Made by a program: the position numbers and the translations under genes. The notes under the pieces are model-generated. The model saw only the letters and a program-made list of their open reading frames with translations. It was not told the origin of the DNA and made no database searches. Below are positions 1 to 64,000 of a DNA stretch of 64,000 nucleotides, piece after piece. The stretch comes from Candidatus Marinarcus aquaticus (GTDB lineage Bacteria > Campylobacterota > Campylobacteria > Campylobacterales > Arcobacteraceae), in NCBI RefSeq assembly GCF_004116335.1, contig NZ_PDKN01000001.1:372001-436000 (forward strand), read 5' to 3'. Position 1 is the stretch's first letter. Every line of letters begins with the position of its first letter.

Positions 1-187
1 AAATAAAATAACCTATAATTGCAAATAATGTAATTGCTGCAACAATAAATAATACAATATATAGCCACCCTTTACTTTGTCCAGTATAAAATCTGTGTGC
101 TCCAAATATTCCTAAAAACCACCAAAGCACATATGCTAAAATTACATTTTGCTGTTGAACTTTCACTTTTTCTAATTCAATATCCAT
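1..187 (-). CDS. TM2-domain membrane protein, partial
   Basis: The gene starts with ATG at 187, behind an AAAGGAG ribosome site, and runs off the left edge after 62 codons, so the C-terminus is missing. The protein begins with a short charged N-terminus rich in Gln and Val. It then shows a hydrophobic helix containing WWFLGIFGAHRFYTGQ, the hallmark of the TM2 domain (first helix followed by G-x-H-R-F-Y-x-G), and then the start of a second helix. TM2 proteins are small two-helix membrane proteins of unclear function. The family call rests on the motif; the role is unknown. Confidence 0.8.
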   Translation of the reverse strand, partial: MDIELEKVKVQQQNVILAYVLWWFLGIFGAHRFYTGQSKGWLYIVLFIVAAITLFAIIGYFI

Positions 188-335
188 TGAATCTCCTTTA
201 AATAAAATACAATATTATAGTGACTTTTAAATAAAGTAATAATAGTTTTAAAATAATTACATAAAAGTTACAACTAAAAATATTTTTTTTAGTTTATACA
301 CGTGGTATATTTTTCATAAGAGTTTTATATAATAA

Positions 336-350
336 TGATAATGAATATTA
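336..350. promoter_or_regulatory. possible Fur-box-like palindrome
   Basis: TGATAATGAATATTA agrees with the 7-1-7 Fur consensus (TGATAAT-N-ATTATCA) at about 12 of 14 positions. It lies about 55 bases before the DoxX-like gene. The region is very AT-rich, so a chance match is quite possible. Confidence 0.25.
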
Positions 351-403
351 ATTATATATAAAGGAAACGAGGCGTATAATTCCTGCAAAAAAAAGGAAGA
401 GGT

Positions 404-823
404 ATGCACAAAACCATCAAACTCATTCGACTCTCACTGGGAGTCATATTTTTGTGGTATGGATTTTTAAAATTCTTTCCACACTTAAGTCCTGCGGAGG
501 TTTTAGCTACTAAAACGATTGATATTTTATTTTTTGGTTTCTTTTCACCTGAAGTCTCTATTAAACTTCTGGCCCTTTGGGAAGTTGTTGTTGGAGTAGG
601 GTTTTTACTTTGAGTCTACACTCGTTATGTCGTTATTCTGTTTTTAACACACATGGTGTGCACATTTACACCCTTGGTGATTCTGCCTGAGCTTTCATTT
701 ACTCAAGCTCCGTATGCATTTACACTGGTGGGGCAATATATTGTCAAAAATGTGGTCTTTATTTTAGCAGGTATTTTAATCTATCAAGAGAGTAAAAAAG
801 AGCGACAACAAGCTCTGATTTAA
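404..823 (+). pseudogene. DoxX-like membrane protein gene interrupted by an in-frame TGA
   Basis: Reading from ATG 404 (AAGGAAGAGG just upstream) gives 69 codons, then TGA at 611-613. The same frame then stays open for another 69 codons to TAA at 821-823. Both halves fit one small four-helix DoxX/DUF417-like membrane protein. The N-terminal half has a first helix and a loop ending in a helix with ALWEVVVGVGFLL. The downstream half continues with YTRYVVILFL, a Pro-rich loop and a last helix before a charged tail. The stop falls where relatives would probably carry Gly (one base from GGA) or Trp. Other genes here end normally in TGA, so general TGA recoding is unlikely. It is either a recent nonsense mutation, a sequencing error, or local readthrough. 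Function is unknown beyond the family. Confidence 0.7.
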
Positions 824-895
824 ACAATTTTTTCTTATATTTCAAGGGTGCTTTAACAAAAAAGAATTATAATAAAATCACAAAAAGGAGATTTT

Positions 896-1420
896 ATGAA
901 TAAAAAAACGTTATTGCACCTATTTGGTACACTTTTGATTGGTTTTTGGATCGTAGGATGTGCGAACTTAGAACCACGTATTATCAGCTCTAAAGATTAT
1001 GATGTGAAAAACAAGTTGGTTTTTAATGCTTCACAAGAGAAAATGGTTAAAGCTTCAAAAGAGGTTTTCCAACTCAAAGAGTGGGATCTCTTTTATGAAG
1101 GCGAAGAAAAACCGAGTAAAACATACAGCTATTTTAGCAGTCATGGTGGACCATTTAATTATAAAAACTATGACAATGTGGCTTGGAACCAAAGCTTGAT
1201 GTCTAAACTGCAACCCACTTATTATATCACGGGTAAAACACCTACATCGGCGTTCAGTTTTGGTGCAGAGTTTTTTATTGTGCTGTACAGTTCAGATGAC
1301 CACATCACGGTTGCACAAGTGACCATGGCAAGTAATCAAATCGCAGAGAAAGATAAGTTAGAAGGGTATATTCAAGAGTATGCTGCCCTATTGAATGAGC
1401 AGCTTAATAAAAACCAGTAA
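896..1420 (+). CDS. putative lipoprotein of unknown function
   Basis: ATG 896 follows an AAAAAGGAG site at good spacing. The 174-residue product has a Lys-rich N-terminus, a hydrophobic stretch and a lipobox ending in VGC at about residue 22, so it should be a lipoprotein. The mature part is soluble-looking and contains an aromatic segment around residues 75-105. I do not recognise a family. It is convergent with the aldolase-like gene, whose stop is 10 bases away. Confidence 0.75.
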   Translation: MNKKTLLHLFGTLLIGFWIVGCANLEPRIISSKDYDVKNKLVFNASQEKMVKASKEVFQLKEWDLFYEGEEKPSKTYSYFSSHGGPFNYKNYDNVAWNQSLMSKLQPTYYITGKTPTSAFSFGAEFFIVLYSSDDHITVAQVTMASNQIAEKDKLEGYIQEYAALLNEQLNKNQ

Positions 1421-1430
1421 GAGCTGGTTT

Positions 1431-2405
1431 TTAACTGTACTCTTCTGTGAGTTTATTGTAAAACTTCACATATTCAGTGTCACCTGTGTCTCGTGCTTTC
1501 ATTGCAGGACGTGGGTGTTCATTAAGTTTACCTGTAATCATGTATGGCACAGAGTAACCCCAGTCAAGCTCTTTTTCAAGATCAACAATATAATCTTCAA
1601 TGAATTTAAGCACAGGAAGCAGTTTGTATTTTGGGTTCTTTAAAAATCCAACTAAAAGCTCCATTGGACAGTTTCCTGCTCCTCGTCCAAGTCCTGAAAC
1701 TGTTACGTCTAAATAACTTGCACCATACATCATTGCTTCAAGTGTATTGGCGTATGCCAGTTGTAGGTTGTTGTGTGCATGAATACCGATTTGTTTCCCG
1801 TTATTTTGAGCTACATTAAGGTACTTCTCCGTTAGGGCATTGATTTGTTCAGGGTAGAATGAACCAAAGCTGTCTGCAATATAGATGATATCTACATTCG
1901 TTTTGCTCAATTCATTTAACACATCATCCAATTCATGGTCAAATGATTTTGAAATCGCCATGATATTACAGGTTGTTTCATACCCTTTTGCATGAAAGTC
2001 TTCAATGAGTTCAATCGCTTCAGGCAGTTGGTGAATGTAGGTTGCAACACGAATCATGTCAATCACACTTTCAGATTTTGGTGGAATCTCTTCTTTAATC
2101 GTTCTTCCAACATCGGCCATGGTTGCGAGTTTTAAACTCGTATTGTTTTCACCTACAATTCTTCGAATGTCCTCTTCTTTACAGAAGTTCCAACACCCAT
2201 ACTCTTCCGTACTCATAACCGTTGGAGAAACATTCTTTCCAATCTCCATGTAGTCAATACCAGCAGCAACACACATCTCATATTGTGCTTTTACAAACTC
2301 ATCTGTAAAGTGGTAGTTATTAACCAACCCACCATCTCGAATCGTACAATCAAATACTTTGATATCTTCTCGTGCTAACAGCATGGAACCCTTCTTCTCA
2401 ATCAT
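1431..2405 (-). CDS. HMGL-like / 4-hydroxy-2-oxovalerate aldolase-type enzyme
   Basis: The protein opens with VFDCTIRDGG, the D-x-T-x-R-D-G motif of the DRE-TIM metallolyases, and later has GIHAHNNLQLAYAN, which supplies the metal-binding His-x-His pair. It ends with a segment that includes a Gly-rich GLGRGAGN loop. These are features of the pyruvate-carboxyltransferase (HMGL-like) family, which includes 4-hydroxy-2-oxovalerate aldolase, HMG-CoA lyase and isopropylmalate synthase. I chose ATG 2405 because AGGA sits upstream at normal spacing; a TTG at 2447 would add 14 residues without such a site. It stands alone, so its substrate cannot be set from context. Related proteins occur in surface-polysaccharide and amino-acid loci. 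Confidence 0.75.
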   Translation of the reverse strand: MIEKKGSMLLAREDIKVFDCTIRDGGLVNNYHFTDEFVKAQYEMCVAAGIDYMEIGKNVSPTVMSTEEYGCWNFCKEEDIRRIVGENNTSLKLATMADVGRTIKEEIPPKSESVIDMIRVATYIHQLPEAIELIEDFHAKGYETTCNIMAISKSFDHELDDVLNELSKTNVDIIYIADSFGSFYPEQINALTEKYLNVAQNNGKQIGIHAHNNLQLAYANTLEAMMYGASYLDVTVSGLGRGAGNCPMELLVGFLKNPKYKLLPVLKFIEDYIVDLEKELDWGYSVPYMITGKLNEHPRPAMKARDTGDTEYVKFYNKLTEEYS

Positions 2406-2529
2406 TGTATGTCCTACTTTGAATAATTTTTTGTAATAATAGCGCAAAGGGTCTCAAACCAATATTAAGGTTGTGTCAGATTTATGTCAAGTGCCCAAAT
2501 TTGAAGTGATTTTTAGCTAAAATGATTTC

Positions 2530-3231
2530 ATGAAAGAAAAAGTATATGTACTGCCTGGCTTGATGTGTGATGAACGTTTATTTGTATCCTTAACACCTTA
2601 TATTCAAAACCAATTTGAAATCATCTTTGTTGCAATTCCCTTGGCTCAAACGGTAAAAGAGATGATTGAAAAACTTGAGAAAATTTTCCCTTTAAAACCC
2701 ATTAATCTTCTGGGATTTTCTTTAGGTGGTTATGTGGCTTCGTATTTTGCTGTAAAACATCCCCAGCGAATAAAAAGAGTATTTATAATGGCCTCTTCGG
2801 TGTGCAGTATGCCTCAAACAGAGATACAAAAGCGTCAAGAGGTGATTCGCTTTGTTGAAAAAAATGGCTTACAAAAGCTAAGTCAAAAGCAGATTTTGAA
2901 ACTTTTAGATCCTATTAACCATCAAAATGATGAACTTAAAGCGTTGATACAAAACATGTATGTTGATTTGGGAGAAAAGGTCTTTAAACAGCAAATACAA
3001 AGCACCCTTTATCGAGAAGATTTAAGTGAACAACTCAATGCACTCTCAATCGTGTTGTGGTTTTTTTATGCCCAAAATGATCAAATGATTGATCACAGTT
3101 GGTTTGATTTGATTAAAGAAAATGAAAGACATAAAATATTTACACATCAAAGCCACAGCCATATGTTGCCTCTTGAAGAGCCTCAAAAAGTGGTCGAACT
3201 TATTGATTTATGGTTACAAAGTGAAGATTAA
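2530..3231 (+). CDS. alpha/beta hydrolase
   Basis: The 233-residue protein starts with VYVLPGLMCDERLF, an oxyanion-loop region, and has the nucleophile elbow GFSLGG around residues 62-67, which places the catalytic Ser. Near the C-terminus HSHMLP supplies the probable catalytic His, and a late Asp lies in YAQNDQMIDH. No signal peptide is seen, so it should be cytosolic. The ribosome site is weak. Esterases and small-molecule hydrolases share this fold; the substrate is unknown. Confidence 0.8.
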   Translation: MKEKVYVLPGLMCDERLFVSLTPYIQNQFEIIFVAIPLAQTVKEMIEKLEKIFPLKPINLLGFSLGGYVASYFAVKHPQRIKRVFIMASSVCSMPQTEIQKRQEVIRFVEKNGLQKLSQKQILKLLDPINHQNDELKALIQNMYVDLGEKVFKQQIQSTLYREDLSEQLNALSIVLWFFYAQNDQMIDHSWFDLIKENERHKIFTHQSHSHMLPLEEPQKVVELIDLWLQSED

Positions 3232-3293
3232 ATAAGTTGTGACACTTTTATTGATTATATGATAAAATGAGACAATTACTTTAAAGGCCAATA

Positions 3294-4256
3294 ATGAAGC
3301 AGTTTAAACAAGCAGTATGGATGATAGTGGTTATGTTTGTTTGTGCATGTGCACAAGAAAATACAAACAAACAGATTGCATATATTGCTTCAGATAGATC
3401 GATTCCATTTTGGCAAATCATGGGCAAGGGAGTTGTTTCTAAAGCCTTAGAATATGGTTATGAAATTGAACTTCTGGACTCTAAAAATTTGGCAAAAGTG
3501 GAGTTAGAACATACCATTAAAGCCATACAGAACAGAGTGGATGCCATTATTATCTCTCCTACCAACTCTTCACGATGTGTTACTGTTTTAAAGCTTGCAC
3601 AAGCAGCCAATATCCCTGTGGTGGTTTTAGATATTGGAACAGATGCAGGAGAGTATCTCTCTTTTATCTCTGCGGATAATAAAAAAGGAGCCTATGATAT
3701 TGGTAAAGTATTGGCAAATAAGATGAAACAAAAAGGCATTGAAACAGGAGAGGTGGGCATTATTGCTATTCCGCAAAAGCGTCTTAATGGACAACTCAGG
3801 ACCACAGGTTTTATGCAAGCCATGCAAGAAGAGGGGATTAAAACAGCGGACATCAAACAACAAGTGAACTTCTCATTAGAAGAGACCTATATGTTCGCCA
3901 ATGAGCTTATAATCAAATACGATGATCTCAAAGCGATTTGGCTGCAAGGTTCTGACAAATATCAAGGCGCACTCAATGCCATTAAAGATGCCAATAAAGA
4001 AGGCGAAATATTGCTCATTACTTTTGATGCTGAGCCTGAATTTTTGGAGCTTATTCCCAAAGAGGTGCTTGTAGGAGCAGCAATGCAACAACCTTTTTTA
4101 ATGGGTCAAGAAGCAGTTGTTGTTTTACATGAACACTTTAATGGTAATGCCGTGGCACGAAACATTCAACTGCCTATTTTAGCAATCTCTCAAGAGAACA
4201 TACACGAAAAACTCTTCATCATTAAACGAAACGTATTGGGATTAGAAGGAGAATAG
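3294..4256 (+). CDS. periplasmic sugar-type substrate-binding lipoprotein
   Basis: The 320-residue product has a short signal peptide ending in a Cys-rich lipobox (CAC) and then the fold of the ribose/LacI-type binding proteins (Peripla_BP_4). Seen in the sequence are IAYIASDRSIPFWQIMGKG at the start, DAIIISPTNSS and IPVVVLDIG in the first lobe, and GSDKYQGALNAIKDA and TFDAEPEFL in the second. No permease or ATPase gene is nearby. The TAG stop is directly followed by the ATG of a membrane histidine kinase, so the two should be co-translated. This resembles TorT-TorS and LuxP-LuxQ, where a binding protein presents its ligand to a sensor kinase. A sensing role is therefore more likely than transport. 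The ligand is unknown. Confidence 0.85.
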   Translation: MKQFKQAVWMIVVMFVCACAQENTNKQIAYIASDRSIPFWQIMGKGVVSKALEYGYEIELLDSKNLAKVELEHTIKAIQNRVDAIIISPTNSSRCVTVLKLAQAANIPVVVLDIGTDAGEYLSFISADNKKGAYDIGKVLANKMKQKGIETGEVGIIAIPQKRLNGQLRTTGFMQAMQEEGIKTADIKQQVNFSLEETYMFANELIIKYDDLKAIWLQGSDKYQGALNAIKDANKEGEILLITFDAEPEFLELIPKEVLVGAAMQQPFLMGQEAVVVLHEHFNGNAVARNIQLPILAISQENIHEKLFIIKRNVLGLEGE

Positions 4257-6902
4257 ATGCAAAGAAAAGGAAAACAATCCATATATTTGACACTCAGTCT
4301 TATTATCATACTTACTGTAACCATCACGATGAGTATACATGCTTCTTATTCTTACTTTACCACCAAAAAAAACCTTATAGAACAGATGAAAGTGGATTCG
4401 GATAATACGGTACAAGCTCTTCAAAAAAACATTAAAAAACTCATTGAGTCTTATTCTGTTCATGAATATGAGAATGTGATACGCCATGAGTTGGCTCGTC
4501 GAAATATATACGCGATTGTGATTGAAGATTTTAACATGGGTAAAATTATGGGACAAGAGGAGTATGTGACGGGTTATATTAAACAAAATAATAATATCAC
4601 GTTATTGTATGATGCTAAAAGTAAAGAGCATCAAACATTGTTACAACAAAGTTATTGGGTTAAGAAACATCTTATTTTTGATAACAATAAAAAAGAGTTG
4701 GGAAAACTCTATGTCTATGTCTCTGATACAAACATGCAAGAAGTGTTGCATAACATCATTCAACAAACGTTGATTAATACCGTGGCCATCTCATTCTTTT
4801 TAGTCTTGGCCCTGTTTGTAAGCATTCGTGCTTTTATTTTTATGCCCATGGGAGAGATTATTCAACGATTGCAAGAGCAAGATAAAGATGGTATTCCTTT
4901 GAAAAAAATCAAAAGCAGCTCTTTTCTAGAAGTGGATTGGTTGGTGGATGCAATTAATAACATGATTGATACTATTCGACAATCACAGCGTTCAATGAGT
5001 GAACTGAATGAACGTTTAGAGTTGGCTTGGGAAGGGGTTAATGATGGTATTTGGGATTGGCAAATACAAAAAGATGAAGCCTATTTTTCTCAACGATGGA
5101 AAAGCATGTTGGGGTATGAAGATGATGAAATAGACACAAAACCTGCCAGCTTTTTTAACTTAGTTCATGAAAAAGATAAAAAAAGAGTAGAAGCAGTGCT
5201 GGAAGCGCACTTTAAAGATCCTACGCATAACCCGTATTATTTAGAAGCCAGATTGTTGTGTAAAGATGGAAGTTATAAGTGGGTTTTACTTCGAGGAAAA
5301 GCCAATTTTGACAAAAAAGGCCGACCTGTTCGTATGGTTGGGTCTCATACGGATATTGATCAAACGAAGAAAATCACTGAATTGATTAATAAAGCTGAAG
5401 TAAAGTTTCATACTCTTTTTCAAGAGTCGTTGGATGCGATTGTATTGTTGGATTTACAAACACAAACATTCATTGAATTTAACCATAAAACACTTTTACA
5501 ATACGGTTACACAGAAGAGGAGTTTAGAAAACTTTCACCACAAGATTTAAGTTTTGAGTTTATCAATTCTGAAGAGTTGAAAGCCAAACAACAAGAGATT
5601 GTACGCAAAGGGTGGGATCATTTTTTAACCAAACATAAAACCAAAGATGGGAAAATACTTGATGTGGCAGTCAAAAGTAAATGCATCTATTTGGACAAGA
5701 AGGAGGTGCTTTATATCACCTTGCATGATATCACAAAAGAAAAAGAGAATGAACTCAAACTGGCACGTTCTTTGGAGCTACAAACACGTATTTTTGACCA
5801 TGTGGGCTATATCTTAATTCGTACGGATGAACATGGTGTGATTCAACAAATCAATAAAGAGGCTGAAAAAGTCTTGGGATACAGTGCAGATGAATTAGTA
5901 GGGAAGTATACTCCTGAAATTTTACACTTAGAGAATGAAGTGATTGCTCGAAGTACAGACTTTTCAAAAGTGCTTAATCAACCTATTAAAGAAGGGTTTG
6001 AGACCTTTGTGATTAAGAGTACTTTGGATTTGGAGAATGAACATGAGTGGACGTATGTGACGAAAAAAGGGGTAAAAATCCCCGTGATTTTAAAAGTATC
6101 TGCACTCAAAGATAAAGCAGGACATATCTATGGTTATTTAGGTATTGCACAAGATTTAACGCAACGAAAACTCATGGAGTCTCAATCTAAATTGGCATCC
6201 ATGGGAGAGATGATTGGCAACATTGCACACCAATGGCGACAACCACTGAGTGTGATTTCTACCATTGCAAGTGGGGTGAAAGTCAAAAGTGAATTTGGTC
6301 AGTTCAGTATAGAAGAGATGATACCCGATATGGATAATATTGTTGCTCAAACCCAATATCTCTCAAAAACCATTGATGATTTTCGTGATTTTATTAAAAA
6401 CAGTAATAAAAAAGAGCCCTTTTCAATTGTAAACAGCATTGAGAAAACACTTAATATCTTACACTCTTCAATGGTCAATAACAACATTGAGATTGTGTTG
6501 GATTTGGAAGATGATATTAAAATTGATGGTTTTAAAAACCAATTGATACAAGCGTTGATTAATATTATTAATAATGCCAAAGATGCCATCAAAGAGAACG
6601 TAAAAAAAGATCAAGATCGATTGATTTTTATTGCTACGCATCAAAAAGAAAATGCTTTAGAATTGAGTATTAAAGACAGTGGAGGCGGTATTAAAGAAGC
6701 CATTATAGGAAAAATATTTGAACCTTATTTTACTACTAAACATCAAAGTGTGGGTACGGGAATTGGGCTTTCTATGGCACATCAAATCTTAACACAACAT
6801 CACAATGCACGTATTACAGTGCACAATGAAAACTTTAATTATAAAGATAAAAACTATACTGGAGCGTGTTTTCAGATCTATTTTTTTAATTCCAAAGCTT
6901 AA
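4257..6902 (+). CDS. multi-PAS transmembrane sensor histidine kinase
   Basis: The 881-residue protein has a first membrane helix near residues 10-32, an extracytoplasmic segment of about 140 residues and a second helix near 175-200, then a linker. Three PAS domains follow: about 257-385 (GIWDWQIQKDEAYFS, a PAS_3 type), 388-505 and 510-640. The kinase core has the phosphoacceptor His658 in NIAHQWRQPLS, an N box (INNAKDAI), DSGGGI and a G2 box (GTGIGLSMAH). There is no receiver domain and no adjacent response regulator. It abuts the binding-protein gene with no gap, so the extracytoplasmic loop probably reads that partner. The 3' end overlaps the convergent DUF2721 gene by 4 bases. Confidence 0.9.
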   Translation: MQRKGKQSIYLTLSLIIILTVTITMSIHASYSYFTTKKNLIEQMKVDSDNTVQALQKNIKKLIESYSVHEYENVIRHELARRNIYAIVIEDFNMGKIMGQEEYVTGYIKQNNNITLLYDAKSKEHQTLLQQSYWVKKHLIFDNNKKELGKLYVYVSDTNMQEVLHNIIQQTLINTVAISFFLVLALFVSIRAFIFMPMGEIIQRLQEQDKDGIPLKKIKSSSFLEVDWLVDAINNMIDTIRQSQRSMSELNERLELAWEGVNDGIWDWQIQKDEAYFSQRWKSMLGYEDDEIDTKPASFFNLVHEKDKKRVEAVLEAHFKDPTHNPYYLEARLLCKDGSYKWVLLRGKANFDKKGRPVRMVGSHTDIDQTKKITELINKAEVKFHTLFQESLDAIVLLDLQTQTFIEFNHKTLLQYGYTEEEFRKLSPQDLSFEFINSEELKAKQQEIVRKGWDHFLTKHKTKDGKILDVAVKSKCIYLDKKEVLYITLHDITKEKENELKLARSLELQTRIFDHVGYILIRTDEHGVIQQINKEAEKVLGYSADELVGKYTPEILHLENEVIARSTDFSKVLNQPIKEGFETFVIKSTLDLENEHEWTYVTKKGVKIPVILKVSALKDKAGHIYGYLGIAQDLTQRKLMESQSKLASMGEMIGNIAHQWRQPLSVISTIASGVKVKSEFGQFSIEEMIPDMDNIVAQTQYLSKTIDDFRDFIKNSNKKEPFSIVNSIEKTLNILHSSMVNNNIEIVLDLEDDIKIDGFKNQLIQALINIINNAKDAIKENVKKDQDRLIFIATHQKENALELSIKDSGGGIKEAIIGKIFEPYFTTKHQSVGTGIGLSMAHQILTQHHNARITVHNENFNYKDKNYTGACFQIYFFNSKA

Positions 6903-7354
6903 GGAATATAACTCTGTTTTGATTTGATAAACGTTGTAGTAAAGAAAATCTCTTTTAAAAAAAGAATCAAAGCAATGATTAAAGCAACCATTGCAGAAAT
7001 AAACAAGCTTGAGATAAAGAGTGAACTTTTAAAACCAAACAGTGCACTTAAAAACATCGTTACAATGACCACGGCAATTAAAAGCCCTGTAAGAGTGCAA
7101 CAAAGAATGGCCCAGTTGGTATTGGTCATTCTCATGGTTAAGAACTCTCTTCGTTCTTTGATGGGTTCAAATCCTTGTTTATTCTCATTTTCAAACTTAT
7201 CCAAACGTTCAATTTTATCAATAATACGTGAAAGTCTTCCTGTAAAAACATTGAGTAATCCAGCAACGGCTGCAAGTAAAAATACAGGCGCTACAGAGAG
7301 TTGGATAAAGTGTGAAACAGAAGTAACAATTTGAGTATTTTCAAAGTTTAACAT
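6899..7354 (-). CDS. DUF2721 membrane protein
   Basis: The 151-residue protein has a hydrophobic N-terminal helix (APVFLLAAVAGLLNVFTGRLSRIIDK) with the conserved R-L-S-R-I-I-D segment of DUF2721, a charged middle, and two membrane helices in the C-terminal half. ATG 7354 follows AAGGACC at good spacing. It is the last gene of a compact operon (EamA, two small genes, DUF2721) in which each start touches or overlaps the previous stop. The biochemical role of DUF2721 is not known. Confidence 0.85.
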   Translation of the reverse strand: MLNFENTQIVTSVSHFIQLSVAPVFLLAAVAGLLNVFTGRLSRIIDKIERLDKFENENKQGFEPIKERREFLTMRMTNTNWAILCCTLTGLLIAVVIVTMFLSALFGFKSSLFISSLFISAMVALIIALILFLKEIFFTTTFIKSKQSYIP

Positions 7355-7518
7355 TGATGGTCCTTATTAATGGTGATAATCCAATCCTTGCATTTGGGAA
7401 TATTTTTAATTTTTTTAAGCTCTTTTGGTGTCAGTGTTCGATACTGCATCATGCTTCCATCAAAGATAATGACACTGATTTTTTCTTTTGTAAAGAGCGC
7501 TTTTATTTTTTTGATCAT
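7348..7518 (-). CDS. small hypothetical protein (56 residues)
   Basis: This frame starts with ATG 7518, two bases after the TAG of the upstream 34-residue gene, and its end overlaps the DUF2721 start by 7 bases. It has no clear ribosome site of its own, so it would depend on coupling. The product is basic, with Lys-rich ends and a Cys near the C-terminus, and has no clear motif. A TTG at 7551 would extend it within the upstream gene. It is supported mainly by its fit inside the operon. Confidence 0.5.
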   Translation of the reverse strand: MIKKIKALFTKEKISVIIFDGSMMQYRTLTPKELKKIKNIPKCKDWIITINKDHQC

Positions 7519-7520
7519 GA

Positions 7521-7625
7521 CTATTTTATTTTGCACTGCCCAAATTGACAACGTAAAAATTTAATGACATAGTATAAAAAAACCAATCCCAATATGATTT
7601 CAAAAATATCGTACAAAAGACTCAT
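7521..7625 (-). CDS. 34-residue single-helix membrane peptide
   Basis: The ATG at 7625 overlaps the TGA of the EamA gene (ATGA), with GGAG six bases upstream inside the EamA 3' end, so initiation is well supported. The peptide starts MSLLYDIFEIILG, continues with a hydrophobic run to about residue 24 and ends in a basic, Cys-containing tail. It should therefore be a one-helix inner-membrane peptide, probably with its C-terminus inside by the positive-inside rule. It may modulate the transporter it is coupled to, but that is inference. Confidence 0.6.
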   Translation of the reverse strand: MSLLYDIFEIILGLVFLYYVIKFLRCQFGQCKIK

Positions 7626-8506
7626 TTTTTCTCCAATTTTCGTATAAACAGACCCGAAAGAATCAGTACCAATGCCAACCAAGCAGAGGTTGATGGCAGT
7701 TTTTTAAAAAATACCCATGACCAAAAAATAGCAAATATGGGTATTAAATAAGAGACTTGCGACATAAATTGTACACCGACATTTTGAACAAGTTGCACAC
7801 GTATGAGTGAAGCCAATGCTGTAGGAAAAATAGCTAAATAGACCACACTGATAAGGGAGAAGTTCAAAATGGTATGACTATTTATATCATATAAAAATAA
7901 AAAAGGCAACATGGAAAGTGTGGCTGTTAAAAACATGGAACTGGAACAAACCACTGTTGGTAAATAAGAGACTCTTCTCAGTAATAATCCTGATCCAATA
8001 TAACCTAACGTGGCTCCCAACATAGCAAGTTCACCTTTTAAACTGTCGTGGCGTTGATTGAGAAAATCATGCCCTAACAGTATGAACACACCTAAAAAAC
8101 CAAGAATAACACCAATGAGTTTAAGCAGAGTAAACTTTTCATCATGGGTAATGTAGTGTGAAAGTATAAGTGCAATAAACGGCCCTACGGCTAACATAAT
8201 AGCAGCCGTACTTGCCGAGATGTATTGTTGTCCCCAGGAGATAAGAAAAAAAGGCAAGGCATTGTTTAAAATGCCCACACAAATAAGAATGGTCCAACTC
8301 TTTGAATCACGTGGAAAGTGAAGTTGTTTGACTCTCATCACAGCCAATAAAAAGAGTGTCGCGAAAAAAATTCTAAAAAAAGCAATGATAAAAGGATCAT
8401 AGGTTGTCAGTGCCATCTCAACAGCGATAAAGGCACTTCCCCATATTGCTGCTAAAAGCAGCAGTCCAAAATAGTGTATGAGTTGGGGTGTTTTGATGTT
8501 ATTCAT
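7622..8506 (-). CDS. EamA/DMT-family transporter
   Basis: The 294-residue protein is almost wholly hydrophobic, with about ten membrane helices in two similar halves. It has AAIWGSAFIAVEMAL in the first helix and FFRIFFATLFLLAVMR in the second, as in the drug/metabolite transporter superfamily. Such carriers move amino acids, nucleobases or other metabolites across the inner membrane; the substrate cannot be read from the sequence. It heads a minus-strand operon with two small genes and a DUF2721 gene. Confidence 0.85.
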   Translation of the reverse strand: MNNIKTPQLIHYFGLLLLAAIWGSAFIAVEMALTTYDPFIIAFFRIFFATLFLLAVMRVKQLHFPRDSKSWTILICVGILNNALPFFLISWGQQYISASTAAIMLAVGPFIALILSHYITHDEKFTLLKLIGVILGFLGVFILLGHDFLNQRHDSLKGELAMLGATLGYIGSGLLLRRVSYLPTVVCSSSMFLTATLSMLPFLFLYDINSHTILNFSLISVVYLAIFPTALASLIRVQLVQNVGVQFMSQVSYLIPIFAIFWSWVFFKKLPSTSAWLALVLILSGLFIRKLEKK

Positions 8507-8648
8507 GTGTTATCTTTTTGCAATTGTAAAGTGCTATTGTATCGCTTTTAGGTAAATTGAAATTTAAATATCAATTTAAATTTTATAATGAGTTTTAGTT
8601 TAATAAATCCATGCTATGATAATAGATTAATTCAGTAAAGGAGTCTTC

Positions 8649-8999
8649 ATGATTGATCGAAAAATAGTCGGTACTCGCATGAGTAAAATTGTTGAACACA
8701 ATGGTGTGATTTATTTTGCTGGAATTGTTCCTACAGATAAATCAGGGGATGTTCAAGAACAGACCAACGAAGTTTTGAAAATTGCACATGAACTGTTTGA
8801 ACAAGCCTCAACCAATAAAGAGTCATTGTTACGTGCTGAAATCTATTTAAAAGATATTGACAGAGATTTTAAAGCATTTAATGAGATTTGGGATTATTGG
8901 GTTTCAAAACAGAACCCTCCTGCTCGTGCGTGTGTACAAGCAGGAATGTCAACTCCTGATACGTTGGTTGAAATTGTATTTACAGCCGTAAAAATATAA
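8649..8999 (+). CDS. RidA family (YjgF/YER057c/UK114) protein
   Basis: The 116-residue protein matches RidA length and pattern: YFAGIVPTD near the start, DVQEQTNEVLKIAHELFEQA, and a C-terminal PPARACVQAGM with the conserved Arg that contacts the substrate carboxylate in RidA, then LVEIVFTAVK. RidA trimers hydrolyse reactive enamines and imines made by PLP enzymes. The residues differ from archetypal RidA in places, so it may belong to a sister subfamily. An AAAGGAG site precedes the ATG. It converges on rraA with a 3-base gap. Confidence 0.85.
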   Translation: MIDRKIVGTRMSKIVEHNGVIYFAGIVPTDKSGDVQEQTNEVLKIAHELFEQASTNKESLLRAEIYLKDIDRDFKAFNEIWDYWVSKQNPPARACVQAGMSTPDTLVEIVFTAVKI

Positions 9000-9002
9000 A
9001 GC

Positions 9003-9488
9003 TTACGAAATCAGTGGTTCATTGCACACAATCACCCCATCTTCATCGGCATAGAGGTAATCACCTTGGTTAAAGGTTACTCCTCCAAAACTGAGTTGGT
9101 CACCTCTTGATGAGTTGGTCTTTTCAAAGTTTCTTAATGGGCATGTACCTATGGCATAAAGTCCCACTTCAATATCTTTAGTGTGTGCAACGTCTCGCAC
9201 ATATCCATTAAGAATAATCGCTTTCCAGTTGTTGTTTTTTGCAAAGGCCATGAGTTTATCTCCCACAACCCCATAAAAGTATTGTGCATTGTCTACCACA
9301 ACCACGCGTCCTTGTCCATCTTCATCACGAAGCATCTCTAAAAGTCTCCAGTTGCTTTTATCAAGTTTTACTGTTACAATCTCTCCGGCACACTTTTTAA
9401 GTCCACCGTAGTTTTTAAATTCGCTTGAAAGTACTTGTATTTTTTTATTTTGGTTATCATCGCATAAATCTGCAGTTTCAAATTCCAT
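9003..9488 (-). CDS. rraA: RraA family protein (RNase E regulator / HMG aldolase-like)
   Basis: The 161-residue protein has the full RraA pattern: TADLCDDN at the start, GRVVVVDN, GDKLMAFAKNNNWKAII, NGYVRD and DGVIVCNEPL at the end. In E. coli RraA binds and inhibits RNase E. The same fold, with the G-D-x4 and R-D motifs, also serves as a divalent-metal 4-hydroxy-4-methyl-2-oxoglutarate/oxaloacetate aldolase. Which role applies here cannot be told from sequence. AAAGGAG precedes the ATG. Confidence 0.88.
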   Translation of the reverse strand: MEFETADLCDDNQNKKIQVLSSEFKNYGGLKKCAGEIVTVKLDKSNWRLLEMLRDEDGQGRVVVVDNAQYFYGVVGDKLMAFAKNNNWKAIILNGYVRDVAHTKDIEVGLYAIGTCPLRNFEKTNSSRGDQLSFGGVTFNQGDYLYADEDGVIVCNEPLIS

Positions 9489-9612
9489 ATTACTCCTTTA
9501 TAATTTGTTCTTGTCTGGCTTAAAAAGGATTATATATGAGAAGAGTGTATAATTTATGTATAAGGTTTATTCAAAGAGTTTTAATTAAAAAACTCTTTCA
9601 AAGTGTTACTTT

Positions 9613-10203
9613 TTAATTCGTTAGTGAGGCTATTTTTTCATCAATGAGTTGAAGAGTACGTTCTTGTGTTTGGTAAGAAATCTCTGGCAAAGTTCCGCCA
9701 AAGAGCTTTTTGGCCTCTTCAAAGCCTTGAACAATCCCTTCACGACCTTTTTGTAGCAGTTCGATATCATCGCCTGAAAATGAGAAGACGAAGTTGGCTA
9801 CTCGGTCAGATGTTTGAGTTACCCCAAAAAAACCATCCTCACTGATTAATTCATTCGCTTCATCCGTGGTTAGTTCTGTGATGGGTTTCCCTTCATAACC
9901 AATATTGGATAAGCTCATACCACTTTGTGTGGTATTGCCTGAGAGAAAATCAAGCACTTCTCGGTTGTTTTGTGAAATGGCACCTTGTACAAGGCTGTTT
10001 CCTTTAGACATATCCGATGCGTTGATGGTGTACAGAATAATTTGTGCATTCATGGACAACGTCACATTAAATGCAGAATCTTCAACGGTATCTTTAATAC
10101 TTTTTTTCGGAACATCTCGGTCATATTGGTCTGCTTTTATGGAAGCATTCTTTTTATAGGCATTTATCTCTTGTGCGGCTGCACTGTTGTTTATATTAAT
10201 CAT
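9613..10203 (-). CDS. hypothetical protein, possibly DUF5610-like
   Basis: The 196-residue protein has no signal peptide. It begins with a low-complexity Asn/Ala/Lys region and has a mixed middle with a Thr/Ser-rich stretch. The C-terminal 55 residues include GREGIVQGFEEAKKLFGG followed by a helix, which reminds me of DUF5610-type proteins; I hold this weakly. A TATAAT-like hexamer lies about 35 bases upstream. No function is proposed. Confidence 0.65.
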   Translation of the reverse strand: MININNSAAAQEINAYKKNASIKADQYDRDVPKKSIKDTVEDSAFNVTLSMNAQIILYTINASDMSKGNSLVQGAISQNNREVLDFLSGNTTQSGMSLSNIGYEGKPITELTTDEANELISEDGFFGVTQTSDRVANFVFSFSGDDIELLQKGREGIVQGFEEAKKLFGGTLPEISYQTQERTLQLIDEKIASLTN

Positions 10204-10282
10204 GGCAAAGCCTTTGTATTATTTGTTTCTATTATACATTTCTTAAAGTTAAATAAATATTAGATAAGAAAATTAATTATAT

Positions 10283-12208
10283 TTAACTGTTTTTATTTCC
10301 AAGTGGAAGTCGAATCTCAAAATAAGCACCTTGGTGCTCTTGATGGTTATAAAGATAGGTTCTATTTGATACTTTTATTTCGCCTTCCATATTTTTTTGA
10401 ATGATTTCCTGACACATATAAAGCCCAATTCCCGTACCTTGTGATTTGTGTTTGGTGGTAAAATAGGGCTCAAAAATACGCCCAATGATCGCTTCAGGTA
10501 TGCCTCCTGCATTGTCTTGAATACCTAAAACGGCCTCGTTATTCTCTTCTTTGAGCGTAATGAAAATGAGTTTATTAAAAGAGCTGTGTTTTTTAATCAG
10601 TTCATCGCGTGCATTATTTAAAAGGTTGATAATGACTTGTATGAGCTCATTTTGGAAGTTATATATTTCTATACACTCTACATCTTGGATGATATGTATC
10701 TCTTTATTTTTAAATTGTACCCAGACCAATGAAATGGCTTGTTCAATGCAAGTGCAAACATTAAAATGGTTCTTCTCTTTATTGACTTTAAAAAAGTTTC
10801 TAAAATCATCAATGGTGGTTGAAAGGTATTGTGCCGATTTATTAATGGTACTAAGACCTTCTAAAATACTTTCATTGGTTAAGATTTTTAACTCTTGTTG
10901 TATTTGCATGCCTGTTGCAGAGGTGGTGATAGTTGAAAGAGGTTGCCTCCATTGGTGTGCAATGTTTCCTATCATCTCTCCCATAGCAGCCATTTTTGAT
11001 TGTTGAGAAAGCAATGTTTGTTGATTTTGATTCTCTTCTAAGTGCAGTTGTATCTCATTGGTGTAGTTTTTAAATTTGGCCTGTAACATCTTTGAAAAGT
11101 AAAAAGAGAGCATTAAAAGAATAATTGTAACGAGTAAACACAGTTGAGTGATATTACGGATATTGTTTTTAAACTCTTTATCTAAAAGCGCTTTTTTATT
11201 CTCTATTTCAATATTTAAATCATCGGTATAAAAGCCTGTACCGATCATCCATTGCCAATCGGATAATCCTTTGACAAAACTGATTTTCTCAATAGGTTTA
11301 TCGTTATTGATTTTTTTGGTTTGAATATAGGTATAAAATCCTGAACCTTGTTTGGCAATTTCAATGAGATCATTGATTACATTATCAACATCAACCACAT
11401 CTTTATTTTCTGCAGCAGACTTTCCAATAAAATAGGGTCGTATATGACTTAAATAGGTGCTGTCATAATTTAATACAAAAATATACCCATTTTTACCAAA
11501 ACGTATGGCTTGGATGTGTTCTAAAAGACGTTTTTGAATCTCTTGTTCAAAATCTTCTATGTATTCACCCGTACCAATAAACCAGTTAAAAGGTTTGAAG
11601 TTTTTGTAGTATCCCACTTTTCTTTTTTGTTCGCTTTTATCATTGGGTTTAAACCAATACCACTCATAAAAGAGTTCATCTTGGTGTGCAAGTTTTTTAA
11701 TGACATCTTGAATGATATATGAACCCTTGGCATCTTGATGATTAAGTAGGTTTCTTCCTTCAAGATGAGGCGAGTAGGGTAAAAGGACATTTTTTCCTGA
11801 TTTTTCATAGATAAAAAAGTAACCTCTACCACTGTTAAAAGTAATTGGGCGTATGGCCTCTTTAATGAGCTTTTTAACATCATCTTCACTTCGGTGTCGG
11901 TTTTCATTATAAATAGCCATTGCTACTGCATGAGCGTTGTGTAATGCTTCATGCAATGACTCTTTTAAATCTTTTTCTGTGTTGCGTCGTTCACGTTTTA
12001 TAAACTCAAATACAGAGTTGACTTGCTCTTGAATAACTTGTTTATTTTTTTCAATGTATTGAGATTTGAGTTTGGCTTTTTCTTGTTGAAAAACGACATT
12101 ATTCTGAAAATAAAGAGTTGAAATGATAATGATTGAAAGCAGAATAATAAATGCTGAGGGTACATATTTGATCAGTTTGAGTATGTGTTGTTCATTTTTA
12201 AAAATCAT
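10283..12208 (-). CDS. Cache-domain sensor histidine kinase
   Basis: The 641-residue protein has a first membrane helix at about residues 14-32 and a second near 345-367, enclosing a long extracytoplasmic region. That region carries two similar Cache-like units, each with FNSGRGYFFI / FGKNGYIFVL, a Gly-x-Leu/Ala segment and a conserved GTGEYI / GTGFYT end. The cytoplasmic part holds His418 in NIAHQWRQPLS, an N box (LLNNARDEL), DNAGGI and GTGIGLYMCQE. Cache domains bind small ligands such as organic acids or amino acids. It is closely related in layout and phosphoacceptor position to the kinases at 13579-15489 and 24313-26238. No response regulator is adjacent. Confidence 0.9.
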   Translation of the reverse strand: MIFKNEQHILKLIKYVPSAFIILLSIIIISTLYFQNNVVFQQEKAKLKSQYIEKNKQVIQEQVNSVFEFIKRERRNTEKDLKESLHEALHNAHAVAMAIYNENRHRSEDDVKKLIKEAIRPITFNSGRGYFFIYEKSGKNVLLPYSPHLEGRNLLNHQDAKGSYIIQDVIKKLAHQDELFYEWYWFKPNDKSEQKRKVGYYKNFKPFNWFIGTGEYIEDFEQEIQKRLLEHIQAIRFGKNGYIFVLNYDSTYLSHIRPYFIGKSAAENKDVVDVDNVINDLIEIAKQGSGFYTYIQTKKINNDKPIEKISFVKGLSDWQWMIGTGFYTDDLNIEIENKKALLDKEFKNNIRNITQLCLLVTIILLMLSFYFSKMLQAKFKNYTNEIQLHLEENQNQQTLLSQQSKMAAMGEMIGNIAHQWRQPLSTITTSATGMQIQQELKILTNESILEGLSTINKSAQYLSTTIDDFRNFFKVNKEKNHFNVCTCIEQAISLVWVQFKNKEIHIIQDVECIEIYNFQNELIQVIINLLNNARDELIKKHSSFNKLIFITLKEENNEAVLGIQDNAGGIPEAIIGRIFEPYFTTKHKSQGTGIGLYMCQEIIQKNMEGEIKVSNRTYLYNHQEHQGAYFEIRLPLGNKNS

Positions 12209-12265
12209 TACAGAGCCTCTTTTCGATGAGACATTGTAACAATTTATGCTTTAAAAGAGAATAGG

Positions 12266-12490
12266 TTATTTAATGACACGTACCTCTTTGATGTATCTGT
12301 CCATGCCATAAGGGTCTGTAATCATAAAAATATATTCGTTGCCTTCGATGATCAGTTTGGCATTGGTTGCAATCTCTATGCTCTCTTCACCGTTGAAGTA
12401 ATCACGGTTTTGGTATTGAATCGTATAGGTTTTATCGGTACTGAGATTGAGTTGAGATAACTCCTCTTTTGTGTGTGCTGTAAAGCCCAT
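12266..12490 (-). CDS. small hypothetical protein (74 residues)
   Basis: The product is acidic and soluble-looking, with an N-terminal helix (HTKEELSQLNLS) and then probable beta strands (KTYTIQYQ, AKLIIEGNEYIFMI, KEVRVIK). AAGGAATACG precedes the ATG. It lies 57 bases upstream of the Cache kinase on the same strand and may be co-transcribed with it. I do not recognise a family. Confidence 0.6.
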   Translation of the reverse strand: MGFTAHTKEELSQLNLSTDKTYTIQYQNRDYFNGEESIEIATNAKLIIEGNEYIFMITDPYGMDRYIKEVRVIK

Positions 12491-12575
12491 CGTATTCCTT
12501 TTTTTTGATTTGGAACATAATGGTATCTAAACTATCTGTAAAAGAGTTTAATCAAGAGTGCACTATACTTCTGTT

Positions 12576-13502
12576 ATGAGAAGATTTACAACGCAAACAC
12601 TTTATGAGATTACCACCACATTAGAAGCACAGTTGCGCCACTTAAGTGTTCATGAAACATTCAGTTTTGAAGTACTTAACCCAGATTTATATGTGGGAGT
12701 CTACAGTGGACAAAGTGTTACAATCAACACTGAAGTCTATATTTACAGAAATTATCACAACTGGATGAATTTGGCACAAGCGCTGTTTTGCAGTATGCAA
12801 ACTCCTGTAAAAGTGAATGAAACTTTGGTGTGTTTAACATTTAAAAAACTGGATATGAATAAAAGTTTTCATCAGCAAACGGTCGATGTAGAGCAAAAGT
12901 ATGGAGACACTTCTGAGTTTTCAAACATCCATAAAAATGAAGAGAGCTCTTTTTTATTGGCCTATAAACATGCCTTACATTTAGCTAAAGTCAAACAACG
13001 AGTACGAATTTTAAATTTGGGTATCAATCAAGGCGATGAGTTTGAAGTGATTTTAAATATCGTAAAAGAGAGTTCACATATAGAACTTGTAGGTATTGAT
13101 TATTGCCAAAGTGCCATACAAAAAGCCCAAACAAAATTTTTTCAACCCAATATGCATTTTTATGCACATGACATCAATACTTTAGATGAGCTTGCTTTGG
13201 GGCATTTTGATTTGATTATCTCTGTAGGAACTTTGCAAAGCACCAGCATTAATTTTAAAGAGGTCTTTATGTCTTTAATTCAAAACTATCTTCAAAAAAA
13301 TGGTGCCATAATTTTGGGTTTTCCCAATTGTCGTTGGAGTGATGGTGCAATGATTTATGGAGCAAAAATGCCCAATTATGAATTCAGTGACATGAGTCTG
13401 TTGATAAAAGACATCTATTTTTGTAAAAAATATTTGCAACAAAAAAAGTACCGAACCTATTTAAACGGTAAAGAGTATATCTTTTTAACGGGCGTGAAAT
13501 GA
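12576..13502 (+). CDS. SAM-dependent methyltransferase
   Basis: The protein of about 308 residues has an N-terminal half without recognised motifs and a C-terminal class I methyltransferase domain. Motif I is RILNLGINQGDEFEVIL, motif II the acidic LVGIDYCQSA, and motif III FDLIISVGTLQST followed by GAIILGFPNC. The acceptor is unknown. Neither candidate start has a strong ribosome site: GTG 12558 would add six residues, and I prefer ATG 12576. Class II/III domains were considered but the motif order fits class I. Confidence 0.75.
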   Translation: MRRFTTQTLYEITTTLEAQLRHLSVHETFSFEVLNPDLYVGVYSGQSVTINTEVYIYRNYHNWMNLAQALFCSMQTPVKVNETLVCLTFKKLDMNKSFHQQTVDVEQKYGDTSEFSNIHKNEESSFLLAYKHALHLAKVKQRVRILNLGINQGDEFEVILNIVKESSHIELVGIDYCQSAIQKAQTKFFQPNMHFYAHDINTLDELALGHFDLIISVGTLQSTSINFKEVFMSLIQNYLQKNGAIILGFPNCRWSDGAMIYGAKMPNYEFSDMSLLIKDIYFCKKYLQQKKYRTYLNGKEYIFLTGVK

Positions 13503-13578
13503 TTTATGAGCGTTATTATGTAAAAGCTATGTAAAGTTTTACAAAATCAATGATATAATTATTTTTTAAAGGATAGCT

Positions 13579-15489
13579 TTGTTAAAAGAGAATGAGACTA
13601 AACTGCTGAATTTTATTAAATTTTCACCCCTTATTTTTATTTCGATTATTGCAGTTATTATTAATATTTTAATTTATGGCCAAAATCAAATTCACTTTGA
13701 ACAAGAGGTTAAAAAAGCCCAAAAAGATTTTATACATACCCAAAAAATTATTGTAAAAAATCATGTTGAAACAGCCTACCAAGATATCATTAATGAAAAA
13801 AACAGTATTGAACAACGCCTTAAAGAGCAAATAAAACAGAAAGTGTATGAGGCGTATGCCATTGTCGAAAATCTCTATGCGCAACATAAACATGAAGGAC
13901 AAGAGCATGTGCTCAAAATCATCAAAGATGCTCTGCGAAACATACGCTTTAATGATGGACGTGGTTATATCTTTATTGATCATGTCAGTGGTGTTAAGAT
14001 TTTACAACCCATTCATCCACAATTTGAAGGGCAAAATTTTCTGCACTTTAAAGACCCCAAAGGGTATGAGTTTGTACAAACCATTGCTAAAACAATTAAA
14101 AACAATGAAGAGCGATTTGACTCATATTACTGGTATAAACCTGATAATAAAGAACAAATTTTTAAAAAAATCAGTTTTTATAAAACTTTTAAGCCTTTAG
14201 ATTTTGCCATTGGAGCAGGAGAGTATATTGATGATTTTACCAATGAATTAAAAGAGAAGATTCTGCATAAATATATCCATAATAAACGACAAAATGACAA
14301 CAATTATCTTTTTATTATTGAATATAATGGCATCTATTTGGCACATATTAAACAAGAGTATGTAGGGAAAAATAGAATGGCACTCACTGATAAATATGGC
14401 AATAAAATCACCCAACTTATCATCAATACGGCCAAAGAAGGGGAAGGGTATGTTCGCTATTTTGGTACGATCATGCCACAAACAGGTAAACCAGCTATGA
14501 AAACGACTTTTGTAAAAGGGTTACAAGAGTGGGACTGGGCGATTGCTGCAGGGTTTTATGATAAAGAGTTACAATTGTTGCTGCAACAAAAAGAGAATGA
14601 GCTTATTGAAAAAAACAAACAATACATGAAAAAAATCTTTTTTGTTAGTTTGGTTTTAACGGCGATTTTAATTCTGATTACGATTTATATCTCTAAGATT
14701 TTAAGAAACTCTTTTTTTGAGTATAAACAACAAATCATCAAAGGAATCAATGAAAATAAAGCCAAAGATAAACTTCTGTATCAACAAGCCAAAATGGCAG
14801 CCATGGGAGAGATGCTTGCAAATATTGCGCATCAATGGAGACAACCATTGAGTTTGATCTCATCCGTGGCAAGTGGTATGAAAGTACAAAAAGAACTTAA
14901 TATCAGTAATCAAGACGATGAGATTAAAGCATATGATGCAATTTTAAAACATGTACGATACCTTTCAACTACGATTGATGATTTTAGAAACTACTTCAGA
15001 CCCGATAAAGAGAAAACACGAGTGCAAATTCGTGAAGTTTTTGATAAAACCTTTCAACTCATTGATTTAAAAAGCAGAGGTATTCGTGTGATTCAACACA
15101 TTCAAGATGTTGAGTTAAAGACTTTAGAAAATGAACTTATTCAAGTATTGATTAATATTTTAAATAATGCCAAAGATGCCTTACAAGATAAGCGTGAGAA
15201 AATTATTATTATTAATGTTGAAGTACAAAACAACTTATTAATCATCTCTATTCATGACAGTGCAGGGGGTATTGATGAAGCAATACAAAACCGAATTTTT
15301 GAACCCTATTTTACGACTAAACATAAAGCACAAGGTACAGGAATTGGGCTATATATGGTTGAAGAGATATTAACACGACACATGGGTGCCAATATTGAAG
15401 TGAAAAACTCTGAATTTGAGTTTGAAAATACGACATACAGTGGTGCAGAGTTTATTATTACTTTTAATTTAGATGATAATAAAGCGTAA
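13579..15489 (+). CDS. Cache-domain sensor histidine kinase (paralogue)
   Basis: Translation starts at TTG 13579 behind AAAGGATAGC. The 636-residue protein repeats the architecture of the kinase at 10283-12208: helix at about 14-32, two Cache-like units (FNDGRGYIFI with AGEYI; NYLFII with AAGFYD), second helix near 348-368, His418 in NIAHQWRQPLS, N box (ILNNAKDAL), DSAGGI and GTGIGLYMVEE. The His position is the same, so the two are clear paralogues, separated by only two genes. The sensor regions differ enough to suggest a different ligand. No response regulator is adjacent; a gene of unknown function follows 36 bases later. Confidence 0.9.
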   Translation: MLKENETKLLNFIKFSPLIFISIIAVIINILIYGQNQIHFEQEVKKAQKDFIHTQKIIVKNHVETAYQDIINEKNSIEQRLKEQIKQKVYEAYAIVENLYAQHKHEGQEHVLKIIKDALRNIRFNDGRGYIFIDHVSGVKILQPIHPQFEGQNFLHFKDPKGYEFVQTIAKTIKNNEERFDSYYWYKPDNKEQIFKKISFYKTFKPLDFAIGAGEYIDDFTNELKEKILHKYIHNKRQNDNNYLFIIEYNGIYLAHIKQEYVGKNRMALTDKYGNKITQLIINTAKEGEGYVRYFGTIMPQTGKPAMKTTFVKGLQEWDWAIAAGFYDKELQLLLQQKENELIEKNKQYMKKIFFVSLVLTAILILITIYISKILRNSFFEYKQQIIKGINENKAKDKLLYQQAKMAAMGEMLANIAHQWRQPLSLISSVASGMKVQKELNISNQDDEIKAYDAILKHVRYLSTTIDDFRNYFRPDKEKTRVQIREVFDKTFQLIDLKSRGIRVIQHIQDVELKTLENELIQVLINILNNAKDALQDKREKIIIINVEVQNNLLIISIHDSAGGIDEAIQNRIFEPYFTTKHKAQGTGIGLYMVEEILTRHMGANIEVKNSEFEFENTTYSGAEFIITFNLDDNKA

Positions 15490-15525
15490 ATTTTATACAA
15501 TACAGACAAACCTAAAGGCATTGTA

Positions 15526-16296
15526 TTGAAAAAAGATTTTACGGCAAAAGATTTTGACACTGTGTATTTTATGACTTCAGGTCATGAAAATCACGAATTG
15601 CTTAAAGCCAAAGAGTATCTCAAAGAGATACAAATGAGCTTTAATATCGGTGATGTAAATGATTCTTTAGATAACTTTACTGATGAAAAAACACTTTTTG
15701 AAATCTACAAAGAATCCGTTTTTTCTGCAAACAGTTTAGCATTTTTAGAACAAATTAAATACATGACCTCTTCTGACGGTCTTAATACAACGTTTGTTGA
15801 AAAAGCATCTTTTAATGGTAATGAACAAGATAATTATATTTTCTTAGAGCGTAACTTAATTAATCATGCAAAAGAGTTTATCACTGCAATTTGGGATTGC
15901 TGTTTATTGCTTAAAATGGCTCATGCTAAAAAAGAACACTCATATTTAATGGATGCTTTTAATAGACTCTTTGCACAATTGACCAAAGAGAAAACGGGGG
16001 ATGAAACCCATTATAAAAAGCATGAGGATGCTTTGGATATGATTTGTGAACTGGTACTTTTTATGCAGACTTATATGAGTGATTTTTTGATTTTTGCAAT
16101 CAAAGCAAAGGTGAGTTTTTCCAGTAAAAAAAAACTTGAAATGGCGAATAAAAAGTTTGCAAAGACAGTGTTGAAATCCACAAAGATTGCGTACAGACAC
16201 CAACTCTTTGAACAAATTCGAAGCAAAAATTATCAGCTTTTGTTGAAACTATTGATTGATCAAAAGAACAATGAATTGCGTCTAAGTGCACAATAA
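15526..16296 (+). CDS. hypothetical protein downstream of a sensor kinase
   Basis: The start is TTG 15526 with AAAGG upstream. The 256-residue product is soluble and mostly helical by appearance, with several Lys-rich amphipathic stretches and two adjacent Cys in AIWDCCLLL. There are no membrane helices and no receiver or HD motif. It follows the Cache kinase by 36 bases and could share its transcript. I do not recognise it. Confidence 0.65.
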   Translation: MKKDFTAKDFDTVYFMTSGHENHELLKAKEYLKEIQMSFNIGDVNDSLDNFTDEKTLFEIYKESVFSANSLAFLEQIKYMTSSDGLNTTFVEKASFNGNEQDNYIFLERNLINHAKEFITAIWDCCLLLKMAHAKKEHSYLMDAFNRLFAQLTKEKTGDETHYKKHEDALDMICELVLFMQTYMSDFLIFAIKAKVSFSSKKKLEMANKKFAKTVLKSTKIAYRHQLFEQIRSKNYQLLLKLLIDQKNNELRLSAQ

Positions 16297-16340
16297 ATAC
16301 ACACGAATTTGCTACAATCATGAAAAAATAAAGGAGATGT

Positions 16341-16781
16341 TTGAGTACTTCATCTAAAATTTTACCCCTGCGGGCAGTGTTATTCATGTTTTTTATTTCT
16401 TTGATTGCAACACTGGGAAGCCTTTTTTTCAGTGAAGTCATGGAGTTTATCCCTTGCAGTATGTGTTGGTATCAACGTATTTTTATGTATCCATTGGTTT
16501 TGATTTTTTTAGTTAATTTGCTTTATCCAGATGATACGCTTTTTAAATATGCATTTCCAGTGGCTTTTACTGGCTTTGCTTTTTCTGTATATCACAACTT
16601 ATTAATGTTTGGAATTATTCCAGAAAAAATTGTACCTTGTATTCAAGGCGTGCCTTGTTCAACACGATATATTGATTGGTTTGGTTTTATTACCATTCCA
16701 TTTTTATCATTAATGGCTTATGGTGTCATTATTATCACACTGATTTTATCTTATAAAGGAGTTTTAAAAAATGAAAAATAA
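16341..16781 (+). CDS. dsbB: DsbB-like disulfide bond formation protein (BdbC type)
   Basis: The start is TTG 16341 directly after AAGGAG. The 146-residue protein has four membrane helices. The first periplasmic loop carries PCSMCWYQR, the quinone-linked Cys-x-x-Cys motif of DsbB/BdbC. A second Cys pair follows in PCIQGVPCS. In this family the protein reoxidises a periplasmic DsbA and passes electrons to quinone. It is short compared with E. coli DsbB, as BdbC proteins are. It overlaps the next gene, a DsbA-like thioredoxin, by 11 bases, which makes a BdbC-BdbD-type pair. Confidence 0.88.
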   Translation: MSTSSKILPLRAVLFMFFISLIATLGSLFFSEVMEFIPCSMCWYQRIFMYPLVLIFLVNLLYPDDTLFKYAFPVAFTGFAFSVYHNLLMFGIIPEKIVPCIQGVPCSTRYIDWFGFITIPFLSLMAYGVIIITLILSYKGVLKNEK

Positions 16782-17424
16782 AAGTGTAGTTATTTTTGCT
16801 TTGGTTTCTGCCATAGCTATTTTTGTTGCAGCCACATTGGCGTATAATAAAGTTAAATCTGATAAAAAAGAGGAGTTAGCCGTTACTGATCCCAATGCAG
16901 TTCCGTATGTACGAGAGCACTCTATGAGTTTAGGAAAAAATGAAAAAAATATTACTGTGGTGGAGTTTTTAGATCCTGAGTGTGAGTCGTGTGCGATGTT
17001 CTCTTCAGTTGTGAATAAAGTGTTATATGATTATGGTGATGAAATTAAGTTCGTGGTCCGATATTTACCAAATCATAGAAATTCAGCGTATGTGGTGCGT
17101 ATTTTAGAAGCCGCACGAGTACAAGGAAAATATAAAGAGACTCTGCAAGCGGTGTTTGATTCTCAACCACAATGGGCAAATCACAATAATCCACAATTGC
17201 ATCTTATTTGGAGTGCATTGGTCAATGTGGATGGGTTGAATTTAGAACAATTAAAAGCAGACATGAATAACGACACTTGTGAAACCATCATGCAGCTAGA
17301 TATTGAAGATGCAAATACATTAGGTGTTCGAGGAACTCCTACTATTTTTGTCAATGGAAAAGAGCTTGAAACATTAAGTTATCCAGCATTTAAAATGTTG
17401 TTGGAAAATGAAATTTATAAGTAG
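16771..17424 (+). CDS. DsbA-like thioredoxin-fold protein (BdbD type)
   Basis: The 217-residue protein has an N-terminal signal anchor (about residues 4-27) and a Thioredoxin_4/DsbA domain. The active site is ECESCAMF (Cys-x-x-Cys) after VVEFLDPE, and the cis-Pro loop is GVRGTPTIFVNG. It should act in the periplasm to oxidise client cysteines and be recycled by the DsbB-like protein encoded just upstream. Both have good spacing within one operon with a TlpA-like protein. Confidence 0.88.
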   Translation: MKNKSVVIFALVSAIAIFVAATLAYNKVKSDKKEELAVTDPNAVPYVREHSMSLGKNEKNITVVEFLDPECESCAMFSSVVNKVLYDYGDEIKFVVRYLPNHRNSAYVVRILEAARVQGKYKETLQAVFDSQPQWANHNNPQLHLIWSALVNVDGLNLEQLKADMNNDTCETIMQLDIEDANTLGVRGTPTIFVNGKELETLSYPAFKMLLENEIYK

Positions 17425-17433
17425 GAGAAAAAT

Positions 17434-17988
17434 ATGAAAAAAGTTTTAGTGTCACTGTTCCTTGCATTTTTTGTTATTTTAATGGCAGGGTGTGAGAGCG
17501 AAACCAAACAGGCACAAGTCGTACAAAAAAGTCCAAACAAACAGGAACGACTGGAACCTTTGACTTTAAGAACGGTTGAAGGGAAAAGTATTCGTTTAAA
17601 TCTGGATAATAAGATTTTAATCTCGGATGACTTAAAAGGAAAAGTGGTGCTTGTAAACTTTTTTGCTACGTGGTGTCCACCTTGTATTAAAGAGATCCCT
17701 ACTTTTAATGAACTCTATGCAAAGTATCCTGATAAGTTTGAAATCGTTGCAGTTTTGTATGAGCGAAATAAAGATATGGAGGAGTTAAAAGCATTTATAA
17801 AAGAGTACAATATTAAGTTCCCTGTAACTGTAGGAGAGAATAACTTTATTGCTGCAAAAATGTTTGGAAATGTGCAAAAGATTCCAGAGTCATTTGTTTT
17901 TTCACCGGAAGGTTTTATGCTTCAAAAGTTTGTGGGTGTTATAAATGAAAAGGCGCTTGAAGGATTTATAACCGGTCAAGTAGAGTAA
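17434..17988 (+). CDS. TlpA-like thiol-disulfide oxidoreductase lipoprotein
   Basis: The 184-residue product has a signal peptide ending in the lipobox MAGC and a thioredoxin fold with FFATWCPPCIKEIPTF, the TlpA/ResA active site. The cis-Pro segment is IPESFVFSP. Such lipoproteins usually reduce periplasmic disulfides, for example in cytochrome c or cupredoxin maturation. It starts 9 bases after the DsbA-like gene with GTAGGAG upstream, so an oxidising pair and a probably reducing protein share an operon. A hairpin terminator follows directly. Confidence 0.85.
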   Translation: MKKVLVSLFLAFFVILMAGCESETKQAQVVQKSPNKQERLEPLTLRTVEGKSIRLNLDNKILISDDLKGKVVLVNFFATWCPPCIKEIPTFNELYAKYPDKFEIVAVLYERNKDMEELKAFIKEYNIKFPVTVGENNFIAAKMFGNVQKIPESFVFSPEGFMLQKFVGVINEKALEGFITGQVE

Positions 17989-18020
17989 AAAAGAGAGGCA
18001 ACTCTCTTTTTATTTTTTCA
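17989..18020. terminator. bidirectional terminator between tlpA-like gene and cheY
   Basis: AAAAGAGAG (17989-17997) pairs with CTCTCTTTT (18002-18010) around a 4-base loop. T-runs follow in both directions, so it can end the converging redox operon and cheY. Confidence 0.8.
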
Positions 18021-18396
18021 TGTCTTTAATCAGTGGCTCTAGTTTTGCTTTAAGTGTCTCTGCACTAAAAGGTTTAACAATGTAGTTGTTTACACCGCTT
18101 TTTAAAGCAGTAACAACTTCTGATTTACCACCTTCAGTTGTAATCATTAAAATAGGTGTGTTTGCGTATCTAGGAAGTGTTCGTAAGTTTTTAACTAACT
18201 GCAACCCATTCATTTTTGGCATATTCCAGTCTGTTAATACCAAATCATACTTTGTTGACTTTAATTGTCCTAAAGCATCCATTCCGTCAACTGCTAATCC
18301 AATATAATCTTCATCAATTCCAATCTGTTTTACAACACTTGAAATGATTCTTCTCATTGTTGAACTGTCATCAACTATCATCACTTTTATATTCAT
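18010..18396 (-). CDS. cheY: CheY chemotaxis response regulator
   Basis: The 128-residue single receiver domain has the acidic pair in VMIVDDSSTMRR, the phosphoacceptor Asp in VLTDWNMPKMNG, the Thr of MITTEG and the Lys of VKPFSAET, all at CheY spacing and length. There is no output domain. Phospho-CheY binds the flagellar switch. The gene stands alone, with no cheA, cheW or cheB around it, as is common in Campylobacterota. It converges on the thiol-redox operon. An inverted repeat surrounds its probable -10 box. Confidence 0.92.
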   Translation of the reverse strand: MNIKVMIVDDSSTMRRIISSVVKQIGIDEDYIGLAVDGMDALGQLKSTKYDLVLTDWNMPKMNGLQLVKNLRTLPRYANTPILMITTEGGKSEVVTALKSGVNNYIVKPFSAETLKAKLEPLIKDMKK

Positions 18397-18421
18397 TTCT
18401 GTTCCTACTGGAAAATAAATT

Positions 18422-18448
18422 GTTTGTTCAACATTATACAGAACAAAC
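18422..18448 (-). promoter_or_regulatory. cheY promoter inside an inverted repeat
   Basis: GTTTGTTC (18422-18429) and GAACAAAC (18441-18448) form a perfect 8-base inverted repeat with an 11-base spacer. The spacer contains TATAAT on the minus strand (18433-18438), about 37 bases before the cheY start. A second TATAAT-like box lies further upstream near 18470. The layout fits an operator covering a -10 element. Confidence 0.5.
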
Positions 18449-18553
18449 CTTTTGTTTCTATCAATTAAATATTATACCATTATATTATTTAAAAACTTAA
18501 TAATAATATTATTTTTTTCTAAATTTTTTATTTTTTGAGTAAAAGCATAAAAA

Positions 18554-18587
18554 AAGGGACAATGTTATTGTGTCCCTTCTTTTTTAT
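18554..18587. terminator. isolated intrinsic terminator, possible small-RNA end
   Basis: AAGGGACA (18554-18561) pairs with TGTCCCTT (18571-18578). T-rich tails occur on both sides, so it could terminate either strand. No annotated gene ends here: cheY starts 158 bases to the left and reads away, and the next gene starts 239 bases to the right. Confidence 0.6.
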
Positions 18588-18816
18588 TAAGTAGGAGAAG
18601 ACGACCTTTGTAATGTGCCCATAATTCAGTAAACAAAAAGCTAAGGAGAAACTTTTTATATTAAATTATTTACAAAAGTTTGTCATCATTTTGAAAGATG
18701 TAAAAAAATTTTATCAAAATAGGATAAAAATTGTCTTAAATAAAAAATATAAATAGTTTATTTGATTTTATGCACCATAAAGAACTTTTGTGGAAAAATA
18801 AAAAGAAGGAGCACGT

Positions 18817-19113
18817 ATGGAAAACAGTATATTGATAATTTTACTTATATTGACTTTTGTGATTTTGTTATTTTTATTTAAAAGTAAAAATGTGCAACAA
18901 ACCAAAAGTGCCGAAGATAAAAAACATGAAATTGTATTGAGCTTTAAAAAAGAGATGCGTCATTTTTTAGAACAAAACAGTAATAACGAAACTCAAAACT
19001 TGGCTCAACTTAAAACAGAATATTTAAAACAAATCCATACAAAACTGCATAACAATATCTATTTTACTGATGCAGAGGTGAAAAAAATAATTCAAGAACT
19101 TGCTTTGATGTAG
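18817..19113 (+). CDS. small single-helix membrane protein
   Basis: ATG 18817 follows AAGGAGCACG. The 98-residue product begins with a very hydrophobic helix (residues 4-22). The rest is a charged cytoplasmic helix-rich tail that ends in ELALM. No family is recognised. It lies 61 bases upstream of the 112-residue gene on the same strand. Confidence 0.7.
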   Translation: MENSILIILLILTFVILLFLFKSKNVQQTKSAEDKKHEIVLSFKKEMRHFLEQNSNNETQNLAQLKTEYLKQIHTKLHNNIYFTDAEVKKIIQELALM

Positions 19114-19174
19114 TTGTTTAAAATCTATTTATAGGATATAATAACTATAAGAAGTTAAATAAAAGGAGGATGTG

Positions 19175-19510
19175 ATGAAACTGTTAGGAATTACAATTGA
19201 TTTTAATGATAGAAAAACATGTGGATTGCTTCCTGAATTGTGTTTACAATGGGATGAAAAGTATGAAGAACTTGAAGATAACCGTGAATTGATAAAATAT
19301 TGGGAAAAAAATATTACGCAAGTACTTGAACAAACAGAAAAAATTGTATGTGGAAATATTGGTACCAAATCGATTGTCTACTCTGCTGATGCAGATGCTA
19401 TTAGTGTCATAGATTCTGTTTTTAAAGAGTTTAAACTTGACACTATTGAGTATGATGATATTATGAAATGTGAACATTGTTTAAAATATGACTATATAGC
19501 GAACAGTTAA
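19175..19510 (+). CDS. hypothetical protein (111 residues)
   Basis: AAAGGAGG precedes the ATG at 19175; a GTG codon directly before it is a less likely start. The product is acidic and soluble. It starts KLLGITIDFNDRKTCGLLPELCLQWDE-like in pattern, and ends with the Cys pair of MKCEHCLKYDY, which could bind metal or form a disulfide. It is followed by the DUF4405 gene after a few bases, suggesting joint expression. I do not recognise a family. Confidence 0.65.
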   Translation: MKLLGITIDFNDRKTCGLLPELCLQWDEKYEELEDNRELIKYWEKNITQVLEQTEKIVCGNIGTKSIVYSADADAISVIDSVFKEFKLDTIEYDDIMKCEHCLKYDYIANS

Positions 19511-19515
19511 GCGTG

Positions 19516-20115
19516 ATGAAAAAATTTATATCACTGTTGATGCTTTGGTGTATGTTGATGATGACATACACTGGAGTCATGCTTTTTATTGCACCGGAAG
19601 GGCGCGTGGCATACTGGTCAAACTGGAGCATGTTTGGTTTAGACAAAGAGCAGTTTGGAGATCTTCACGTTACTTTTATGGTGTTGTTTGTTTTTACAAC
19701 CGTGTTTCATATTGCTTACAACATAAAACCCATGTTTTCGTATATGAAAAATAAATACAAAGAGTTTATTTTTTTTAGCAAACCCAACATAGTTGCCTTA
19801 GCAATAACGGCATGTTTTCTTATAGGTACTTTGTTTGTCAGCGTGCCATTTTCATACGTATTGCAGCTAGAAAAAAATGTTAAACACTATTGGGCAGATA
19901 CTTTAGGACGCCCACCATATGGACATGCTGAGCTCTCTTCTTTACGTCAATTCTCTAAACGTATGGGTTATGATGTAAAAGAGGTTATCCAAGTGTTTAA
20001 AGAAAAGGGTATTGTTATAGATACTCCCAATACCAATTTAAAAGAGATTGCACAAAAAAACAGTACCACTCCCGCAAAGTTGTATGATATTTTGTTTGAA
20101 GCATTGGAAATGTAA
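19516..20115 (+). CDS. DUF4405-like membrane protein
   Basis: The protein of about 199 residues has a first helix (FISLLMLWCMLMMTYTGVML), a loop with WSMFGLDKEQFGDLHV, a second helix ending in VFHIAYNIKP, and a third near residues 90-115. The two His residues in helix context resemble the haem-ligand-like positions of DUF4405 and cytochrome b561-type proteins, though haem binding is not shown. The C-terminal 80 residues form a soluble tail with LGRPPYGHAELSSL. No independent ribosome site is seen; it starts 5 bases after the upstream stop, so coupling is likely. Confidence 0.75.
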   Translation: MKKFISLLMLWCMLMMTYTGVMLFIAPEGRVAYWSNWSMFGLDKEQFGDLHVTFMVLFVFTTVFHIAYNIKPMFSYMKNKYKEFIFFSKPNIVALAITACFLIGTLFVSVPFSYVLQLEKNVKHYWADTLGRPPYGHAELSSLRQFSKRMGYDVKEVIQVFKEKGIVIDTPNTNLKEIAQKNSTTPAKLYDILFEALEM

Positions 20116-20201
20116 TAAATTCAAGATTTTTCTTTGAGATTAATGACTCTTTAACTAAAAATAATATACTCTACGGTAACAAATTTCGAGGTTTTGCTTA
20201 G

Positions 20202-20642
20202 ATGGAAAAAATTAATACGGTTGGACAATTAAAGTTAGCTTTTTTAGATATGTGGAAAGAGATATCTGATGAAGAGACTCAAGCGTTATTAACTTATGAT
20301 AAACTATTAAACATTGAAAAACGATATAAAGATGTAGTAACGGAAAGTTTTCCTATTGAAAAAATAGTATTGGTATTTCACGCTTATGCATCGATTGCTT
20401 ATCTCTCTGCAGAACTGATTGTTAATGCAAAAATCTACTTGGACAATAAAAAAGAGAATTATATTCTTTTAGCCAGAAAGCAAACAGAAAACTCTTTTCA
20501 ATTCTCAATTGTTTACTCCAATATCAAAGAACTAAGTTCTCACCCTGGATTAGGTATCCCTATTGATAATATGATTGGCTACTTAGAAGGTGATTCTCCT
20601 TTAGACTCATTAAAAAACTACTATAACGAACAAACAAAATAG
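20202..20642 (+). CDS. hypothetical protein (146 residues)
   Basis: The ATG has only a weak upstream site. The product looks soluble with mixed helices: MEKINTVGQLKLAFLDMWKE at the start, VLVFHAYASIAYLSAELIVNA in the middle and a polar tail. No recognised motif. It lies 61 bases upstream of the flavoprotein gene, which has its own ribosome site. Confidence 0.65.
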   Translation: MEKINTVGQLKLAFLDMWKEISDEETQALLTYDKLLNIEKRYKDVVTESFPIEKIVLVFHAYASIAYLSAELIVNAKIYLDNKKENYILLARKQTENSFQFSIVYSNIKELSSHPGLGIPIDNMIGYLEGDSPLDSLKNYYNEQTK

Positions 20643-20703
20643 CTTTTTATAATATTAATTAAAAATATATTATCATATTCTATAAAGAGAGTAAGGAGCA
20701 TGT

Positions 20704-22158
20704 ATGAGTGAAAAATTGAAAAAGAGTTTTGAACTGTTTGAAGATGCTTTACAAAAAGAGGGCTTATCAAGACGAGATGCGATTAAAATGCTTGCAATGT
20801 CTGGTCTGTTAGCAACCACGTCAAGCAGTGCCAATACACAACTCAATGCTTCTGGTATAAAAGTCAAAATTGTGATTGTAGGAGGAGGTTTAGCTGGTGT
20901 TTCAACGGCTGCACGACTTAAAGCTGCTTCAGATGCATTAGATATCACTATTATAGAACCCAATGCAAATTCTGTATCGTATCAAGCAGGAAATACCTTT
21001 ATAGGGACAGGGTTATATGAGAAAAAAGATGTGATGTATCGTACACAAGATTTCATACCACGAGATGTTGAGTTTATTCAAGATAAAGTAATGGAATTTT
21101 TCCCTGATAATAATCAAGTCATTACCAAAAATAAACAGGTTATTTCGTATGACTTCTTGGTGGTATCAGCAGGTGTGAAACTGGACTTTTCTCAAATTAA
21201 AGGTTTAGAAGCTTTAGGTGATATGTACACGCTTGAAGAGAATGAGAAACTTATTCAACATTTGGAAGGTTCAGGTGCAAGTACGGTTTACAATATCAAT
21301 ACAGCTGTTCAAACTTGGAAAAACATGCAAGCAAGCATTGAACAAGCCAAACAGGGTAAACAGATCAATGCAGTGTTTACACACCCTCATACGGCCATTA
21401 AGTGTGGGGGAGCACCTAAAAAAATCATGTATTTAATGAACTCCAGACTCAATGAAGCAGGTGTTAGAAAAAATGCAGATTTAACTTTTTATGCCAATTC
21501 AGGGAAAATGTTTGTGGTTAAAGAGTATGAAGATGCCATCATTAAACAGTATAAAGCTCGAAACATGAAGTGGAATTTAAAACACAACTTACAAGAGATT
21601 GACCTACAAAACAAAGTTGCCATTTTTGATAAGTTTTGGGACGAAAAGGGTGCGTATGATGAAGACTTAGAAGAGTATGAGATGGTAACAAAACATGAAA
21701 AAGTTGAAGTTCCTTATGACTTTTTACATTTCACACCACCAATGATTGCTGCACCTGAGATTGGAAATTCTCCGATTGGATCAAGCAATGGTTGGGTTCC
21801 AGTGAATCAAAAAACACTGCAACATGTTAAATACAGTAACATTTTTGCGTTAGGTGATATTGCAGCTGTGGCTTTAGGAAAAACAGGAGGAAGTGTTCGA
21901 AAACAGTATAAAGTTGTTGCAGAAAACCTACTTGCAGCTATTGCAAATAAAGAGTTGACAGCTGAGTATGATGGTTATACGGTTTGTCCTATCATTACAG
22001 ATATTGGTAAAGTAATGCTTGCAGAGTTTGATTGGAGCATGAAACCCACACCGTCATTTCCATTAGACCCAACGCAAGAGCGATATATCTGGTGGATTAT
22101 GAAAGCCTATTTATTAAAACCAATGACGCAGTATGGAATGTTAAGAGGGAAAATATAA
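20704..22158 (+). CDS. sqr: sulfide:quinone reductase-like FAD oxidoreductase
   Basis: The 484-residue protein has a Tat-like N-terminus (SRRDAIKMLAMSGLL, residues about 22-36) and then the FAD-binding IVIVGGGLAGVSTAARL. Cys234 lies in KCGGAPKK and Cys428 in YTVCPIITD, the two redox cysteines that cycle in SQR and flavocytochrome c sulfide dehydrogenase. The second dinucleotide-binding part and IFALGDIAAV, which contacts the FAD, are present. Such enzymes oxidise sulfide to sulfur, passing electrons to quinone. The Tat motif suggests periplasmic facing rather than the cytosolic form. A sulfide-dehydrogenase flavoprotein subunit (FccB-like) is the main alternative, but no cytochrome subunit is adjacent. 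AAGGAG precedes the ATG. Confidence 0.8.
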   Translation: MSEKLKKSFELFEDALQKEGLSRRDAIKMLAMSGLLATTSSSANTQLNASGIKVKIVIVGGGLAGVSTAARLKAASDALDITIIEPNANSVSYQAGNTFIGTGLYEKKDVMYRTQDFIPRDVEFIQDKVMEFFPDNNQVITKNKQVISYDFLVVSAGVKLDFSQIKGLEALGDMYTLEENEKLIQHLEGSGASTVYNINTAVQTWKNMQASIEQAKQGKQINAVFTHPHTAIKCGGAPKKIMYLMNSRLNEAGVRKNADLTFYANSGKMFVVKEYEDAIIKQYKARNMKWNLKHNLQEIDLQNKVAIFDKFWDEKGAYDEDLEEYEMVTKHEKVEVPYDFLHFTPPMIAAPEIGNSPIGSSNGWVPVNQKTLQHVKYSNIFALGDIAAVALGKTGGSVRKQYKVVAENLLAAIANKELTAEYDGYTVCPIITDIGKVMLAEFDWSMKPTPSFPLDPTQERYIWWIMKAYLLKPMTQYGMLRGKI

Positions 22159-22161
22159 AAG

Positions 22162-22188
22162 AAGTAAAAAGGGAAATCCTTTTTACTT
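22162..22188. terminator. bidirectional terminator between SQR-like and ferritin-like genes
   Basis: AAGTAAAAAGG (22162-22172) pairs with CCTTTTTACTT (22178-22188) around a 5-base loop, between two converging genes. The stem is mostly A-T, and its right end touches the last base of the ferritin-like gene. Confidence 0.7.
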
Positions 22189-22655
22189 TAAAACTCGGCG
22201 CTTCCTACCCAGTTTTGTGGTGCTTGAATAAATGAAAGAATATTCTCTAGAACCTCTTTGTGTTTCATCTCTTCTTGCGCAATTTTAAGGAAAATGATTC
22301 TTTCTTGTTCATCTTCAAGTTCATTGGCTTTATTTAAATAGAAGATATAAGCATCGTCTTCTCGTTTAATAGCCTCTTCATAATACTCAACTTCATCTGC
22401 TTGAAAGCTTGCATCTGGTTGTTCTTCACTGAGTGTTTCAAAAATTGTTTTTGTATCTGTCATAATATCCATAGTATCAGCATCAACATTCTCTTTATCA
22501 AGCATGTTTTTAAAGACTCTATAGTGTTTTACTTCTGCATCTGCTAAAAGGGTAAATACCTTCTTCAAACCCTTGTTGGGAGCTTTAGAAGCTAATTCTC
22601 TGTAGTATGCCTCACCATCTTTTTCAACTTTCATAGCGTATTCGTATACATTCAT
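22188..22655 (-). CDS. ferritin-like diiron domain protein (rubrerythrin family, no rubredoxin domain)
   Basis: The 155-residue protein has the four-helix diiron pattern: Glu in KDGEAYYRELA, Glu-x-x-His in DAEVKHYR, Glu in YYEEAIKRE and Glu-x-x-His in QEEMKHKEVL. That matches the erythrin domain of rubrerythrins. The Cys-x-x-Cys rubredoxin tail is absent. Likely roles are peroxide reduction or iron handling in the cytosol. AAAAAGGAG precedes the ATG. It sits next to a sulfide-oxidising flavoprotein but on the other strand. Confidence 0.85.
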   Translation of the reverse strand: MNVYEYAMKVEKDGEAYYRELASKAPNKGLKKVFTLLADAEVKHYRVFKNMLDKENVDADTMDIMTDTKTIFETLSEEQPDASFQADEVEYYEEAIKREDDAYIFYLNKANELEDEQERIIFLKIAQEEMKHKEVLENILSFIQAPQNWVGSAEF

Positions 22656-22725
22656 AATTGCTCCTTTTTATTTGTTATTAATATTAGCAAAGAAACAATA
22701 TGAATGTCAACATTTTTGTTATTTT

Positions 22726-23469
22726 TTATTCATAAGAGGTGATGGTGGGTGGGAAAGTTGAAAATGAGTTTTTAATCGCTTGTGTGATGGCATTTTTATA
22801 TTTTGGATTTTCTATGGGGTTAGAAAATTGAAGTCTCTCTTGTGACCAATCTTGAGTCTTCTCTTTTTTATAAACAAAAGCAACTTTTTTTCCCAGTTTA
22901 ACGCTGTTTTCATAGAGTGCTTTTGCGTAGTCAAAGATATAAGGGAACTCTTTAGAGTTGATTTTATCTCCCCATGCAAAAAAGACAAACTTGCCACTTG
23001 GAATAAGGTTTTGCGCATCAAGGTACATGATGTCTCGTTCAAACTCAGTGTTAAGCGTTGAGTAATACTTCTCTAAATCATCATTAAATTTCATTAACAG
23101 TTGTGAAGCATCGATGTTTTTTTCATTAAGATTAAAAAGATTTCGAATCTCTACAATTTTTCCTTCACACCCAGTGATGGCATTTTTAAATACGGTGATG
23201 GCATTTTCAATTTTGACTTCGACCATCTCATCCCATGCATCAAAATCTTGATACAGTAAAAAAGCGTTTGAATCATACCCTACAGGAGTGACCACGGGAT
23301 TGTAGAAAAAAACAGTACCCGCAATGTGTTTCTTTCTTGTTTTATTGGTTTTGAGCATCTGCTTTAAATCATTTGCAGTAATCTCTTCATCGTCTTGATT
23401 AAAGTAGAGGTAACTTGATGTTAAAAAAACCTCTTCATATTTTGTATGAAATGTTCCAAAATATTGCAT
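22726..23469 (-). CDS. hypothetical protein (247 residues)
   Basis: ATG 23469 follows AAAGGC. The product is soluble with aromatic-rich segments (YLYFNQDDEEIT near the start) and a central part with FFYNPVVTPVGYDS. A later segment, SGKFVFFAWGDKIN, is weakly like DUF1643-type proteins in combining a buried strand with WG-D. I cannot give a function. It is a single gene between the ferritin-like gene and the small plus-strand peptide gene. Confidence 0.65.
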   Translation of the reverse strand: MQYFGTFHTKYEEVFLTSSYLYFNQDDEEITANDLKQMLKTNKTRKKHIAGTVFFYNPVVTPVGYDSNAFLLYQDFDAWDEMVEVKIENAITVFKNAITGCEGKIVEIRNLFNLNEKNIDASQLLMKFNDDLEKYYSTLNTEFERDIMYLDAQNLIPSGKFVFFAWGDKINSKEFPYIFDYAKALYENSVKLGKKVAFVYKKEKTQDWSQERLQFSNPIENPKYKNAITQAIKNSFSTFPPTITSYE

Positions 23470-23543
23470 TAAAAGCCTTTGTTTTATTTACTGCAATAGT
23501 AACAAAAATTTGTGGTTATAAAGCTTATTTAAACTTTGCTTGT

Positions 23544-23549
23544 TATAAT
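23544..23549 (+). promoter_or_regulatory. -10 box of the Gln-rich peptide gene
   Basis: A perfect TATAAT stands 24 bases before the ATG of the small gene at 23574, with AAGGAG in between at normal spacing. No strong -35 is visible, as is usual in Campylobacterota. Confidence 0.65.
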
Positions 23550-23573
23550 TAAAGTTCATACAAGGAGTTTATT

Positions 23574-23687
23574 ATGATTGCACAACAACTCACGTTTGAA
23601 CAACAACTTCAACAACAGCTTGCTCTTTTATTAAAAGAGATCAAAGCGTTTTTATATAAGTATCACACTCTTTTAGGATACTTCTAA
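23574..23687 (+). CDS. 37-residue Gln-rich peptide gene
   Basis: ATG 23574 follows CAAGGAG and a perfect TATAAT, and the frame ends at TAA 23685-23687. The peptide starts MIAQQLTFEQQLQQQLALLL, so a Gln-rich amphipathic helix leads into a Leu-rich stretch. It ends with a basic and aromatic segment that includes KYHTLLGYF. It may be a membrane-associated or coiled-coil peptide. Its stop codon lies within a terminator hairpin shared with the converging HAD gene. Having its own promoter, ribosome site and terminator in about 150 bases argues for a real gene. Confidence 0.6.
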   Translation: MIAQQLTFEQQLQQQLALLLKEIKAFLYKYHTLLGYF

Positions 23688-23694
23688 AAGAGTG
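23666..23694. terminator. bidirectional terminator overlapping two stop codons
   Basis: CACTCTTTTAG (23666-23676) pairs perfectly with CTAAAAGAGTG (23684-23694) around a 7-base loop. The stops of the peptide gene (plus) and the HAD gene (minus) both lie in the right arm. Confidence 0.8.
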
Positions 23695-24316
23695 TTTTCA
23701 ACTCATGCAGTGATTGGATGAAATATTGTGCTTTTGAAAAGTCATGTGTTGCAGTGAAACTGTTATGAACAATGACACAATCAATGCCTGCATCATAAGC
23801 GGCACTCAATCCTCTTTGAGAATCTTCTACTACAAAAGTCTCCTCTTTTTTTGCTTGCAGTTTTTCTAACCCTTTTAAGTAAGGTTCAGGGTGAGGTTTG
23901 GCATGGGTATATTCTTCTACACAGAGTGTAAAATCCATAAAATCAACAATGCCTCGATTGGCATGAATCAAATGAAAATCTACACGTCTTGAAGTGGTTA
24001 CAATACCCATAGAGTAATCTTTAGATAAATCATTTAATATATCTTTTACATCCGGTATGGCTATCTCTTCTGTTTGTAAGTAGTGTTGATAGAGTTCATC
24101 CCTTTTAAAACGACACGCATCCACTATATGAGTAGGAATACCTTGTTTAAAAGCAATCTCCCAAGCCGTACCACCACGCGCCATGATTTTTAAATAGACC
24201 TCTAACTCTAAAGTGAGGTTCAACTCTTTTTTTAAAATCTCTTGATTGGCTTTAAAGTACCACTGTTCCGTATCGACTAAAACGCCATCGTTATCAAATA
24301 GTATGTGTTTTTTCAA
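23684..24316 (-). CDS. HAD-superfamily phosphatase (beta-phosphoglucomutase-like)
   Basis: The 210-residue protein has HAD motif I (FDNDGVLVDTE), motif II Thr in GIVTTSRR, the motif III Lys in HAKPHPEPY and motif IV VEDSQRG. The order and the helical cap after motif I fit subfamily I with a C1 cap, as in beta-phosphoglucomutase and phosphoglycolate phosphatase. The start is a TTG overlapping the TGA of the upstream kinase (TTGA), so it is translationally coupled to it. The substrate is unknown. Confidence 0.85.
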   Translation of the reverse strand: MKKHILFDNDGVLVDTEQWYFKANQEILKKELNLTLELEVYLKIMARGGTAWEIAFKQGIPTHIVDACRFKRDELYQHYLQTEEIAIPDVKDILNDLSKDYSMGIVTTSRRVDFHLIHANRGIVDFMDFTLCVEEYTHAKPHPEPYLKGLEKLQAKKEETFVVEDSQRGLSAAYDAGIDCVIVHNSFTATHDFSKAQYFIQSLHELKTLF

Positions 24317-26238
24317 TCTTTCTGTTCAATCTCTTTTAATGGTATAGAAATAGAGAATTTTGCCCCTTTATAGATGGATGATTCATGTTCAAACTCCACA
24401 TTTTCAACATGAATGTGTCCTTTTAAGTGTTTGGTGATAATCTCATAACACATGTACAAACCAATGCCTATCCCTTTGGATTTGAATTTGGTGGTAAAAT
24501 AAGGTTCAAAAATTCTCTCGATGATATCTTCATTAATCCCTAAAGCATTATCGGTAATATCAATATGAAGACTCTTTTGTGTGGTGTACACATCAATGAA
24601 TATGAGTTTGTTTTTAATATTGTTGTCATCCAAAGCATCACGAGCATTATTTAAAATATTGATGATGATTTGCATGATTTCATTCTCTAAACAGTAAATG
24701 TTTCGATTCTCAATGTTTTTTATAATATGTATCTTGTGGCTTGTAAATTGAGCCGATACAATATTGAGTGTACGGTTAATAGCATCTTCAATGTCAAATT
24801 GCACTTTAACTTTATTTGGGTTAAAAAACTCTTTAAAATCATCGATGGTTTCCGATAAATAACGTGCATTTTCATCAATAATTCGAGTGAAGTTGACAAA
24901 ATCTTTATCATTTAAGTCATTAAATTCATGTTTTAAAGATATACCTGAGGCCGCCGTTGTAATGGTAGAGAGCGGTTGTCTCCATTGGTGGGCAATGTTT
25001 CCTATCATCTCACCCATAGCGGCCATTTTAGACTGTTGTGCAAGCAGTACATCTTTCTCTTGGTTTTTCTTAATCTCTTTAGCAATTTTATTTTTATACT
25101 TAAAAAAACGATTTTGCACAATTTTGGATATATAAATGGCAATGGCTGTTAAAATCAGTGTAATGGTAACACTGATCACTAAAAGGTTAAAGATATATTC
25201 ATCATTGGCTTCATCTAAAATTGCTTTTTTTTGAGCAATTTTTTCATTAAGTTCATCATCATAATAACCTGCAGCAATAAAGAAATCCCAATCATTAACG
25301 CCTTTGACAAAAGAGGTTTTATGCGACTCTTTATTGTTTGAAAAACCAGGGGCGTAGTGGGTAATAAACCCTTCTCCATTTTTTGCCAACTTGATCATAT
25401 CTTGTACAAAATGTTTTCCGTGTTTGTCTTTTATATTATAAAGGTTTCGTCCAATTAAAGCGTGATTAGGATGGCTTAATACAACGCCATTATAACCAAT
25501 TATAAAAATAAACCCTTGGTTCCCAAAATGAATTGTGGGTGTGTATTCAAAGAGATTTTTTTGAATGTTTTTTTCAAAATCATCCATGTAATATCCACTT
25601 CCAATGTACCAATTAAGTTCAGGAATATTTTTTAAAAAACCGACTTTTTTCTCTTCTTGGTTGGGATTATTGGGTTTATACCAATACCATTGAAAATAGC
25701 TCTCATTGGTTGTTCTCATCAAATCACACATATGTTGGAAAAGGTATTTATTGTTTGTATCTTTGATTTTAGAGACACTTTGATCTTCAAGTTTAGGCAT
25801 AATAGGGTGTAAAATCATTTTGGTATTGTGTGAAAGAATAAAAAAGTACCCAATGCCATCATTAAATCGAATATCTCTTAAGGTCTCTTTGACCAGTTGT
25901 TTCACAACATCTTCACCTAAATGTTTGTTTTGTTTGTAGATTTGTTTAATAATATTGTGTGCAATATTGACGTTTTCTTTAATATTTTGTTGCAGTAATG
26001 TTTGCGTTTGGGCTTTTTGATGAGTGATAAATGAATGCACCCGTTCAACCTCATTTTTAACCATGTTTTTATTGGTATTAATAAAATCAATACGCAGTTT
26101 TTTAATCTCTTGTTGAAAGCTGTATGTATTGACAATATAGATCAATGCAATGACTAAAAAAGAGAAGAATATTGTAAATACAGGGGGTGAGAATTTTAGA
26201 AATTTAAGTAATTTCTCTTCATCTTTTTTAAACTGCAT
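24313..26238 (-). CDS. Cache-domain sensor histidine kinase (third paralogue)
   Basis: I chose ATG 26238, with GGAG upstream, over an ATG seven codons earlier; the phosphoacceptor then falls at His417, as in the two paralogues. The protein has a first helix at about 14-34, two Cache-like units (FNDGIGYFFI with GSGYYM; FGNQGFIFII with AAGYYD), a second helix near 346-366, NIAHQWRQPLS, an N box (ILNNARDAL) and GIGIGLYMCYE. The first Gly/Thr of the usual GTGIGL box reads GIGIGL. It overlaps the HAD phosphatase downstream and has no adjacent regulator. Confidence 0.9.
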   Translation of the reverse strand: MQFKKDEEKLLKFLKFSPPVFTIFFSFLVIALIYIVNTYSFQQEIKKLRIDFINTNKNMVKNEVERVHSFITHQKAQTQTLLQQNIKENVNIAHNIIKQIYKQNKHLGEDVVKQLVKETLRDIRFNDGIGYFFILSHNTKMILHPIMPKLEDQSVSKIKDTNNKYLFQHMCDLMRTTNESYFQWYWYKPNNPNQEEKKVGFLKNIPELNWYIGSGYYMDDFEKNIQKNLFEYTPTIHFGNQGFIFIIGYNGVVLSHPNHALIGRNLYNIKDKHGKHFVQDMIKLAKNGEGFITHYAPGFSNNKESHKTSFVKGVNDWDFFIAAGYYDDELNEKIAQKKAILDEANDEYIFNLLVISVTITLILTAIAIYISKIVQNRFFKYKNKIAKEIKKNQEKDVLLAQQSKMAAMGEMIGNIAHQWRQPLSTITTAASGISLKHEFNDLNDKDFVNFTRIIDENARYLSETIDDFKEFFNPNKVKVQFDIEDAINRTLNIVSAQFTSHKIHIIKNIENRNIYCLENEIMQIIINILNNARDALDDNNIKNKLIFIDVYTTQKSLHIDITDNALGINEDIIERIFEPYFTTKFKSKGIGIGLYMCYEIITKHLKGHIHVENVEFEHESSIYKGAKFSISIPLKEIEQKD

Positions 26239-26403
26239 ATGCTCTCCATTGTGTATCATTTATTATAACACATAATTTAAAAATTTATTTTTTCTAAGTT
26301 CAAATTGTCATATTTTTGAACTTAAAATGAAAAGTGGTAACAAAAAAGCTACTTTTTAGAAAACTTATATAACACTAATAGAATCATTTAACAAGGAGTT
26401 AAT

Positions 26404-26787
26404 ATGGATGAGACTTTAAGAAAAGAGATTATTGTCTCTTACATTGAAGCCTATAATAACTTTGATATTGATGGTATGTTGACACATCTAAGTGAAGACG
26501 TAAAATTTAAAAACACTGAAAATGGCATTGTAACGCTACAAACACAAGGCATTGCTGACTTTAAGCAAATTGCATCTGAGACCTCAAAATACTTCTCTTC
26601 AAGAAAACAGAATGTTTTGGATTTTGACTTTACCGATGATTGTGCTATTGTGTATATCAACTTTGAAGCTGTGGTTGCAATGGATATCAGTGAGAAACTC
26701 AAAGAGGGTGATGGCTTTAAACTGGGTGGAAAGACCATATTTACATTTGATAATGACAAAATATCTTCAATTGAAGATTACAGTTGA
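26404..26787 (+). CDS. SnoaL/NTF2-like protein
   Basis: The 127-residue protein begins with a helix carrying VSYIEAYNNFDIDGMLTHLSEDVKF, the typical opening of the NTF2-like cone fold, and continues with the beta strands VLDFDFTDDCAIVYINFEAVVA and GKTIFTFDNDKISSIEDY. Such small proteins act as enzymes or binding domains. No catalytic residue can be assigned. AAGGAG precedes the ATG. Confidence 0.8.
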   Translation: MDETLRKEIIVSYIEAYNNFDIDGMLTHLSEDVKFKNTENGIVTLQTQGIADFKQIASETSKYFSSRKQNVLDFDFTDDCAIVYINFEAVVAMDISEKLKEGDGFKLGGKTIFTFDNDKISSIEDYS

Positions 26788-26855
26788 TTTTGTTATACAG
26801 ATGTAACAATCTTATGATATAATCCTTCTCGTTATTTTATTAAGGACTTTTTTTA

Positions 26856-27131
26856 ATGACTGAAATGATTTTAAATTTTATTCAACTTGCTGTGTACACA
26901 CTGATTTACTTTTCACTTTTAATTCTTACTTTTTCAACATTGACTTGGCTTAACAAAGTCTATATTTGCCGAAAATTTAATAACAAGGGCATCAAACTTA
27001 AATGTGTACGTTGGAAACCTTTTTCAAACTCCTTTTTCCCCTTTGTACATAAAAAAGTCTACTTAGTGGAATACATCAAAAAAGATGGACGTGTTTCAAA
27101 AACATGGTTAAAATCTAAATTTCTTTTATAA
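26856..27131 (+). CDS. small membrane protein of unknown function
   Basis: The 91-residue product has one long hydrophobic helix at about residues 5-32, then a strongly basic tail with KKVYLVEYIKKDGRVSKTW. TATAAT-like sequence lies upstream at about 26816-26822. It may be an inner-membrane protein with its tail in the cytosol. The family is not recognised. Confidence 0.6.
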   Translation: MTEMILNFIQLAVYTLIYFSLLILTFSTLTWLNKVYICRKFNNKGIKLKCVRWKPFSNSFFPFVHKKVYLVEYIKKDGRVSKTWLKSKFLL

Positions 27132-27164
27132 TACAACTTTATCATAGCTTTATAGCAACTTTGC

Positions 27165-27170
27165 TATAAT
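27165..27170 (+). promoter_or_regulatory. -10 box of yebC
   Basis: A perfect TATAAT lies 40 bases before the yebC ATG, between the end of the preceding small gene and the GGAG ribosome site. Confidence 0.6.
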
Positions 27171-27210
27171 CCCCACACATTAATATTACAGATAAAAACC
27201 GGAGTGACGA

Positions 27211-27921
27211 ATGGGTAGAGCCTTTGAATATCGAAAAGCAGCCAAAATGAAACGATGGGGAAATATGTCTCGAGTTTTCCCAAAATTAGCAAAAGCAATT
27301 GAGATTGCAGCCAAAGCAGGTGGGGGTGACCCTGATATGAACCCTGCACTAAGAACGGCAATCATCAATGCAAAAGCACAAAACTTACCAAAAGCCAACA
27401 TTGAATCAGCAATTAAAAGAGCCACAGGTAAAGATGCAAAAAACTATACGGATGTAAACTTTGAAGGAAAAGGTCCTCATGGTGTACTTGTATTTGTTGA
27501 GTGCGCAACTGACAATAATACACGAACCGTTGCAAACGTAAAAATGCATTTTAATAAAAATGGTGGACAAGTGGTACCTACTGGTTCATTGGAGTTCATG
27601 TTCGATAGAAAAGCAATTTTTGAGTTTGAAAAAGTAGAAGGTATGGAGCTTGAAGAGCTTGAACTTGAACTCATTGATGCAGGACTTGAAGAGCTTGAAG
27701 AGGAAGAGGGACTTTGTATTGCACTTGCAGAATACACAGAGTTTGGGAACATGAATGCCAAGTTTGAAGAGCTTGGAATTGAGCTTAAAAAAGCAGAGCT
27801 TAAACGAATTCCAAATAACCCACAAGAGTTCAATGACGAACAACAAGAGGAGATTGGAAAACTTTTAGAAAAGCTTGAAGATGATGATGACGTTCAAGCA
27901 GTTTACACCAATATAGCGTAG
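27211..27921 (+). CDS. yebC: YebC/PmpR-family protein
   Basis: The 236-residue protein starts with [22 protein letters not shown], then [27 protein letters not shown] and [12 protein letters not shown], all typical of YebC. The middle has the Glu-rich acidic domain ([20 protein letters not shown]). YebC proteins have been described both as transcription regulators and as translation factors that relieve stalling. The protein is cytosolic and of normal family length. It converges on the M48 gene with one base between the stops. Confidence 0.92.
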
Positions 27922-27922
27922 A

Positions 27923-28678
27923 CTACTTCTTATTTAACTCTTTGATGATACGTTTGATGTTTTCAATACGTGTTTTAGAGTTGGGGTGAGTAGAGAAAAA
28001 CTCTATTCCCTCACTGTTTCCCTGACTCATATTTTCCCAAAACTTAAGTGCTTCATTCAAATCATAACCCGCTTGTTTCATCAAATGAACCCCAATTTCA
28101 TCAGCTTCACTCTCTTGCATACGTCCATAAGGCATAAGCACACCGTATTGACTTCCTAACCCATATGCTACATTAAAAGCTTGTGTGTATTGGGGTGCTT
28201 GTGAACCCACAACAATATTACCCACTACTTGAATGCCTTGTGCCACCATACTTTGACTCATTCTCTCCGCTCCATGACGTGCTAAAGCGTGTGCAATTTC
28301 ATGTGAGATAACGGTTGCCAGTTGGTCTTCATTTTTAGCAACAGAGAAGATTCCTGTATAAACAACCACTTTTCCACCAGGCAAACAAAAAGCATTTTTC
28401 TCACTGTTTTGTACTAAGTTAAACTCCCATTCATAATCTTTTTTATTGGCAACTTTTGCAATCTTTGCTCCAATGTTTTTAACCATCTTTGCTTGAATGG
28501 TATTCATGATGACTTTTGATTTATCCAGTGTCTCTTTATACGTTTGTTCACCAAGCGCTAATTCTTGTGATTGAGAAAGTAAAATAAATTGTGAACGATT
28601 GGTATAGGGTGTTTTACTGGTACAACCTATAAAAAGTAGAGCTGTGATAGCTAAAAGGAGGGATGTTTTAAATCTCAT
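27923..28678 (-). CDS. M48-family metalloprotease lipoprotein
   Basis: The 251-residue protein has a signal peptide with lipobox FIGC, then SQFILLSQSQELALGEQTY, typical of LoiP/YcaL-type M48 proteases. The zinc site is ISHEIAHALARHG (HExxH), and a downstream Glu lies in ESEADEIGVHLM. Such proteins degrade or remodel envelope proteins from the periplasmic side of the outer membrane. The start codon overlaps the stop of the thioesterase gene (ATGA), so it is the last gene of the fatty-acid operon, although its role there is not obvious. Confidence 0.88.
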   Translation of the reverse strand: MRFKTSLLLAITALLFIGCTSKTPYTNRSQFILLSQSQELALGEQTYKETLDKSKVIMNTIQAKMVKNIGAKIAKVANKKDYEWEFNLVQNSEKNAFCLPGGKVVVYTGIFSVAKNEDQLATVISHEIAHALARHGAERMSQSMVAQGIQVVGNIVVGSQAPQYTQAFNVAYGLGSQYGVLMPYGRMQESEADEIGVHLMKQAGYDLNEALKFWENMSQGNSEGIEFFSTHPNSKTRIENIKRIIKELNKK

Positions 28679-29124
28679 GGTTTTACCTTTATAATATAGA
28701 TTCCTTCAAACTCTACACATACCTTACCTTTTTCGATGATTTGTGCATATACAGTGAGAGAACCACTGTGTTTGTTTTGAAGTTTCCTTTTAAGTGTATC
28801 AATTTTCTCTTCGGATGGTTTTTGTACATGACACATGATACGTGAATGTACAGGCGCTTTAAACTCAGAAGAGTTTTTATAAATCATAATGGCACTTTTT
28901 TCATAACCCAACTCATACGCAATAAGTTGACACATTGACCAACCACTGATGGTCACAATTGAGTTCAAACTGCCACCAAAGGCGGTACCTTTATCATTCA
29001 CATTGATTTCAAGTGGAGCAGAGGTGATGAGTTCTTTGGCATTGTACTCATTGATTTTTAAACCCATAAGTTTGGTCATGGGAATTTCATTGTGCAGTTT
29101 TTCTTGCAGTGAGAGCTTGATCAT
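28675..29124 (-). CDS. hotdog-fold thioesterase (YiiD C-terminal type)
   Basis: The 149-residue protein has the hotdog pattern: an N-terminal IPMTKLMGLKI helix, KGTAFGGSLNSIVTISGW with the buried central helix, and strands such as SGSLTVYAQIIEKGKVCVEFEG. This resembles the YiiD C-terminal thioesterase family. It likely cleaves an acyl-CoA or acyl-carrier thioester in the cytosol. Its ends overlap both neighbours by 4 bases, so it is tightly bound into the fatty-acid oxidation operon. Confidence 0.82.
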   Translation of the reverse strand: MIKLSLQEKLHNEIPMTKLMGLKINEYNAKELITSAPLEINVNDKGTAFGGSLNSIVTISGWSMCQLIAYELGYEKSAIMIYKNSSEFKAPVHSRIMCHVQKPSEEKIDTLKRKLQNKHSGSLTVYAQIIEKGKVCVEFEGIYIIKVKP

Positions 29125-31250
29125 GGTTGCTCCTCATTTATAAATTCAACAATGGTACTAAAAAGCTCTTTAGCACGTTTCCCACGAATAATAACATGGT
29201 TATTAAAAGGCATAAAAATTAACTCTTTTTTTTGTGATGTGATTTTGTCATAGATTTCTTGAGCACTTTTAGGGTTCACTACTGGGTCATTCTGTGCTTG
29301 AATAATCAGTGTTGGAAGAGTGATCTTTTTTAAGGCTTTTTTTGTTTTTTTCATCAAATCACTCAGTTGTGATATGGCATCAACATAGTGTCGGTTATAG
29401 TTAATCTGTGGGTATTCTGCTTTATTGGGAAGGTACTCTTTTTTATACTCATTGGCATCAAAAGATTCAACCAGTTCATTCCAAAACTCAATAGCAGGCA
29501 ATACCGTTTTAATACGCAGATCATTGAGTTTGAGTGCAGCATTAATGCAGATGATACCTTTAAGTTTTGGAGCCATTTTCTTGGTACTTAAAAGTGCCAA
29601 TAATCCACCTGTCGAAAAACCAGCAATATAGATTTTTTCATACATCAAACTGCCAATGATAATCGCTCTTGAAACACTTTCATACCACTCTTTCCAGCTT
29701 CTTATTTTTAAATCTTCAGGTGTAGTACCATGACCTCGCAGTCTTGGGGCATAGACATTAAACCCTTTTTTATTTAAATAAACAGCCATCTCATTGACCT
29801 CCATGGGCGCTGAAGAGAAACCATGCAGGGCTATGATGCCTATTTTAGAACGATCTGTTTGTAAAAAGTAAGGCTCACCTACCTCTTTGGATTTGATATT
29901 TTTATCCTCTTTAAACTCTAAATAGTCTTGCAAATATTCATCTTTTTCTTGATTTATCAGATGAATTAAAAGCATCGCATCAATATCTTTAGGAGGCAGC
30001 TTGGAGTACTGCTCAATCATATCCACAACCTCTTTGATAATCAATACCTCATTTAAAAAGACTTTTAAAATATTTTTTAGCCGAATGGTATGGTGGGTAT
30101 ACCCTTCAATCAAATTCTCTTTTGAAATGACATAGTTCTCTTTTGTCTCGCTGATGATTTGGTTCTCTTTGGCTATTTGTAAAACTTCTTCAAAAGGTTC
30201 ATACTCTTCAAAAGAAATAAGGTTGATAAAATTCTTCTCAATCGATTCATCGTACTGTAAGGAGCTGTTTTTAATCTTATGCGCAATCAAATACAAAAGA
30301 CGCTTAAAATGGAGTTTATTGACATAATCATGCGGTGAAAAGTATAACAGTGCTGCAAAAAGATGATCAAAACGAATGGTTAAGTTCTCATAAATACTTT
30401 TCATAAAGTCATGTGTTAAACGATAGCGGTAGGCATCAATGATTTGATTGTCACTCATGGGAGTGTTTTGAAGTGCCACAGAAGAGGTAACTTCTTTCAT
30501 TCCCATGGGCTTTAAGATATTAATAATGATTTTAGAGTGCAACACGATATTACTCTCTATTTCAATCTCTTCTTTAAAAGGTTCAGAAATATTTGAAAAA
30601 ATGGTATTGGCAATCTCTGTTAAGAAGTTCTTTCCTGTTCGAATGGGTGCGTAACTGATATTTATGGGTACGATCATGCTCTCTTGTTGGCTGATGTGGT
30701 CATAAACATTGAGCATATAAGTGTTATGGAATGCCTCTTCATTTTTCAACTTTTTGTTTAAATAGGCTTCTCTTAAAAGCTGTGATTGCAAAGCAAACAC
30801 CGCAGCACCTGTAAAGACTTTTTCACTCTCTCCATCAATTTTTACACAGTAGTGGTTTTGCTCTTTTATAATATGTTTCCCCTTGACCATTACACCTTCT
30901 GGAAAAATCATCCAATCTTTTCTTGCAGTTAAAATATCACTTAAAATAATATTGTTTCTGTTGGGTGTGGATTTGGGCAAAGCTCCCAAATCTTTTAAAA
31001 TATCACCAAAATATTCAAAAATAGAATCATCGGCAATGACTCCCACTTTTTTTTTGGTTAAGTGATACAAAGCATACGGGACAATAAGTGCTTCAACGCG
31101 GGTAAAGTGATTGGCCACAAAGATTTTTGGGTTATTCATAGGAATATTCTCAATCCCTTTTATCTCTATATTGGTTGAGAGAATTTTCTCAACCAATTTG
31201 AGCATATACCCACCCGAATCTATGAGCAGATCATTCTCTTCTTCACGCAT
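29121..31250 (-). CDS. PlsC-like acyltransferase fused to an alpha/beta hydrolase
   Basis: The 709-residue protein joins two enzymes. The N-terminal part has ANHFTRVEALIVPYAL (the NH-x4-acid motif of glycerolipid acyltransferases, here with Glu instead of Asp) and IFPEGVM (motif III). A helical linker of about 200 residues follows. The C-terminal part from about residue 465 has IIALHGFSSAPME, GHGTTPEDL, the nucleophile elbow GFSTGG, an acid in AQNDPVV and His in FNNHVI. It could move an acyl group onto a lipid and cleave or reshape it. An alternative start is ATG 31205 with GGTGGG upstream. It lies 2 bases after fadE, so it belongs to the fatty-acid operon. Confidence 0.82.
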   Translation of the reverse strand: MREEENDLLIDSGGYMLKLVEKILSTNIEIKGIENIPMNNPKIFVANHFTRVEALIVPYALYHLTKKKVGVIADDSIFEYFGDILKDLGALPKSTPNRNNIILSDILTARKDWMIFPEGVMVKGKHIIKEQNHYCVKIDGESEKVFTGAAVFALQSQLLREAYLNKKLKNEEAFHNTYMLNVYDHISQQESMIVPINISYAPIRTGKNFLTEIANTIFSNISEPFKEEIEIESNIVLHSKIIINILKPMGMKEVTSSVALQNTPMSDNQIIDAYRYRLTHDFMKSIYENLTIRFDHLFAALLYFSPHDYVNKLHFKRLLYLIAHKIKNSSLQYDESIEKNFINLISFEEYEPFEEVLQIAKENQIISETKENYVISKENLIEGYTHHTIRLKNILKVFLNEVLIIKEVVDMIEQYSKLPPKDIDAMLLIHLINQEKDEYLQDYLEFKEDKNIKSKEVGEPYFLQTDRSKIGIIALHGFSSAPMEVNEMAVYLNKKGFNVYAPRLRGHGTTPEDLKIRSWKEWYESVSRAIIIGSLMYEKIYIAGFSTGGLLALLSTKKMAPKLKGIICINAALKLNDLRIKTVLPAIEFWNELVESFDANEYKKEYLPNKAEYPQINYNRHYVDAISQLSDLMKKTKKALKKITLPTLIIQAQNDPVVNPKSAQEIYDKITSQKKELIFMPFNNHVIIRGKRAKELFSTIVEFINEEQP

Positions 31251-31252
31251 GG

Positions 31253-33613
31253 CTATTTTTGGTTTTTATAATCTTGGGCATCAAAGGCATCCACATTGAT
31301 GACCTCTTGTTTGGCTTCATAAGCAACGCTGAGTTGTTCAAACTCCTCTTGAGAAATCAGTTCTTTATCTAAAGCTTCTTGCAGTACCATTTCAAAAGGA
31401 GCATGTTTTAACTCTCCTTTTTTAAGCGCTGTTTTCACCTTTTTAAACAGAGCTTGAGCGTGTTTGTTCAGTTGTACGGCATTGAGCAGTTTATACATGA
31501 TGTCATCTCGGTTATTTGATACAAAAAGTCCACTGCACAGTGAATCAAGAATGCTTTCATCTTGAAGTTTTTCAACGATTTTTGCATTCAAAGCATCTTG
31601 TGGTTCCGCTGAAAAAGGGTTGACTTTAATCACAGGCAATAAGTATTTAAACAGTGGCATATTGCTTACAATATGCTCTTTAGCTGTTTGAATTTGTGAA
31701 AACCCATAATCACACACATACTCAACAAGCTCTTTGTGTGATGAGTTTGGATTTTTATCATACTCACGAAGTGTTGCTGTGATTAAATAACACCATGAAA
31801 GAATATCTCCAAAACGTGCACTCATGCTCTCTTTTTTCTTAATATTCGCACCAAACAGTGCTAAAGAGAGGTTACTTAAAAATGTAAAGTCACTGCTTAC
31901 CCACAATAGTTTTTGCTTTTGTCGTTTAAAATGCCCCGTTGGTTGTGCAATATATCCTCGAGTTAAATAATATGCCATCTTTTTTAAAAAGGCTTTTAAA
32001 ACCAAACCTATGTGTGAAAAGAATAAGTCATCGAACTCTTTGGTGTTGTCACTTTGCAATGCTTGGACTTGTTTATATAAATAAGGGTGGCACTTGATTA
32101 ATCCTTGTCCAAACTGCATCAAGTTACGAGTAAGGATATTGGCACCTTCGACTGTGATTGAAATAGGTACGGCCATGTAAGCATGTGCTAAAAGGTTTTT
32201 TTCACCACGAATAATGCCTGCACCCCCTAAAATATCCATGGCATCATTAATCACTTCTCTGAATTTTTCTGTGGCATGGTACTTCATGATAGAGTTGACT
32301 ACTGCTGGTTTTTGCCCATTGTCAATGGCATCAAGCGTGAAGTTTCGTGCGGCATTTTGTAGATACGTCAATGCTGCAATTTTGGCAATTTTTTCTTCTA
32401 CTCCTTCAAAAGAGGCGATGTTTAAACCAAACTGCTCTCTTAGTTGTGTATATGAAGCTACGGTTTGAAGAGCTAATTTACTGCCACCCAGACTCACACT
32501 CGGAAGTGAGATACCTCGACCAATAGAGAGTGACTCAACAAGCATTTGCCAGCCATGACCAATGCCTGCTTCTCCACCAATGATATCCTCAATTGAAATT
32601 ACCACATCTTTTCCATACAGCGGTGAGTTGATAAATGGGATGCCTAATGGGTCATGACGTTTTGAGTTGTCCACACTTTTGAGTTTGGCATTGACCAAAG
32701 CAAATGTGATACCCAAATCCTCTTTTTCTCCTAAGATGTGTTCAGGGTCTTTGAGTTGAAATGCTAAACCAAGCAGTGTTGCAATGTTTCCTAAAGTGAT
32801 GTATCGTTTCTCAAAATTGAGTTTGATTTTTACTTTGCCTGATTTATCTTTAAACAGTGTTCCATAAGAGGTGATTGAGGTTGCATCACTGCCCGCATTG
32901 GGTTCAGTCAATGCAAAACAAGGCACCTCTTTTCCTACTGCTAGGTTTTTAAGATATTTCTCTTTTTGTTTGTCTGTACCGTGTTTTAAAATCAGCTCTG
33001 CAGGTCCCAATGAGTTTGGCACCATGACAGTTATGGCCAATACTTGTGAACGAGAAACCAGTTTTTCAATCACTTTTGAGTGTGCTGTGGCACTGAAACC
33101 TAAACCACCAAACTCTTTTGGAATGATCATACCAAAGAATTTTTTGCTTTTAATATATTCCCACACCTTTTCACTTAAATCACGGTTTTGGAAGATTTCC
33201 CAATCAGTGGTCATGTTGCACAGTGTTTCAACTTCATTGTCTAAAAAGGCTTGCTCTTCATCTGTAAGTTGTGTTACTTTTTCGTCGTTGATACGTTTAA
33301 AGTCCACGGTGGCGTTAAAAAAGTTTGACTCTACCCATGAAGTCCCTGCTTGAAGTGCTTGTTCTTCAGTGGGTGAGATTTTAGGTAAAAGACCTCTCTT
33401 TTTGACCATATCGACCAGTTTTTGAGTGATGAGCCGTACTCGAATCTCTTTGTTTAAAAGCACAAAGGCAATGGCAATAAATGGTATAAAGAAAAGAATG
33501 CCAGCATCAAAAAAGAAGAAGCTGTATAAACCAATGATAATGACCCATCCAATAAGAGGAAGGGTTGTAAATGCCAAGGCAAAAAGTATGAGTATAAAAA
33601 TCAGTGTTTCCAT
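31253..33613 (-). CDS. fadE: FadE-type acyl-CoA dehydrogenase
   Basis: The 786-residue protein begins with two membrane helices (about residues 3-53), followed by an acyl-CoA dehydrogenase domain. Seen are FFGMIIPKEFGGLGFSA, CFALTEPNAGSD, the FAD-linked segments and VEGANILTRNLMQFGQG. The C-terminal third matches the extra domain (DUF1974) of E. coli FadE. It oxidises acyl-CoA to trans-2-enoyl-CoA, feeding electrons to ETF and quinone at the inner membrane. AGGAGAAG precedes the ATG, and the start overlaps the fadJ end by 13 bases. Confidence 0.92.
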   Translation of the reverse strand: METLIFILILFALAFTTLPLIGWVIIIGLYSFFFFDAGILFFIPFIAIAFVLLNKEIRVRLITQKLVDMVKKRGLLPKISPTEEQALQAGTSWVESNFFNATVDFKRINDEKVTQLTDEEQAFLDNEVETLCNMTTDWEIFQNRDLSEKVWEYIKSKKFFGMIIPKEFGGLGFSATAHSKVIEKLVSRSQVLAITVMVPNSLGPAELILKHGTDKQKEKYLKNLAVGKEVPCFALTEPNAGSDATSITSYGTLFKDKSGKVKIKLNFEKRYITLGNIATLLGLAFQLKDPEHILGEKEDLGITFALVNAKLKSVDNSKRHDPLGIPFINSPLYGKDVVISIEDIIGGEAGIGHGWQMLVESLSIGRGISLPSVSLGGSKLALQTVASYTQLREQFGLNIASFEGVEEKIAKIAALTYLQNAARNFTLDAIDNGQKPAVVNSIMKYHATEKFREVINDAMDILGGAGIIRGEKNLLAHAYMAVPISITVEGANILTRNLMQFGQGLIKCHPYLYKQVQALQSDNTKEFDDLFFSHIGLVLKAFLKKMAYYLTRGYIAQPTGHFKRQKQKLLWVSSDFTFLSNLSLALFGANIKKKESMSARFGDILSWCYLITATLREYDKNPNSSHKELVEYVCDYGFSQIQTAKEHIVSNMPLFKYLLPVIKVNPFSAEPQDALNAKIVEKLQDESILDSLCSGLFVSNNRDDIMYKLLNAVQLNKHAQALFKKVKTALKKGELKHAPFEMVLQEALDKELISQEEFEQLSVAYEAKQEVINVDAFDAQDYKNQK

Positions 33614-35718
33614 AATGCTTCTCCTGTGTAAAATGTTTTTTTATTTTTCTGTAAATCTAAAAGCAGTTGACTTGGTCTGAATCGTTCACCATGTCGTTTT
33701 TCAAACTCTAAAAGTTTAGAGACAATGTAATCGATCCCGAGTTCATCGGCGTATTTGAGCAATCCACCTCTGAATGCAGGGAAGCCTGTTCCTGCAATCA
33801 TTGCATAATCTAAATAGGCCACATTATCAATGATCCCTTCTTCTAAACAACGGCTTGCTTCATTGACCATGATTAAAATGGCTCGATCAATCATATCTGA
33901 ACTGGTGACAACTTTGATGGACTTTTGTGTGTTTTCAAGGGTATGATTCACACGCATGGACTCTTTGGTATGAATGTAAAATCCGATACCAGTTTTTTTA
34001 CCCAGCAGTTTTTTGTTATAAATTTCTGTTAAAAGTTCGCACACTTTCATTCTGCTTCCATATGACTCTTCTAAAATAGTAGCCACTTTATACCCCACAT
34101 CAATTCCCACCGTATCAGCCAATTCAAAAGCCCCCATAGGAAGACCAAACTCTTTGAGTGTTTTATCAATTTTTTCGATGCCATTGCCCTCTTGAAGCAT
34201 GAAGCCTGCTTCATTGATAAATGGAAGCAACACACGATTGACCAAGAAACCAGCACAATCATGTACGAGTACAGGCGTTTTGCCGCACTGTTTTAAAAAT
34301 GCAAAGACTCTTTCAATGCTCTCTTGTGAAGTTTTTGAGTTGGGAATGACTTCTACTAATGGCATCTTATTGACGGGATTAAAGAAGTGTACCCCTAAAA
34401 AGTTCTTTTTATTTTTGACTTTTGCTGAGAGTGTTTCAATGGAGATCGAAGAGGTGTTGGTTGCTAATATGGCTTGCTCATTGAGCTCTTTTTCAAGCTC
34501 TTTATAGGTTTTGATTTTTTCCTCTTTATTTTCAATGATGGCTTCCAATGCAAAATCAATGAGTTTAAAGCCTTTATACTCTTGGGTATAACTCAAACGG
34601 TTGAGTTTGAAATCAACCTGTTTCTTTGTCATTTTATGGGTTTTAATAAAGTAGTCATAGAGGTTGCTCACCCCTTGAAGGATCTCTTGGGTTTGGTCAA
34701 GTCGTCGCAGTTTAATACGCACCCCTTTAGCAAATTTACTAAAAAGCCAAATAATGCCTTTACCCATTACGCCACTTCCAACCACGGCTGTTTGTTCAAT
34801 AGCAGGCAATTCATGCTCTGTTTTATACTCTTTTTTCAATGCTTGTTGCGTGAAGAAAAGATTAATAAGATGTTTAGACTCTTTGGTTACGGCCACTTCA
34901 CTGAATGTTTGAGCTTCTACTTTAATACCAATATGATGTCTGCTTTTATAAGTGTGTCGTATGACATCTAAAGCTCTATAAGGTCCAAAATATTTAGGAT
35001 GTACTTTTTTCTCTAAATTTTCAAATGCTTTATTGTAAATATACTCTTGAGTTACTTTAAAATACTCCATGAGGTTAAAGCGTTTTTTATTTTTCACTTT
35101 TTTCTTGATTGCTTTTTGTATGAATGCTTCAACTCTGTCTTTACTTTGTCCTTGTGCAAAAAACTCATTGACCAAACCTAATTTGTATGCTTTTTTTGCA
35201 TCAATGGTTTTGCCTGTAAGAATCAAATCCAAAGAAGGAATGAGTCCAATGAGTTTTGGAAGTCTTTGTGTACCTCCAAATCCTGGAAAGAAACCCAGTT
35301 TCACTTCAGGAAATGCAATTTTAGTTGCCTCTTCACTGGTTGCTATACGGTAAGAGCACGCTAAAGCTAACTCTAAACCACCTCCCATACACGAACCATT
35401 GATATACGCAATAGAAGGAAACTTCAGACGTTCAAGTTTTAAAAAGATCTCATTGACTCTCATTAAATAATCAAAGATGACTTTCTCATCGTTCATGGGT
35501 TCAATCTCTTTAATGTTTGCACCTGCTATGAAAATAGAGGGTTTCGCACTTTGTATGAGCAGTGCTTGAATACCACTTTGCTGTTTAAGCTCGTCCAATT
35601 TTTTATCAAACTCTTCTAAAACTTCACTGCCAAGGGTATTGGCATTGGAATCTTTCATATCAAAAGTAAGCGTGGCAATGTTATTGTTAATATCCAGTTT
35701 TATATGGTTTGTTTTCAT
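33601..35718 (-). CDS. fadJ: FadJ/FadB-type enoyl-CoA hydratase / 3-hydroxyacyl-CoA dehydrogenase
   Basis: ATG 35718 follows GGAGG. The protein of about 705 residues has an N-terminal crotonase domain: FIAGANIKEIE forms the CoA oxyanion region, GSCMGGGLELALACSYRIA the second oxyanion part, and FPEVKLGFFPGFGGTQRLP carries the catalytic acid. The second half has the NAD site AVVGSGVMGKGI, NTSSISIETLS, GVHFFNPVNKMPLVEVI with the catalytic His, and a C-terminal helical 3HCDH domain. It performs two steps of beta-oxidation. There is one base between the thiolase stop and this ATG. Confidence 0.92.
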   Translation of the reverse strand: MKTNHIKLDINNNIATLTFDMKDSNANTLGSEVLEEFDKKLDELKQQSGIQALLIQSAKPSIFIAGANIKEIEPMNDEKVIFDYLMRVNEIFLKLERLKFPSIAYINGSCMGGGLELALACSYRIATSEEATKIAFPEVKLGFFPGFGGTQRLPKLIGLIPSLDLILTGKTIDAKKAYKLGLVNEFFAQGQSKDRVEAFIQKAIKKKVKNKKRFNLMEYFKVTQEYIYNKAFENLEKKVHPKYFGPYRALDVIRHTYKSRHHIGIKVEAQTFSEVAVTKESKHLINLFFTQQALKKEYKTEHELPAIEQTAVVGSGVMGKGIIWLFSKFAKGVRIKLRRLDQTQEILQGVSNLYDYFIKTHKMTKKQVDFKLNRLSYTQEYKGFKLIDFALEAIIENKEEKIKTYKELEKELNEQAILATNTSSISIETLSAKVKNKKNFLGVHFFNPVNKMPLVEVIPNSKTSQESIERVFAFLKQCGKTPVLVHDCAGFLVNRVLLPFINEAGFMLQEGNGIEKIDKTLKEFGLPMGAFELADTVGIDVGYKVATILEESYGSRMKVCELLTEIYNKKLLGKKTGIGFYIHTKESMRVNHTLENTQKSIKVVTSSDMIDRAILIMVNEASRCLEEGIIDNVAYLDYAMIAGTGFPAFRGGLLKYADELGIDYIVSKLLEFEKRHGERFRPSQLLLDLQKNKKTFYTGEALWKH

Positions 35719-35719
35719 A

Positions 35720-37000
35720 CTAGTTGGCCTCCAATACAAAAGATGCACCTTGACCACCACCTACACATAAGGTTGCTAAGGCTGTCTGTTTTTTACGTCT
35801 TTTTAACTCTTTAAGTGCTGCTAAAACAATACGTGCACCACTCATCCCTACAGGATGTCCTAATGCAATTGCTCCACCATTGACATTAAGAATATTTTGG
35901 TTTATTTCACCTAAGGGTTCAGAATTAAATGTTTTTTTACAAAACTCTTTTGAGTTAAAGGCTTTAATGTTGGCTAAAACTTGTGCTGCAAATGCTTCAT
36001 TCATTTCAATCAAATCAAACTCTTTTAAACTCATGCCTGTTTTGTCAAAAAGTTTTTTAGTTGCATATATAGGACCTAATCCCATTCTATGTGCTTCAAG
36101 TCCGGCATAGGCAAACTCTTTGATGTATCCTAATGGTTTGATCCCTATGCTTTTTGCATAAGTTTCAGAACATACTGCAAGCATACAAGCCCCATCGGAG
36201 ATTTGTGAAGAGTTTCCAGCGGTTACTGTACCATTTTGTTTATCAAAGAATGGATGTAGTTTCTCTAAGGCTTTCATATTTTGATTGTAACGAATACCGT
36301 CATCGTCATACATGATGGACTCATTGCTTGTTACTATAGGATAAATTTCGTCCTTTAAAAGGCCTTTTTCAATTGCTGCTTGTGCACGTTTGTGAGACAG
36401 CAGTGCATACTCATCTTGTTCATATCGTGTGATTTTAAATTCGTTGGCTAAAATTTCAGCCGTTAATCCCATGATTTGACCACTGATAGGATCGGTTAGT
36501 CCAGAGACCAAACCAATCACGGGTTTTAAAAAGTTGGGTCGAAAGTTTTTTAATACGGTGAGTTTTTGTAACAGTGTTTTACTGTTGTTCACACTGATCA
36601 TTAAATCACGAAGGTTATCACTGTATAAAATAGGAATATTACTCATGGATTCTACTCCACCTACTAAGTAAAGCTGTCCTTCATTGGAACGTATAGAAGC
36701 CATTGCAGAACTGATTGCTTGCATACCTGAGGCACAGTTTCGGTGTACTGTGTATGCAGGTGTGGAGATAGGGAAACCAGCTCGTGAGGCTAAGACACGT
36801 GCCATATTCGCTGCATTAGTCGGCTGGGCTACGTTTCCAATGATGACTTCATTGTACTGTTTGTAATCAATTCCAATTTGTAAAATCAGCTCTTTTGCAA
36901 TGATTGAACCTAAAGTATCTGCTTGGATATGTTTAAGTTTACCGTATGCTTTGGCAACGGGGCTTCTTAGTCCATCTATAATTGCAATTCGTTCACTCAT
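35720..37000 (-). CDS. fadI: acetyl-CoA acyltransferase (beta-ketothiolase)
   Basis: The 426-residue protein has the catalytic Cys in HRNCASGMQAISSA, the segment MNEAFAAQVL, the His of GHPVGMSGARIV and the Cys of CVGGGQGASF. The length and the insert before the second active-site block fit FadI/trifunctional-type thiolases. It cleaves 3-ketoacyl-CoA to acetyl-CoA and a shortened acyl-CoA. AAAGGATCC precedes the ATG. It lies between fadD and fadJ in one operon. Confidence 0.9.
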   Translation of the reverse strand: MSERIAIIDGLRSPVAKAYGKLKHIQADTLGSIIAKELILQIGIDYKQYNEVIIGNVAQPTNAANMARVLASRAGFPISTPAYTVHRNCASGMQAISSAMASIRSNEGQLYLVGGVESMSNIPILYSDNLRDLMISVNNSKTLLQKLTVLKNFRPNFLKPVIGLVSGLTDPISGQIMGLTAEILANEFKITRYEQDEYALLSHKRAQAAIEKGLLKDEIYPIVTSNESIMYDDDGIRYNQNMKALEKLHPFFDKQNGTVTAGNSSQISDGACMLAVCSETYAKSIGIKPLGYIKEFAYAGLEAHRMGLGPIYATKKLFDKTGMSLKEFDLIEMNEAFAAQVLANIKAFNSKEFCKKTFNSEPLGEINQNILNVNGGAIALGHPVGMSGARIVLAALKELKRRKKQTALATLCVGGGQGASFVLEAN

Positions 37001-37019
37001 GTGGATCCTTTAATTGGAT

Positions 37020-38741
37020 TTATTTATACATATTATCTATAATCTTCTTATATTTGCTCTCAATTTCATTTCGTCGTATTTTCATTGATGGCGTAAGCTC
37101 TCCTCCATCAATGGAGATTTTATTCGTTATAATAGCGTATTTTACCACTTTTTCCCATTGGTCTAAAGTGGCATTCACTCTTTTAATGTGTGCAATGATT
37201 TGACTTTTTATATCACTTTGTTTATAAAATGTCTCTGCATTTATATCTTTTGGTACTAATTCTGGGTTCATAAAAAGCAATGCGGTGACAAATTGTCGGT
37301 CATTACCAACGACAATGGCGTAATCAATATATTTGCTTTGTGTAATGGCTTGTTCAATTGCCACTGCACTGATGTATTTGCCTGTAGAGGTTTTTAACAG
37401 CTCTTTTTTTCTGCTTTGAATGGTAATATAACCTTCTTCATCAATGCTTGCTAAATCTCCTGTGTGTAACCAACCATCTTGGTCAATGGTCTCTTGCGTC
37501 ATGCCTTCTTGGTTACGGTATCCTCTCATGACATGTTGCCCTTTAGTAAGCAGTTCATTATCTTTATTGAGTTTCACTTTCACATTTGGAAGCGGTTTCC
37601 CACAGGTTCCTGCTTTATTGTTGCCTGGATAATTCACACTGATCACAGGAGAGGTCTCTGTTAAGCCATACCCTTGATATAAAGGCAATCCAATATTTAA
37701 AAAGAAGTTATATAACTCTTTATCTAAATTGGCGCCACCGCTGACAAGCACTTCTAATTCACCACCAAAACTCTCCAAAAATTTGTTATACACCAGTTTT
37801 GAAAAGAGTTTGTCAATAAGGGTAGGCTTACTGTATTTTTTTTGCCGAGCTCGTTGAAATGCTAAGCGTGCAACCAAACCTTCAAAGCCCTTCTTCTCAT
37901 ACACTTTCTCTTCAATTTTTAGATATATTTTTTCCAAAAGACGAGGCACGACTGTCATGATATTGGGTTTAACTTTTTTCATCAGAGGTGCCACATTGTG
38001 CACATCATCTACAAAATAAATACTGATACCACAACTGAGATAATAACTCATGACTGTACGTTCAAAAATGTGTGCCAATGGAAGCAACGTCAATGCTTTA
38101 GCACCTTTTTTTAAAGGATAGAGTTGATGTATTGCATGCAATTGTGAAACAATATTACTTTGTGTAAGCTCCACCCCTTTTGGAATACCGGTATTCCCAC
38201 TGGTATAGACCACACTGAAAAGGTAATCGGGACCTACTGAGTGAATCATATTTTCTATTTCATCAGATTTGGTTTTATACAGAAGTTTTCCTCTCTCCAT
38301 GAGTTCGGATACCGTGATAAACTTTTTGTTTTTGGCCACAATATTACAGCCAATGATGGTGATTTCATCATCAATGTCGTAAATGTATTTGGTGTGATCC
38401 GTAAAGATATATTTGATTTGCGAGTCATGCAGTTCAAAATCCAAATTTTTTTGAGATATATCTTCAAAAATGGGCACAGATACTGCTTTTACAAGTTGCA
38501 AGGCAAAGTCAAAAATAAGCCAACAAGGACTGGGTTTAGCAAAGAGTGCAACACTGTCATACTCTTTGACGCCAAACTCTTCTAAAGCAAGAGCTAAATA
38601 AGAGACACGCTGTTTAAAATCAGCAGTACTGATAGATTCATATTCACCATCTTTTAAGTAGTTTAAAAAAGTAGGATTATCATAATGGGTGGTAATATAC
38701 TTAAACAGTTGTGTGTATGTGTCAAAGCTATAGGCATCCAT
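37020..38741 (-). CDS. fadD: long-chain fatty-acid-CoA ligase
   Basis: The 573-residue protein has the AMP-binding P-loop VYTSGNTGIPKGVEL, the LPLAHIFERT segment, the YGLTETSPVIS motif, and GWLHTGDLASIDEEGYI with the conserved Asp, ending with the LKTSTGKYISAVAIEQ region. It activates long-chain fatty acids to acyl-CoA at the expense of ATP. It is first in the operon, with AAGGAT before the ATG, and the upstream 205 bases are AT-rich with no other gene. The operon order is fadD, thiolase, fadJ, fadE, acyltransferase-hydrolase, thioesterase, M48 lipoprotein. Confidence 0.92.
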   Translation of the reverse strand: MDAYSFDTYTQLFKYITTHYDNPTFLNYLKDGEYESISTADFKQRVSYLALALEEFGVKEYDSVALFAKPSPCWLIFDFALQLVKAVSVPIFEDISQKNLDFELHDSQIKYIFTDHTKYIYDIDDEITIIGCNIVAKNKKFITVSELMERGKLLYKTKSDEIENMIHSVGPDYLFSVVYTSGNTGIPKGVELTQSNIVSQLHAIHQLYPLKKGAKALTLLPLAHIFERTVMSYYLSCGISIYFVDDVHNVAPLMKKVKPNIMTVVPRLLEKIYLKIEEKVYEKKGFEGLVARLAFQRARQKKYSKPTLIDKLFSKLVYNKFLESFGGELEVLVSGGANLDKELYNFFLNIGLPLYQGYGLTETSPVISVNYPGNNKAGTCGKPLPNVKVKLNKDNELLTKGQHVMRGYRNQEGMTQETIDQDGWLHTGDLASIDEEGYITIQSRKKELLKTSTGKYISAVAIEQAITQSKYIDYAIVVGNDRQFVTALLFMNPELVPKDINAETFYKQSDIKSQIIAHIKRVNATLDQWEKVVKYAIITNKISIDGGELTPSMKIRRNEIESKYKKIIDNMYK

Positions 38742-38949
38742 CTTAATCCTTACTTTATAGTTTAAGTATTAATTATACCATTAAAAGATAAAAAGATAAG
38801 GTTATTTTTTTATATCTGTTTTTTTATTCTATAAAAGCTCTCCTAATTTATACAGTTTTTAAAAAAGGTAAAAATTATTTTTCTTAAAAAGTTGTCTGTT
38901 GTGAAAATTTATTGTAAGATAAAACAACAGAATTTATGAGGAGTGAATG

Positions 38950-40347
38950 ATGCAATATCGAATGGAACATGACACGATGGGTGAAGTTCAAGTAGAGAAT
39001 TCTAAACTGTGGGCAGCACAAACCCAACGAAGTTTGGAAAACTTTAAAATAGGCATTGAAAAGATGCCCAAAGAACTTATACATGCATTTGCACATTTAA
39101 AATCTGCATGCGCCAAAGCCAACTGTGATTTAGGAAAACTCTCAAATGAGAAAGCCATCGCAATACAAAAGGCATGTGAAGATATACTAAAAGGTAAATA
39201 CCCTCATGAATTTCCACTTTCAGTTTGGCAAACAGGAAGTGGGACTCAAAGTAATATGAATTTAAATGAGGTTATCTCTTCCATTGCTACGGTATATTTA
39301 GGTGAAGATTTCAGAGTGAATCGATTGATTCATCCCAATGATGATGTGAACATGTCTCAAAGTTCCAATGATACTTTCCCAACAGCCATGCGCATTGCAT
39401 TTTTACTTCAAGTACAAAATGAACTATTGCCCAGTATTGACAAACTACATGACACGCTTCAATCAAAATCAAAAACGTTTGAAAGTGTTGTAAAAATTGG
39501 TCGAACTCATTTGCAAGATGCTACACCGTTGAGTTTGGGACAAGAGTTCAGTGGTTATGTGGAGATGCTTAAAAAAAGTAAAGAGCAGATTTTAGATGCA
39601 TTAAAATATATTAAAGAGCTCGCCATTGGCGGAACGGCAGTGGGTACAGGGATCAATTGCCATTGTGAATTTTCAAACAGAGTATGTGCTGTTTTAAATG
39701 ATGCAACCAAAACAGGTATACCCTTCGTCTCTCATCCCAATAAATTTCATGGTCTGACCTCTCATGATGCAGAGGTCTTTTTAAGTGGGGCATTGAATGG
39801 CTTGGCAGCAAATGCCATGAAAATAGCCAATGACATTCGTTGGTTAAGCAGTGGACCAAGGTGTGGAATAGGGGAGTTAACCATACCTGCCAATGAACCA
39901 GGAAGTTCTATTATGCCAGGGAAAGTCAATCCCACACAATCTGAAGCATTGACCATGGTAGCTGTTCAAGTCATGGGTAACCATGCTACAATAGGTATAG
40001 CTGCCAGTCAAGGAAACTTTGAACTTAATGTTTTTAAACCTGTGATTGCTTATAACCTTATACAATCAATACAACTCTTAGCCGATGCAATTCGTTCATT
40101 TAATGAGCATTGTGCGGTCGGAATTGAGGCAAATGAAACAAAAATCAATGAGTATTTAAATGACTCTTTGATGCTTGTAACGGCACTCAATCCTTATATT
40201 GGATATGAAAAAGCCGCACTCATTGCTAAAGAAGCGTACAAAAATTGTACAACACTCAAAGAAGAAGCACAAAAATTGGGCATTTTGTCCAGTGAAGATT
40301 TTGATAAATTTGTACAGCCTCTCAATATGATATATCCCGAAAAATGA
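38950..40347 (+). CDS. fumC: class II fumarate hydratase
   Basis: The protein of about 465 residues is full length for FumC. It contains [14 protein letters not shown], the binding loop, [17 protein letters not shown], and the signature [11 protein letters not shown] with the active-site Ser, followed by [11 protein letters not shown] near the end. It reversibly hydrates fumarate to malate in the TCA cycle. Two adjacent ATGs occur at 38947 and 38950; the second lies better behind AGGAG. A strong terminator follows. Confidence 0.95.
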
Positions 40348-40348
40348 C

Positions 40349-40386
40349 AAATCAGGCTCTTTTAACTCTATAAAGAGCCTGATTTT
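40349..40386 (+). terminator. intrinsic terminator after fumC
   Basis: AAATCAGGCTCTTT (40349-40362) pairs perfectly with AAAGAGCCTGATTT (40372-40385), a 14-base stem with a 9-base loop, one base after the stop codon. Confidence 0.85.
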
Positions 40387-40442
40387 GTAACCAATTTAAA
40401 CATCAAAAAAAACTTGTGCAACTTTTACAAGAATTGTACATC

Positions 40443-40467
40443 TATAATAATGTCAATATGCTATACT
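40443..40467 (+). promoter_or_regulatory. acnB promoter region
   Basis: TATAAT (40443-40448) and TATACT (40462-40467) are two possible -10 boxes 30-55 bases before the acnB start. The ribosome site CAGGAGA precedes the ATG. I cannot choose between the two boxes from sequence. Confidence 0.45.
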
Positions 40468-40497
40468 ACAAAGACTTAAAATAAACAGGAGATATAT

Positions 40498-43074
40498 ATG
40501 AGTTTACTAGCTGATTATAGAGCACATACTGAAGAGAGAGCGAAAGAGGGTAACTTACCTCCGTTAGCTTTAACAGCTGAACAAACTGCACAATTAGTAG
40601 AGTTATTAAAAGCTTCTACTGTTGAAGATGCAGAGTATGCATTAGAATTATTCAAAAACAAAGTTAACCCTGGTGTTGACGATGCAGCATATGTTAAAGC
40701 AGCATTTTTAAATGATGTCGTTCAAGGTAACGTATCATGTTCTGTAATTTCTAAAATCGAAGCAATCGAAATTTTAGGAACAATGATGGGTGGATTCAAT
40801 GTAACACCATTGGTTGAGGCTCTTAAAATTGATGAAGTGGCTGAAGCTGCAGCAAAACAATTAAAAAACACTATTTTAGTTTACGATTCATTCAATGACG
40901 TAAAAGAGTTAGCAGATGGTGGAAATGTAAAAGCAAAAGAAGTGATTGAGTCTTGGGCAAATGCTGAATGGTTTACAAATAAACCCGCTTTAGAAGAAGA
41001 GATTACTTTAACAGTATATAAAATCCCTGGTGAAACAAATACAGATGATTTATCTCCTGCAACAGTAGCATTTACAAGAGCAGATATTCCATTACATGCA
41101 ACTGCAATGTTACAATCAAGAATGGAAGATCCATTAAATACAATGGATAAATTGAAAGAAAAAGGTCATCCTTTAGCATACGTTGGTGATGTTGTGGGTA
41201 CAGGAAGTTCTCGAAAATCAGGGATCAACTCTGTTCAATGGCACATGGGTAGAGATATTCCAGGTGTACCAAATAAAAGAACAGGTGGAGTTGTTATTGG
41301 TTCAATCATTGCTCCAATTTTCTTCAACACTGCTGAAGATTCAGGATGTTTACCAATCCAAGCGCCAGTTGATGAGTTAGAAACGGGTGATGTTATTGTT
41401 CTTAAACCATATGCGGGTGTAATTGAAAAGAATGGTTCAGTTGTTTCTGAATTTAATCTTGCTCCAAACACTTTAACAGATGAAATGAGAGCAGGTGGAC
41501 GAATTCCATTAATCATTGGTAAAGGTTTAACTGCAAAAGCAAGAGAGGCTTTAGGATTAGGTGCATCTGATATTTTTATTGCTCCAACTCAACCAGAAGA
41601 TAATGGTAAAGGGTATACTCAAGCACAAAAAATGGTGGGTAGAGCGTGTGGTCTTGAAGGTGTTAAACCAGGTATGTATGTTGAGCCAGTTTGTACAACT
41701 GTTGGTTCCCAAGATACAACAGGACCTATGACAAGAGATGAGATTAAAGAGCTTGCAGCACTTAGCTTTGGTGCAGATATGGTAATGCAATCATTCTGTC
41801 ACACTGCTGCTTATCCAAAACCAGCAGACATCAACTTACAACACACATTGCCAGAGTTCATTACTTCAAGAAGTGGTGTTACTTTAAGACCAGGTGACGG
41901 TGTTATTCACTCGTGGTTAAACAGACTTTGTTTACCAGATACAGTTGGTACGGGTGGAGATTCACACACAAGATTCCCAATTGGTATCTCTTTCCCTGCA
42001 GGTTCTGGACTTGTAGCATTCGCAGGTGTTACTGGTATGATGCCTTTAACTATGCCTGAATCAGTTCACGTTAAATTTACAGGTGAATTACAACCAGGTA
42101 TCACTTTAAGAGACTTAGTTAATGCTATTCCTTACCAAGCGATTAAAGATGGTCTTTTAACAGTTCCTAAGAAAAACAAAAAGAATATCTTTGCTGGTAA
42201 CGTAATTGAGATTTCTGGTCTTCCACAACTTAAAGTTGAACAAGCATTTGAGCTTTCAGATGCAGCAGCAGAGAGATCAGCAGCAGCTTGTTCTGTTCAA
42301 TTAGATAAAGAACCAATCATTGAGTACTTATCTTCTAACATCGCTTTAATTGAGAAAATGATTGAAGAGGGTTATCAAGATGCTAGAACGCTTCAAAGAA
42401 GAGCGGATAAAATGAAAGAGTGGATTGCTAATCCTGAGTTATTAACTCCAGATGCAGACGCAGAGTATTTAGCAACTATCGAAATCAACTTAAATGAAAT
42501 CACTGAGCCATTATTAGCTTGTCCTAACGATCCAGATGATGTTGATACATTATCAAACATCTTAGCTGATCCAAACAGACCAACTGAGAAAATTGACGAA
42601 GTATTTGTTGGTTCTTGTATGACAAATATCGGTCTATTTAGAGCTTTAGGTGAAGTTCTTAAAGGTGAAGGTCCAGTTCCAGCTAAATTATGGATTGCTC
42701 CTCCAACAAAAATGGATCAACAACAATTAACTGAAGAGGGTTACTATGCAGTATTTGGTGCTGCTGGTGCACGACTTGAAATCCCAGGATGTTCTTTATG
42801 TATGGGTAACCAAGCAAACGTTGGTCAAGGTGCAGTTGTATTCTCAACAAGTACTAGAAACTTTGACAACAGACTTGGTAAAGACTCTAAAGTTTACTTA
42901 GGTTCTGCAGAAGTTGCAGCGCTTGCAGCTTTACTTGGACGACTTCCAACTAAAGAAGAGTACTTAAACATGGTACCTAAGAAAATCACTCCTGAAAAAA
43001 GAGATGATATTTATAAATACTTAAACTTCCACACTATCAGTGATGCGGAATTAACAAACCTAGTACACTCTTAA
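40498..43074 (+). CDS. acnB: aconitate hydratase B
   Basis: The 858-residue protein is close in length to E. coli AcnB. It has the HEAT-like N-terminal helices, then [33 protein letters not shown], and in the C-terminal part [11 protein letters not shown]. Iron-sulfur ligands are in [13 protein letters not shown] and [10 protein letters not shown]. It interconverts citrate and isocitrate and probably 2-methylisocitrate. Codon use is strikingly even and pyrimidine-ending compared with the neighbours, as expected for a highly expressed gene. It stands alone between fumC and the TetR gene. Confidence 0.96.
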
Positions 43075-43082
43075 TAGTAACA

Positions 43083-43107
43083 CTTAAGCCCATTTTATGG
43101 GCTTAAG
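43083..43107 (+). terminator. terminator after acnB
   Basis: CTTAAGCCCAT (43083-43093) and ATGGGCTTAAG (43097-43107) form an 11-base stem. The downstream tract is pyrimidine-rich rather than a clean T-run. Confidence 0.7.
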
Positions 43108-43152
43108 CTCTATTTCTTCTCTCTTTTTAATCTCTCTTAAAAATTTTTTCAT

Positions 43153-43158
43153 TATAAT
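43153..43158 (+). promoter_or_regulatory. -10 box of the TetR-hydrogenase operon
   Basis: TATAAT lies 30 bases before the TTG start of the TetR gene. It sits inside a 10-base palindrome CATTATAATG (43150-43159), a possible autoregulatory site, though this is short. The TGAAT-N4-ATTCA palindrome of the exported hydrogenases was not seen here. Confidence 0.45.
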
Positions 43159-43187
43159 GTGGGTAATTTTAAATATAAGGTAAGACC

Positions 43188-43778
43188 TTGTCAGCTAAAG
43201 AGACAAAAAAAATTTCAATTATCGAAAAATCACTTAAACTTTTTTCTAAAAAAGGGTTTTACAATACCACTATTCCGGACATTGCTAAAGCAATGAAGAT
43301 GAGTGTGGGAAATATGTACAACTATTTTCCTTCTAAAGAAGAGCTTGCAAAATGTGCCATTAAATATTCTACCAATGTATTAGCACAAGATTTACGTGAA
43401 GTGAACAATATGGACATTTCTTCAAAAGAGAAAATTTATGAATTTACACGAAAATATTTTAAACGCGTTAAAAAAACACCTGAAATCATAGAGTATTTTT
43501 TACGAGTCTACCTCTCAAACAGAGAGGTATTTAACCAAGGATGCGAAGGTTTTCTTTGCGTTGGAGAGTTTGTAACAGAAGTGATGATTCTGCTTGATGA
43601 GGGTGCGGCTAAAAAAGAGTTTCGAGACCAAGACTTCTTTGCTGCCTTTGGTATGTTTATGGGAAGCTTAGGTGGTTTTGCATTTTTAAGCGGTGAAAAA
43701 GTACTGGAAAAAGACCTCTTAGATTACAGCGATTTGATTGCTGAAAACATCTATCGAGCACTGAAGTATGAGGAATAA
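43188..43778 (+). CDS. TetR-family transcriptional regulator
   Basis: The start is TTG 43188 with AAGGTAAG upstream. The 196-residue protein has the TetR helix-turn-helix at about residues 10-56: LKLFSKKGFYNTTIPDIA, MSVGNMYNYFPSKEEL. The ligand domain has no family match I can name. It contains two Cys, Cys119 and Cys124 (GCEGFLC), close enough for a redox switch or metal site. Its 3' end overlaps the cytosolic hydrogenase small-subunit gene by 11 bases. It is therefore probably made together with that enzyme. It is a good candidate for binding the palindromes before the two exported hydrogenases. Confidence 0.88.
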   Translation: MSAKETKKISIIEKSLKLFSKKGFYNTTIPDIAKAMKMSVGNMYNYFPSKEELAKCAIKYSTNVLAQDLREVNNMDISSKEKIYEFTRKYFKRVKKTPEIIEYFLRVYLSNREVFNQGCEGFLCVGEFVTEVMILLDEGAAKKEFRDQDFFAAFGMFMGSLGGFAFLSGEKVLEKDLLDYSDLIAENIYRALKYEE

Positions 43779-44667
43779 ACCAAAAGTTGTTTGGATTCAA
43801 GCCCTTACATGTAATGGCAATACACAATCACTTTTAAGTTCAAACGCCTCGCGTTTTGAACAGTTCCTTAATCAGTTTGAGCTTGTTTATCACCCCAGCT
43901 TAACACACCATACAACTTTAAATGATGTTCTTCAATCCAATGCCTCGTATGATTTTTTACTCATAGAGGGTGCTTTAACTTCAAATACTCAATTTTTAAC
44001 CTTAAGTGACCAAAGCAGTACGGCAATTGTAGAAAAACTCATCAAACGTTCACATTATGTGATTGCAGTGGGAAGTTGTGCGTCATACGGAGGGGTGCAT
44101 GCCAAGTTTGAACACAATGATGACGTGGTAGGTGTTCAGTCTGTTGTGGGTAAAAAAAGTGCATGTAAATCGGGTCACGATACGATTAACCTTACAGGTT
44201 GCCCTGTACATCCAGAGTGGATTTTACAAACACTTTATACGCTTAAAGCAAAAGGGAACATTGCTTTAGATGATGAGCAACGTCCCATTGAACTATACTC
44301 TCATTTAGCGCACCATGGGTGTACGAGAAATGAGTATTTTGAATGGAAAGTAGAGAGCAAAAGTTTTGGTTTAAAAGAGGGGTGTCTGTTTTATGAACAA
44401 GGGTGTCGAGGGCCCATGACACACAGCAGTTGTAATAAAATATTGTGGAATGATACCAGCTCAAAAACCCGAGTGGGCATGCCTTGTATTGGCTGTACTG
44501 AAACAGACTTTCCTCGTGAAAATATGCTTGAAACGAAGAAAAATATAGGTATTCCTGCAGAGGTGCCATTGGGTATCTCTAAACGTGCCTATCTTTCACT
44601 TACAGGGATTGCAAAAACTTTTAAAATAGAACGATTAATAGGAAAACTCATAGATGAAAACCGTTGA
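43768..44667 (+). CDS. cytosolic group 2-type [NiFe] hydrogenase small subunit
   Basis: The 299-residue protein has no Tat signal and starts near VVWIQALTCNGNTQS, the opening strand of a hydrogenase small subunit. Cys15 is the first proximal ligand, while the second position is Asn18 instead of Cys. Other ligands are GSCASYGG, GCPVHPEW, HHGCTR, EGCLFYEQGCRGP, SSC and PCIGCTE. The lack of a signal and the CxGN motif fit group 2 hydrogenases, which include uptake (HupS) and H2-sensing (HupU/HoxB) types. It overlaps the TetR gene and the large subunit gene. Its role, sensing or cytosolic H2 oxidation, is not settled. Confidence 0.85.
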   Translation: MRNKPKVVWIQALTCNGNTQSLLSSNASRFEQFLNQFELVYHPSLTHHTTLNDVLQSNASYDFLLIEGALTSNTQFLTLSDQSSTAIVEKLIKRSHYVIAVGSCASYGGVHAKFEHNDDVVGVQSVVGKKSACKSGHDTINLTGCPVHPEWILQTLYTLKAKGNIALDDEQRPIELYSHLAHHGCTRNEYFEWKVESKSFGLKEGCLFYEQGCRGPMTHSSCNKILWNDTSSKTRVGMPCIGCTETDFPRENMLETKKNIGIPAEVPLGISKRAYLSLTGIAKTFKIERLIGKLIDENR

Positions 44668-46009
44668 TATAATTGAAAGAATAGAAGGCGAAGCAAAACT
44701 TAATCTCCATTGGAAAAATAACAGAGTCAATGATGCCTATATTGAATTTCTCAATTTCAGAGGTTTTGAGTATATGTTGGAAGGAAAAGCACCTTTGGAC
44801 GCTCTTGTGTATACCCCAAGAATGTGTGGTATTTGCGGACAAGCGCATCTGCTTGCTACTGTGAATGCTTTGGAGGATTGTTATAAAAATGCCAACATAG
44901 AATTGCACGTCACTGCAAAAGCAAAAATTTTAAGAGAGTTGGGATTGATTATTGAAATTGTACAAAGCCATATTAAATGGTTTTACTTTTTTATTATGCC
45001 AGATATCAATGCTGCATCAATGACTCCACGAAAAGAGTTTGAACCTTTAAAAGGTCAACAGTGGTTAAAAGCTCAACGTGCCAGCAGTGAGATCACAAAA
45101 GCCTTGGCTCTTTTTGCTGGACAGTGGCCACATACATCCTATATGGTTCCAGGAGGAGTGATGTGTGATCCAACGCACATGGATATGATTTTAGTTGAAA
45201 ACTATATTGACCAAACCATTGCATACTTTGAAAAAGAGCTGGTGGGAATGGAGATGCAAAACTATCTTACTCTTTCACAAACAGATGATTTAAAGCTTTT
45301 AAAAGGGGATATAAAATCTTTTCTTAAGATGAGTTTTGAACAATCTTTAGAAAAAATAGGTCAAAGCTATAATCGATTTTTTGTAATATCGGATGCGTGT
45401 GGTTTTCATAAAGGAAAAATCAGACTAAAAAATGTCAGTAAATTTGAGATGAATAAAATCAAAGAACATGATGATTTTACGTTTGAACTCAACAGTAAAA
45501 TACAAAAAAAAGAGAAGTATGGTTGGGCAAAAACGGTGAAATATGATAACCTTTTTTATGAAACGGGACCCTTAGCAAGAGCCATGACCCAAAACAGACG
45601 TTTTATTAAGCAACTTCATAAAACCTATGATGACTCGGTGTTAACTCGCGTGATGGCCAGAGTCGATGAGATTGCTTATTTACTTCAAACAGCAAAAACA
45701 ATGTTGCACACTTTGGACATTTCAGAAGAGTCTTATATCGCTCCTAAAACGGCACTTAAGGAGATAAACTCAACCTTTGGTACGGGTTTTATTGAAGCTA
45801 CTAGAGGGGCACTTAAACATGAACTTATCATACACGAAGGTAAAATAAAATCTTATGATGTGGTTACTCCAACAGTATGGAATTTAGGACCTGGAGAAAA
45901 GCCTGATTATGGTGTAGCACAAAAGGCTTTAATTGGATTAAATTCACTGCAAGAAGCAACCATCGTTTTACGAAGCTTCGACGTTTGTTCTGTATGCACG
46001 ACTCATTAG
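44654..46009 (+). CDS. cytosolic group 2-type [NiFe] hydrogenase large subunit
   Basis: The 451-residue protein has the N-terminal nickel motif RMCGICGQAH (Cys58, Cys61, His65) and ends exactly at DVCSVCTTH (Cys445, Cys448). There is no residue after the His, so there is no C-terminal peptide for a maturation protease to remove. This is known for regulatory and some group 2 hydrogenases. The motif reads DVC rather than the usual DPC. It overlaps the small subunit gene by 14 bases. HypF and the rest of the Hyp system would still be needed to insert the cofactor. Confidence 0.88.
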   Translation: MKTVDIIERIEGEAKLNLHWKNNRVNDAYIEFLNFRGFEYMLEGKAPLDALVYTPRMCGICGQAHLLATVNALEDCYKNANIELHVTAKAKILRELGLIIEIVQSHIKWFYFFIMPDINAASMTPRKEFEPLKGQQWLKAQRASSEITKALALFAGQWPHTSYMVPGGVMCDPTHMDMILVENYIDQTIAYFEKELVGMEMQNYLTLSQTDDLKLLKGDIKSFLKMSFEQSLEKIGQSYNRFFVISDACGFHKGKIRLKNVSKFEMNKIKEHDDFTFELNSKIQKKEKYGWAKTVKYDNLFYETGPLARAMTQNRRFIKQLHKTYDDSVLTRVMARVDEIAYLLQTAKTMLHTLDISEESYIAPKTALKEINSTFGTGFIEATRGALKHELIIHEGKIKSYDVVTPTVWNLGPGEKPDYGVAQKALIGLNSLQEATIVLRSFDVCSVCTTH

Positions 46010-46014
46010 TCGTG
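45997..46014 (+). other. hairpin spanning the large-subunit stop codon
   Basis: CACGACT (45997-46003) pairs with AGTCGTG (46008-46014) around the loop CATT, so the stop codon is half in the loop. No T-run follows, so termination is doubtful; it may protect the mRNA end or slow the ribosome. Confidence 0.4.
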
Positions 46015-46110
46015 TAAAATTGAAACACTTTAACAAATTTTTCAAAAAAAAACATATTTGTTACATAATTGACGCGTCTGTTAAATTTTTTTTATTGAAC
46101 AAAAAATAGA

Positions 46111-46126
46111 AAATGAATATTCATTT
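46111..46126. promoter_or_regulatory. perfect 16-base palindrome, candidate operator
   Basis: AAATGAATATTCATTT is a perfect palindrome of the kind bound by TetR-family dimers. It shares the TGAAT/ATTCA half-sites with the neighbouring sites but without the 4-base spacer. Confidence 0.5.
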
Positions 46127-46128
46127 AC

Positions 46129-46142
46129 TGAATAACTATTCA
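46129..46142. promoter_or_regulatory. TGAAT-N4-ATTCA operator candidate 1
   Basis: TGAATAACTATTCA, with 6-base perfect arms (TGAATA/TATTCA). It lies two bases after the 16-base palindrome. The same half-sites and spacing recur at 46245 and 52317. Confidence 0.55.
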
Positions 46143-46216
46143 ATCGGAGTTTTCTTCAGTTTTTGATTTTTATACAATAAATGTGATAAACTAATTAGTT
46201 ACATTATTGTTATTCC

Positions 46217-46237
46217 AATGCTATGTTAATGCTATGT
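46217..46237 (+). repeat. direct repeat with 11-base period
   Basis: AATGCTATGT occurs at 46217-46226 and again at 46228-46237, one helical turn apart, in the hydrogenase control region. Such spacing is typical of activator half-sites, but the bound protein is unknown. Confidence 0.4.
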
Positions 46238-46244
46238 ATTATGG

Positions 46245-46258
46245 TGAATCAATATTCA
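46245..46258. promoter_or_regulatory. TGAAT-N4-ATTCA operator candidate 2
   Basis: TGAATCAATATTCA lies 73 bases before the hydA start, closer to the likely transcription start than the other two palindromes. Confidence 0.55.
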
Positions 46259-46331
46259 TTCTTAAGTTTCGTATAAGTGTTATGTAGGTACTTTTTTAAA
46301 AGTTAATGAACATTCTGTATAGGAGGGAAAG

Positions 46332-47573
46332 ATGGTTGCAGATTCGCAAGAGATGGTAAAAAAGATGTTTACACAAAAATCGGCGCGTGTAGAGACGAAT
46401 AAGGGTGAAGAGTATTACAATAACCTTTATTCAAAAATGAGAGCCAGATTGGATTCATTAAAAGCTCAACCAAAGCTTAAAGAGATGGATATGATGGAAA
46501 TCATTGAGAGTGAAGGCGTGAACAGACGGGATTTTATGAAGTGGGTCAGTGCTACGACGGCAACACTTATGCTTCCTCCTATGTTTGCTCCATTGGTCGC
46601 TGAAGCAACAGAATTAATGAACAGAGTACCTGTTATTTGGATTGAGTTACAAGATTGTGCTGGTAACTCAGAAGCACTTTTACGAAGCAGTGCTCCTACA
46701 GTAGATGATTTACTTTTTGATGTATTAAGTCTGGAATTCCACGAAACAATCATGGCAGCATCAGGGCATCAAGCAGATGCACAACTTGAAGATGCAATGC
46801 ATCACTTTAAAGGGAAATATTTACTGTTTGTTGAAGGAGCCATTCCAACAGCAATGAATGGTCAATATGGAACGATTGGTGCAAGCGGTGAGACATTTAA
46901 AGAGCATTTAGAGAGATTAGCAAAAGATTCAGCTGCAGTTGTTGCAGTTGGTACCTGTGCTACCTTTGGTGGTATTCCTGCAGCTGCTCCAAATCCAACA
47001 GGTGCCGTTGGTGTTATGGACATTGTTAAAGGAAAACCACTGATTAATATTCCAGCCTGTCCAGCAAATCCAGCAAACATGGTGGGTGTTGTTTTACACT
47101 TTATTTTAAGCGGTCAAGTACCAGAGTTAGACTCATTATTACGACCAAAATTCGCATTTGGTTATAGAATCCACGATAACTGTGAAAGAAGAGCTCACTT
47201 CGATGCTGGTGAGTTCGTAGAAGAGTGGGGTGATGAAGGTGCTAAAAACAACTGGTGTTTATATAAAGTGGGTTGTAAAGGTCCTATGACATTTAATAAC
47301 TGTTCTATTATTCGATACAACGAAGGGACAAACTGGCCTATTGGTGTTGGTCGAGGATGTATTGGATGTAGTGAGCCAGACTTCTGGGATAAATATGCAT
47401 ACGAAAGACCAATGGCAGATGCTAATATTAAAGCACCTACTGGTGGAGTTGAAAAAACAGTTGATGAGTTCGGTTTAGGACTATTAACAGCAACAACAGT
47501 TGGTATTGCAGCACACGCAGTTGTAAGTGCAGTAGCAGGTAAAAAATCAGAGCATGGAGAAGATAATGAGTAA
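46332..47573 (+). CDS. hydA: exported [NiFe] hydrogenase 1 small subunit with Asn in the proximal-cluster motif
   Basis: The 413-residue protein has a Tat motif RRDFMKW at residues 65-71, preceded by an unusually long N-terminal extension. A hydrophobic signal region follows, and a C-terminal helix (VGIAAHAVVSAVAG) anchors the mature protein. The proximal cluster motif reads Cys109-Ala-Gly-Asn112 where Cys-x-x-Cys is normal; GTCATFGG and PACPANP keep the other two Cys. Distal ligands (HDNC, NWCLYKVGC) and the medial [3Fe-4S] set (FNNC, NWPIG, RGCIGC) are intact. It receives electrons from H2 at the large subunit and passes them to the cytochrome b encoded downstream. The hydB gene overlaps it by 8 bases. 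Confidence 0.9.
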   Translation: MVADSQEMVKKMFTQKSARVETNKGEEYYNNLYSKMRARLDSLKAQPKLKEMDMMEIIESEGVNRRDFMKWVSATTATLMLPPMFAPLVAEATELMNRVPVIWIELQDCAGNSEALLRSSAPTVDDLLFDVLSLEFHETIMAASGHQADAQLEDAMHHFKGKYLLFVEGAIPTAMNGQYGTIGASGETFKEHLERLAKDSAAVVAVGTCATFGGIPAAAPNPTGAVGVMDIVKGKPLINIPACPANPANMVGVVLHFILSGQVPELDSLLRPKFAFGYRIHDNCERRAHFDAGEFVEEWGDEGAKNNWCLYKVGCKGPMTFNNCSIIRYNEGTNWPIGVGRGCIGCSEPDFWDKYAYERPMADANIKAPTGGVEKTVDEFGLGLLTATTVGIAAHAVVSAVAGKKSEHGEDNE

Positions 47574-49305
47574 GAAACATTTAGTCATTGACCCAATTAC
47601 GAGAATTGAAGGTCACTTAAGAATCGAGGCAGTGATTGATGAGAACAATGTTATCACAGATGCATACAGTTCATCAACAATGTTCAGAGGGATTGAAGAG
47701 ATTTTAAAAGGAAGAGACCCTAGAGACTGTGGTCTACTTGCAATGAGAATCTGTGGAGTTTGTACAGGTACACATTATCAAAGAAGTATTGAAGCGGTTG
47801 AGCATGCATTTGGTGTAACGATTCCTAAAAATGCAAGATTGGTTCGAAACTTAATGCAAGGTGGATTGTATGTACATGACCACATTGTTCATTTCTATCA
47901 CCTGCATGCACTTGATTTTGTTGATATCACTAAAGCATTAGAAGCAGATCCTAAAAAAGCTGTAGCTGAAGCACACAAATGGGCAGAAATTGCTAAAACT
48001 AATCCTTGGAATGCAAGTGAAAGTGTGTATAAACAAGTTCAAGAAAGAGTGACTAAATATGTAAAACAAGGTCGACTTGGAATCTTCGGTAATGCTTACT
48101 GGGGAAGCAAAGCATATAAACTCACACCTGAGCAAAACTTGATTGCACTTTCTCACTATTTAGATGCATTAGAGTTACAAAGAGAGTTAGCTAAAGCATT
48201 GGCAATCTTTGGTGGTAAAAACCCACACCCGCAATCATTAGTTGTTGGTGGTGTAACGTGTGTTCAGGATATTAAAAATCCTTCACGAATTGCAGAGTAT
48301 AAACAAATCATGAAAAAAGCTCAAAAGTTTACTAAAGAGGCTTATTTACCAGATGTTTACATGGCAGGAACAATGTATGCGGATGAAGCACTTGCTGGTG
48401 TTGGTGGTGGTTTAGGTAACTTCATGTCTTATGGGGACTTTAACTTAGATGACTTACCATTCTATGACTCTAAAAAACTTTTTCCTTCAGGGGTTGTTTT
48501 AAATAAAGATATCTCTAAAGTGTTTGAATTAGATCAGTCTAAGATTACTGAAGACGTTACTCACGCTTGGTATGAGGGAACAACAAACCTTCACCCATAT
48601 GATGGTGTAACCAACCCTAACTATACAGGATTTGGTAAAAAAGAGGATGGAATTGCATATTTAGATACGAAGAAAAAATACTCTTGGATTAAATCTCCAC
48701 TGTACGATGATGAGAGAATGGAAGTGGGGCCATTAGCAAGAATGGTGATTGGTGTTGCTAAAGGGGATGAACTTATCAGCAAATATGTTACTACATTCTT
48801 GAAGAACGGTAACTTACCAACTAAAGTTCTTTTCTCAACCATTGGACGAACAGCTGCAAGAGCTATTGAGACTGAACTAATGGCAGACAAATGTATCGAG
48901 TGGTCTGATGAGTTAGCTGTAAACGTAGCAAACGGTGATTTATCAACATGGACTGAGTTTGATTTTGACAAAGTAGCTAAAGATGCAAAAGGTTATGGTA
49001 TGGCTGAAGCTCCACGTGGAGGTTTGGGTCACTGGGTTAAAATCAAAGACGGTAAAGTAGAAAACTATCAAGCGGTTGTTCCATCAACATGGAATGCAGC
49101 GCCAAGAGATTACAAAGAGCGATTAGGAGCTTATGAAGCCTCTTTAGTGGGAACTAAAGTGGTGAATCCTGATGAGCCTTTAGAAATCATCCGAACAGTT
49201 CACAGCTTCGACCCTTGTATTGCTTGTGCGGTTCACATTGTAGATACAAACGGTAAAGAGCTGAGTGTTTATAAAGTAGATCCACTAGGAGCAAGCCGTG
49301 CCTAA
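47566..49305 (+). CDS. hydB: exported [NiFe] hydrogenase 1 large subunit
   Basis: ATG 47566 lies behind GGAGAAG. The protein of about 579 residues has the L1 motif RICGVCTGTHYQRS and the L2 motif DPCIACAVH, so all four nickel cysteines are present. After the final His there are 22 residues, the peptide removed by a HyaD-type protease during maturation. RLGIFGNAYWGS and GRTAARAIET are typical of group 1 enzymes. It folds with HydA in the cytosol and is carried across the membrane by the Tat signal of that partner. Confidence 0.93.
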   Translation: MSKKHLVIDPITRIEGHLRIEAVIDENNVITDAYSSSTMFRGIEEILKGRDPRDCGLLAMRICGVCTGTHYQRSIEAVEHAFGVTIPKNARLVRNLMQGGLYVHDHIVHFYHLHALDFVDITKALEADPKKAVAEAHKWAEIAKTNPWNASESVYKQVQERVTKYVKQGRLGIFGNAYWGSKAYKLTPEQNLIALSHYLDALELQRELAKALAIFGGKNPHPQSLVVGGVTCVQDIKNPSRIAEYKQIMKKAQKFTKEAYLPDVYMAGTMYADEALAGVGGGLGNFMSYGDFNLDDLPFYDSKKLFPSGVVLNKDISKVFELDQSKITEDVTHAWYEGTTNLHPYDGVTNPNYTGFGKKEDGIAYLDTKKKYSWIKSPLYDDERMEVGPLARMVIGVAKGDELISKYVTTFLKNGNLPTKVLFSTIGRTAARAIETELMADKCIEWSDELAVNVANGDLSTWTEFDFDKVAKDAKGYGMAEAPRGGLGHWVKIKDGKVENYQAVVPSTWNAAPRDYKERLGAYEASLVGTKVVNPDEPLEIIRTVHSFDPCIACAVHIVDTNGKELSVYKVDPLGASRA

Positions 49306-50008
49306 ATATAAAAAGGTTGAGCGTATGACGCCAATCATGCGAACCATTCACTGGGTGAATGCGATTTGCATGGTTGCAGCAGTCGCAACCGGGTTATACA
49401 TAGGTCATCCATATTATCAAACATTTATTGCAGACCCTGCAGTGGATAAATATGTGATGGCATGGAATAGATGGGGGCACTTTATTGTAGCCATCATCTT
49501 TGATGTAACAGCAATCTTAATTGGGTATTTATACCTATTTTCAAGATTTGAAAAACCATACAAAAAGATTTTGCCAACGAAGAAAAATTTTGTTGAGTTT
49601 TGTGAAGTCTTCTTTAACTTAATTACCTTTAACCGAAGAAAGAAGTTTGATTCAACGCACAGTGACAGTTATAACATCATGTTCTTTACGCTGTTTCACA
49701 TTCTTTTAGTGTTCATGTTATTAACAGGACTTCAACTCTATGTACATGGTTTAGCTTCAGGACAGAGTTCAATTGGAGCTTGGTGGCCATGGCTACTTCA
49801 CTTTTCTACAGATTGGACATTGAGCCTCTTTGGTGGAAACATGGGTGTAAGAATTGCTCACCACACTGCAATGTACTTGATTTTAATGTGGGTGATGTCT
49901 CATATTTATTATCAAATTTGGAGAACCATCTTCTGGCAAGAGGGTGATATTAACATTGTTTTAGGTGGATATAAATTTGCACCAAAACAGAAAAAAGAGC
50001 AAGAGTAA
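49298..50008 (+). CDS. hydC: hydrogenase 1 cytochrome b subunit
   Basis: The start is GTG 49298 behind AGGAGCAAGCC, overlapping hydB by 8 bases. The 236-residue protein has four membrane helices with His at haem-ligand positions: RTIHWVNAICMVAAVATGLYIGHP in the first, HFIVAIIFD in the second, MLLTGLQLYVHG in the third and AHHTAMYLILMWVMSHIYYQ in the fourth. It takes electrons from HydA to the quinone pool and fixes the enzyme in the inner membrane. Two terminators follow, so the structural genes may be expressed more strongly than hydD. Confidence 0.9.
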   Translation: MPKYKKVERMTPIMRTIHWVNAICMVAAVATGLYIGHPYYQTFIADPAVDKYVMAWNRWGHFIVAIIFDVTAILIGYLYLFSRFEKPYKKILPTKKNFVEFCEVFFNLITFNRRKKFDSTHSDSYNIMFFTLFHILLVFMLLTGLQLYVHGLASGQSSIGAWWPWLLHFSTDWTLSLFGGNMGVRIAHHTAMYLILMWVMSHIYYQIWRTIFWQEGDINIVLGGYKFAPKQKKEQE

Positions 50009-50029
50009 TCATTTAGATTACCTCTTTTT
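50001..50029 (+). terminator. first terminator after hydC of hydrogenase 1
   Basis: AAGAGTAATC (50001-50010) pairs with GATTACCTCTT (50016-50026) with one bulged base and a 5-base loop, followed by TTTTTA. The stem begins before the hydC stop. Confidence 0.6.
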
Positions 50030-50040
50030 AATTGAATATA

Positions 50041-50075
50041 AAAGGGTTGTAGTATAAACTCTACAACCCTTTTTT
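50041..50075 (+). terminator. second, strong terminator after hydC of hydrogenase 1
   Basis: AAAGGGTTGTAG (50041-50052) pairs with CTACAACCCTTT (50061-50072), a 12-base stem with an 8-base loop and a following T-run. It separates the structural genes from the maturation genes. Confidence 0.85.
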
Positions 50076-50148
50076 AGTTTAAAAGCAGTGTAAAGAGCAA
50101 GAGACTTTTTTCAGTGCTTTTATGGTGAAAGCTTCAAGGGAGAATAGA

Positions 50149-50724
50149 ATGAAAAATATTGTAGTGGGTGTTGGTAATTTACTCTTTAAAGATGAGGGTA
50201 TAGGAATCTATGCTGCAAAATATATAGAAGAGAACTATACGTTTGAACCAGAAATTGAAATCATTGATGGGGGAACACTGGGGTTTAAACTCATGAGTTA
50301 TTTTCAAGAGTATGATAATGTCATTATCTTAGACACCGTTTCCATAGAGGACAAAGCAGGTGAGATTTTCAGACTGCCATCTGATGTTTTACTTGGATTA
50401 GGAAACTATCGAAAAACAGCGCATGAAGTTGAGATTGTAGAGATGCTGGAAATTTGTTCAGTGTTGGATAAACATGCTGCAGTTACTATTATGGGAATCA
50501 TTCCTGAAGACATTGAAAAAGTAGAAATTGGTTTAACTCAAAGCATTGAAAACAGATTTGAAGAGTATATTGCACATGTGATTAAAGAGATTGAATCAAT
50601 TGGATGCAGTGCTAACAAGAAAAATGATAAAACCATCAAACAAATTGCACAAGAACTTATTGGAAGTTACAACGGCGAACACTTAAGCAGAATACCAAAT
50701 GAGGAAGATACGACATGGAATTAA
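50149..50724 (+). CDS. hydD: hydrogenase maturation protease (HyaD/HybD type) 1
   Basis: I chose ATG 50149, behind AAGGGAG; an in-frame ATG at 50122 lacks such a site. The protein of about 191 residues has GVGNLLFKDEGIG with the Glu, IIDGGTLG with the Asp and TAHEVE with the His, the three nickel-probing ligands of the HybD family. It cuts the C-terminal peptide of HydB after nickel insertion. It has a longer C-terminal tail than E. coli HyaD. It overlaps the next gene by 10 bases. Confidence 0.9.
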   Translation: MKNIVVGVGNLLFKDEGIGIYAAKYIEENYTFEPEIEIIDGGTLGFKLMSYFQEYDNVIILDTVSIEDKAGEIFRLPSDVLLGLGNYRKTAHEVEIVEMLEICSVLDKHAAVTIMGIIPEDIEKVEIGLTQSIENRFEEYIAHVIKEIESIGCSANKKNDKTIKQIAQELIGSYNGEHLSRIPNEEDTTWN

Positions 50725-52169
50725 TCTATAAAATTGATTTTAAGACGACTAATTTTTATTATGTCAATATCATCAATCGCTTAATCAGTGAATTTAAAAT
50801 CACAGCAACTGCAAAGTTGTATCGAGGGTTTATTCTTTTAAGAGTGGATGATGATGCACAAGTGATTGAAGAGTTTTTTAAATATCTTGAAAATAAACTT
50901 CCTATTTCTGTATTTGTGGGTGAGAGTCAAGTTCTGAACAGTTTTGATGAAAGTATCATACCTTTGGAAGATAAAGGAGTGGAAGTATCGGTTTCATGCA
51001 CCAACGAAGCCATTTTAGAGCTTTTAAAAGAGCAGAAAAAAGAGGTTGCACTCAATGAGGGTCAAATTGTCATTGAGAACCGACTCTATACTTCACAAAG
51101 CAAAGAGGAAGAAGAGGTCCTTCTTATGACCGATATCATGAAAATCAGTGAGTACTTCTCTTTAAATCAAAAACAGATGCAACTGCTAAGTGCCATTGAA
51201 CGCCCTTTTATCAAACTGCAAATCAACTTTGCACACAACAGAAACAATGAATTTGGAAACAGACGCTCAATTTATGTTCGGTTTGCGAAAACCAAAGAGG
51301 AGATTTTAATAACTCATGCATTAAAAGAGCAGGGCATAGATTACCTCTTTACACAAGATTCTCCTGAACTTTTAAAAATGACGTATAATGAAAATGAGAA
51401 TATCATTTTAAGTGGAGAAGAGGGAGTTTATCCACGATACGATTATGAATTGGATAAAACTTTCTATCACTTCAGTGAGTATATTCAAGAAGTTGGCTCA
51501 CTCTTTAAAGCCTGTATCATTGAAAAGAACAAACGAACCACACCTGTTATTGGTGTGAATTTCTTTAAAAAAGGTTCTAACAATGATATTGCAGTGTATA
51601 TGCCAACTTCAGGTGTAAAATCAATTATTAAAGTTCCAAATATCCATCTTGATTTAGAACATATGTTTGAAGAAATAGCTGAAATCGATGAGAATTGCGC
51701 ACGATTGATTGGAAACTATCAAAAGAAATTCAGCATTGAAAACCGAGTATTAAGAGAGTGCAATGGTTTTGAAGCAATCTTTGCGATGATTGCGTTGATT
51801 ATTGGACTTAAAAGTGCCAAAGCGCTTGAAGAGTTGGCATTGTCTGCTAACGTTCAAAGTGGATTAAAAATTGATATGGTGGTTGAAAAAATTGATGGGG
51901 TGAACTATTTGGATTATCGACGTATCGTTCAATCTATCATGAGTTATAAAATGGCCGATGTGGATAACAGTATGTTGTGCTTTTCACTCTATGAATCACT
52001 GGTTGATTTAGTTACTGAAAATATCACTAAAATAGAAAATGATGTCAAAACAAAAGAGGTGGTCATTACAGGAGATTTTTGGGAAAATAAAATTTACTGC
52101 GATAAACTCAAAAAAGCACTTAAGAACTACAATATTCTTATTTCAAACTCAAACCCAATTTCTTTATAA
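50715..52169 (+). CDS. hydE: degenerate HypF-like protein at the HydE position
   Basis: The 484-residue protein is soluble and lies where Helicobacter-type loci have hydE, a gene of unknown function. I see remote likeness to HypF at both ends. The N-terminus resembles an acylphosphatase domain, with a helix and a strand around KLYRGFILLRVDD and EEFFKYLENKLP. The C-terminus has VVITGDFWENKIYCDKLKKA, very like VVLTGGVFQNKTLLEAVTKR of the HypF encoded at 56483-58708. The zinc-finger Cys groups, the YrdC domain and the carbamoyl-transfer His motif of HypF are not seen. A scaffold or chaperone role in hydrogenase assembly is my inference. Confidence 0.7.
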   Translation: MELIYKIDFKTTNFYYVNIINRLISEFKITATAKLYRGFILLRVDDDAQVIEEFFKYLENKLPISVFVGESQVLNSFDESIIPLEDKGVEVSVSCTNEAILELLKEQKKEVALNEGQIVIENRLYTSQSKEEEEVLLMTDIMKISEYFSLNQKQMQLLSAIERPFIKLQINFAHNRNNEFGNRRSIYVRFAKTKEEILITHALKEQGIDYLFTQDSPELLKMTYNENENIILSGEEGVYPRYDYELDKTFYHFSEYIQEVGSLFKACIIEKNKRTTPVIGVNFFKKGSNNDIAVYMPTSGVKSIIKVPNIHLDLEHMFEEIAEIDENCARLIGNYQKKFSIENRVLRECNGFEAIFAMIALIIGLKSAKALEELALSANVQSGLKIDMVVEKIDGVNYLDYRRIVQSIMSYKMADVDNSMLCFSLYESLVDLVTENITKIENDVKTKEVVITGDFWENKIYCDKLKKALKNYNILISNSNPISL

Positions 52170-52171
52170 CG

Positions 52172-52199
52172 ATTATAAGAAGAGAACTCTTCTTATAAT
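52172..52199 (+). terminator. long inverted repeat after the HypF-like gene
   Basis: ATTATAAGAAGAG (52172-52184) pairs perfectly with CTCTTCTTATAAT (52187-52199), a 13-base stem with a 2-base centre. It lies just after the stop. The following T-run is poor, so termination is likely but not certain. Confidence 0.55.
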
Positions 52200-52292
52200 T
52201 AACACAAAAATCACATAAGTACTACATATAATTAACATAATTTGAGAAAATTCAAAAATTCCTTAAATAAGTAAAATAGTTTTAACTATTAA

Positions 52293-52298
52293 TATACT
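52293..52298 (+). promoter_or_regulatory. -10 box of the second exported hydrogenase operon
   Basis: TATACT lies 47 bases before the TTG start. Transcription would begin near 52305, so the palindrome at 52317-52330 would be at the start of the message, a classic repressor position. Confidence 0.4.
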
Positions 52299-52316
52299 AC
52301 AATTTCTAATAATAAA

Positions 52317-52330
52317 TGAATACTCATTCA
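52317..52330. promoter_or_regulatory. TGAAT-N4-ATTCA operator candidate 3
   Basis: TGAATACTCATTCA lies directly before the AAGGA ribosome site of the second hydA. Half-sites and spacing are identical to the two sites before the first exported hydrogenase. Confidence 0.6.
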
Positions 52331-52344
52331 GATAAGGAATAAAA

Positions 52345-53505
52345 TTGAAAGATAATAACCTTTATGAAAAGCTGAGTTTACGACTATTAGAGCTCGAAAA
52401 ACTTCCAGGCTTAAAAAATAATGAAAATATAAAAAGTCATTTAGATAAAAATGGTGTCTCAAGAAGAGATTTTATGAAGTGGGCAGGAGCAATGACAGCA
52501 ACATTGGGTTTATCTGCAAATTTTACTCCTCTGGTTGCAAAAGCGGCGACACTCAGCGATAAGTTACCTATTATTTGGTTGCATATGGCAGAGTGTACAG
52601 GCTGTTCTGAATCACTTCTTAGAACAGATGCACCCACCATTGACTCTTTAATCTTTGATTACATCAGTTTAGAGTATCACGAAACGTTAATGGCAGCAGC
52701 AGGTTGGCAAGCAGAACACAATCTTGAACATGCCATTGAAACACACAAAGGCAAATATATCCTTATGGTTGAAGGTGGGATTCCAAGTGGCAATAACAGC
52801 TTTTACCTTACTGTAGGTGGTCATGGAAATACAGGTGAAACGATTGCTCAAAATGCCAGTGAACATGCAGCTGCTATTTTTGCAATTGGTACGTGTTCTG
52901 CATTTGGTGGTGTACAAGCAGCTCATCCGAATCCTACTGGAGCAGTGGCACTTTCAAAAGTTACGAATAAAACAGTGATTAACGTACCAGGGTGCCCTCC
53001 AAGTGAAAAGAATATTGTGGGAACTTTGTTCCACTATATTTTATATGGAACACTTCCAGCTTTAGATGCTTATAATCGACCCAAATGGGCATATGGACTT
53101 CGAGTACATGATTTATGTGAACGAAGAGGACGATTTGATGCAGGTGAATTTGTGGAAGAGTTTGGAGATGAAGGTGCTAAAAAAGGGTATTGCTTATATA
53201 AAGTAGGGTGTAAAGGACCTTATACATTTAATAATTGTGGTAAAAACCGATTTAACTCTCATACGTCATGGCCAATTCAAGCAGGTCATGGGTGCATTGG
53301 GTGCAGTGAACCTGACTTTTGGGACAAAATGGGACCCTTTGAAGAACCCGTTGCAAACAGACTCTTTAACACACCATTTAATGGCTTAGGAGCAGATGCC
53401 ACAGCAGATAAAATTGGTGTGGGACTGTTGACTGCTACGGGAATTGGTATTGCAGCACACGCAATGATTTCAAAATTTAAAAACCCAAAAAGTGATGAGG
53501 AGTAG
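52345..53505 (+). CDS. hydA: exported [NiFe] hydrogenase 2 small subunit
   Basis: The start is TTG 52345 behind AAGGA at good spacing. The 386-residue protein has the Tat motif SRRDFMKW (Arg40-Arg41) and the normal proximal motif ECTGCSES (Cys84, Cys87). GTCSAFGG and GCPPSEKN supply the other proximal Cys. Distal (HDLC, YCLYKVGC) and medial (NNC, SWPI, HGCIGC) ligands are complete. A C-terminal helix (GIGIAAHAMISK) anchors it. The extra proximal Cys pair of oxygen-tolerant group 1d enzymes is absent. It pairs with the large subunit two bases downstream. Confidence 0.93.
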   Translation: MKDNNLYEKLSLRLLELEKLPGLKNNENIKSHLDKNGVSRRDFMKWAGAMTATLGLSANFTPLVAKAATLSDKLPIIWLHMAECTGCSESLLRTDAPTIDSLIFDYISLEYHETLMAAAGWQAEHNLEHAIETHKGKYILMVEGGIPSGNNSFYLTVGGHGNTGETIAQNASEHAAAIFAIGTCSAFGGVQAAHPNPTGAVALSKVTNKTVINVPGCPPSEKNIVGTLFHYILYGTLPALDAYNRPKWAYGLRVHDLCERRGRFDAGEFVEEFGDEGAKKGYCLYKVGCKGPYTFNNCGKNRFNSHTSWPIQAGHGCIGCSEPDFWDKMGPFEEPVANRLFNTPFNGLGADATADKIGVGLLTATGIGIAAHAMISKFKNPKSDEE

Positions 53506-53507
53506 GC

Positions 53508-55238
53508 ATGGCAAATAAAAGAGTAGTAATTGATCCTATTACAAGAATAGAAGGACACTTGCGTATTGAAGTTGAAGTGGATGATAACAATGTCATTCAA
53601 AAAGCTTACTCAACGGCAACACTTTGGAGAGGGTTAGAGACCATTGTTAAAAACAGAGACCCAAGAGATGCAGGATTTTTAATGCAACGTATTTGTGGGG
53701 TATGTACTTTTTCTCACTATCGAGCAGGGATTGAAGCAGTTGAAGATGCCTTGGGTATCATTCCTCCTTTAAATGCTAAACTCACGCGAACACTGATGAA
53801 CCAAGCTCTGTTTATGCATGACCATGTGGTGCACTTTTACCATCTTCATGGATTGGATTGGGTGGATGTGGTGAGTGCATTGGATGCCAATCCTGCTAAA
53901 GCCAGCAAAGAGGCATTTAAATACACTGACCTGCCAATTGCAACGGGTGAAGATGAACTTAAAGCGGTGAAAACAAGAGTAAAAGAGTTTGTCCAAAGAG
54001 GACAACTTGGGCCTTTTGCCAATGCTTATTGGGGACATAAAACTTATCGATTCACTCCTGAACAAAATTTAATTTTGTTAAGCCACTACTTAAAAGCTTT
54101 AGAGGTTCAACGAGATTTAGCCAAACTGATGGCACTTTTTGGTGGAAAACAACCGCACCCACAAAGTTTAACTGTGGGTGGTGTAACGTGTGTGATGGAC
54201 TTGTTAGATCCTTCACGAATGGGTGAGTATTTGACACTCTTTAAAAAAGGGGCAGAGTTTATAGAACGTGCTTATAGTGCAGATGTATTGATGGCAGCAG
54301 ATGTTTATAAAGATGAAGCCAGTGTTACAAGTAAAGCGGCAGTTATGAACTTTATGTCTCACCAAAGCATGCAATTAGGAAGAAATGAGCACCTATTTGA
54401 TGCAGGGATTATTTTAAATGGAGATTTAACTCAAGTGCATGAGGTGAATGAGGATTTAATTACTGAGGAAGCAACACATGCTTGGTACAGTGATAATGAA
54501 CCGCTTCATCCATATGATGGAAAAACAAATCCAAATTATACAGGCATGAAAGCAATGAAAACTGTAGGTGCCAATGGTGAGATGGTGGATTCAAAAGTCA
54601 TTGATGAAAAAGGAAAATATACGTGGATTAAATCCCCACGTTATGACGGTAAAGCCATGGAAGTGGGACCTCTTTCATCCATCTTGATTTCATATGCAAA
54701 AGGGAACAAACGTATTGTTCCTTTAGTGGATGCATTCTTAAAAAAATCAGGGCTTCCATTAGAAGCACTCTTCTCAACTTTAGGAAGAACAGCCGCTCGT
54801 ATGATTCAAGCGCAAGCCATTGCAAAGCATGGACTGGAAACGTTTAATAACTTGATTGAAAACCTCAAAGTTGACCAAGAGACCTACAGTTCATATAAAA
54901 TCGACCAAGACAAAGAGTACAAAGGGCGATTTATTGGGGATGTTCCAAGAGGGATGCTTTCTCACTGGATTCGTATTAAAAATGGAGTTGTGGAGAACTA
55001 TCAAGCGGTGGTTCCTTCAACTTGGAATGCAGGACCTGTGGATGCCAATGGGGTGTATGGTCCATATGAAGCCAACTTGGTAGGATTAAAAGTTCAAGAT
55101 ATTTCACAACCACTGGAAATCATACGTGTGATTCACAGTTTTGACCCATGTATTGCGTGTGCAGTTCATGTAATGGACACAAAAGGGAATGACTTAGGTA
55201 CATACAAGGTAGAACACAGCTTTAGAAAAGTGTGTTAG
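53508..55238 (+). CDS. hydB: exported [NiFe] hydrogenase 2 large subunit
   Basis: The 576-residue protein has the L1 motif RICGVCTFSHYRAG and the L2 motif DPCIACAVH, with 22 residues after the final His as cleavable tail. It is clearly homologous to the hydrogenase 1 large subunit but diverged, and has an extra segment around KAMKTVGANGEM. GAGGAG precedes the ATG. With HydA and HydC it should oxidise H2 on the periplasmic side and feed quinone. Confidence 0.94.
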   Translation: MANKRVVIDPITRIEGHLRIEVEVDDNNVIQKAYSTATLWRGLETIVKNRDPRDAGFLMQRICGVCTFSHYRAGIEAVEDALGIIPPLNAKLTRTLMNQALFMHDHVVHFYHLHGLDWVDVVSALDANPAKASKEAFKYTDLPIATGEDELKAVKTRVKEFVQRGQLGPFANAYWGHKTYRFTPEQNLILLSHYLKALEVQRDLAKLMALFGGKQPHPQSLTVGGVTCVMDLLDPSRMGEYLTLFKKGAEFIERAYSADVLMAADVYKDEASVTSKAAVMNFMSHQSMQLGRNEHLFDAGIILNGDLTQVHEVNEDLITEEATHAWYSDNEPLHPYDGKTNPNYTGMKAMKTVGANGEMVDSKVIDEKGKYTWIKSPRYDGKAMEVGPLSSILISYAKGNKRIVPLVDAFLKKSGLPLEALFSTLGRTAARMIQAQAIAKHGLETFNNLIENLKVDQETYSSYKIDQDKEYKGRFIGDVPRGMLSHWIRIKNGVVENYQAVVPSTWNAGPVDANGVYGPYEANLVGLKVQDISQPLEIIRVIHSFDPCIACAVHVMDTKGNDLGTYKVEHSFRKVC

Positions 55239-55247
55239 GAGGAAATC

Positions 55248-55913
55248 ATGATTAAGAAACATTATGAGTTTTCAGTGTGGCTTCGAATCACTCACTGGGT
55301 GAGAGCCTTGGCCATTGTTATATTGACTTTTACAGGGTTTTATTTGGGGTATCCTTTTATTGCACCTGCATTAAATATGGGTGAACCCACCAATTTTTTT
55401 AATGCACTGATGAGAAGTTGGCATCAGATTTTTGGATTTTTATTGATTTGTGTGACCATTGGAAAATCTTATCTTTTTATTCTTGATAAAGAGAGTAAAA
55501 TTGAGCGCGTCTCTGTCAAAGACTTTTTAAGTTTGAAAATATGGATTAACCAAATTAAATATTATCTGTTTATAGGGAAACACCCACACTTAAAAGGGGT
55601 CTATAACCCACTGCAATTTGTTGCTTACGTGGGAGTGTATGCTGCACTTTTTGTGATTTGTCTGACAGGTGTGATTCTTTATGTACATGTATATCATGAA
55701 GGGTTAGGTGGTTTGCTTTATCCTTTGATGCGACCAATTGAGGTTCTTCTAGGTGGTTTAGCAATGGTTCGAGAGATTCACCATATTGCCATGTGGTTCT
55801 TTATCATCTTCTTACCAATTCATATCTATTTGGCCGTGTTTAACTCTATTTTTGGAGAAGAGGGTTCAATGGATTCAATTATATCAGGTTACAAATGGGA
55901 AAAAGAGGATTAA
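55248..55913 (+). CDS. hydC: hydrogenase 2 cytochrome b subunit
   Basis: The 221-residue protein has four membrane helices and His at the expected places (RITHWVRALAIVILTFTGFYLG; SWHQIFGFLLICVTI; LYVHVYHEG; IHHIAMWFFIIFLPIHIYLAV). AGGAGG precedes the ATG. It serves the same electron transfer to quinone as the first HydC. Its end overlaps the hydD start by 19 bases. Confidence 0.9.
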   Translation: MIKKHYEFSVWLRITHWVRALAIVILTFTGFYLGYPFIAPALNMGEPTNFFNALMRSWHQIFGFLLICVTIGKSYLFILDKESKIERVSVKDFLSLKIWINQIKYYLFIGKHPHLKGVYNPLQFVAYVGVYAALFVICLTGVILYVHVYHEGLGGLLYPLMRPIEVLLGGLAMVREIHHIAMWFFIIFLPIHIYLAVFNSIFGEEGSMDSIISGYKWEKED

Positions 55914-56476
55914 ATGTCCTTCTTCTTGGAATTGGGAATATCCTTTTTCAAGATGAAGGTATGGGCGCACACTTTATTCACTATATGGATGAGAAGTTTG
56001 AGTTCAGAAGCAAAGAGAACAACACCTTGAGTATTGTCGATGGTGGAACCTTGGCACAAAGGCTTATTCCAGAGATTGTCAAGTATGATGAAGTGATTAT
56101 TGTGGATTGTGTGGATGCCATTAACTCAAAACCAGGAGATGTCTATTTCTTTGATTATAACAATACGCCTTTGGAAGTGAACTGGCAAGGCAGTGCACAT
56201 GAAGTGGAGATGCTACAAACGTTAAACATGATTGATATGAGTAGAGATTTGCCTTCTACCAATGTGTTAGGCATCATACCAAAACGGGTGGCGGATGATA
56301 CCACTTTTGAATTGAGTACTGAAATCATTGATGCGGTTGAAACCATGCAAAATTGTGTGATTGAACACTTAAAAAAATTGGGCATTGAATCACATGTGCG
56401 AAATGAGCACATTACGATTAAACAAATGGCACAGATGTCTTACAAAAGAGAGATAATAAACAATCCTGTAGTATAA
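55895..56476 (+). CDS. hydD: hydrogenase maturation protease (HyaD/HybD type) 2
   Basis: The 193-residue protein has GIGNILFQDEGMG with the Glu, IVDGGTLAQ with the Asp and GSAHEVEML with the His, the nickel-sensing ligands of the protease family. It starts at ATG 55895 inside hydC, so it is translated by coupling. It presumably processes the HydB of this operon. The two hydD proteins are clearly diverged, in line with each serving its own large subunit. Confidence 0.9.
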   Translation: MGKRGLNVLLLGIGNILFQDEGMGAHFIHYMDEKFEFRSKENNTLSIVDGGTLAQRLIPEIVKYDEVIIVDCVDAINSKPGDVYFFDYNNTPLEVNWQGSAHEVEMLQTLNMIDMSRDLPSTNVLGIIPKRVADDTTFELSTEIIDAVETMQNCVIEHLKKLGIESHVRNEHITIKQMAQMSYKREIINNPVV

Positions 56477-56482
56477 TAAGGT

Positions 56483-58708
56483 ATGATTACAAAAAAGATA
56501 ACAGTGCACGGAGTGGTGCAAGGAGTAGGGTTTCGTCCCTACGTCTACCAATTAGCGACACAACACAATCTATATGGTTGGGTGAACAATGATGACCAAG
56601 GGGTGAATATTGTCCTTACCACCACACCTGAGAAACATGAAACGTTTCTTTATGCATTACAAGAAAACCCACCCCCACTCTCTAAAATCAGTAATATTAC
56701 GATTCATGAGTTAGCACTGGAATCTTTCTCAAACTTTCAAATTCTACACAGTCATGAAAGTGGCAGTAAAAGTACCCTTATCTCTGCAGATATTGGCATA
56801 TGTGAAGCTTGTATAGAAGATATTCAAAATACACAAGACAGACGCTATAAATATGCTTTTACGAACTGCACAAACTGTGGGCCTCGATACACGATTATAA
56901 AAACAGTACCTTATGACAGAGCGCATACTTCAATGAAAAACTTTACGATGTGTAAAGAGTGTAAAACAGAGTATGAAGACCCGATGAACCGACGATATCA
57001 CGCGCAACCTATTTGTTGTCCCAATTGTGGACCAACCATCACTTTATATGATAATAAAAACAGTGAAATTGCTCAAGGGAAAAAAGCGTTAGAGAAAGTG
57101 ACTCAATCTCTTCAATTGGGAGATATTGTTGCCATAAAAGGCTTAGGTGGTTTTCACTTGGTGTGTGATGCTACAAGCAATTATGCGGTTAAAAAACTGA
57201 GACAACGAAAAAACAGACCCTCTAAACCTTTTGCTGTGATGTGTAAGGACAGTGTACAAGCTCAAAGCATTGCTTTAATGAATGAAGAGGAGCATCGGGT
57301 CTTAAACTCAAAAGAGAAACCTATTGTATTGCTTCATAAAGAAAAAATAAACATGCTTGCAGACGCAGTGGCTCCCAACATTGACAGAATTGGTCTGTTT
57401 TTACCCTATACTCCTTTACACCTTTTACTCTTTGAACATTTTGATAAGCCTATCGTGGCAACCAGTGCGAACTTAAGTGATGAACCCATTATTCGAAAAA
57501 AAGATGAACTCATGCGTAAGTTGGGCTTTGTGGCAGATTATGTTTTGGATTTTGACCGTGAGATTATCAATGCGTGTGATGACAGTGTGGTACAAGTTTG
57601 TAATAACCAACTTTTTAAACTGCGAAACGCAAGAGGGTATGCACCTACAGCTATAACACATAAGAAAGAGAAACCCAAAGCCATTTTGGCCATTGGTGCC
57701 AATCAAAAAAACAGTATTGCCTTGGCATTAGATAAGGACATCTTGCTCTCGCCTCATATTGGAGATTTAAACTCCATTGAGGCCATGGAGTATTTTGACC
57801 GTACGGTAGAGACCTTTTGTCGTTTTTATGATTTTAAACCTGAATTGATTGTGTGTGATAAACACCCCAATTATGAAACCACTAAGTGGGCAAAATCTCA
57901 AGAGATACCAGTGGTGCAAATACAACACCATTATGCACATGTGCTTTCATGTATGGCTGAGTATGGTTTAGATGAAAAGGTTTTGGCCTTTGCTTTTGAT
58001 GGTACAGGCTATGGTGATGATGGAAATATTTGGGGTGGAGAGGTATTTATTGCCTCTAAAAAAGAGTATATACGAATTAAGCACTTTAAATATTTTAAAC
58101 TCTTAGGCGGTGAGATTGCCATTAAACAAATTAAACGGTTGGGACTTTCACTGCTGTTTGATAACTACACACTTGAAGAGTTGGTTTGTATGGATAATCC
58201 TACACTTAAAGCGTTCAGTTCCAAAGAGATCGAGTTGTTGCACACGGTTTGGAACAATGGTTTAAATGCGGCATTGACCTCTTCAGTGGGGCGTCTTTTT
58301 GACGCGGTGTGCTCTTTAGCTGGTATTGAACAACATGTCAGTTATGAAGGAGAAGCAGGATTACTGATTGAACAAGCGTATGATGCTTCTAGCAAAGAGT
58401 ATTTTGAGTTTGATATTTCGCACAATGAGATAGATATACATAAAGCCATTCAAGCCATGGTTAAAGAGAGAAGTGCTCAAGTGATTTGTACAAAGTTTAT
58501 CAATATGCTTGTAGAGGTTATTATCACCATTTCTCAAAAGAACTCAACGCTTCCAGTGGTATTAACGGGTGGGGTATTTCAAAACAAAACATTGCTTGAA
58601 GCAGTAACGAAACGGTTGGATGAATTACAAAGACAATACTACTACTCAAAAGAGGTGCCTTTAAATGATGCAGGTATTGCAGTGGGACAACTCTACTCTC
58701 AACTATAA
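56483..58708 (+). CDS. hypF: carbamoyltransferase HypF
   Basis: The 741-residue protein is full length. It has an acylphosphatase domain (VHGVVQGVGFRPYVYQLA), two zinc-finger pairs (CEACI...FTNCTNCGP; CKECKTEYEDP...ICCPNCGP), a YrdC-like domain, and a Kae1-like domain with HHYAHVLSCMAEYG and FAFDGTGYGDDGNIWGGE. It takes carbamoyl phosphate to HypE for the cyanide ligands of the NiFe site. It is the only Hyp maturation gene in the window; the other hyp genes must lie elsewhere. It starts 6 bases after hydD. Confidence 0.95.
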   Translation: MITKKITVHGVVQGVGFRPYVYQLATQHNLYGWVNNDDQGVNIVLTTTPEKHETFLYALQENPPPLSKISNITIHELALESFSNFQILHSHESGSKSTLISADIGICEACIEDIQNTQDRRYKYAFTNCTNCGPRYTIIKTVPYDRAHTSMKNFTMCKECKTEYEDPMNRRYHAQPICCPNCGPTITLYDNKNSEIAQGKKALEKVTQSLQLGDIVAIKGLGGFHLVCDATSNYAVKKLRQRKNRPSKPFAVMCKDSVQAQSIALMNEEEHRVLNSKEKPIVLLHKEKINMLADAVAPNIDRIGLFLPYTPLHLLLFEHFDKPIVATSANLSDEPIIRKKDELMRKLGFVADYVLDFDREIINACDDSVVQVCNNQLFKLRNARGYAPTAITHKKEKPKAILAIGANQKNSIALALDKDILLSPHIGDLNSIEAMEYFDRTVETFCRFYDFKPELIVCDKHPNYETTKWAKSQEIPVVQIQHHYAHVLSCMAEYGLDEKVLAFAFDGTGYGDDGNIWGGEVFIASKKEYIRIKHFKYFKLLGGEIAIKQIKRLGLSLLFDNYTLEELVCMDNPTLKAFSSKEIELLHTVWNNGLNAALTSSVGRLFDAVCSLAGIEQHVSYEGEAGLLIEQAYDASSKEYFEFDISHNEIDIHKAIQAMVKERSAQVICTKFINMLVEVIITISQKNSTLPVVLTGGVFQNKTLLEAVTKRLDELQRQYYYSKEVPLNDAGIAVGQLYSQL

Positions 58709-58774
58709 TCACAATAAAGTAATAATTTAGAGTTCTTTTTTTATAATACACCATCATATATTAAAGGAAAAAGA

Positions 58775-60403
58775 ATGATGGAAAAGAAAGGAGTATATTT
58801 AGTTGCAGTGTTGAGCCTCTTCTTTCTAAGTGGTTGTGCATTTAATGTGGCTAATATTAATAATATATCCAAAAAAAAAGAGTATAAAACATTGGATGAA
58901 GTATCGATTATTGGAGCTTACAAAGAGACAAAAATTCAGTATCGTAAAGGAATGGTTCTTCCCCAGTGTCAAAATCGATATAAAAAAATTTCAAATGCAG
59001 TGATGAAGGTACCTAACCTAGTTGAAGAATTAAAAAGACGAAATATTCAAATTAAATACATAGAAGACAAGAGTTTACCTATTAAACGACAACTTGTAGT
59101 TAAGCCTATTTTCTTCGATTGTATTGGCAATACTGTAAATGTAGAAGTCTCTTTATACGATATAGAAGAGATTTCACAAGATTGGTTTAAAAAAGAAAAA
59201 AAAGAGATAATTAAAGAGTTAACTGCTTTATGCGAGAGTCAATTGATTTATAGAAAAATATTGACATTGAATTATTTTGATGTCTATAAATATAAAGCAG
59301 ATAAGAAGATAGAAGATGTGACTGAAGAGTTAACGCCAATGATTATAGATGATTTGGATTCAGTCTTATCTTTACCTCCAATAACCAGAGACTTAAAAAC
59401 AGTACAACAAGAAGAGTCATTGCGATGGGTTAATATCTGTGAAAAACAGAGTAAAGTATTTGGCTTATGGGTAAATAACAATAAGGTATTATGCGTGGGT
59501 AAAGTTGGTCTTGAAAAAGCGACTGCAAAGGTGGCAGTTAAATCACTCAATATTTTAAATGCCAGTACTGGAACAACGGACTATACTTTGGAAAATAGTA
59601 GTTGTCGTAACTTAAAAGTATCGTTTGCTCAAGCTGAAAAAAATGATACTTCTGCAGAGTTTAAATATACATTTAAAAAGCAAGTACTCTCTTATTATGA
59701 TAATCAGTGTAAGGTATCTCAATTTGATGATATTAATTTGATAGATTGTACTAAAAATGGTAAGCATGAGTATTATATTGAAAACTCTAAAGTTAATGAT
59801 AACAGAGTGTATGAAAAAAACTTAGTACAAATGGATAACGTATGTTTCGAACAGTTTAAGAAAACATATCAAGATAAACAAAAAGATCAGCTTTGGCAGA
59901 CAGTACACGGTGCTAATAGACTTGGCTGGGATAGTTTTGGTTTTAACCATATTACACAAAGTAAGTATGATACAAAAGGTTTTGATATTGAAGGCTGGAA
60001 TAAAGAAGGAATTCATAAAGCTACAGGTACTAAATATAACCCCGATGGTTTTACTGTAACAGGAGAAAATAAAGATGGTATTGATTCTGATGGATGGAAT
60101 CCAAAACTAAAAAAATTTGTCAAAGTAAAAAAAGGCAAAATAAACAGTGCTCCTTCTTTTGTTGCTCGAGAATATAAAACAAGAGCAGTTGATGAGCTTT
60201 TTAATAGAGATAACTATGATAAAGTTTCTTATATAAAAGAGAAGGATGGATTTAAACTTTTAGCTGAGAAACGAAATAAAAACACAATAAAAAAATACTA
60301 CTTTAAATCAAAAGAGGGTGTTTTACTTGATTTTGATCAACCTAAAAAGTCTGTTATTAAACCTATTGAATTGGAAAGAACAGAAACAGTGAATATAAAA
60401 TAA
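58775..60403 (+). CDS. large lipoprotein with Gly-Trp/Phe-Asp repeats
   Basis: AAAGGAAAAAG precedes the ATG. The 542-residue product has a signal peptide with lipobox SGC. The long central part is charged and unassigned. From about residue 385 to 450 there are repeated short units of the form G-[WF]-[DN]-x-x-G-[FWI]: GWDSFGFN, KGFDIEGWN, PDGFTVTGEN, DSDGWNP. These resemble the short tandem Gly/aromatic repeats of toxin- and wall-binding proteins. I give no function. It lies 66 bases after hypF but has its own ribosome site and a different composition. Confidence 0.7.
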   Translation: MMEKKGVYLVAVLSLFFLSGCAFNVANINNISKKKEYKTLDEVSIIGAYKETKIQYRKGMVLPQCQNRYKKISNAVMKVPNLVEELKRRNIQIKYIEDKSLPIKRQLVVKPIFFDCIGNTVNVEVSLYDIEEISQDWFKKEKKEIIKELTALCESQLIYRKILTLNYFDVYKYKADKKIEDVTEELTPMIIDDLDSVLSLPPITRDLKTVQQEESLRWVNICEKQSKVFGLWVNNNKVLCVGKVGLEKATAKVAVKSLNILNASTGTTDYTLENSSCRNLKVSFAQAEKNDTSAEFKYTFKKQVLSYYDNQCKVSQFDDINLIDCTKNGKHEYYIENSKVNDNRVYEKNLVQMDNVCFEQFKKTYQDKQKDQLWQTVHGANRLGWDSFGFNHITQSKYDTKGFDIEGWNKEGIHKATGTKYNPDGFTVTGENKDGIDSDGWNPKLKKFVKVKKGKINSAPSFVAREYKTRAVDELFNRDNYDKVSYIKEKDGFKLLAEKRNKNTIKKYYFKSKEGVLLDFDQPKKSVIKPIELERTETVNIK

Positions 60404-60463
60404 TCTGTTGGTTATATCTTTCAATAAATTCTAAAGTGTACAAACAATCAATATAAGTAAAAG

Positions 60464-61342
60464 TTAAACAGCTTGACTTATATTGATGATACGCTGTTTA
60501 TTTAATTTTGGTAATTCTCCATGAATATTGATAAAAGAGTTGAGCAATAACATTTCATAACTTTTGCAGTCTTTTATTTTCAAATACCTGAAATAGATTT
60601 GATGAGCATTATCTTGTAAAAACTTTTTCATATTGGGCGTATGCCCTTTTTGTGTTGTATACGTTGAGAGTCTTTTTTTGATATTGTTTGAAGAGCCAAT
60701 GTACAGTATTTTATTTTTTGCATAAGGATAGTGTTCTAAAGTATTTAATGAAAGTTCATAAATACCTTCAATATTTTTTTCTACGGATTTAATATTGTCT
60801 TTATTGAGTTTTTGTTTATAACCATACTGTTTATCAAGACAATAAAAAATACTTCGGTCTTGTCTTTTATAAGAAGTAGAAATCAAGTATTTTTTTCTGA
60901 TATAACAGACATTGCGTCTGGATATTTTAATATTATATTTCTCTTCTAAATAAGCGGCAATATGCGTATCTCCTTTAATCTTACCTTGCGGTCTGTACTC
61001 ATTGATAATTTTGTGAATATAAAATGAACAGACATAGTTTTTATTGGGCAACAGATAGTTTAATGTATTAATTTGCCTATTACTTAATAACGTAATGTGG
61101 TTGAGTATTTTTGAGAGTATGGAACTGTCCAAATAGGAGTTATACGTATGAATATATTCTAAGATAAACTCTTTTCTTTCCACAATATTAATATCATCAT
61201 AGTTCTTTGTTTCAAGAAATGTTTTTTGAATTTTAAGCAATAAAGAGGCCACTTTAAAGACTGTTTCATTTTTTATATTGATATTGAGTAGTTTTAAATG
61301 ATTATTATCGGGCAGTGTTTCACAGGTAAAATAGAGTGACAT
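60464..61342 (-). CDS. GIY-YIG nuclease domain protein with an RpoN-box-like segment
   Basis: The 292-residue protein has a helical N-terminal half. Residues about 122-155 read GDTHIAAYLEEKYNIKI then SRRNVCYIRKKYLI, which follows the sigma-54 C-terminal pattern of a helix-turn-helix and RpoN box (RR-x-V-x3-R-x4-I). The C-terminal third has the GIY-YIG core: GIYELSL (193-199), ILYIGSSNN (212-220) with a downstream Arg224 and Glu263. A sequence-specific nuclease would fit the combination. There are no nearby mobile-element genes. The ribosome site is weak. Confidence 0.75.
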   Translation of the reverse strand: MSLYFTCETLPDNNHLKLLNINIKNETVFKVASLLLKIQKTFLETKNYDDINIVERKEFILEYIHTYNSYLDSSILSKILNHITLLSNRQINTLNYLLPNKNYVCSFYIHKIINEYRPQGKIKGDTHIAAYLEEKYNIKISRRNVCYIRKKYLISTSYKRQDRSIFYCLDKQYGYKQKLNKDNIKSVEKNIEGIYELSLNTLEHYPYAKNKILYIGSSNNIKKRLSTYTTQKGHTPNMKKFLQDNAHQIYFRYLKIKDCKSYEMLLLNSFINIHGELPKLNKQRIINISQAV

Positions 61343-61391
61343 AGGCTTATATAAAAAGAGTTGTTGGTTTTTATAATATAAATAGGGTGTT

Positions 61392-61565
61392 TTAGACGAT
61401 TTTGTATAAATGTTTTTTTGTAAGGTACGTAACTGTTACTTTCTTCTCTTTACACGCTTTTTTAAACCATGTTTGAGAAAGGACAGAATAGATATGTTTA
61501 CGATAATTGTGTGTACTTAAAATATACAAATCATTGGTCAGTTTATAAAAAAGTTTATTTCTCAT
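61392..61565 (-). CDS. possible small basic protein
   Basis: Starting from ATG 61565, this frame encodes 57 residues, rich in Lys, Tyr and Thr (MRNKLFYKLTNDLYILSTHN at the start). It has no good ribosome site. It lies upstream of the GIY-YIG gene on the same strand. It may be a chance frame; I hold it weakly. Confidence 0.3.
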   Translation of the reverse strand: MRNKLFYKLTNDLYILSTHNYRKHIYSVLSQTWFKKACKEKKVTVTYLTKKHLYKIV

Positions 61566-61623
61566 GGACAAGCGTATCATACAAATATAAAAATAAAATG
61601 AAAATTAAATGGCTGATTAATTG

Positions 61624-61647
61624 TAAGATAAGATAAGATAAGATAAG
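61624..61647. repeat. pentanucleotide tandem repeat (ATAAG)
   Basis: ATAAG occurs four times in a row (61628-61647) after a partial TAAG. It is a short simple repeat of a size that can slip. It lies about 400 bases upstream of the MCP and beside the small GIY-YIG-side genes. Confidence 0.7.
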
Positions 61648-62000
61648 CACATTTGAGTGATAATAAAATAATATTTTTGATGATAACATGAGTTTAAATA
61701 AATGAGTAATCAAATATCTTATAAAGTAAAAATTTTAAATTTAGAAGTTACAACTGTGCAACCACATATAAACAAAAATAATATTTTGCAAAATATATAC
61801 TATCTTTTATATCTTTTTAATACAAGCATCTATTATAACTTTACGTAAAACTTTAATCATAATAAAACAGATTGAAAAAGATTAAATACAGATCAGTTTA
61901 TTAATATAAAGTAGTTGTATATGCAATTAAATAGAGTTTAATATTATTTAAATACCAACGAGGAGGTTCCCTACATATATGAACAATAAGAAATAAGTTG

Positions 62001-62024
62001 TGTGATAAAGCAATTCGTATCACA
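62001..62024 (+). other. hairpin in the MCP leader
   Basis: TGTGATA (62001-62007) pairs with TATCACA (62018-62024) around a 10-base loop, 17 bases before the MCP ribosome site. As a DNA palindrome its half-sites resemble CRP-type TGTGA/TCACA, but the spacing is wrong for CRP. Confidence 0.4.
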
Positions 62025-62052
62025 TTGTTTGATAAAAATTAAAGGAAAAAAG

Positions 62053-64000
62053 ATGTTGAAAAAATTAACAATAAAAATGAAATTGATATTGTCATTTTCT
62101 ATTATGGTCGTTTTGATTCTCTTCCTTGCTGTTTACAGTATTCATGGGATTGATAAATCAAGTGATGGCTTTTCAAACTACAGAACAATGGCAAAAAATA
62201 GCCTTATAGCAAGTCGTGTTCAAGCCAATGTTTTAACGATGAGACTCAATGTATTAAATTATCTTAATCAAAAATCTCAACAAGATATTGATGGGTTTAA
62301 TACATATTATGAAAGAAGTTTGGAGTTTGTTGAAACAGCAAAAAAGGATATTTTTGACACTCAACAACAAGCAAATTTATTAAAAATAGAAAAAGACTTA
62401 AATGTTTATCGAGATAACTTTGCTAAAGTGGTTGAGTATATGAAACAAAGAGACGAACTCAAAGAGAATATTTTAGATGTTGAAGGCAAACAAATCGAAC
62501 AAAATTTAACCTCTATTGTTAAAAGTGCTCAACAAAGTAATCAGCTTGCATCAGGCTTAAAGGTGGCAGAGTCGCTTAGAACCTTTTTGCTTACACGATT
62601 ATATACGATGAAATTTTTAGAATCCAACGATAAAATCGATTATGAGCGTGTGCATGAAGAGTTTAAAATATTGCATGATGAGCTTTTAACAGTAGAAAAA
62701 ATGCTTGTTTCAAAAGAACATAAAACAATGATACAGGAGTCTATGAATAGCATTAAAACCTATCAAAAAGCAGTTCAATCAATTTATGAAACGATTAATG
62801 CACGCAATAAAATCATTGATGAATCATTGTCTGTCATTGGTACGACAATAGCTGACTTAAGTGAAGATATAAAACTCTCTATTAAAAAAGAACAAGATCA
62901 AATTGGGCCACAAATAGCCAAAGATAATGCTCAATTAGAGTTGCTTATTATGATTATTTCTGTGATTGTATTGCTCTTTGCTGTTACCTTATCAATTGCA
63001 TTACCTCGCAATATATCGCATTTATTAAGTACATTTCAAAATGGATTAATGAACTTCTTCAAATATTTAAATCGTGAAAATGCAACTGCTGAAATGATTC
63101 CTCTTGAAGGAGAGGATGAGTTCAGTAAAATGTCAGCTGTTGTTAATGAGAACATAGAAAAAACAAAAAAAGGTATTGAAGAGGACAGAAAACTGATTGA
63201 TGAAACCATTGCGGTGTTATCTGAGTTTGAACAAGGGGATCTGTGTCAGCGACTGAATTTAAGTGTTGCGAATCCTGCCTTGATGCAACTTAAAGATGTG
63301 TTGAATAAGATGGCCGATAATTTAGAGAATAATATTGAGAATGTACTGAATATTCTAGAACAGTATTCACAATACAACTATCTAAATAAGATATCAACCG
63401 GTCATTTAAAAGAACACCTATTAAAATTGGCAAGTGGGGTGAACTCTTTAGGAGACTCTATTACACAAATGCTTGTTGAAAACAAACAAAATGGATTGAC
63501 GTTGGATGACAGTTCGCATGTTTTATTAAGCAATGTGGATAAACTCAACGCCAGTTCCAATGAGGCCGCTTCTTCACTTGAAGAGACGGCAGCTGCTCTT
63601 GAACAAATTACAAGTAATGTTCGTTTAAATACAGAAAACATCGCACAAATGTCAACACTCTCTGAAGGTGTGACCTCGTCTGCAAAACAGGGTGAAAAAT
63701 TGGCTAACCAAACCAATACTTCAATGGATGAAATCAATGAGCAAGTTGAATTGATTAATGAAGCGATATCGGTCATAGATCAAATCGCATTTCAAACCAA
63801 TATTCTCTCGCTTAATGCAGCCGTTGAAGCAGCCACTGCAGGTGAAGCAGGAAAAGGGTTTGCAGTGGTTGCACAAGAGGTTCGTAATCTTGCTTCAAGA
63901 AGTGCTGAAGCTGCTGATGAAATTAAATCACTTGTAGAGAGTGCTACTTCAAAAGCAAATCATGGTAAGAGCATGGCGGGAAATATGATTGAAGGGTATA
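62053..64000 (+). CDS. methyl-accepting chemotaxis protein, partial
   Basis: ATG 62053 follows AAAGGAAAAAAG. At least 649 codons are present before the window ends. The protein has a first membrane helix (about residues 9-31), a long helical extracytoplasmic domain of about 260 residues, a second helix near 296-316, a HAMP-like linker and a long cytoplasmic coiled coil. The signalling tip reads [20 protein letters not shown] followed by [21 protein letters not shown], the MCP hairpin. The sensor region is helical and looks like a four-helix bundle rather than a Cache fold. The ligand is unknown. The C-terminus lies beyond the window. Confidence 0.93.

Follow-up and report, generated by a model that had tools for sequence, protein, structure and literature searches.

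The overlapping tetR, hupU-like and hupV-like genes of Candidatus Marinarcus aquaticus are best read as one H2-responsive switch, in which TetR would repress the uptake hydrogenases and the NiFe hydrogenase HupUV would be its H2 input; we put the probability of this reading as a whole at roughly two in three. The trio is located in the window, i.e., the whole stretch of 64,000 nucleotides that was analysed, as follows:

43188..43778, + strand: tetR, a FadR-like TetR repressor (TTG start, 196 aa) with an invariant Cys119/Cys124 loop
43768..44667, + strand: hupU-like gene, small subunit of a predicted cytosolic NiFe hydrogenase (299 aa), without a Tat leader
44654..46009, + strand: hupV-like gene, large subunit of the group 2d clade (451 aa), terminating at the last Ni-motif His

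The ORF coordinates agree with the overlaps of 11 bases (tetR/hupU) and 14 bases (hupU/hupV) claimed in the sequence-only reading, and the HupV C-terminus (...FDVCSVCTTH-stop) has, as was also claimed, zero residues beyond the final Ni-motif His. The cytosolic location proposed there is likewise predicted here, because HupU begins at the first Fe-S motif and carries no Tat leader, which HydA possesses. TetR matches the Pfam TetR_N domain (E 1.8e-14), and HupU and HupV match the Pfam NiFe small- and large-subunit families, respectively. A histidine kinase is indeed absent from the cluster, and kinase-like stretches are present elsewhere in the window and in the genome. A hidden HoxJ-type kinase was considered, and no HoxJ orthologue was found in the genome, the best match (31%) covering the kinase core only. 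No electron-acceptor subunit is present in the hupUV operon.

The hydrogenase genes located downstream of the trio comprise the predicted targets of TetR:

46332..50008, + strand: hydA-hydB-hydC, Tat-exported group 1 uptake hydrogenase, predicted target (HydA 46332-47573, HydB 47554-49305)
50122..50724, + strand: hydD, a HycI-type maturation protease, expected to serve HydB and not HupV
52345..55238, + strand: hydA2-hydB2, a second group 1 uptake hydrogenase, predicted target

Both HydB and HydB2 extend past the Ni motif, unlike HupV, which is predicted to need no maturation protease, as the C-terminal peptide is absent.

The trio is conserved well beyond the source genome. Among 149 relatives within the order Campylobacterales, which are not independent samples, TetR was found in 78 of the 79 HupV-positive relatives against 4 of the 70 HupV-less ones (Fisher p 3e-36), so the co-occurrence that the sequence-only reading had left to be checked was borne out; in three of the four TetR-positive, HupV-less cases the contig breaks off within hupU, and the fourth is a paralogue. 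On nearly all intact contigs, tetR lies directly upstream of hupUV. Of 57 loci representing more than 10 families, almost all have tetR and hupU either overlapping or close to touching, so this arrangement is not a matter of chance. A scan of approximately 85,000 genomes resulted in 80 named loci, including those of Hydrogenothermaceae, Aquificaceae and Persephonella, and in 66 of them TetR is present, every time upstream and on the same strand. In seven of the 14 TetR-less named loci, less than ~1.2 kb of sequence precedes hupV; in the remaining seven, of which six are Aquificota, there is more upstream room and still no TetR. The trio thus spans two phyla, being recurrent across Campylobacterales and present in Aquificota, and on a Sulfurimonas paralvinellae plasmid the order tetR-hupU-hupV-hydA-hydB-hydC is annotated. 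A group 1 uptake hydrogenase was present in 78/79 HupV-positive and 39/70 HupV-less relatives. As a side observation, four Aquificota contigs (L185, L191, L194 and L195) carry hupV without neighbouring hupU or tetR.

The assignment of the enzyme to the cytosolic group 2 hydrogenases was upheld, while its filing with HupUV in general was narrowed to a clade other than the kinase-linked group 2b: in the HupV tree, the Campylobacterota and Aquificota proteins fall into a single clade (100/100) that is separate from HoxC (2b) and Huc (2a). This clade matches HydDB group 2d, an assignment based on the tree and the literature; HuaSL of Aliarcobacter butzleri has been classed as group 2d (PMC12286921), and the role of this group is given in HydDB as "Unresolved role. 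May generate reductant for carbon fixation or have a regulatory role" (PMC5037454). HupV ends at the last Ni-motif residue in the aligned Campylobacterales proteins and in all 80 named loci; in 21 of these 80, the final residue is Gln or Lys, not His. The isoleucine of the CGIC motif in the gas channel is invariant in HupV (65/65). At the second gas-channel position, the HupV of the window and 30/65 proteins overall have Phe, the remainder having mostly Thr or Val; this Phe is typical of the Arcobacteraceae-type group, as in HoxC, and is replaced in most other families. The Fe-S cysteines of HupU are kept except for the second proximal one, which is usually Asn. The same substitution (CxGN) was observed in HydA (46332-47573) as well as in HupU (43768-44667) of the window and is common in HydA of relatives (113/128 matches); HydA2 retains CxGC at the proximal cluster.

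The TetR model is confident (pLDDT 92.7), with an all-helical TetR fold for which FadR of Bacillus subtilis is the closest solved fold; the score against the FadR NCBIfam equivalog (38 bits) is far below the cut-off of 200. The regulator evolves more slowly than the enzyme, as the mean identity is 0.62 for TetR, 0.52 for HupU and 0.46 for HupV. Within TetR, residues 98-133 (conservation 0.83) are more conserved than the HTH (0.75), and loop 111-125 of this region contains the C119-x-G-x-x-C124 motif. Cys119 and Cys124, which had been singled out as a possible redox switch, exist and are invariant in 59/59 TetR proteins, and they are also kept in Aquificota. The pair is missing from eight TetR paralogues without HupUV and is retained by one paralogue beside hydABCD. 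A repeated loss of the pair wherever HupUV is absent was considered and rejected, a single change on the tree being found; the correlation between the Cys pair and HupUV is therefore suggestive only. That the pair is the receiving site of the signal has, in our estimate, somewhat less than an even chance. Some paralogues of this TetR adjoin an operon for a group-4-like hydrogenase, hypF and a hydABCD cluster (L112 5071-5652, L115 456-1040 and L107 4391-5588), and among those in these three loci, only L107a has the Cys pair.

The link between TetR and the uptake hydrogenases comes from a predicted operator, copies of which in the window are:

46112..46125, no strand assigned: exact copy of the predicted TetR operator, AATGAATATTCATT, ~220 bp upstream of the hydA start codon
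46247..46260, no strand assigned: one-mismatch operator-like site upstream of hydA
46305..46318, no strand assigned: two-mismatch operator-like site beside the hydA ribosome-binding site, where relatives have the exact site
52315..52328, no strand assigned: exact copy of the predicted TetR operator, AATGAATACTCATT, 30 bp ahead of hydA2

The palindrome AATGA-N4-TCATT occurs exactly upstream of hydA in 29 of 30 trio-bearing Arcobacteraceae, against a mean of 0.02 in the shuffles, and its distance to the ATG is mostly 20-45 bp. The consensus was chosen after viewing these same promoters (the first 65 loci), and the calls are based on alignment plus this one consensus. Independent of that choice are the results for nine further genomes, Aquificota, TetR-less controls and displaced hydA genes. 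Seven of the nine genomes have exact operators and two have one-mismatch operators at about the same position; in Aquificota, 5/6 hydA promoters carry the exact operator. In the hydA promoters of TetR-less genomes, the exact operator was found in 0/30 and a one-mismatch version in 1/30; these controls include six genomes of the genus containing Arcobacter caeni, the TetR-positive members of which have the operator. In several genomes where hydA is displaced by 0.8-3.6 kb from hupV, the operator stays with hydA, and a few displaced copies are without it. In other families, it is found within one mismatch in 21/24 loci where hydA is the next gene (~1 expected). The motif thus depends on the presence of TetR. 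Two separate sites, TGAA-YR-TTCA and TGAAT-N4-ATTCA, were initially distinguished and then dropped, since they merge into the single palindrome; the idea that these AT-rich genomes carry the palindrome in general was rejected on the strength of the shuffles and the TetR-less controls.

A -10-like box, read by eye, lies just upstream of the operator, which therefore covers the expected transcription start, a repressor position. The only exact copies in the window are those at 46112 (hydA) and 52315 (hydA2), and among the nine exact copies genome-wide, only these two sit at hydrogenase promoters. As the genome-wide count of nine is only a modest excess over the four of a reversed-pattern control, most of the other matches are probably chance. 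Judging from these sequence patterns, TetR very probably acts on the hyd operator. The proposal that TetR may be the output was partly supported: its near-constant partnership with HupUV, the lack of any kinase substitute, the predicted operator on the uptake-hydrogenase promoters and the invariant Cys119/Cys124 are all strongly backed by the comparison of genomes. Some loci deserve separate mention: L185, one of the four Aquificota contigs with an isolated hupV, retains the operator upstream of hydA, and in a single genome (L086 4256-6235) the gene for a Cache-domain histidine kinase separates hupV from hydA, with no operator found before hydA of this locus.

Taken together, we infer the following sequence of events. 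Dimeric FadR-like TetR would bind AATGA-N4-TCATT over the transcription start of hydABC and hydA2B2 and, when bound, hold the uptake hydrogenases low. HupUV, the putative cytosolic sensor encoded in the same overlapping message as TetR, would in the presence of H2 transfer electrons to TetR or make a contact with it, the receiving point most likely being the Cys119/Cys124 loop in the form of a dithiol/disulfide or a metal centre; TetR would then leave the operator, allowing expression of the uptake operons. More generally, and tentatively, the group 2d NiFe hydrogenases of Aquificota and Campylobacterota may be kinase-free H2 sensors wired by direct electron transfer to the TetR Cys pair. Among the findings that count against the switch are the Aquificota with HupV or HupUV and no adjacent TetR, the single change on the tree behind the correlation of the Cys pair with HupUV, and the non-conserved gas-channel Phe outside the Arcobacteraceae-type group.

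Published expression data bear on this reading from both sides. In A. butzleri, RNA-seq under a CO2/N2 headspace contrasted cultures that had received H2 with cultures that had not; both group 1b hynAB operons were up 2.3-6.2-fold with H2 and huaSL was down, in a comparison where 1191/2260 genes changed (PMC12286921). This pattern is consistent with the operator placement at the level of the genus Aliarcobacter, where the site precedes both hyd operons but not tetR. In Sulfurospirillum multivorans, hydB is constitutive, with no increase upon H2, and there is hardly any transcription of hupL (PMC5357620); the behaviour of hydB counts against a universal H2 response, though this organism can make H2 itself. 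The adjacency of tetR and hupSL was noted earlier in the same species, where the H2 sensor was said to be missing and TetR was guessed to repress hupSL itself (Kruse 2017, PMC5357620). The adjacency was thus already known, and what is new here is the hydA operator and the reading of TetR as the output.

That earlier guess, in which TetR mainly represses hupUV and the hydA site is secondary, can draw on the adjacency itself and on a one-mismatch copy of the operator that also lies before tetR in 18-19/30 Arcobacteraceae loci. It is nevertheless scarcely credible as the main function, since the site before hydA is nearly universal, while none was found before tetR in the source genome or in the four Aliarcobacter loci inspected. 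A more serious alternative, which we still regard as unlikely, is that HupUV is a catalytic cytosolic uptake enzyme reducing ferredoxin for the reductive TCA cycle, with TetR as an ordinary repressor that responds to a metabolite, coordinates every hydrogenase gene and receives no signal from HupUV. Such a role has been proposed for Aquifex (hydrogenase III) and S. multivorans, all hydrogenase ligands are conserved, the FadR-like fold suggests a small-molecule pocket, and some Aquificota retain HupV without TetR. However, an enzyme of this kind is not readily reconciled with an operon devoid of an electron-acceptor subunit, with a TetR that is both a near-constant partner and more conserved than the enzyme, with a HupV that almost never occurs without a group 1 hydrogenase, or with HuaSL going down while the uptake enzymes go up with H2 in A. 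butzleri. Moreover, hydrogenase III of A. aeolicus proved difficult to detect and was judged to play hardly any part in ferredoxin reduction (PMC10052474), which favours a regulatory role.

It could also be supposed that TetR senses the general redox state or O2 via its Cys pair and that HupUV does no more than set this state or is a co-regulated passenger, with the signal being other than H2 itself. The invariant pair does lie in a loop between helices, and oxic-anoxic interfaces are a frequent habitat of these bacteria, in which hydrogenase genes have been reported to lack FNR/ArcA-type control (PMC5357620). Yet the near-constant genetic coupling to one hydrogenase, together with the induction of both hyn operons by H2 when cultures with and without it were compared under a CO2/N2 headspace, makes this account highly improbable.

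The switch proposed here, with TetR responding to HupUV, resembles the HoxBC/HupUV systems (group 2b, HoxJ/HupT kinase, HoxA/HupR regulator) in the predicted cytosolic location, the lack of a Tat leader and of a C-terminal peptide, the CGIC isoleucine and the position of the genes beside their own regulator. It differs from them in that TetR stands in place of the kinase partner, the enzyme belongs to a separate clade, the proximal Cys is often Asn and the extra medial Cys is absent. By the tree, the trio enzyme belongs to the same clade (group 2d) as Aquifex hydrogenase III, S. multivorans HupSL and A. butzleri HuaSL, and S. multivorans HupSL also shares the gene neighbourhood. A non-kinase output is common to the trio and group 2c, the diguanylate-cyclase-linked putative sensor (PMC5037454), but the output here would be a TetR repressor rather than cyclic-di-GMP, and no GGDEF gene was seen beside the trio. 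Compared to B. subtilis FadR, the trio TetR has the invariant Cys loop and predicted hydrogenase targets. The operator halves of B. subtilis FadR, TGAATGA/TCATTCA, are similar to those of the predicted hydA operator.

If correct, this reading would mean that a NiFe enzyme can relay the presence of H2 to a DNA-binding repressor with neither a kinase nor cyclic-di-GMP in between, and this in bacteria that are major H2 oxidisers at vents and redoxclines. The H2-induced hydrogenases of Campylobacterota would thereby gain their missing regulator, and a compact genetic switch that responds to H2 would become available. Given the TetR linkage and the matched operator, the role of group 2d becomes a matter for simple tests.

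Two further observations were made. A third hydrogenase cluster of the source genome (L037 3308-12304, contig C10) encodes an 806-aa HydA-like fusion together with HydB-like and group-4-like subunits, and the exact operator was not found at this cluster. Additionally, a TGCTA repeat, e.g., AATGCTATnTTAATGCTAT, at ~46200-46230 in the window recurs upstream of hydA in Arcobacteraceae: among the hydA promoters of L007-L036, ATGCTA is present in 24/30 and two TGCTA copies in 16/30, and this repeat is possibly the site of a second regulator.
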